Source of the DNA: a virus | IMG/VR virus record: IMGVR_UViG_3300010413_000182 | Location: 1 to 22,890 of that record | DNA length: 22,890 bases | Reading direction: 5' to 3' (one strand) | Shown: positions 1 to 22,890 of the stretch, in pieces | Layout of the letters: every line of letters begins with the position of its first letter | Numbering within the stretch: position 1 is the first letter of the stretch | The notes under the pieces: model-generated | Told to the model about the DNA's origin: nothing | Seen by the model: only the letters and a program-made list of their open reading frames with translations | Databases searched by the model: none | Position numbers and translations under genes: made by a program

Positions 1-338
1 GCAGCGTCAACAGCCTGTGCAAATCCAGTTACAGAACCCCAAATCCTTTGGATTTTGGTCTGTACGGTCTTGCGTGCGTACACGCTGTTCTTAGCGTTAG
101 CAGGAGTTGTTTCACCTTCGAACCAAGCCTGTGGGTGGCTAGAACGTACATTATACTCGTGGGTCTTTCCACCAGCAGGCTTAATATCAATAAGCTCTGC
201 AAGCGGTTGCAGCTTCAAAAGTTCCTCGTGTAGCATAGGGTCTAGATCATAAGGATTAAGAGCAGCCCCATCGCCAGCAGAGGTTAAGGCCTTCTGAAGT
301 TGTGTTTCAACGTTTTTCTTAACGTTAATTTCGGCCAT
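1..338 (-). CDS. Major capsid protein, HK97 fold (N-terminal part; cut by window edge)
   Basis: The first 112 residues of the shell-forming major capsid protein are present; the gene runs off the left edge. The protein begins MAEINVKKNVETQLQKALTS and then has a stretch typical of HK97-fold capsid proteins: a helix ending in LLKLQPLAELIDI, then KPAGGKTHEYNV, then the 'AWFEGETTP' segment that in this family lies just before the E-loop region. The ATG at 338 has a GAGGTG ribosome binding site about five bases upstream. It is the last gene of the minus head block, directly after the protease/scaffold gene, which is the usual portal-protease-capsid order of HK97-like phages. No long N-terminal delta domain is present, so scaffolding must come from elsewhere, most likely the acidic tail of the protease gene. 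The identification rests on motif and gene order, because most of the protein is outside the window. Confidence 0.85.
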   Translation of the reverse strand, partial: MAEINVKKNVETQLQKALTSAGDGAALNPYDLDPMLHEELLKLQPLAELIDIKPAGGKTHEYNVRSSHPQAWFEGETTPANAKNSVYARKTVQTKIQRIWGSVTGFAQAVDA

Positions 339-375
339 AATAACACCTCGTTATTTAAATTTTTAGTTTAGTTTA

Positions 376-1011
376 TTAGCGAGTCTTCATGAAACGCTCA
401 GCAGCCTCACGTAATGACTTAGGCTCCTCAACAACTTCCACTTCTTCCTCACTATCTACTACTTCCTCTTCTACCTCTAAGGGTTTAACGGCAGACTTTC
501 GGTTTGCAGGCTTTTTAAGTTCTGCAAGCTCAGTAGTAAGAGCCTCAACTTTTTCAGACAGCGCTTCGATAGTACCTTTCAATTCGTCAACTTCAGAAAC
601 ATCAGTCTCGTCAACTTCGTCAACCGTCTGTTCCTCGGCCTGGGGAACCTCTGCGGTAACCTCTAGTGACTTCTTAATGTCCTCTAAAGCTGTAACAATT
701 GCGTTGGCAAAATCTGCAAAAGCGCCAGCTTCAACAAATTCAGGAGCAGGTTCGTCTTCGTCTTCAACGATAGCTTCGGCTTCGATTTCCTCTTCAGCCT
801 CTTCGTCAATAGACATTTCCACATCGGCTTCAACCTCTGCGGTTTCATCGACTTCTGCTTCAGCTTCTACCTCAGCCTCAAGGTCTTTATCTTCTTCTTC
901 GATAACCTCTTCAGCTTCAGCAACAGGCTCCTCAACTTCTAAGTCTTTCTCCTCTTGTGTAACCTCTTCGGTTACCTCTTCTTCTAAGATATTTTCTTGA
1001 GTGTCAGGCAT
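376..1011 (-). CDS. Probable separately translated scaffold protein (internal in-frame start in the protease gene)
   Basis: Inside the protease gene, and in the same frame, the ATG for Met249 is preceded by AAGGAGG with five bases between AGGAGG and ATG (site at 1017-1023). This is one of the best ribosome binding sites in the window. Translation from here would give a 211-residue, strongly acidic protein (start MPDTQENILEEEVTEEV) with a coiled coil near its C-terminal third and a basic tail, but no protease domain. Nested scaffolds made from an internal start in the protease gene are well known, for example lambda C/Nu3. The site falls exactly at the border between the protease and Cys-rich part and the acidic part, which argues against chance. 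Expression has not been shown, and the long form may also be made. Confidence 0.7.
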   Translation of the reverse strand: MPDTQENILEEEVTEEVTQEEKDLEVEEPVAEAEEVIEEEDKDLEAEVEAEAEVDETAEVEADVEMSIDEEAEEEIEAEAIVEDEDEPAPEFVEAGAFADFANAIVTALEDIKKSLEVTAEVPQAEEQTVDEVDETDVSEVDELKGTIEALSEKVEALTTELAELKKPANRKSAVKPLEVEEEVVDSEEEVEVVEEPKSLREAAERFMKTR

Positions 1012-1755
1012 AGCATCCTCCTTGATAATAGACTTACTTTTCTCCGAGCAAGGCTCTTCGCACATACTGTGCGCTATGGCGATTGCTTGATCCTGTGACA
1101 TTTCTGGATCATCATTCATGATCTCAGGAATCTTTCTGGATACACAATCATCAACGGATTCGCCTTCTTGCCTGCACTCTGGAGACTTTTCTATGTCTTG
1201 TGTTTGAGTTTTTGGCAGACCAAATTTCTTAATAGCAGATACCATACCCATCTCACGTGCTGCCATACGAAAATCATCAGTCATGAGATTATAATCAAGT
1301 TTAGCATCATAGTTAGCTGGATGGTCTACTAATGAAATTTCTGCCAATGAATAATCATTAATGATCCAGCCACCGTTCTCAGTCATTTCAATGTCGTCTA
1401 GTGCAATAGCAATGCCGACACTCAATGCACTAAGTAAACCATTTTCTACTTCAAACGCTGCTTGTGGATCAATAACTTTAATTTCTACTTCGTTCCAATC
1501 TAATCCGTCACCTTTACCAATAGCTGAAACCTTTCCTACTGGTCGAGGCTGGTGCATATACCTGATGTTGCCCCACTGTTTATACTTTGGTATAGCCCTT
1601 TCAGTAGCTTCCCTTGTAATAACGTCACCAACTTCGTCTATGTTGTCGGAGGTAAATTTCCCTCTAACAATTAAAGGTTCGCCAGGATCACTACTCTTGT
1701 AGTGTTTTGTTAGCGGAACGCCAATAACCTTGTTTCTTACTGTTCTATCTGACAT
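376..1755 (-). CDS. Prohead protease (S78/HK97 type) with C-terminal acidic scaffold-like domain
   Basis: Residues 1-160 match the capsid maturation protease of HK97-like phages. The segment GKFTSDNIDEVGDVI is followed by His68 in 'RYMHQPRPVGKV', Ser112 in 'LSVGIA' and Glu139 in 'SLAEISLVDHPA', the expected positions of the catalytic His, Ser and acidic residues. Residues 191-240 form a small Cys-rich cassette with 'DDCVSRKIPEIM' and 'SQDQAIAIAHSMC'. From about residue 249 to 459 the protein is extremely acidic (long Glu/Asp/Ala/Val stretches), with a coiled coil near residues 391-418 and a basic end, like a scaffold that is degraded during maturation. At 459 aa it is much longer than a stand-alone protease (about 200 aa). 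The start at 1755 overlaps the end of the preceding gene. Met249 has its own excellent ribosome binding site and is described separately. The protease call is firm; the scaffold role is inferred from composition and position. Confidence 0.9.
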   Translation of the reverse strand: MSDRTVRNKVIGVPLTKHYKSSDPGEPLIVRGKFTSDNIDEVGDVITREATERAIPKYKQWGNIRYMHQPRPVGKVSAIGKGDGLDWNEVEIKVIDPQAAFEVENGLLSALSVGIAIALDDIEMTENGGWIINDYSLAEISLVDHPANYDAKLDYNLMTDDFRMAAREMGMVSAIKKFGLPKTQTQDIEKSPECRQEGESVDDCVSRKIPEIMNDDPEMSQDQAIAIAHSMCEEPCSEKSKSIIKEDAMPDTQENILEEEVTEEVTQEEKDLEVEEPVAEAEEVIEEEDKDLEAEVEAEAEVDETAEVEADVEMSIDEEAEEEIEAEAIVEDEDEPAPEFVEAGAFADFANAIVTALEDIKKSLEVTAEVPQAEEQTVDEVDETDVSEVDELKGTIEALSEKVEALTTELAELKKPANRKSAVKPLEVEEEVVDSEEEVEVVEEPKSLREAAERFMKTR

Positions 1756-2032
1756 GTGTTTTATTTTCCTCTGCTACTGCAAGTAACTTTTTAGCAAAGT
1801 GAGGGCCATAAACCTTGGACAGTTTTCCATAACCGACTTCTATAATGTCTTTGCACATAAGCGTTTCTGTTCCACCCCTATGTGAGGTTCGTTCAGGCCA
1901 ATCATCTTGCCATCTATCGTGTAACTTTGCTGTATCTTCTTCAGATAAAAATCTATCAATAATGGTTCCAGTTCTCGTACCTAAACCACTTACTACATTT
2001 AGTCTCTGCCCACTTTTACTGGTTGTATACAT
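1745..2032 (-). CDS. Small head-region protein of unknown function
   Basis: A 95-residue protein (MYTTSKSGQRLNVVSGLGTR...) not recognised from a family. A TTG codon four codons upstream could also open the frame, but the ATG at 2032 has GAGGTG four bases before it and is preferred. The protein is polar with no membrane segment or signal. It contains 'DRFLSEEDTAKLHDRWQDDW', a likely helical stretch, and 'GYGKLSKVYGPHFAKKLL' near the end. It lies between the zinc-ribbon gene and the protease gene and overlaps the protease start by 11 bases, so the two are probably co-translated. The position suggests a head assembly or accessory role, but the sequence gives no direct evidence. Confidence 0.75.
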   Translation of the reverse strand: MYTTSKSGQRLNVVSGLGTRTGTIIDRFLSEEDTAKLHDRWQDDWPERTSHRGGTETLMCKDIIEVGYGKLSKVYGPHFAKKLLAVAEENKTHVR

Positions 2033-2089
2033 ATAACACCTCAATAAACTACAATTACATTAATGTGCAAGTTGTCAAATTTACTTGCT

Positions 2090-2371
2090 CTAATGCGATT
2101 TTTCACCGATTTCCTTCATCATCCTTGCTGCCATTATACTTACAGTGGCATCAACAAGCTGATAAATTGATCGGACAATAGGATCAGAAGTGTACCAAAC
2201 CTTTTGTGTTCCACATGACCCACACTTAACTACAAGATTAGGGCCTCTTGTTTGAACTGATTCAACTGTGCTATCTTTACTTACTACTAGTTCCGATCCG
2301 AGCACTGTACCAAGTACTGCACCACAAGAATGATTAATGCAATACCAATCTATTACTTTTTTCTCTGGCAT
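2090..2371 (-). CDS. Small zinc-ribbon protein
   Basis: A 93-residue protein with two cysteine pairs: Cys11-x4-Cys16 (CINHSC) and a CGSCG knuckle near residue 50. These are spaced as in a zinc ribbon, with beta-rich sequence between them. The second half (DPIVRSIYQLVDATVSIMAARMMK, in part) is a predicted amphipathic helix. The ATG at 2371 has GGAGAG seven bases upstream and lies inside the 3' end of the portal gene (38-base overlap), so it is translationally coupled to portal. Its function is unknown. Zinc-ribbon proteins are common in phage head and packaging clusters, and nucleic acid or protein binding is likely. Confidence 0.75.
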   Translation of the reverse strand: MPEKKVIDWYCINHSCGAVLGTVLGSELVVSKDSTVESVQTRGPNLVVKCGSCGTQKVWYTSDPIVRSIYQLVDATVSIMAARMMKEIGEKSH

Positions 2372-3968
2372 AACTCATCTCTCCTATGAGATAATCAAAC
2401 AGGCTTTTTACAGTTTCTACATCTGCCTCTCGCTGATTAATCTCTTCTGTCATAGCCCTCACCATATAATCTGGTATAATATCGGACTCGAACACTCTAA
2501 GTGCCTTGCCCTTACTAACCCTATTTATAGCGAATGACTTGAATTTTTTAAGTTCTGATACTAACGCACGCTCTTCATCATCATGGTTATCCCCCCTTGG
2601 TGGGTCTTGATCGTCGTTAGTAGGTTCTCCAGTTTCTGATGGATCATCTGGTTCTGGTTCACGACCTTCTGGTGGTGATCCAGTATCAGGATTTTCCAAT
2701 GGTGTATTAGATTGTGGAGACACTTCTTCAACTTGATCAACGTACAAATCACCGTTCTCATCATCTCTTGGCTCTTCGCCAAGTTGGTTTCTAATCTCGT
2801 TAGGATTGTAAACACCCAATGAGTGGTAGCGCATATGTACTGTTGCTTGTTCGACAGCAGTTAAGAAATCTGGTTTATTAAACTTAAATTCCCAACCTAT
2901 AATACCAAACTCTCTAACATGAATTTGTTCATAAAGAGCGTTCTCGATAAGCTTAAAGATCGGAACCATAGTTGTTTCATGGAACTCACGCCTTAATTCA
3001 CGTAGTCCACCAGAACTTATGCTGTCATCAATTCCTAGCTTTGCGCCAGGAGTACCAGTTACCGCTAACGTTTCCGTACGGGTATCATTACGAGCTTCTT
3101 GGTAAGGTAAATCTTCTGGAAGCCTGGAAACATTCTCGATCTGTAATTCACCTTGAACAACGACAGGATTCTTTCCAACATTTGAAGCACCTCCATATTT
3201 AGATTCAAGAGCATCAACAAAATCATCAAACGCTTCATCACTAATATCTGGAGATAAAATGTAAAAAGCTTCTGGAGTACTTCTATTACGTACATACTCC
3301 CTTGCTGCTGTCTGCAAATAAATATCCAATGGTAAAGCGAAGTCTGTTACAGATTCTAGATCAGTACCACCAGTTGGATAGCCTTCCCAATCTGGGTTTA
3401 CGATGTACACAATATCATGTATATCAGTGTACTCAACATAATCCTCTGTATCTCTGCTCATGTACTGCATAAAAGCTACTTCTTTGAAGTAGCCTTCTTC
3501 ATCAACATTAGGCACAACGAATCCGTGCATAAAGTCTAATCCTATTGGATTTCCTGTACCATCTCGTACAATGTGAAAAGCTGCTTGACCAAAATACTTC
3601 AGGTACATAGCAGCAATCATTAGCTTATATGCTAAGCTGTAAAAATCCTTGATGTTAGTCCAGTCTCTGTTTGAGAAATTATAAAAGTTTAGTAGCTTCT
3701 TTCTGTGTAATTCCCTAGCCTGAGATTTAAATTCTAGATTCTTCTTTAACTTCCACCAAGTTCCTACAGTAGTTCTACCTAGTGTACTAATAGATGCACG
3801 TACATAACCGTGAATCTTTATAGTATCCATCAAATCCCAAAAAAGCGTGAACTTCTCGTTCACGACATATCCTTCTGTTTCTAATTCTTTTATTGGCGCT
3901 TGGTTACTAGGTTCAATTATTTTAACTTTCGTAGTTTTAGGAACAGTTCCTAACATAACTGCCTGCAT
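2334..3968 (-). CDS. Portal protein (HK97-like family)
   Basis: This 544-residue protein has the size and layout of HK97-type portals, which form the dodecameric ring at the capsid vertex through which DNA is packaged and to which the tail attaches. The core includes 'LKYFGQAAFHIVRDGTGNP', a family signature after the clip-side helix, then 'DIHDIVYIVNPD', 'LPLDIYLQTAAREYVRN' (stem helix), and 'GTPGAKLGI' before the tunnel-loop helix. 'YNPNEIRNQLGEEP' is the conserved end of the portal core. After about residue 410 there is a Pro/Asp/Glu-rich disordered stretch and then a helical C-terminal domain of about 85 residues. GGAGG lies five bases before the ATG. The gene follows a terminator and an intergenic gap, so it may have its own promoter, but none is convincing. 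Confidence 0.92.
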   Translation of the reverse strand: MQAVMLGTVPKTTKVKIIEPSNQAPIKELETEGYVVNEKFTLFWDLMDTIKIHGYVRASISTLGRTTVGTWWKLKKNLEFKSQARELHRKKLLNFYNFSNRDWTNIKDFYSLAYKLMIAAMYLKYFGQAAFHIVRDGTGNPIGLDFMHGFVVPNVDEEGYFKEVAFMQYMSRDTEDYVEYTDIHDIVYIVNPDWEGYPTGGTDLESVTDFALPLDIYLQTAAREYVRNRSTPEAFYILSPDISDEAFDDFVDALESKYGGASNVGKNPVVVQGELQIENVSRLPEDLPYQEARNDTRTETLAVTGTPGAKLGIDDSISSGGLRELRREFHETTMVPIFKLIENALYEQIHVREFGIIGWEFKFNKPDFLTAVEQATVHMRYHSLGVYNPNEIRNQLGEEPRDDENGDLYVDQVEEVSPQSNTPLENPDTGSPPEGREPEPDDPSETGEPTNDDQDPPRGDNHDDEERALVSELKKFKSFAINRVSKGKALRVFESDIIPDYMVRAMTEEINQREADVETVKSLFDYLIGEMSYAREKSNRLVLH

Positions 3969-4026
3969 GTGTGCCTCCGCATAAGATACATCTACACTGT
4001 ACTACAATCATAATGTATATAAAAAT

Positions 4027-4058
4027 GCAAAAAGGCAAGCTAAAAAGCCTGCCTTTTC
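4027..4058 (-). terminator. Rho-independent terminator after the exonuclease gene
   Basis: On the minus strand an AAAGGCA/TGCCTTT stem with further GC pairs and a TTTTTA loop is followed by a run of T residues. It starts about 25 bases after the stop of the exonuclease homologue and would separate the transcript that begins at the promoter near 6108 from the portal transcript. Confidence 0.8.
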
Positions 4059-4081
4059 AAAAAATGTTCGTGTAAGTTACA

Positions 4082-4936
4082 CTAAACGGTAGTTAACTTG
4101 ATCAAAATTGGTGGTGACCCTGCTGCATAAGACCACCTAATTCCATCTGGATCGACAAATTGATGAGCATCAACAGCAACTTGCGTCCACCCAAGCTTTT
4201 TTGTAGCAGCCTCTACCCATTCTTTGAATGTATTACACTGGACTGGTAAAAGAATTGCGTTACCATTAACCCCTTCTATAGCATCCTTTCTGTACGCATC
4301 AATTACTTCAGCAACCTTAGCATGGATACCATTGAAGTTCCTGTACACAACTCTTGCACCACCTATAGCCGTATGTACTACATCCTCTTCCTCAACACCA
4401 ATAGCTCTTGATATTGAGTGACCCTTATTATCTGGAGAATTAATAGTAGGATCAATTTTCTTTAAAGCCTTGAACAAGTCAATATTATCAAGAACATCAT
4501 TCCAAGGAAAACCAACAAAGTCAAGCTCAGGCTTCATAAAGTACTTAAAAAACTTTAGGTCGAACTTTGGATTTTGTCCTACCAAAAAAGTATCAGTACC
4601 ATTTCCTACCCTACCACGTAGCCAAGAAATAATTTTCATCTTAGCCTCGTCTAATGGAACACCCTCTTTTTCTAGGTACTCCCAAGTGATCCCGTTAACT
4701 TTAAGAGCACCAGGGCTAGCGTTCTTCCACTGTTCTTCTGTTGGTAGGATAACAACCTCAAGTTCTTCTAATGTTGATTCATCAGAGTTTGGCTCATGCT
4801 TCTCATGTATAAAAGCAATGGAAAAAATACAAGCCCCTTCTGTTGGTTCAAAACCAGAAGTCTCAATATCTAAATAAAGTTTGTCTCGTAGCTTCATAAA
4901 CACACTTTCTACCTTTACGGGGTCTGGTTTAAACAT
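4082..4936 (-). CDS. DEDD-family 3'-5' exonuclease homologue with a missing fourth catalytic Asp
   Basis: Residues 15-200 have the RNase H-like fold of DnaQ/RNase T exonucleases. Motif I is 'YLDIETSGFEP' (Asp23, Glu25), motif II is 'GQNPKFDLKF' (Asp126), and motif III begins at His188 in 'VVHTAIGGARVVY'. In active DEDDh enzymes an Asp follows five residues after this His; here it is Gly193. The enzyme may therefore be impaired, or may have a binding role. Residues 225-284 form an extra C-terminal domain (CNTFKEWVEAATKKLGWTQV, then an Asp/Gly-rich beta section) of unknown function. The start overlaps the preceding gene by eight bases, with GAGAGG just upstream; a second in-frame Met at residue 14 lacks a site. 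A position between terminase and portal is odd for a replication exonuclease, so it may process DNA ends or act in packaging. Confidence 0.8.
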   Translation of the reverse strand: MFKPDPVKVESVFMKLRDKLYLDIETSGFEPTEGACIFSIAFIHEKHEPNSDESTLEELEVVILPTEEQWKNASPGALKVNGITWEYLEKEGVPLDEAKMKIISWLRGRVGNGTDTFLVGQNPKFDLKFFKYFMKPELDFVGFPWNDVLDNIDLFKALKKIDPTINSPDNKGHSISRAIGVEEEDVVHTAIGGARVVYRNFNGIHAKVAEVIDAYRKDAIEGVNGNAILLPVQCNTFKEWVEAATKKLGWTQVAVDAHQFVDPDGIRWSYAAGSPPILIKLTTV

Positions 4937-5135
4937 ACTGCCTCTCTTCCTTCAGTTCTTCCAATTCCATTGCCCAGCCTTCTCTGTTCTTCTTAGCATA
5001 CTTGGACATGAACTCTACAAATTCGTAATACTCATCAGGCTCAAGTAGCTCAGAAAAGGATGATGGAAAAGAACTAAATATCTCGTAAAACCATTCAATG
5101 AATTTTACGGCTTGATTAAACTTTACACTAGCCAT
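4929..5135 (-). CDS. Small acidic helical protein of unknown function
   Basis: A 68-residue protein, MASVKFNQAVKFIEWFYEIF..., rich in aromatic and acidic residues and predicted to be all helical. The frame is open further upstream, but the ATG at 5135 has GAGGAG four bases before it and overlaps the end of the preceding gene by eight bases, so it is preferred over the earlier ATG. No known motif is seen. It belongs to the four-gene set between the noncoding leader region and the terminator at 4027. Confidence 0.7.
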   Translation of the reverse strand: MASVKFNQAVKFIEWFYEIFSSFPSSFSELLEPDEYYEFVEFMSKYAKKNREGWAMELEELKEERQYV

Positions 5136-5406
5136 TATACTCCTCTGACTCCATAGCAGCACAGGCTAATAGGTCAATTGCCACTTCATCCCAACTCCAT
5201 TCATCAGTATTTTTATACTTAGCAAAAGCAAAAAGAACCCGTTCAACAAAAACATCTTTCATATCATAAGGGTCTACCTCTGGATTTCTATCTGATCTGT
5301 CTAAAGCAAAGGTCATTATTACTTCATCCAAGTGAGGATTCATCATTAATAAAGATATTTCTAAACCATCGTATAAATTATTCACATCTTGTTCAAATGA
5401 CGACAT
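5128..5406 (-). CDS. Small acidic protein of unknown function
   Basis: A 92-residue protein, acidic (many Asp and Glu) and predicted to be mostly helical (MSSFEQDVNNLYDGLEISLL at the start). There is no signal peptide, membrane segment or metal motif. Its ATG overlaps the stop codon of the upstream gene (TAATG) and uses GGAG about eight bases upstream, which shows translational coupling. Its composition is similar to the next gene downstream, which could mean the two act together; this is only a guess. Confidence 0.7.
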   Translation of the reverse strand: MSSFEQDVNNLYDGLEISLLMMNPHLDEVIMTFALDRSDRNPEVDPYDMKDVFVERVLFAFAKYKNTDEWSWDEVAIDLLACAAMESEEYNG

Positions 5407-5636
5407 TAGCTTATCTCCATGATTTTAATATTGTCACCAACCAAAAAAGCCATCCTTACATTAGTCTTCTCAAGCTCTAATGTTCGCAGGGCTTGCTCTA
5501 CGGAATCGGCTAGATTTTCATTTTCTACTGGAAGTATGAGAATGTACCTGTTTTCTGGCTTTAACTCTACAATGGACTCTTTGATAGCTTTTACCAAATC
5601 TTGATATAGCTCTTCTCTTCTATTAAAAATTGACAT
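5406..5636 (-). CDS. Small protein of unknown function, first gene after the noncoding leader
   Basis: A 76-residue protein with alternating helix and strand: a charged N-terminal helix (RREELYQDLVKAIKESIVEL), a strand 'RYILILPVEN', a helix around 'ADSVEQALRTLELE', then two strands ending 'IKIMEIS'. This is compatible with a small alpha/beta domain, but no family is recognised. The ATG at 5636 has AAGGAG five bases upstream. It is the first coding gene downstream of the promoter at 6108 and the structured noncoding stretch, so its translation could be affected by that leader. Confidence 0.7.
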   Translation of the reverse strand: MSIFNRREELYQDLVKAIKESIVELKPENRYILILPVENENLADSVEQALRTLELEKTNVRMAFLVGDNIKIMEIS

Positions 5637-5742
5637 ACCTTCTCCTTCTATACTACGTCGTACTTCTTAAGTACTATGAGTAGTACATTAGTACTTATAA
5701 GTTCTAATATACTATTTTGTTATAGTTGATCACTTGGATACA

Positions 5743-6101
5743 CTCCCCCCATCTAGCATGAGTACACATTTAGATAAATGCCACGAGTACTCACGAAAGA
5801 TGGGGGGAAGATGATCTACATGTTTGATCTTACAGTGCGGTAAGATAGGGAGGTTAAAGGTCTAGGAAGACCACATGATCCCTCTAACACGTCGCATCTA
5901 CTAAGTGCTATGAACCGAAGTTCAACTGTCCAGGCGATCCGTTACCAGTTGGTATTAGCACTCATCCCCTTGCCCGTAGGCAGATCGGCGGTGACCCATC
6001 AAGGTTTCTGGAAGTCCGTGTATGTCTGTCGGTGACGGAGTGGGTGTTACCCACCAAATGATTTTTTATCTATCACAACTTACCGACGTTAGTTGTGAAT
6101 T
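5743..6101 (-). ncRNA. Candidate structured noncoding RNA or long structured leader
   Basis: The 491 bases between the large terminase and the next gene hold no ORF, yet they are clearly richer in G and C than the surroundings. On the minus strand, just after a consensus promoter, many helices can be drawn. An 8-bp hairpin lies at 6073-6098 and a GTGGGT/ACCCAC hairpin at 6040-6054. An 8-bp long-range helix pairs 5956-5963 with 5903-5910 and encloses a TACC/GGTA hairpin and a GAAC-TTCG-GTTC tetraloop hairpin (5912-5923). There are hairpins at 5859-5872 and 5827-5846. A long compound hairpin at 5743-5810 has a 12-bp G/C base, a 7-bp middle and a 6-bp tip. The last stem has no T run after it, so the RNA may be processed or continue into the 5406-5636 gene. 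No known class (tmRNA, RNase P, 6S, group I intron) could be recognised by eye. Confidence 0.65.
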
Positions 6102-6107
6102 TTTTAC

Positions 6108-6136
6108 ATTATACCACATGTGTTTATTTACGTCAA
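6108..6136 (-). promoter_or_regulatory. Sigma-70-type promoter for the noncoding RNA region
   Basis: On the minus strand: TTGACG (6131-6136), a 17-base spacer, then TATAAT (6108-6113) with an extended -10 TG (TGTGGTATAAT). The expected start is near 6101. The -35 box lies beside the stop codon of the large terminase gene. This is one of the strongest promoters in the window, and it points into a stretch with no ORF, which supports the RNA call. Confidence 0.85.
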
Positions 6137-7996
6137 GGTTGCTCGTTGCCAAATTATATATTTTGCTACTTCTTTAATCTGATCTTCAGAGTAGTCATCG
6201 TGCATAGCAAGTTTAACTTTATGGGATAGGGGAAATGGCATCTCACCTGTACTATTTTCTACGTACCATATAAGTTGTTTTGTTGGAACTTCTGCTAACA
6301 GCCTGGATATACCAAGTGTTACAGTATTTGGTAGCTCATTTATTATTCTTACATCTTCTCCACTAACATTTTCTTTACTACCAACAACAGCAGTTCTAAA
6401 GGCTTTTCCACGATCTATTTCAATAGCAGTTTTTAAATATAACCAAGCGTGTGCAAAGTGAGAAGCTCGTAGTTCACGGTATACTGCTACATCCTTTTCT
6501 CCAGATGGGGTCTTTCTTTTTTCAACATCACGCTTTATAGCAGTGATATGGTCAATGATTGTTTCTGTATCAATAGGTAAGTTAGGAAGCTCTCCAGGCA
6601 ATGTCCATTCACTGTCTTTAATACTTGCTATCAAACGATCAAACCCCTCAGACCTTCCGATAACTACGTTTGTCTTTACACCACGATCATCTGTTTTAGT
6701 TGACCAATCAACAGTAGTGGCAGAATAGTCAGCAAGTAAAATTTTGCCAAGGAAATCTTTTTGTAAGTCTCTTGCTGCGTGTCTGTTAGGATCAGCGTCA
6801 ATAACCATCCTTTTAATTCTGAATAGCTTCATAAGCTGCCCCAACCTATCAAACCCTTTATCGAATGGTATTGACTCAAGATGTACAATCTTTGGGTTGC
6901 CACCACCTCTTGGAACTTTACCAATAAGCAACTGTAGTTCATTACCTTGGTCAACGCCCATGTAATAAGTTGACTTACCATCGGTGAAGTCCTCGTATTG
7001 TGCCTCTTCGTTGAAGCAGTTAATAAGCATATCTTCACGTTCAAGTGAGCCAATACCAAGCTCCCTAGGTTTACCCAGGTTCTTTCTATAGAACTCAGTT
7101 ATATCTGTAAGCGGATCAAGAAAGATTGAATAAAGGTGCTCTGGTGTGTGTGTCATCATTTGAGATACATGAAAGCCAATATGGTCTTTAGATTTTTCAG
7201 GATACTCAGGAACCCAAAATCCTTCCTGTATCTGCTCAAGCGTCAATGGTGTATCACACTTTAGGCATCCAAAGAAAACTTCCTTTGGTCGTTGAAGAGG
7301 GCCTATTACACGTAGATTTTTATCCCAGTCAAGTTCTTGTAGGTGTCCACATTTAGGACACTTAACAAACCATTCACGTTTATCACTGTTATTAAAAGTT
7401 GCATTTACACCATAGTTAGGAACAGTGGGTGTTGAAAAGAAATATGTCAATCTCCAAGACGAGTCATCCATACGGTTCTGTGCGGTAGCAACATTTTTCA
7501 TTTCAGATAAATCGAACTCATCAATAAACACTGCATCTGCTGGCATCATACGAGGTTCTACAGTGGACTCCATAAAGAATAAGTATGAACCACCAAATCT
7601 TTTTGAGCGTGTTGAATCTGGAAAACCCAGTAGAGTTGACAATCTTTCAGAGTTTCTAATCATTGGATCAACACGAGTTGTAACAAAGTCAATATAGTCT
7701 TGCTGTCGTGGAAGCATATAGATAATACGAACAGGCCAAAAATCTGCAAAATGAAACATACGCACTGCTGCCATTGTAGACATACCACACTGCGTAGACT
7801 TTTGTATTGACATTGTTCTGGCTATACCAGCAGGGTTTTGTTCTATGTTATATGGATTAGAGACAGCATAGATTTCTTTCATCCATTTTCTGCTGCCAAC
7901 TTTCCATTCTTTGTTTTCTAACAAATCAACATAGGAAATTCCGTAAGCTAAAATATCCTTAGTCGCTAAGCTCTCTATCCTCTTCTGACTTATCAT
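6128..7996 (-). CDS. Terminase large subunit, GpA-like (DNA packaging ATPase/nuclease)
   Basis: This 622-residue motor protein pumps phage DNA into the prohead and cuts it. The ATPase half has a deviant Walker A 'KSTQCGMST' (residues 66-74), with the Lys at the front as in lambda gpA, and a Walker B 'DAVFIDEFD' with Asp159/Glu160. A zinc-binding pair follows (Cys213/Cys216 and Cys244/Cys247), typical of the GpA family. The nuclease half has 'YYMGVDQG' (Asp349) and 'MVIDADPNRHA' (Asp400, Asp402), the RuvC-like acidic residues, and a late His in 'ASHFAHAWLYL'. The start overlaps the small subunit gene by 38 bases, with AGGG just upstream. Family membership is firm. GpA-like terminases often go with cohesive-end (cos) packaging, but this phage's end type cannot be read from the window. 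Confidence 0.93.
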   Translation of the reverse strand: MISQKRIESLATKDILAYGISYVDLLENKEWKVGSRKWMKEIYAVSNPYNIEQNPAGIARTMSIQKSTQCGMSTMAAVRMFHFADFWPVRIIYMLPRQQDYIDFVTTRVDPMIRNSERLSTLLGFPDSTRSKRFGGSYLFFMESTVEPRMMPADAVFIDEFDLSEMKNVATAQNRMDDSSWRLTYFFSTPTVPNYGVNATFNNSDKREWFVKCPKCGHLQELDWDKNLRVIGPLQRPKEVFFGCLKCDTPLTLEQIQEGFWVPEYPEKSKDHIGFHVSQMMTHTPEHLYSIFLDPLTDITEFYRKNLGKPRELGIGSLEREDMLINCFNEEAQYEDFTDGKSTYYMGVDQGNELQLLIGKVPRGGGNPKIVHLESIPFDKGFDRLGQLMKLFRIKRMVIDADPNRHAARDLQKDFLGKILLADYSATTVDWSTKTDDRGVKTNVVIGRSEGFDRLIASIKDSEWTLPGELPNLPIDTETIIDHITAIKRDVEKRKTPSGEKDVAVYRELRASHFAHAWLYLKTAIEIDRGKAFRTAVVGSKENVSGEDVRIINELPNTVTLGISRLLAEVPTKQLIWYVENSTGEMPFPLSHKVKLAMHDDYSEDQIKEVAKYIIWQRATLT

Positions 7997-8798
7997 CTTC
8001 CCTCATCGCATCTCTTATTGTTCCAGCGTCAAGCATAAACATTACTTCGTACATATCCGCAGATACACCCTCTTTCACACGAAGATGAATGTCAAGTCTC
8101 TTAAACCTTTGACCACATATATGACATAACATGCCATCATCAGTGCTATCAAGAATCCCTAATGCGCCATAGTAAGGGTCGCCGTTTTCATCCAGTAAAG
8201 GGCCTTGAGCGTTAGCTTCATCAACAACTCTTACAGTTCCCTCGATTATATCATCATCTCCTTGACTTCCTAATTGTTCCGTGATATAATTGAGAGCATC
8301 TTTGGTTGCTTTAAGTGTAGGATTTTGTTCTATAATATTTATGTTAATATCTTTGAATTTGTTACCAAGGAATAAATCTAAAACCCACCTAGCGTGCTGT
8401 GCTTGGATACCCAATAGTTTAGCATTGACAACACGCTCAGGAACATCTTCTTGTGGATCATACGTTGCATCAACTTCTAAAACTTCTGCTGACTTTTTGA
8501 CAGCAGTGACAAATTGCTTTTCCATTTGTTGCATACGCCAGATACTTACTTGTTTACGTGCCACTGCCACAGCTTGAGTAACTTCTGGATATTTTACTAG
8601 CCACGATCTGGCAGTTTTAGTACTGACACCAAGTTCTTTAGCAATCTTATACATCGGCCAACCACTGACAAGCATCTCTGCCATAGAGATAATTTTGTCA
8701 GGTGTGTCACCTTCTGTCAGTGTCAGTGTCAGGTTGTCAATGACAGTCTGCCACGTGGCAGTGTCATTGTCAGGGTACTTCATAATGTCATTTGTCAT
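7959..8798 (-). CDS. Terminase small subunit with HTH and a Ros/MucR-like zinc finger
   Basis: A 279-residue protein directly before the large terminase. An HTH near residues 48-72 (MYKIAKELGVSTKTARSWLV) is of the type that lets small terminases bind the packaging site. A helical middle (residues 73-175) is likely the oligomerisation region. The C-terminal part has 'MLCHICGQRFKRLDIHL' followed by 'VSADMYEVMF', which resembles the Ros/MucR zinc finger: Cys225, Cys228 and His238 are in place, but the usual second His is Gly244. At 279 aa it is larger than typical small terminases because of the acidic linker and this finger. The ATG at 8798 has GGAG five bases before it. The first 35 codons contain the TGACA array described separately, which may be the DNA this protein recognises. 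Confidence 0.85.
   Translation of the reverse strand: MTNDIMKYPDNDTATWQTVIDNLTLTLTEGDTPDKIISMAEMLVSGWPMYKIAKELGVSTKTARSWLVKYPEVTQAVAVARKQVSIWRMQQMEKQFVTAVKKSAEVLEVDATYDPQEDVPERVVNAKLLGIQAQHARWVLDLFLGNKFKDININIIEQNPTLKATKDALNYITEQLGSQGDDDIIEGTVRVVDEANAQGPLLDENGDPYYGALGILDSTDDGMLCHICGQRFKRLDIHLRVKEGVSADMYEVMFMLDAGTIRDAMREDDKSEEDRELSD
8696..8797 (-). repeat. Array of ten TGACA repeats with a 14-bp palindrome: possible packaging (pac/cos) site
   Basis: Read on the minus strand, TGACA occurs ten times in 102 bases, with first bases at 8797, 8790, 8772, 8766, 8739, 8731, 8725, 8719, 8709 and 8700. There is one inverted copy at 8741-8745, which with the neighbouring copy makes the palindrome TGTCAATGACA (8735-8745). 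In the largest gap between copies lies a perfect 14-bp palindrome, CTGCCACGTGGCAG (8748-8761). A given 5-mer is expected about once per kilobase, so this is strong enrichment. It lies in the first 35 codons of the small terminase, before the HTH. Packaging sites of P22 and SPP1 are in or next to the small terminase gene, and lambda O carries iterons inside its own coding region, so embedded sites have precedent. The function is inferred. Confidence 0.6.
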
Positions 8799-8813
8799 AG
8801 TAACTCCAATCTG

Positions 8814-9038
8814 CTATTCGTCATATATGTCAAAGTCATCTTCTAGTTCGGTAAAGCTAATTTCATTTTCATTAACTCTGACATTGCGCCTGCGTTCTCT
8901 TTGTTCTTCCCGCCATAGATATGACAACCAATCAGGCCAATCATATGGACTTCTGCCATACTTTTTTTCACAATTACTACAGATAGCAAAACGCCATGTA
9001 ATGTTTTGCCCACAACCAGCTAAGCATTTATGTGCCAT
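8814..9038 (-). CDS. Small zinc-ribbon protein before the terminase genes
   Basis: A 74-residue protein with Cys5-x3-Cys9 (CLAGC) and Cys20-x2-Cys23 (CSNC), which together form a likely zinc site. A Trp-rich segment (PYDWPDWLSYLW) follows, then an Arg-rich stretch (REEQRERRRNVR) and an acidic tail. The basic helix suggests nucleic acid binding. The ATG has GGGAG six bases upstream and overlaps the end of the sigma-like gene by 11 bases. It is the second gene of the transcript starting at 9289. No closer family is recognised. Confidence 0.75.
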   Translation of the reverse strand: MAHKCLAGCGQNITWRFAICSNCEKKYGRSPYDWPDWLSYLWREEQRERRRNVRVNENEISFTELEDDFDIYDE

Positions 9039-9276
9039 GAAAAACTCCCAGGATATGCTCCTTCAACGAAGATAAGGCAGATACTCGCTTACTCCACACG
9101 GTTGTACGTGAAATGTCTAAGATTAAAGAAATTTCTTTTTGTCGAAATCCCGCCACAGATAGAGCGATAACTGCCTGTTGGTCATGCGGTAAACTTCTTA
9201 CAGACTCTTTTATTATTATTGCTTCAACCGTTTCTAATTTATCTTCCGATAATTCTAATGAGTACTCTTCAAACAT
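9028..9276 (-). CDS. Sigma-70 region 4-like HTH protein (candidate transcription or packaging regulator)
   Basis: An 82-residue protein. Residues 30-75 (LPHDQQAVIALSVAGFRQKE, then ISLILDISRTTVWSKRV) have the pattern of sigma-70 region 4 and LuxR-type HTH: 'LP..q..vi.L...G....EIs..L.is..tV..r...a...L'. It has no other sigma domain, so it is not a full sigma factor. The ATG at 9276 follows GAGG with five bases between; a GTG two codons upstream is less likely because it would overlap the ribosome binding site. It is the first gene of the leftward packaging/head block and lies directly beside two palindromic operators, so it is a candidate for the protein that binds them or that turns on late genes. 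This role is inferred from position. Confidence 0.75.
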   Translation of the reverse strand: MFEEYSLELSEDKLETVEAIIIKESVRSLPHDQQAVIALSVAGFRQKEISLILDISRTTVWSKRVSALSSLKEHILGVFHGT

Positions 9277-9295
9277 GAACACCTCTAATACTATT

Positions 9296-9324
9296 ATTAT
9301 ACCATAAAAATTGATTTTTGTCTA
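9296..9324 (-). promoter_or_regulatory. Leftward promoter of the packaging/head block
   Basis: On the minus strand: TAGACA (9319-9324), a 17-base spacer, and TATAAT (9296-9301) with a TGG before it. The expected start is near 9289, giving a short leader before the ATG at 9276. The first operator palindrome begins two bases upstream of the -35 box (centre about -44), a usual position for an activator. Confidence 0.85.
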
Positions 9325-9361
9325 GTCCGAAACAATCGGACATGTGTCCGAAACAATCGGA
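9325..9361. promoter_or_regulatory. Two identical palindromic operators between divergent promoters
   Basis: The 16-base word GTCCGAAACAATCGGA occurs twice, at 9325-9340 and 9346-9361. Each copy contains the inverted repeat TCCGA-n5-TCGGA, as expected for a dimeric HTH protein. The centres are 21 bp apart (two helical turns), so two dimers would sit on the same face of the DNA. Relative to the leftward start the centres are near -44 and -65; relative to the rightward start they are near -56 and -77. Confidence 0.8.
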
Positions 9362-9374
9362 TATTTATATGATC

Positions 9375-9403
9375 TTGACAGTTTAAAGCTTTTGAGGTAT
9401 AAT
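9375..9403 (+). promoter_or_regulatory. Consensus rightward promoter of the DNA-metabolism block
   Basis: A perfect sigma-70 promoter: TTGACA (9375-9380), a 17-base spacer, TATAAT (9398-9403). The start is expected near 9410, about 22 bases before the SSB start codon, with AGGAGG in between. It needs no activator by sequence, so it probably fires early in infection. Confidence 0.9.
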
Positions 9404-9431
9404 TGTTCTTAACTGACTATAGGAGGCAGAT

Positions 9432-9806
9432 ATGAATAAATGTTTATTTACAGGAAACTTGGGAGCAGACCCTGAGCTTAAGGAAACTGCTGGTGGTATG
9501 AAAATTGCCACAGTAAATGTTGCCGTAAATGGTAGAAGTGTAAAGCAAGCTGATGGTACGTATGAGACTGAAACTGAGTGGATTACAGTAAAAATCTTTG
9601 GTGATCGTGCAGTAACTTTTAGTAATGTGCTAAATGTTGGTGACAAAGTTGAACTTGAAACTAGTTACCATAAAAATACTTGGGTTACTGACGATGGTGA
9701 AAACAGGTCATTCGTAGAATTTATTATTGACCGCTGGCGCAAGATAACTCCGAAGAGTGAATCAGCATCTGCATCAAGCCCACCTGTTAGTGATCCAGGG
9801 TTTTAA
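9432..9806 (+). CDS. ssb: Single-stranded DNA-binding protein
   Basis: A 124-residue OB-fold protein with the classic SSB start 'MNKCLFTGNLGADPELK', then 'KIATVNVAVNG', the 'TEWITVKIFGDRA' strand, and 'VGDKVELETSYHKNTWV' followed by 'SFVEFIIDRW'. It coats single-stranded DNA during phage replication and recombination. The C-terminal tip reads 'SDPGF', a shortened form of the usual acidic DDDIPF tail that recruits partner enzymes, so partner binding may differ from host SSB. AGGAGG lies five bases before the ATG. It is the first gene of the rightward transcript, and its stop overlaps the next start (TAATG). Confidence 0.93.
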   Translation: MNKCLFTGNLGADPELKETAGGMKIATVNVAVNGRSVKQADGTYETETEWITVKIFGDRAVTFSNVLNVGDKVELETSYHKNTWVTDDGENRSFVEFIIDRWRKITPKSESASASSPPVSDPGF

Positions 9807-10114
9807 TGAAGTTTGCTTATCGAGGTGTGGATGATATAATCAAGCGCCTTTTCGATAGCGAAAATTTGCAAGGCGATAAAGATTGGAGTGAAGAAATTCT
9901 AATCTATATCGCCTTGGCAATCTATGCTTACGATCAATTGAAGGAAGTAGAAGACACTACATTTCAAAATAGAGAGCTAATGAGACCGTCCTTAGATAGA
10001 GCCTGGAGAGAGGCTCTTTGGTTAAGACAGAGACTTACTTCTGATCTAGACAAAAAAGGTACAAGAAACTTTAGACTCACAAGGTTTGGTAACGTTGAAG
10101 AAAAAAACAGATGA
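9806..10114 (+). CDS. Small helical protein of unknown function, coupled to SSB
   Basis: A 102-residue protein predicted to be mostly helical, with aromatic-rich segments (EEILIYIALAIYAYDQLKEV) and a basic C-terminal part (RNFRLTRFG). No metal site, nucleotide-binding loop or membrane segment is seen. The ATG overlaps the stop of ssb (TAATG), so it is co-translated with SSB. Its end overlaps the start of the RNase H frame. A role in replication is suggested only by position. Confidence 0.7.
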   Translation: MKFAYRGVDDIIKRLFDSENLQGDKDWSEEILIYIALAIYAYDQLKEVEDTTFQNRELMRPSLDRAWREALWLRQRLTSDLDKKGTRNFRLTRFGNVEEKNR

Positions 10115-10577
10115 GCGTAAGTATGTGAACGTATGGGTTGATGGGTCAACATGGCCTAAGAACCCAGGAAAATACGGAGGTTGGGGGGCGGTATTTATTT
10201 TTGTTGGCGACGGAAAAAGAGCAGAACTCCATTTAAGTAAAAGAATGAATGGAGGTAATGTTACTAATAATCAAGCAGAGACAGAAGCTATTATAAGAGC
10301 GTTGGAGGCTTTAAAAGAACCGTGTCATGTTAGCATACATACAGATAGCATGTATGTCATTAAATGTTTTAAGAAAGTAAGTAATGGTGGTATGCCAAAT
10401 GCTAATAAAGAGTATTGGTATAGAATGAAGAACATCATTAATAATACTAAACATGACATAAAGCTTATTAAAGTTGAGGGTCATTCTGGTAACGAACAAA
10501 ACGAACTTGCACACACGCTTGCGTATAACGCTTCGTCAAATAACAGGGAAGTTGAGGAACGCTTCATTGATAGATGA
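10095..10577 (+). CDS. rnhA: Ribonuclease H (type I)
   Basis: A 160-residue RNase HI that would cut RNA in RNA-DNA hybrids, for example to remove primers. Catalytic residues are visible: Asp16 in 'VWVDGS', Glu62 in 'NNQAETEAI' and Asp84 in 'IHTDSMYV'. The fourth acidic position, Asp134 in E. coli ('ADELA'), is His140 here ('ELAHTLA'). In E. coli RNase HI, changing this Asp to His keeps activity, so the enzyme is probably active. The 'VEGHSGNEQNE' loop before it is typical. No ATG fits. The TTG at 10095, with AAGG ten bases upstream, is chosen; a TTG at 10086 is an alternative. The gene overlaps its neighbours on both sides. Confidence 0.88.
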   Translation: MKKKTDERKYVNVWVDGSTWPKNPGKYGGWGAVFIFVGDGKRAELHLSKRMNGGNVTNNQAETEAIIRALEALKEPCHVSIHTDSMYVIKCFKKVSNGGMPNANKEYWYRMKNIINNTKHDIKLIKVEGHSGNEQNELAHTLAYNASSNNREVEERFIDR

Positions 10578-10920
10578 GAGGTTAGCCATATTGAATGGGC
10601 TGGACTTATATCGTAGCGTACAGCGTATGCTAGTAATAGACCGTGATGACGGAAGCTGTGTTATCTGCTGGTTTAAACATGGCAGGATGCGCAAAGCAAA
10701 CGAGGTTCATCACGTTTACGGAAGAGGAAAGAAAGCTGGAGACTGGAGGGAGCAATACACTCGTTTAATGTGTGTATGTAAAGAGTGTCACATGCAAGCG
10801 CCTCCTGCTCAGGATAGACACAGCAAGCAAGCATGGGTAATAGAGTTATTAGATAAAGCTAATAAAGAACCTATTAATCCTAACTTTGAACACCAATATG
10901 AGTATGACGACTATGACTGA
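10567..10920 (+). CDS. HNH endonuclease-like protein
   Basis: A protein of about 117 residues with the HNH fold (beta-beta-alpha-metal). It has a first Cys pair in 'GSCVICWFKHG', the 'NEVHHVYGRG' core with the two His that bind metal and attack water, and 'LMCVCKECHMQ', which supplies the second Cys pair and a further His. Such small HNH proteins in phages cut DNA, either in packaging or as homing or nicking enzymes. The start is uncertain because no ATG is in frame before the domain. The TTG at 10567 has GAGG upstream; the TTG at 10591 follows GAGAGG and is almost as good. The gene overlaps the end of RNase H, which suggests coupled expression. Confidence 0.82.
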   Translation: MIDERLAILNGLDLYRSVQRMLVIDRDDGSCVICWFKHGRMRKANEVHHVYGRGKKAGDWREQYTRLMCVCKECHMQAPPAQDRHSKQAWVIELLDKANKEPINPNFEHQYEYDDYD

Positions 10921-11224
10921 TAAAACTTGGAAAGCAGCAGAAAGACAAATAGCAAGGATATTTGGCGGTCAGCGTCGTGGTGCAGACTATAAGAAGAAAG
11001 ATGGTGGGGGAAAGTCTGACATAATACTTGATGGTTGGTCAATAGAAGTTAAGCATAATAAACGCCCATTTTTTCAACTCATGTTTGATGCTGCTGTGCA
11101 AGCTGAAAAAAATAGAGAAAGTCCAACTGACATTCCCATAGCAGTTATACATAAAGCAGGAACGCCTTATAAAGATTCCTTAGTAGTAATGAGGATAGAG
11201 ACTTTCCAAGATTTCTTTGTATAA
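10898..11224 (+). CDS. PD-(D/E)XK nuclease, Holliday-junction-resolvase-like
   Basis: A protein of about 108 residues with the pattern of the PD-(D/E)XK fold: a first helix with Glu ('WKAAERQIARIFGG'), a Gly-rich basic loop, then 'GKSDIILDGWSIEVKH', where the Asp and the Glu-x-Lys form the metal site, and a following helix ('FFQLMFDAAVQAEK') and strand ('IPIAVIH'). Small phage proteins of this kind resolve branched DNA before packaging or trim DNA ends. Three in-frame ATGs lie close together (10898, 10904, 10913) and none has a clear ribosome binding site. The gene overlaps the HNH gene's end, so translation is probably coupled. The fold call is good; the exact substrate is not known. Confidence 0.75.
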   Translation: MSMTTMTDKTWKAAERQIARIFGGQRRGADYKKKDGGGKSDIILDGWSIEVKHNKRPFFQLMFDAAVQAEKNRESPTDIPIAVIHKAGTPYKDSLVVMRIETFQDFFV

Positions 11225-11248
11225 CCTAAATATAATAATGACAGACCT

Positions 11249-11280
11249 GTGCGGTTAGTTGAGAACTCCCGCACTTTTTT
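11249..11280 (+). terminator. Rho-independent terminator after the nuclease gene
   Basis: A GTGCGG/CCGCAC stem with an inner AGTT/AACT helix is followed by six T residues. It ends the ssb-nuclease transcript, about 25 bases after the last stop. No good promoter follows before the reductase gene, so that gene may depend on read-through. Confidence 0.82.
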
Positions 11281-11314
11281 GACACTATATTGACGTATTG
11301 AGGAGGATACGATC

Positions 11315-13204
11315 ATGGATAATTGGTTTGATAACGTATTTGCAGAAGAGGTTTGGAAAAAGAAATATGCAGGGGAGTTCTCTGATATTAAAAACTTCTT
11401 TGGTAGTTTGGCTGAGCGTGTTGCTCAATACCCACTACAGAAAACAGACTTTTATAATATGATGTACTATAAAAGGTTTTCCCCTGGTGGAAGGATACTA
11501 GCATGGGGAGGTAGACCTGATGCTAGAATCTCGCTCATGAATTGTACTACACATAGTATTGAAGATGACTCGTTACGTGCTATTAGCACAGCTACGGAAA
11601 AGGTCATGAAAGCTAGTAGCAGGGGTCAAGGCATTGGCATTGATTTGTCTAAACTTAGACCATATGGCGCACCAGTAAATAATGCAGCAGTGGAATCAAC
11701 TGGTGCGGTTTCATTTATGGAGCTAATTAATAAAGCTGGAGAAATCATCGGGCAAGAGGGTAGGCGTGCTGCTCTTTTGTTTAGTTTAGATGTTGACCAT
11801 CCAGATGTATGGCGCAATGGTTCTGATGATATTGTATGTCATAACTGTAATGGTAATGGGTGTATGAAGTGTCGTGGTACTGGACACCTATCCTATGATT
11901 TTATTAATATAAAAAACCTCCCTGGAAAAGTCGAAGGTGCTAATATATCTGTAAATATAACAGACGAGTTTATCAAGGCTGTTAAGAATGATGATGTATG
12001 GGAGCTTAGGTTCGATGGTGATAATTCTAAAGGCAGCTTTGTAGTATCACGAGAAGTTCCAGCAAAAGAATTATTTAGCGCTTTAGCTTATTCAGCTTTT
12101 GCATCTGCTGAACCTGGGGTGCTGTTTGTAGATAATACAGCACGCATGTCTAATTCCGATCTATTTGGATCACGTTGGAAAGTAGTAGGTGTTAATGCCT
12201 GCTCAGAACAATTGCTAGACCAAGAGGGTGTATGTAATTTAGGTTCACTAAATCTAAGTGCATATGTGCTCGATCCGTTTACTAGTAAGGCTAGGTTTGA
12301 CTACGATCTATTTCATTCGGACATTGATAATGCAATTAAGTTTTTAGATAATGTACTAGATATAGAACTTGAAATGGGTAACTATATTAGCGACACGCAG
12401 AGAGCATCAATTGAGTACCTAAGAAGGATAGGTTTAGGAGTTATGGGCTTTGCAGATACTTTAGCGATGATGGGTTTACCATACAATATTGACAACAAGG
12501 AGACAGCCGACTTTGTTGAAAAGGTGTTTGGTTTGCTACGTGATACATCCTATGCTACGTCTGTTTCATTAGCAAAAAGAAAAGGTGTAGCTAAAGTATG
12601 GGAAACTAAAGATAAATGGCAACGTGCCAAGCTGGTTGAAGAGGCTTTCTTTGGAACGTTACCTAGATACCTTAAAGAATCTATTATTGAGTATGGTACT
12701 AGAAATATTACCTTGCTTAGTGTAGCACCTACAGGATCAATATCAAATCTATTTGGTGTATCCTCTGGTATAGAGCCTTTGTTTGCTAAGTCTTATATAA
12801 GACGCTATAGAATAAATGGGCATGAAGAGTTTGTTGACTACGTTCATCCAGCAGTAGAAAAGGCTATAACAGCAGGTAAATCAGACACACTTTGGGATAC
12901 TGCATATGAGGTATCTCCTATGGATCACATAAAAATGCAGGCTGCAATCCAAAAGTATATTGATCAAGCAATAAGCAAAACAACTAATATGCCAGAAACA
13001 TCTACATCCTTAGATGTTGAAGAGATATATTTAAACGCATACGATCTAGGCATAAAAGGTTTGGCAGTATACGTTAATGGTAGTAGAGAAAAACAAATTC
13101 TATACCAAAGTGACCAATGCCCCGAATGTAGTGATGGCGGGAACGTTGTACGAGAGGATGGCTGCAAGAAATGTTTAACATGTGGATGGTCTGTTTGCAC
13201 TTGA
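11315..13204 (+). CDS. nrdJ: Class II (adenosylcobalamin-dependent) ribonucleotide reductase
   Basis: A 629-residue enzyme that would turn ribonucleotides into deoxyribonucleotides for phage DNA synthesis using coenzyme B12. Residues 52-82 include 'FSPGGRILAWGG' and 'SLMNCTTH', where Cys77 is the first redox cysteine. 'GVNACSEQ' holds Asn294, the radical Cys296 and Glu298, and 'EGVCNLGSLNL' holds Cys307, the second redox cysteine. 'APTGSISNLFGVSSGIEP' is the phosphate-binding loop region. The C-terminus (residues 602-628) has the Cys-rich tail seen in class II enzymes, with CPEC and CKKCLTCGWSVC. There is no N-terminal ATP cone. Unusual: residues 175-188 carry a DnaJ-type knuckle (CHNCNGNG...CMKCRGTG) between 'VDHPDV' and 'GANISVNITDEF'. 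AGGAGG lies eight bases before the ATG. The partner reductant is not in the window. Confidence 0.92.
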   Translation: MDNWFDNVFAEEVWKKKYAGEFSDIKNFFGSLAERVAQYPLQKTDFYNMMYYKRFSPGGRILAWGGRPDARISLMNCTTHSIEDDSLRAISTATEKVMKASSRGQGIGIDLSKLRPYGAPVNNAAVESTGAVSFMELINKAGEIIGQEGRRAALLFSLDVDHPDVWRNGSDDIVCHNCNGNGCMKCRGTGHLSYDFINIKNLPGKVEGANISVNITDEFIKAVKNDDVWELRFDGDNSKGSFVVSREVPAKELFSALAYSAFASAEPGVLFVDNTARMSNSDLFGSRWKVVGVNACSEQLLDQEGVCNLGSLNLSAYVLDPFTSKARFDYDLFHSDIDNAIKFLDNVLDIELEMGNYISDTQRASIEYLRRIGLGVMGFADTLAMMGLPYNIDNKETADFVEKVFGLLRDTSYATSVSLAKRKGVAKVWETKDKWQRAKLVEEAFFGTLPRYLKESIIEYGTRNITLLSVAPTGSISNLFGVSSGIEPLFAKSYIRRYRINGHEEFVDYVHPAVEKAITAGKSDTLWDTAYEVSPMDHIKMQAAIQKYIDQAISKTTNMPETSTSLDVEEIYLNAYDLGIKGLAVYVNGSREKQILYQSDQCPECSDGGNVVREDGCKKCLTCGWSVCT

Positions 13205-13229
13205 CAAACTACCTATTTAATGGTATAAT
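13201..13229 (+). promoter_or_regulatory. Consensus promoter for the membrane/HTH gene
   Basis: TTGACA (13201-13206), a 17-base spacer and TATAAT (13224-13229), preceded by TGG. It is a perfect sigma-70 promoter with an extended -10. The -35 box overlaps the stop codon of the reductase gene. The start is expected near 13236. Confidence 0.9.
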
Positions 13230-13257
13230 ACCTCGGTAAACTAAAAGTGGAGGTGTT

Positions 13258-13890
13258 ATGAACAAAGGAACAAAAACTAAAACTGTGGGATTCGTGTCGT
13301 TTCTCATAATGCTAGGAGCACTGCTTGCTTTCGAGATCGTTAACTTCAGTACTACAGAGCACGTGCTTCTTGGCATTATGGGCAGAGACAACTTTCTTAC
13401 ACTATCGGTTGCTACATGGTTAGCGATTGCTTTCTGTGCAGCAGACTTTGGTGGTCTGTCAAGAATGTTTACAGAGGAGTCTAACTTCAAGAAAGAAAAA
13501 TCAGGCGTTAAGCTTATGACTGCTGTGTGGTTATTAGCTGCATCGTTTAATGCTGCATTAACTTACTGGTATGTTTCACAAGTTATGACTGCAAACGCTA
13601 GTTACATCCCCCCATTATTTAGGGGCAATGCAGACAATGTAGCTATTGGAGCAGCTATCTTTGTGCTACTAACTAGGTTTATCTTGGTGTCTTCATTTGC
13701 ACATATGATGGACGTTGGTGGCTTGAACATTAGTTTACCAAGTATGCCAAAGTTACCGTCAAGAAAAAAAGCACAAGGCGGGGGTTCTAGTAGGAGCTAT
13801 AGTTCTTCACCTACTGGTGAAACAAGAGTTACAGGACTTCCGCAGTCTTTTATTGCAGCTATTGAGGAAGACTCCCCAAAAGTGCTGTAA
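13258..13890 (+). CDS. Four-helix membrane protein (zero-frame product)
   Basis: A 210-residue protein with four predicted membrane helices near residues 10-30, 47-65, 86-107 and 128-150, then a cytosolic Ser/Gly-rich tail. The segment 'ATWLAIAFCAADFGGLSRMF' looks like a family I associate with Chloroflexota mobile elements, but I cannot confirm this without a search. GGAGG is seven bases before the ATG, and the gene has its own consensus promoter. Four codons before the stop comes C CCA AAA (13875-13881), a -1 slippery heptamer, and the -1 frame stays open for 59 further codons and encodes an HTH. So two products are likely: this short form and a longer one with a DNA-binding tail. The role is unknown. 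Confidence 0.8.
   Translation: MNKGTKTKTVGFVSFLIMLGALLAFEIVNFSTTEHVLLGIMGRDNFLTLSVATWLAIAFCAADFGGLSRMFTEESNFKKEKSGVKLMTAVWLLAASFNAALTYWYVSQVMTANASYIPPLFRGNADNVAIGAAIFVLLTRFILVSSFAHMMDVGGLNISLPSMPKLPSRKKAQGGGSSRSYSSSPTGETRVTGLPQSFIAAIEEDSPKVL
13875..13881 (+). other. Putative -1 ribosomal frameshift site (CCCAAAA)
   Basis: The zero frame reads C CCA AAA just before GTG CTG TAA. The pattern XXXYYYZ allows both tRNAs to slip back one base (CCC AAA). A purine-rich GAGGAAG at 13864-13870 could act as an upstream Shine-Dalgarno stimulator. No strong downstream stem is evident. Confidence 0.6.
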
Positions 13891-14060
13891 CACCAGTTAA
13901 GGAGAAGAAGAAGAAAAAGAAGAAAGATTCAAGGGATAATATCTTCGACAGGTTTAAAGAAAGCTGGTCTATCAATAAAGAAAAGCCTAATAAGGAATTA
14001 GCTGGTGAGTTTGGAGTTTCGGAAAGAACTATCTACAGATGGAAAAACCAATTAACATAA
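13881..14060 (+). CDS. HTH domain joined to the membrane protein by -1 frameshift
   Basis: This frame has no ATG, GTG or TTG between its upstream stop and the HTH, so it is unlikely to be translated alone. Reached by -1 slippage, it adds 59 residues: 'SAVTPVKE', a run of seven lysines, 'DSRDNIFDRFKESWSINK', then the HTH 'KPNKELAGEFGVSERTIYRW' and a short end. The full product would be 267 residues: four membrane helices, a basic linker and a DNA-binding HTH. If real, it would tether DNA or a regulator to the membrane. The alternative is a sequencing error or indel in this A/G-rich stretch, which would make one continuous gene with the same architecture. Either way, the HTH appears to belong to the membrane protein. 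Confidence 0.65.
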   Translation, partial: SAVTPVKEKKKKKKKDSRDNIFDRFKESWSINKEKPNKELAGEFGVSERTIYRWKNQLT

Positions 14061-14068
14061 GGAGAGGC

Positions 14069-14290
14069 ATGGCACAGGTACAGGTGGAAGTAAAAGCAAC
14101 AAGATATGGGAGTGTGAGGTTACTGGGGCAAACGTTTTATTATGATGAACGTTCGGAGTATACTCCTCAAACTGCTGCTCAAGCAAAACTATTTCAAGAA
14201 CTAATTGATACTGCTGAGGGCAGACAGCGCAGGAAACTAACAAAGCAAGAAGTAATTAGGATCATAGAACTAACTGAAAAATATGGATAA
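14069..14290 (+). CDS. Small protein of unknown function
   Basis: A 73-residue protein with a beta-rich first half (MAQVQVEVKATRYGSVRLLG) and a helical, charged second half ending 'EVIRIIELTEKYG'. The ATG at 14069 has AGGAG four bases upstream; the frame is open earlier, but that part overlaps the HTH and lacks a site. It follows the HTH frame by eight bases, and its stop overlaps the next start. No family is recognised. Confidence 0.7.
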   Translation: MAQVQVEVKATRYGSVRLLGQTFYYDERSEYTPQTAAQAKLFQELIDTAEGRQRRKLTKQEVIRIIELTEKYG

Positions 14291-14474
14291 GCAGACCACA
14301 ACGATAAGAACATTACTAAATACGCAGTCTGGCATAGCACATTTTGTAAGCGGAAATAAAACATTATGTGGGCTTACCATTGATCATAAGTTTCTTCATG
14401 TTAAAACCATAGCTCGTTTGTGTGATGTGTGCAAAATAAAGATGCCTGGGCACACAGTCTATATACAAAAATAA
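14283..14474 (+). CDS. Small Cys/His zinc-binding protein
   Basis: A 63-residue protein with 'IAHFVSGNKTLCGL' and 'RLCDVCKIK'. The order His, Cys, Cys-x2-Cys is a small zinc site found in many tiny phage proteins of unknown function. The ATG overlaps the stop region of the previous gene, so it is co-translated. It is the last gene before a bidirectional terminator. Confidence 0.72.
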   Translation: MDKQTTTIRTLLNTQSGIAHFVSGNKTLCGLTIDHKFLHVKTIARLCDVCKIKMPGHTVYIQK

Positions 14475-14497
14475 AACCCCCTACTTGGGGGTTTTTT
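14473..14497. terminator. Bidirectional terminator between convergent genes
   Basis: AAAACCCCC-TACTT-GGGGGTTTTTT forms a stem with a T run on either strand. On the minus strand the same bases encode the last codons (Thr, Pro, Lys) and the stop of the 14481-14714 gene, so the stem is partly coding. It serves both the rightward block ending at 14474 and the leftward operon. Confidence 0.88.
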
Positions 14498-14714
14498 CTT
14501 CTGGATATTTAACCCTAAAACCTAGATACCAAAAGATTGTAGCTAGTAATAACGTTGCTATAGGTACAACCCATGCTTGTGATGCGTGCCAATACCCTAT
14601 AGAGTATCCAAAAAATAGCATAGCAACGCTATAATAAAATGTTTTTGTTATTGTTGCATTAAGTTTGTCTAATAGTAATTGTGTTCTTTGATAATAGAAG
14701 TCATCATCTTTCAT
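14481..14714 (-). CDS. Small two-helix membrane protein (holin-like size)
   Basis: A 77-residue protein with two predicted membrane helices (about residues 27-43 and 47-66), separated by a short turn with 'YWHASQ', and charged ends. This is the topology of a class II holin, but no lysis gene is next to it, so the call stays open. GGAG lies eight bases before the ATG, which overlaps the stop of the upstream gene. The terminator stem lies over its last codons. Confidence 0.7.
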   Translation of the reverse strand: MKDDDFYYQRTQLLLDKLNATITKTFYYSVAMLFFGYSIGYWHASQAWVVPIATLLLATIFWYLGFRVKYPEEKTPK

Positions 14715-15169
14715 ATTTCCATCTCCAATTGATTGTACTCATCTAAGTATTTTTCCAGCTTGGTTGACAAAGTAATGTCTAGGTCTTTATAAACATTAAC
14801 TACGTCGAAAGCTTTAGCAGCTACAAGAAGGTCTTTAACATCCTTAGTGGGCACAAGAAAATCTAGATGATCATGAATGATTAACCACATAACCACGCTC
14901 TTATCATCATAGGCGTGCAACTCTTTTTCACGAATCGTAACATCATTTGTTATTTTCTTTGTACTTCCATCGTATGCTTTTATTGCTGCCTGTGTTATTA
15001 GATTTCTAGTTCTAGCAAGCCTTGCATTTATATTGTTAATTTTTTCAACAAGTTCTACATACTCTTTCTCTGCTTCAAGCTCAGCTTTTCTAGCTTTAGC
15101 TTTATCCAGGGCATCCCTGTTTCCAGCAGTGTCAACAATTAGATCGTGTATTAAATTAAGATAATCCAT
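14711..15169 (-). CDS. Coiled-coil phage protein of unknown function
   Basis: A 152-residue protein. Residues 15-65 are a charged coiled coil (ALDKAKARKAELEAEKEYVE and on). The second half, with 'DVTIREKELHAYDDKSVVMW', 'VKDLLVAAKAFDVVNVYKD' and 'DITLSTKLEKYL', follows a pattern I know from conserved small phage proteins found near SSB or exonuclease genes; their function is not established. AAGGAG seven bases upstream of the ATG is formed by the last codons of the glycoside hydrolase gene, so the two are coupled. Confidence 0.72.
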   Translation of the reverse strand: MDYLNLIHDLIVDTAGNRDALDKAKARKAELEAEKEYVELVEKINNINARLARTRNLITQAAIKAYDGSTKKITNDVTIREKELHAYDDKSVVMWLIIHDHLDFLVPTKDVKDLLVAAKAFDVVNVYKDLDITLSTKLEKYLDEYNQLEMEI

Positions 15170-15170
15170 T

Positions 15171-16184
15171 TTAGTACTCCTTATAAATATACCATGCTGG
15201 TTTAGGTACGCTCTTCCAAACTAGGTCGGTATTTCTCCAACCATTGTTAGCAAGAGTGTACCACCTGATAAATACTATTTCATTATCATAAGCTTTTTCC
15301 AGCAAGTTTTTCAAATATACTGCCTGCTCTTTTTCGACAGCAGGATTAGAACAATCATACCATGCGTCCTCACAGGAATAACTTGTCTCAGAAAGCTCTA
15401 ATGGTTTATCTGTTAATGTCCTAGCAAAATTAGCTTGTATAAACGGGTAGCTTGTCAAACCACTACTAGGCCATCCTGGGTAAGCATGGAAAGAAAAACG
15501 ATCAAACATTCCATACTTAGCAAATCCAGTAGCAAATTTTTTATGGCGGTCATTATACATACTAAACATTAACTCACCGCCAACTATTGTCATGTTTGGA
15601 TGAGCCTCTTTTATTATTGGGTAAATATGTGCCATGAACTTACCAAACTCTTCACCCCCAAAATACTCCGCATTTAAATCCCCCCAACAACCAATGTAAT
15701 AATCCATACCATTACCAAGTTCTTCTGGTGCAGGCTCAGGCTCATTCCAAATACTTATTGTATAAGGATCATACCGATCTAATACTTCGATTACCCTTTG
15801 AGCATATGCAGTATAATACTCTGGTTTAGGAGGAGAGCACTCTTTATCTGGATATACACGCCATTCTACTGGAGCATTTTTAATCTGTATAGTATACTGC
15901 AATCCATGCTTTTCTATTTCACCGATTGCCATATCAGGTCTATCCCAACTAAGATCACTGAATGTTATATACGTGCCAATTATTCCCCCTGGTTTAGCGA
16001 ATTTAAAATCTGGATCATCCTTTCTGATACCTTCTAAATATGCAGCAAGAACTACCTTTGGATACCTATTATAAACTATTGGAAGGTTTACTGTAAACTT
16101 TTCTTCTACTAACGGTGCTGGTGTAGGTTTTATAACAGAACAGGCAGTTAATAAAAGAAGTAAAATCAGGATTAATTTTTTCAC
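15171..16184 (-). CDS. Lipoprotein glycoside hydrolase (clan GH-A TIM barrel)
   Basis: A 337-residue exported lipoprotein. The GTG at 16184 has GGAGG five bases upstream and is preferred over the ATG at 16196, which has none. The N-terminus is a lipoprotein signal (KKLILILLLLLTACS) with Cys15 as the lipidated residue. A Pro linker and 'NLPIVYNRYP' follow, then a TIM-barrel domain. The acid/base Glu148 is in 'ISIWNEPEP' and the likely nucleophile Glu266 in 'LELSETSY', the two glutamates of clan GH-A (GH5/GH39-like). Extra Cys pairs suggest disulphides, as in an exported enzyme. It would act on a sugar polymer at the cell surface. It does not look like a tail depolymerase, because it is signal-anchored and far from tail genes. 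It is likely cargo that alters the infected cell's surface or nutrition. The substrate is unknown. Confidence 0.85.
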   Translation of the reverse strand: MKKLILILLLLLTACSVIKPTPAPLVEEKFTVNLPIVYNRYPKVVLAAYLEGIRKDDPDFKFAKPGGIIGTYITFSDLSWDRPDMAIGEIEKHGLQYTIQIKNAPVEWRVYPDKECSPPKPEYYTAYAQRVIEVLDRYDPYTISIWNEPEPAPEELGNGMDYYIGCWGDLNAEYFGGEEFGKFMAHIYPIIKEAHPNMTIVGGELMFSMYNDRHKKFATGFAKYGMFDRFSFHAYPGWPSSGLTSYPFIQANFARTLTDKPLELSETSYSCEDAWYDCSNPAVEKEQAVYLKNLLEKAYDNEIVFIRWYTLANNGWRNTDLVWKSVPKPAWYIYKEY

Positions 16185-16185
16185 C

Positions 16186-16241
16186 TTGACCTCCATGAAC
16201 TATTATGGTATAATTATACCACATATCCATAAAAAAGGAAA
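16186..16241. promoter_or_regulatory. Overlapping divergent promoters sharing a palindromic -10
   Basis: Rightward: TTGACC (16186-16191), 17 bases, TATAAT (16209-16214). Leftward: TATAAT (16213-16218, minus strand) with TGTGG before it, but a poor -35 near 16236. Both lie in the perfect palindrome GGTATAATTATACC (16207-16220), so only one polymerase can bind at a time. The rightward -35 also overlaps the ribosome binding site of the hydrolase gene. Confidence 0.8.
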
Positions 16242-16250
16242 GGGTTAAAC

Positions 16251-16409
16251 ATGAATGAATGGAGATATACAGACGTTATTAATAGCTGTAGAGACTTATG
16301 GCAGTTTGGGCAGGATGAAACTTCTGGGGGTTGCTGTGCCATTATACTGTTATTAGGGTTTGCAGGGTTTATTAGCTTTTGTTTTATAGCAGCTTTACTA
16401 GGAGTGTAA
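16251..16409 (+). CDS. Tiny single-pass membrane protein
   Basis: A 52-residue protein, MNEWRYTDVINSCRDLWQFG..., whose second half is one hydrophobic helix starting at 'GGCCAIILLLGFAGF' and ending at 'ALLGV'. A purine-rich GGAAAGGG lies upstream of the ATG and the rightward promoter is about 30 bases away. It is the first gene of the plus-strand accessory transcript, and its stop is one base before the next ATG. Function unknown. Confidence 0.65.
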   Translation: MNEWRYTDVINSCRDLWQFGQDETSGGCCAIILLLGFAGFISFCFIAALLGV

Positions 16410-16410
16410 T

Positions 16411-16617
16411 ATGGAGCCTGATCCAAAAGGTGGTACACAACCAATAGGGGAATTAGTATTAAAAGATGTACAAGATAGAATAGACCTTGGCTTAAAAAGG
16501 TATGGAACTTTACTTAAAGCTGATAATGGTCGAAGAGCTTTGTATGATGCTTATGATGAGGTGCTCGATCTAGCAATGTATATAAGACAAGAAATCTACG
16601 AAAGGTATGGTGAATAA
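16411..16617 (+). CDS. Small helical phage protein, possibly MazG-like
   Basis: A 68-residue protein with the pattern 'VLKDVQDRIDLGLKRYGTLL' then 'NGRRALYDAYDEVLDLAMYI'. Similar short phage proteins with 'G..RYG..L...nGR.al.dAydEalDl..Y' are sometimes annotated as MazG-like nucleotide pyrophosphohydrolases; the acidic residues in 'DAYDEVLD' could bind metal. The match is from memory and the domain is shorter than a full MazG, so activity is uncertain. AGGAG is six bases before the ATG. Its stop overlaps the next start (TAATG). Confidence 0.7.
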   Translation: MEPDPKGGTQPIGELVLKDVQDRIDLGLKRYGTLLKADNGRRALYDAYDEVLDLAMYIRQEIYERYGE

Positions 16618-16781
16618 TGAATCTACCAAGAGTGCTTATAAAAGGACTACTCGCAGCATTTACGGGTGCTGTATTTATGATAGTCCTTGGAGACTACTTT
16701 GATCTATCAGAGTTTTGGAGAACTGGAGTTTTTGTATTAACAACGTTTGCTTGGTGGAGTGTTTTACTGGAGAACGAATAA
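16617..16781 (+). CDS. Tiny two-helix membrane protein
   Basis: A 54-residue protein with two hydrophobic segments, 'LLAAFTGAVFMIVLG' and 'GVFVLTTFAWWSVLL', joined by a short acidic loop. Both ends overlap neighbours (TAATG at the start and at the end), so it is coupled to both. Function unknown; the two-helix hairpin would also fit a holin. Confidence 0.65.
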   Translation: MNLPRVLIKGLLAAFTGAVFMIVLGDYFDLSEFWRTGVFVLTTFAWWSVLLENE

Positions 16782-17119
16782 TGGATAGCTTTTTAGGAAC
16801 GCTTATCGTGTATATCTGTATTATTCCTGCCACATTTATTCTAGGTGGATTAGGAATTAAAAAGGTTTTAGAGGTAGTCGGCGCTCTTAAAACTGAAGAT
16901 ATGTATGTAGAAGTACCACAGGTTTTATATACAGAAGATGTTGTTGGTGCTGGAATAGAGGCATACCAAAGAACCTTACCTACTGGAGCAAGCAGAGTTA
17001 ATCAGAAATTAGTATTAATGTGGGATACTAAAGTGCCAAGAGCTTATGCAGAAAGGCGCTATCGTGAAGAAATAGAGGAGTATGGTGCTAGTGTAAATGT
17101 ATTTATAAAGGAGTTTTAA
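16781..17119 (+). CDS. Membrane-anchored protein of unknown function
   Basis: A 112-residue protein. Residues 4-25 are a membrane helix (FLGTLIVYICIIPATFILGG); the remaining part is a soluble domain with 'YVEVPQVLYTEDVVGAG' and a charged end (YAERRYREEIEEYG). The frame is open further upstream, but the ATG at 16781 has GGAG about eight bases before it and abuts the previous stop. It is followed with no gap by the HExxH protein, and the two may work together at the membrane. Confidence 0.7.
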   Translation: MDSFLGTLIVYICIIPATFILGGLGIKKVLEVVGALKTEDMYVEVPQVLYTEDVVGAGIEAYQRTLPTGASRVNQKLVLMWDTKVPRAYAERRYREEIEEYGASVNVFIKEF

Positions 17120-17905
17120 ATGAGCAATTTGTTAATTATACTAATTACGCTTGTTTTGCGTCTAGATATATTGTGGAACAAGCTACCAGAAAGACCAATG
17201 GATATGACTAAGGCTGCTGCTGTAGCCTTAGTTGACGAATTAGATCAGTACTATCCAGACAGTAACCCATTTGATCCTGAAGTTTATTTTGATAGTATTA
17301 GTGGAGCACCTCCTGGGTGGATAGCAGCAACAGCAGTACAAAGGGGCTTTGGTTGTACATCATCTATGGTTCTTAATGTAAATTTAGCATATGAAACCCA
17401 CCCGTTCTATAATACACCACTATGGGTATCTACTATAGCTCATGAGTTATATCATGTAAAGCAAGGAGCAGCATGTTTAATGCCAGAGCAAACAGTAGAA
17501 AATGCTGCTAGTATTGCTTCTCACGTAGCATTATATAATGCTTGGAGAGATGGTAACAGCCTAGCTTATTACGGATTGTTGTATAGTTTGCGCAGAGAAT
17601 TTACCTTAGCTGCTGCCGATCTAATGCTACAAGAAGACCGTGATCCTAATGAACTGTTTGATAGAATGAAGCTAACAACCAGCGAACGAGCATACTTTGA
17701 TAAAGCTGTATCAAATCCTAGCAAGTTGAGCAACCAGGGAAATCTTTATTGGACAGCCTTTGCTACACAGCTATTAACAGATGAAGACGGAGTATTTAGT
17801 AATCCAGCGTATGTTGAAGAGGTTGATACTAGTGAGCTAGCAGCATGGATATTAGGTTTAAAAACAAACCCAAGAATAATAAGACACGGTAGATACCAAA
17901 GATAA
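17120..17905 (+). CDS. Membrane-anchored HExxH metallopeptidase-like protein
   Basis: A 261-residue protein. A short hydrophobic N-terminus (LLIILITLVLRL) acts as signal or anchor. The motif 'STIAHELYHVKQG' gives zinc ligands His108 and His112 with catalytic Glu109. Glu127 in 'EQTVENAASIASH' is well placed as the third ligand, the gluzincin pattern (HExxH...E). The remaining part is helical, with a conserved-looking 'DRMKLTTSERAYFD'. AAGGAG lies six bases before the ATG. It probably acts outside the cytoplasm on a protein or cell wall peptide. A plain lysis enzyme is possible, but no wall-binding domain is seen. The metal site is clear; the substrate is not. Confidence 0.75.
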   Translation: MSNLLIILITLVLRLDILWNKLPERPMDMTKAAAVALVDELDQYYPDSNPFDPEVYFDSISGAPPGWIAATAVQRGFGCTSSMVLNVNLAYETHPFYNTPLWVSTIAHELYHVKQGAACLMPEQTVENAASIASHVALYNAWRDGNSLAYYGLLYSLRREFTLAAADLMLQEDRDPNELFDRMKLTTSERAYFDKAVSNPSKLSNQGNLYWTAFATQLLTDEDGVFSNPAYVEEVDTSELAAWILGLKTNPRIIRHGRYQR

Positions 17906-17962
17906 CTGTAACAAAATAGCGTTTACTACGTTTATCTATATATAGACTCCTAGGAGGGAATC

Positions 17963-18481
17963 ATGAAGATAAACCGTATTGTGAACGCTATCCTTATTTC
18001 TTTTTTGTTTATTCTTGCTGCTGTTGTTATGGTTAATGCACACAGCACATACGCAGCAAATATGAAATGCCCCAAGAATAAAGTCTGTTTCATTGCTGAG
18101 CATGAAGTCACACACGAAAAGGCGTGTAGATTTAATGCGAATAAACCCTGGCAGTGGGTGTTGGAGAATGGTAAGAAAATAAAGTGCGGTGAAGACGAAA
18201 AACCTAAGCCCTCTCCTACCCGCAGACCACCTAATCCAACACCTAAGCCAACAGATGTTCCTGATCCTACAGAGAAGCCTAAGCCAACAGATGCTCCAAC
18301 TGAACCTGCTGATCCTGTAGTAACAAAAGAGAAGGGAAATCCTACGCCAACAGTAGCAGTAATACAACCTACAGTAATAGTAGAAAAGTGTGATTGGTGT
18401 GATTTATTTAGACGTTTTGTGGAAGCCCACGAACGGCAAGCCGACGCACTAGAGGGGATAGAAAAAGAACTAGCTCGATAA
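17963..18481 (+). CDS. Secreted Pro/Thr-rich protein
   Basis: A 172-residue exported protein. Residues 1-32 are a signal peptide (basic MKINR, a hydrophobic core, then 'STYAA'). A small domain with four Cys (CPKNKVCF, then EKACRF and KIKCGED) follows, probably with two disulphides. Residues 80-125 are a Pro/Thr-rich spacer with repeated 'KPTD.P.PTE' units. A C-terminal part has 'CDWCDLFRRFVEAHERQADA' and a charged helix. Such spacers are typical of surface-exposed proteins and common in Chloroflexota. AGGAGG precedes the ATG by six bases. It could decorate the host surface or block re-infection; no function can be assigned. Confidence 0.75.
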   Translation: MKINRIVNAILISFLFILAAVVMVNAHSTYAANMKCPKNKVCFIAEHEVTHEKACRFNANKPWQWVLENGKKIKCGEDEKPKPSPTRRPPNPTPKPTDVPDPTEKPKPTDAPTEPADPVVTKEKGNPTPTVAVIQPTVIVEKCDWCDLFRRFVEAHERQADALEGIEKELAR

Positions 18482-18520
18482 GAGCTAGTTTTTCTTTTAC
18501 TCACACTGAGTAAACTTTTT
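18468..18520. terminator. Tandem terminator hairpins between convergent genes
   Basis: First hairpin: AACTAGCTC-GATAA-GAGCTAGTT, followed by TTTCTTTT on the plus strand and by CTTTTTC on the minus strand, so it works in both directions. Its left arm covers the last codons of the Pro-rich gene. Second hairpin: TTTACTCA-CAC-TGAGTAAA (18496-18514) followed by CTTTTTG. Confidence 0.82.
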
Positions 18521-18523
18521 GTT

Positions 18524-18703
18524 TCAGTATTTTGGGGGTTTAGTATTTACTGGTAGCCATGTTTCTTTAACATGGTGGGGATAATATTGCTCATGCTTTG
18601 TACATCGTGTACAACGGCGACGTATATCCATCTTAGGCGATCCTAGTTCCACGTTAACATAGTAGTGGTAGTTGTGCTTTCCTAACTTACACATTGTATC
18701 CAT
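18524..18703 (-). CDS. Small zinc-ribbon protein
   Basis: A 59-residue protein, MDTMCKLGKHNYHYYVNVEL..., with Cys5 and His10, then 'RRRCTRCTKHEQYY' with a Cys-x2-Cys pair and a His. The 'CkLGkH.y...' plus 'R.CtRCt..' pattern is a known type of tiny phage zinc ribbon. The ATG overlaps the stop of the nucleotidase gene (TGATG), so the two are coupled. Its end lies just before the tandem terminators. Confidence 0.7.
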   Translation of the reverse strand: MDTMCKLGKHNYHYYVNVELGSPKMDIRRRCTRCTKHEQYYPHHVKETWLPVNTKPPKY

Positions 18704-19272
18704 CAGTATGCCTCTATGTCAACAATATACTGTATAGTATCGAACACATTTCTAACACGTACGATCTTACGGCGATCCTGCTCAAGATTCCAAGGGATAT
18801 ATTTATTGTGTGGTCGGTCTACCAGAAACACAACACTACACACTTTAGATAGTGCAGCAGCATTTGTAGCACTATCTTCTAGAAATACTGCTATGTTGAA
18901 CTGCTTAGCGATCTTAGCTTTATCAGGATTAAAGATAAGTGCCCTCTCACTTGGGAACCCATTTTCCCTTAACCAAAAATTAGTAACGCTCACCAGATTG
19001 TGCGTAAGCGTTCTAGCAGTAACAAAGTATGGTGTATGTCCTAAATCCACCAGAAAACGCACAGAGGCAGCAGCATACTTGAAGGGGGTTACGTTTCTAT
19101 AAGTTTCTGGATCAGCAACAACCTCGTCACATATCTCTTTAGGGGCATTAGATTGATCGTGTAGAAACCATTTACTCTCATCATGAAAAGTATATCCCTT
19201 ATCCTCCAGTATCTTCTTCATTGTGCTATGCGTATCAGCTACCACACCATCTATATCTATTCCTATTCTCAT
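18703..19272 (-). CDS. HAD-superfamily phosphatase, 5'(3')-deoxyribonucleotidase-like
   Basis: A 189-residue HAD-fold enzyme. Motif I is 'IGIDIDGVVADT' (nucleophile Asp6 and Asp8), motif II 'YFVTARTL' (Thr), motif III the Lys in 'NPDKAKIAKQF', and motif IV 'AVFLEDSATNA' (Glu-Asp). Length and motif spacing fit the 5'(3')-deoxyribonucleotidase group, which removes phosphate from dNMPs; other phosphatases of this fold are possible. The ATG at 19272 has GAGGAG five bases before it, so the longer upstream reading frame is not used. It overlaps the previous stop (ATGA). It may tune nucleotide pools together with the ribonucleotide reductase. Confidence 0.83.
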   Translation of the reverse strand: MRIGIDIDGVVADTHSTMKKILEDKGYTFHDESKWFLHDQSNAPKEICDEVVADPETYRNVTPFKYAAASVRFLVDLGHTPYFVTARTLTHNLVSVTNFWLRENGFPSERALIFNPDKAKIAKQFNIAVFLEDSATNAAALSKVCSVVFLVDRPHNKYIPWNLEQDRRKIVRVRNVFDTIQYIVDIEAY

Positions 19273-19562
19273 GCTGTCTCCTCTGCTGGCACTACTAATA
19301 AATTCTCTGATAATGATATTGAAAAGATATAACCAGCTTTTGCAGTTTCCATATCTGGTGCTATAATTTCGCCAGCTTCTACCCATTTATAGCTCATGTA
19401 TATTTTATCTTTCAATACTGGACTTTTTACATATAGTGATCCATTCAAACCTCCTAAAGCTTTAAGCTCATTAGCCAGTGCATACTTATCTATTTTTAAT
19501 AAATTAAATATATCTAATCCTCTTGACCAGAAGCTATCAAACGGCTGTACTTTTGTAGTCAT
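19269..19562 (-). CDS. Unknown small protein, first gene of the nucleotidase operon
   Basis: A 97-residue soluble protein (MTTKVQPFDSFWSRGLDIFN...) with an N-terminal helical part and a beta-rich second half ('GSLYVKSPVLKDKIYMSY', 'AGYIFSISLSENLLVV'). No family is recognised. AAAGGA lies about seven bases before the ATG, after an AT-only leader of about 80 bases. It overlaps the nucleotidase start. Confidence 0.7.
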   Translation of the reverse strand: MTTKVQPFDSFWSRGLDIFNLLKIDKYALANELKALGGLNGSLYVKSPVLKDKIYMSYKWVEAGEIIAPDMETAKAGYIFSISLSENLLVVPAEETA

Positions 19563-19646
19563 TTTATTTTCCTTTTAAAAAATTAAATTTTTATTGTTTT
19601 ATTTTAAAAAGATATTTTAATTTAAAATAATTTTTAATTGTGACTA

Positions 19647-19690
19647 ATTATATCACAACCCTAGACATTTGTAAAGACCTGTGGTATAAT
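19647..19690. promoter_or_regulatory. Interlocked divergent promoters, one giving a leaderless mRNA
   Basis: Rightward: TAGACA (19662-19667), 17 bases, TATAAT (19685-19690) with TGTGG before it. The start is expected at about 19697, which is the A of the next gene's ATG. Leftward: TTTACA (19670-19675, minus strand), 17 bases, TATAAT (19647-19652) with an extended TG. The two -35 boxes lie side by side, so the sites compete. Confidence 0.82.
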
Positions 19691-19696
19691 TGCTCT

Positions 19697-19915
19697 ATGG
19701 ATAAAGTTTACTTATTATTTCTTTACGGTGAGAATAGGGATGAAGACATTTGTGGTATGCTTGCAGGTGTGTTCTTCTCTGCTGAAGAAGCTGAGTCAGA
19801 AGAAACACTTCTCAAGGCATGGTCTGAGTTTAGTTTACATAGAGACTATGACTACCGCTTTCATACGGTTGAGGAGGTAAAGGCAAACGAAGTTATACTC
19901 AGCTACTTTTTTTAG
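19697..19915 (+). CDS. Small acidic protein, probably from a leaderless mRNA
   Basis: A 72-residue acidic protein beginning MDKVYLLFLYGENRDEDICG, with an alternating strand/helix pattern (a strand at 'VYLLFLYG', a helix at 'SAEEAESEETLLKAWSEF'). The family is not recognised. The ATG at 19697 has no ribosome binding site before it and lies exactly at the predicted transcription start, seven bases after the -10 box. The longer open frame upstream would include the promoter and is not used. Confidence 0.7.
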   Translation: MDKVYLLFLYGENRDEDICGMLAGVFFSAEEAESEETLLKAWSEFSLHRDYDYRFHTVEEVKANEVILSYFF

Positions 19916-19930
19916 ATTTTAGGAGATAGC

Positions 19931-20173
19931 ATGGAACTTGAAGAGATGATGGATGTTGTTGTGCCTAAGACACGAGTTGACTACTGGTTGCCTTGGGAGA
20001 TAGGATTCTTAAATTGGCTCGGTGATGTTAAGGAAGTTCAGACTAGTGAGATGCTAGAAAAGGATACCTATCGCTTAGCCTGGGGCACTGAGATAACCAT
20101 ACTTGGTTTTACGTTTTTCTTTGAGAAGAGAGTTGAAGTGTATGATAAGACTGTGAGGATGACACGTGAATAA
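19931..20173 (+). CDS. Small protein of unknown function
   Basis: An 80-residue protein rich in Trp and charged residues ('VDYWLPWEIGFLNWLGDVKE'), with a beta-hairpin-like second half ('YRLAWGTEITILGFTFFFE'). No motif is recognised. AGGAG is five bases before the ATG, and the end overlaps the glycosyltransferase start, so it may be a partner of that enzyme. Confidence 0.7.
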   Translation: MELEEMMDVVVPKTRVDYWLPWEIGFLNWLGDVKEVQTSEMLEKDTYRLAWGTEITILGFTFFFEKRVEVYDKTVRMTRE

Positions 20174-21530
20174 TCTTAGGGTACTTATTTATTCCAACCC
20201 ATTAGTTGTAAACAAAATATCAAAGCAATTCTTATACTGGCGGGATAGTGGTTTTATATTTACTAAGAACTTGCTTAAGCATTTTCCTAGTAACTACAGG
20301 GTAACCTGGGTGATCCCAGACAAGATCAAAGATACCAGTTGGTTTACGTCTGCTCATCCAAATGTAGACATTCTTCCATACCCTTATTCAACCAGCATCC
20401 ACCAGAATCGCTATGAGTTCTACGGCGAAGTATTTAGAAAATATTTTCCATACACTACAGACATTGACGTAATAATTAACAACCAACCAGAGGTAAGCGC
20501 CAATCTTCGTGCATGGACTATGAACCAGAAAAGAGACATGCCTTTGATCTACTCATTCTTTCATTGGATAGACTGTAAAGAGAGCAGAGCATTTGCTCAA
20601 CCTTTAGGTGGTTACTTCTGGAGACAGTTCGATGGTGCTCTACATTCAGATGCTGTATACTTTCACAAGTTTACTGGTGCTCATAAATTTTATGAAGAGA
20701 TGATAGAGCAGGGTGTTAGTGATAAGCTGTCGTTAATGACTTGGAGAGAATTTGCTCCACCACCTACAATCTATGGTGATAAGCCAATGGAGCTTCCAAA
20801 CAAAAAGATCATCTTGTTTAACCACAGACTAAATAATACAACTAATTGGAAGATGGTATATGAGATCGCTGAGCGTATCTATCAAGATCGCCAAGACTTT
20901 GTTTTATGGTTTACAGATGAGGGTCGCAACTTAGCTAACACAAAGAAATTTAAAGAGTCTCCGTTCCTAGTAGTTAAAGAAATTCCTGATGAAAGCTATG
21001 CCTACTTTATGAAGAAAGCGTATTTTGCTGTGTGTGCTCACAAAGGATACTCAACTTGGAACATGGCAATACTTGACACAGTTGCAAATGGGTGTTATAC
21101 TTTAGTTCCATTCGACGGTGTGTATGTAGACATGCTAGGTACTGCTGGTCAATATCACAACTTTACCGATCTAGAGGAACGTATGCGTGAAGCTTTAAGT
21201 TCACCAGTAGCTAAGTTAAAGACTTTTAATAGCCTAACACAGTCGCACATTTACAGAAGTTTGTTAGTGCCACTACGAGATATAGTTAACGATATGCACT
21301 CAGATATTTTAGGGATAGTAACAAATGCAAAGCAGCCTGCTAAGTATGACAAGGTTCGTGACTATATTGAAGAAAAGGGGGTAGCAACTAAACGAGACTG
21401 GGTAAATGAGTTCTGGAGTTTCCATACCAACAGCAACTTCCAGAAGATCAGGTGGAGTTTATTATTAAACGGTTTCAGTGATAACACAAAAGAAAAGGAG
21501 TCAACCTATGAGTACCAAGCGCCTTTTTAA
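20166..21530 (+). CDS. Glycosyltransferase, GT-B fold (GT4-like)
   Basis: A 454-residue protein with the two-domain outline of GT-B enzymes. The N-terminal domain has 'NLRVLIYSNPLV' and 'VDILPYPYST'. The C-terminal nucleotide-sugar domain has 'KKIILFNHRLNNTTNWKMV', 'FVLWFTDEGR' and the acceptor-side stretch 'AVCAHKGYSTWNMAILDTVA' followed by 'GCYTLVPFDGVYVDML', as in GT4 members. It would move a sugar from a nucleotide donor to an unknown acceptor: modified phage DNA, the phage particle or the host envelope. No base-modification gene is in the window. The GTG start has GAGG seven bases upstream and overlaps the previous gene. The family match is from pattern only. Confidence 0.75.
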   Translation: MNNLRVLIYSNPLVVNKISKQFLYWRDSGFIFTKNLLKHFPSNYRVTWVIPDKIKDTSWFTSAHPNVDILPYPYSTSIHQNRYEFYGEVFRKYFPYTTDIDVIINNQPEVSANLRAWTMNQKRDMPLIYSFFHWIDCKESRAFAQPLGGYFWRQFDGALHSDAVYFHKFTGAHKFYEEMIEQGVSDKLSLMTWREFAPPPTIYGDKPMELPNKKIILFNHRLNNTTNWKMVYEIAERIYQDRQDFVLWFTDEGRNLANTKKFKESPFLVVKEIPDESYAYFMKKAYFAVCAHKGYSTWNMAILDTVANGCYTLVPFDGVYVDMLGTAGQYHNFTDLEERMREALSSPVAKLKTFNSLTQSHIYRSLLVPLRDIVNDMHSDILGIVTNAKQPAKYDKVRDYIEEKGVATKRDWVNEFWSFHTNSNFQKIRWSLLLNGFSDNTKEKESTYEYQAPF

Positions 21531-21792
21531 AGTAAGTTTCGAGGGAGCAGCTTTATTAGAATTAGATCAAGAAGTTTTGGATCAAGTAGACGATGAGTGG
21601 CGAGAGTCATTGTATAACTTACAAGATGATGAAGATGTTGCAACACACGTTGGTTTTAATCTCATTTTTAATAACTGGAAATTATCACACCTAGATGGGT
21701 TTGCTAATTTGCCAGACACTATGGCAAAGATACTTGGTAGTAGTGTTGAGTTATATGCAATTTGGTCGGAGGAAGTAACAGATGAAACGTAG
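21508..21792 (+). CDS. Small acidic protein of unknown function
   Basis: A 94-residue acidic protein (MSTKRLFKVSFEGAALLELD...), with an N-terminal strand followed by acidic helical segments. No motif is recognised. AAGGAG lies seven bases before the ATG at 21508, inside the 3' end of the glycosyltransferase gene (23-base overlap). It also overlaps the next gene. Confidence 0.7.
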   Translation: MSTKRLFKVSFEGAALLELDQEVLDQVDDEWRESLYNLQDDEDVATHVGFNLIFNNWKLSHLDGFANLPDTMAKILGSSVELYAIWSEEVTDET

Positions 21793-21970
21793 TGTGCAGG
21801 CGTTGTTCTTTGTGTTTCTAATCTCATTAATACTTAGTTTGCTACTATTCGGCATACTAGATACAGTCAGCCCTGCTAGAGGATATGTAGTACTGATCTC
21901 TATCATGAACATTATAGGCGCAATAGCCTCGATGTTAATTGTCTCTGGAGTAGACACTGATGACGCTTAG
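21782..21970 (+). CDS. Tiny two-helix membrane protein
   Basis: A 62-residue protein with two membrane segments ('ALFFVFLISLILSLLLFGIL' and 'GYVVLISIMNIIGAIASMLI') and a short acidic tail. GGAGG lies upstream of the ATG, and the gene overlaps the end of the previous one. It is the first of three tiny membrane proteins in a row. Function unknown; the hairpin topology would suit a holin or spanin partner, but no lysis enzyme is adjacent. Confidence 0.68.
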   Translation: MKRSVQALFFVFLISLILSLLLFGILDTVSPARGYVVLISIMNIIGAIASMLIVSGVDTDDA

Positions 21971-22130
21971 AGCTTTCTTGCTATACTTATTAGCTTTTAT
22001 GGTTGCTTATACTATCATAAAAATTTTTTACCCAGAATTACCAATGCTGATCTATTTGTTTTCTGCATATGGATTAGTGGAATTTGTAGAGGATATACTA
22101 GAGGCTATACAAACTAGGAAGAGACGATGA
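21960..22130 (+). CDS. Tiny membrane protein
   Basis: A 56-residue protein, MTLRAFLLYLLAFMVAYTII..., with two hydrophobic stretches and a basic end (QTRKRR). GGAG lies nine bases before the ATG. The start overlaps the previous gene by 11 bases, and the stop overlaps the next start (ATGA). Function unknown. Confidence 0.65.
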   Translation: MTLRAFLLYLLAFMVAYTIIKIFYPELPMLIYLFSAYGLVEFVEDILEAIQTRKRR

Positions 22131-22315
22131 TAAAAGATATAATTAAATTCTTCGGCATAATCTATTTAGCAACCATTGCCATAGAAATATTTATACTAAG
22201 ATTAGTAGTTGGCTTACCACTTTCCGTTGATGTTTGGAAAGGTATATTACTAGGCTCACTAGTCATCGTAGTTATAATTATAGTGTCATTTATATTAGAG
22301 GAGGTATTTTTATAA
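22127..22315 (+). CDS. Tiny two-helix membrane protein
   Basis: A 62-residue protein with two membrane helices ('FFGIIYLATIAIEIFILRLV' and 'GILLGSLVIVVIIIVSFIL'). AGGAAGAG lies just before the ATG, which overlaps the previous stop. It is the third small membrane protein in a row. Function unknown. Confidence 0.66.
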   Translation: MIKDIIKFFGIIYLATIAIEIFILRLVVGLPLSVDVWKGILLGSLVIVVIIIVSFILEEVFL

Positions 22316-22572
22316 TGTGTGAAGTCTGTGAAAAGATAAAAGGATCAGATCAGTACAAATATTGTATGCAGGAGTTAGAGGCTGCTGGCGTTGATGAAGA
22401 TCAATTTGATATTTTAGAGAACATGGTGTTTTCGATAATCTTAAGTTACGAGATAATTTTAGGGGCTAATGCGTCCATGCAGGAGATATTGTTCTCTGCT
22501 CTCAAAGACGATCTTGATGAAGATGATAGTGATTATCTTGTTTTCCCCCTAGATAAAGATAGGATGAACTAA
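22315..22572 (+). CDS. Small acidic Cys-containing protein
   Basis: An 85-residue acidic protein with an N-terminal Cys pair (MCEVCEKIKG) and a later Cys (KYCMQEL), helical in the middle, ending in an Asp/Glu-rich stretch (LKDDLDEDDSDY). The ATG at 22315 has GAGGAGG about ten bases upstream and overlaps the previous gene by one base. The Cys-x2-Cys could bind metal with a partner; no family is recognised. Confidence 0.68.
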   Translation: MCEVCEKIKGSDQYKYCMQELEAAGVDEDQFDILENMVFSIILSYEIILGANASMQEILFSALKDDLDEDDSDYLVFPLDKDRMN

Positions 22573-22890
22573 GTGAAGAAAATACTTTTTCTTTTAATGT
22601 TGGTAGCCACGCTGCTTTCAGCGTGTGGTAGTACTGAGGTTGCTGGAATGGTAGTGAACAAAATCTACGAACCAGCTAGACGATGGACTCAGTTTATACC
22701 TATGCCAATGGGAAAAACAATGATGCTTGTTCCTGTGGTTCACTACGACGACGAGGACTTTATACTAGTAGTATATGACAAGGAAGAAGATAAACTTCAC
22801 CATCTTTATGTAGATGAACGTACATGGAACAGTTTTGAAGAGCAGGACTATGTTATTATGCCTAGCGAATATCAAGATGATCCCATAGAA
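22573..22890 (+). CDS. Lipoprotein of unknown function (C-terminus beyond window)
   Basis: 106 residues are visible and the frame is still open at the window edge. The start is a GTG immediately after the previous stop, with AGGA seven bases upstream. The N-terminus is a lipoprotein signal, KKILFLLMLVATLLSACGS, with the lipobox Cys at position 18. The visible mature part begins 'STEVAGMVVNKIYEP' and contains an acidic beta-rich stretch around 'VVHYDDEDFILVVYDKEED'. It would be anchored on the outer face of the host membrane. Surface lipoproteins in phages often block entry of related phages, so superinfection exclusion is one possibility. This is inference only. Confidence 0.75.
   Translation, partial: MKKILFLLMLVATLLSACGSTEVAGMVVNKIYEPARRWTQFIPMPMGKTMMLVPVVHYDDEDFILVVYDKEEDKLHHLYVDERTWNSFEEQDYVIMPSEYQDDPIE

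Follow-up and report, generated by a model that had tools for sequence, protein, structure and literature searches.

The 22,890-nt stretch of viral DNA analyzed here (IMG/VR record IMGVR_UViG_3300010413_000182, hereafter the window) probably carries a phage gene for a free-standing noncoding RNA of the EGFOA class (RF02955), one that has become too divergent for a direct Rfam match. The RNA lies on the minus strand at 5743-6101, with an expected transcript of ~360 nt that may run on 3', and it was recognized through its fold, its homologue in the relative L018, covariation and a structural descriptor. Its placement in the EGFOA class follows from synteny, from L018 as an intermediate and from two long-range pseudoknots, PK1 and PK2. 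A preliminary description of this DNA had proposed a structured noncoding RNA at this site and had called it possibly new. The first part is strongly supported, in that both pseudoknots covary in sequence across relatives; the second has to be narrowed, since the window RNA does escape Rfam, while its syntenic relatives carry EGFOA RNAs.

The site downstream of terL

The gene terL (6128-7996) encodes a GpA-type ATPase, and its 3' end is overlapped by a sigma70-type promoter on the minus strand at 6136-6108 (TTGACG-17-TATAAT, extended by the TG before the -10), which scores 11 out of 12 and is the top minus-strand site in the interval from terL to the next gene. Transcription from this promoter is expected to start near 6101. 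Over the 490 bases downstream (minus strand, 6127-5637) there is no ORF of at least 40 aa, and the GC content is 0.47 in 5740-6099 vs about 0.34-0.38 in the flanking DNA. The near-consensus promoter, the ORF-free stretch behind it, the raised GC and the location between the terminase and portal-side genes had all been pointed out in the preliminary description, and each of them is borne out. Of the 14 loci scanned, window included, 13 have a promoter scoring 10-12 out of 12 at the terL stop, against a background in which coding windows mostly score 8 and never more than 10; the 14 loci comprise 11 carriers of the RNA core described below, 10 of them positive, and three relatives without a detectable core, all positive.

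Two IMG/VR contigs are identical to the window in DNA, and the diverged relatives were reached via TerL and portal alignments. It had been suggested that homologous phage contigs be collected and searched for covariation, and this recovered the element from 12 more phage contigs, all diverged, where it again separates terL from the exonuclease/portal operon; compensatory changes are present. In L018 (TerL 60%), the noncoding stretch between terL and the homologue of the 5406-5636 gene could be aligned along the whole RNA, and paired changes convert GGUC..GACC of the window to GAGUC..GGCUC and UCUUAC..GUAAGA to UCUUGG..CCAAGA. The core lies in the gap after terL in L103, L105, L106, L115, L117, L118, L119, L120, L126 and L128, and in the matching gap before the exonuclease gene in L107. 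No core was detected in L108, L121, L122 and L125, where TerL is 42-47% identical; this may reflect incomplete detection, since the core loop of L118, one base longer, escaped our first regular expression and was found by model match and reading. In L020 and L021 (TerL 32-35%) no core was seen, and portal comes after terL either directly or with a single small gene intervening. L020 also has, at 967-5058 on the minus strand, a 1363-aa ribonucleotide-reductase-like ORF in which two intein-like insertions, beginning CFRGDTLIRTKNGD and CVAGDTQIQTEDG, were noted by eye.

A search with the motif CTCCCTAN{10,30}GATCAAACATG returned L098 and L099, both of which were rejected as chance matches; beyond the copies of the window, only the L018 contig was real. 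TerL scans of prokaryote genome contigs found none. Comparing eight RNA regions with named phages by blastn gave no match that could be used and thus led to no cultured carrier; all the carriers found are uncultivated.

The pseudoknotted core and its surroundings

The core consists of a 4-6 bp stem and a 17-nt loop, GUAA-NN-N4RC-CUGGR, parts of which pair with two upstream strands. In the window (all coordinates that follow are on the minus strand), the core hairpin at 5923-5951 has the stem strands CAACUG and CAGUUG and the loop GUAACG-GAUCGC-CUGGA, which supplies the 3' strands of both pseudoknots; it is backed by covariation and by the RF02955 matches of the relatives. PK1 is a kissing helix of 6 bp in which an upstream GY-n-N4 is the partner of the loop's N4RC, one base being bulged; in the window its strands are at 5934-5939 and at 5983-5989, where the bulged base is a C. 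PK2 joins the CUGGR of the loop (5929-5933) to an upstream YCCAG, as in CCCAG:CUGGG, and the window strand is UCCAG(A) at 6008-6012.

PK1 was exact in 14 of 18 loci and not exact in the other 4, compared with 11 of 288 controls in which loops were swapped between loci. The paired strands are GAUCGC with GC(c)GAUC in the window, ACCUAC with GU(a)AGGU in L018, CGCAAC with GU(c)UGCG in L117, ACAAAC with GU(c)UUGU in L107, ACGGAC with GU(c)CCGU in L118 and CGUAAC with GU(c)UACG in L134. A PK2 complement was found in 17 of the 18 loci vs 1.84 expected, L103 being the locus without it, and PK2 covaries as well (UCCAG:CUGGA in the window and L117, CCCAA:UUGGG in L115). When all helices were counted across 12 lineages, 98.9% of cells were paired vs 66.5% when shuffled, and 19 of 23 pairs had two-sided changes (score 0.887 vs 0.200 shuffled, 0/500), but the segments entering this count were picked by eye for complementarity, which biases it toward the structure and makes the PK1 swap, the PK2 expectation and the descriptor search the fairer tests. 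The descriptor asked for TAA, a stem of at least 4 bp, PK1 and PK2, and was otherwise free of conserved letters; over 4.0 Mb it gave 49 matches, all of them this RNA, including the window at 5945 (minus), with no false positives.

Long-range covariation of pseudoknots, linking short strands that are not adjacent and keeping a constant bulge, is what a folded single strand would be expected to show, and sites where proteins bind DNA would not. It is hardly conceivable, then, that the element works at the level of DNA, as a cos/pac site or operator array with inverted repeats that mimic RNA structure; its nearness to terL and a C6/G6 inverted repeat would suit such a site, but a strong promoter reads into the element in nearly all the relatives.

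The window RNA as a whole folds at -136.7 kcal/mol vs -104.9 +/- 5.7 in dinucleotide shuffles (z -5.55, 0/100), and its L018 homologue gives a z of -4.88. The core is enclosed by an outer stem, UGAGUGCUA at 5956-5964 with UAGCACUUA at 5902-5910; in several loci an outer stem taken singly does not exceed shuffles, and what speaks for the outer stems is position and covariation only. Within the outer stem, the window fold has a GAAC-UUCG-GUUC hairpin (5912-5923), the place of which is taken in L018 by GGAGC-AUA-GCUCC. On the 3' side of the PK1 strand is the hairpin UGCC-UACG-GGCA (5971-5982), read from the sequence together with the printed RF02955 consensus, where cccc-gaAA-gggg is its counterpart. 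The middle domain (5825-5895), delineated from the L018 alignment, holds the hairpins GGUC-UUCCUA-GACC and UCUUACCGCACUGUAAGA; it is common to the window and L018 with compensatory changes and was not seen in other lineages. The flanking helices in general vary among lineages. At the 3' end (5745-5807), the minimum-energy fold has the hairpin CCCCCCAUCU...AGAUGGGGGG, followed by AGUGUAUCC with no U-tract, and a simple scan of 24 loci found, in 14, a C-run/G-run hairpin 53-218 nt 3' of the core. From the helix list of the preliminary description, the UUCG hairpin and the long 3' hairpin are retained, while the 8-bp end-closing helix (UCAUUUGG/CCAAGUGA) is predicted by minimum-energy folding of 5690-6101, though its conservation could not be shown. 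That list also omitted the two best-supported helices, PK1 and PK2; pseudoknots are invisible to nested folding.

Relation to the EGFOA class

The Rfam search suggested earlier gave nothing credible; EGFOA did not match the window RNA even with E values up to 10 allowed, and an EGFOA match of 17 bits elsewhere in the window falls in the exonuclease gene, outside the RNA. However, six syntenic relatives score above the RF02955 gathering cut-off of 37.7 bits (L107 49.5, L105 49, L103 42.9, L106 40.8, L126 38.5 and L119 37.8 bits), and L018, at 36.9 bits, is short of it by 0.8 bit. L208 and L196, which were found with the descriptor, score as EGFOA at 78.8 and 71.3 bits. A nested covariance model built without the window picked out the right place at only 9.9 bits (E 1.4), as its fourth match in the window and without significance.

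The window RNA has the 17-nt core loop GUAAnn....RCCUGGR (5951-5923), an outer stem around the core and a small hairpin (5964-5956 with 5910-5902), and, further upstream, CCnAGA and CC-GY(n)NNNN strands with complementarity to that loop, and it is connected to the class through the full-length alignment and score of L018. The RF02955 consensus presents, in the same order, CCcAGA, CCGUC.UAG, a hairpin, an outer stem and a core hairpin with a GUAAAG....ACCUGGG loop. It also holds both complementarities, GU(c)CUAG:CUAGAC and CCcAG:CUgGG, which were read from the consensus in this analysis; Rfam draws nested pairs only and annotates the family as a stand-alone sRNA gene. The window departs from the consensus in having GC, GCC and CUGGA in place of GU, ACC and CUGGG, and its RNA of ~360 nt compares with a model of 108 nt. 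Moreover, its UUCG hairpin is 3' of the core, whereas the small hairpin of the consensus is 5' of it, and it has a middle domain in common only with L018. The fact that the variable letters are the pseudoknot letters explains why sequence- and stem-based models miss divergent EGFOA members.

It could be argued that an unrelated RNA converged on an EGFOA-like core, given that the window was detected neither by Rfam nor by the held-out model. We find this highly improbable, since L018, itself close to the EGFOA cut-off, aligns with the window over the whole RNA at an equivalent site, and both pseudoknots, the outer stem and the core occur in identical order. A literature search on EGFOA or RF02955, with the original description outside its reach, found no papers, no experiment and no function. 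EGFOA is now placed in uncultivated phages of several unrelated types and gains a precise, if modelled, double-pseudoknot fold, a promoter and a gene longer than the Rfam model; its function would become approachable by ordinary genetics once a cultured carrier phage is found.

Carriers beyond the terL clade and the proposed role

T4-like phages also have the core, close to baseplate genes (L127, L136, L134 and the relative L132), as do a temperate phage with an integrase and a tRNA (L129), L160 and L208, and an unexpected carrier, the 10.35 kb Zot-encoding, filamentous-phage-like contig L196. In L127, L136, L134 and L208 the next recognised downstream gene is convergent, which implies that the RNA need not lead a message there. 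A core found away from the terminase and often facing convergent genes argues against both a packaging and a cis-leader function and in favor of an autonomous RNA, and we infer that EGFOA-class RNAs act in trans during infection.

The preliminary description had raised a packaging or assembly role. Like the phi29 pRNA, this is a phage RNA considered for its place beside the terminase, and in the terL clade it comes directly after terL. It differs in that there is no Rfam match, the terL is GpA-type and the class occurs away from terminases, so that the obligate link with packaging genes expected of a phi29-type RNA is not a property of EGFOA-class RNAs. In the T4-like phages and the temperate phage the core is far from the terminase; on another carrier contig, Zot is the only gene found that is of the assembly type, and filamentous phages lack a terminase; and in the four relatives with TerL 42-47% identical the core was not detected. 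The proposed role is therefore set aside: the RNA is probably not part of DNA packaging, and a pRNA-like molecule acting with the terminase is very unlikely.

The RNA had also been considered as a possible cis-acting leader of the 5406-5636 gene, and as such it could control late expression of that gene and the exonuclease/portal operon from the terL-stop promoter. In the terL clade the RNA and the downstream operon are on the same strand, no intrinsic terminator was found between the window RNA and the 5406-5636 gene, and GTACT-rich palindromic repeats, possibly an operator, separate the RNA from the next gene both in the window (5640-5715) and in L018 (8320-8390). But convergent genes follow the same RNA in the four phages named above, and the RNA is separated from the next gene by as little as about 107 nt (window) and as much as about 460 nt (L107). 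A leader function is thus not supported for the class and is on the whole unlikely, though with no terminator found, the window RNA by itself may be co-transcribed with its operon.

For an autonomous RNA, it can be hypothesized that transcription from the strong, host-type promoter at the terL stop yields an RNA of ~360 nt, that the 17-nt loop (GUAA-NN-N4RC-CUGGR) would pair simultaneously with the upstream strands GY-n-N4 and YCCAGA, and that a compact double pseudoknot would lock in this way, leaving the near-invariant GUAA exposed. Most likely, it would be an abundant structural RNA, binding or sequestering a host or phage partner via its GUAA/CCCAGA face, as has been proposed for ROOL and GOLLD. 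These are large structured phage and prophage RNAs, often near tRNA islands, whose function is not known (PMC12286853). The window RNA is shorter than either and has a different core, and neither gave an Rfam match when the window and its relatives were scanned. The tRNAs are a point of likeness: in L117, terL and the RNA are separated by a tRNA-Gly, and three relatives with no core detected (L121 at 6842-11600, L122 at 6860-10000 and L125 at 6923-11710) have six to eight tRNAs downstream of terL and keep the conserved promoter at the terL stop. Because these core-less relatives carry tRNA arrays behind the same promoter, the terL site seems to be a stable-RNA locus, as with GOLLD and ROOL, and the translation machinery is our first, admittedly doubtful, guess at the partner. 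More broadly, we tentatively raise the possibility that EGFOA-class RNAs are a widespread phage structural RNA that is exchanged among unrelated phages and can trade places with tRNA arrays at a stable-RNA locus, with a double-pseudoknotted loop that docks host translation machinery or serves RNA self-assembly, in functional parallel to ROOL and GOLLD.

Some further observations were made at these loci. In L125, ~370 noncoding bases that end in a C/G hairpin may be another RNA. In the rearranged L108 (3629-4653, minus strand), the conserved promoter after terL leads into a gene for a ~300-aa protein, not into the RNA. Upstream of the terminase genes in the window (9028-9282) is a gene for an 84-aa protein with a sigma-70 region 4 domain, conserved in several relatives.
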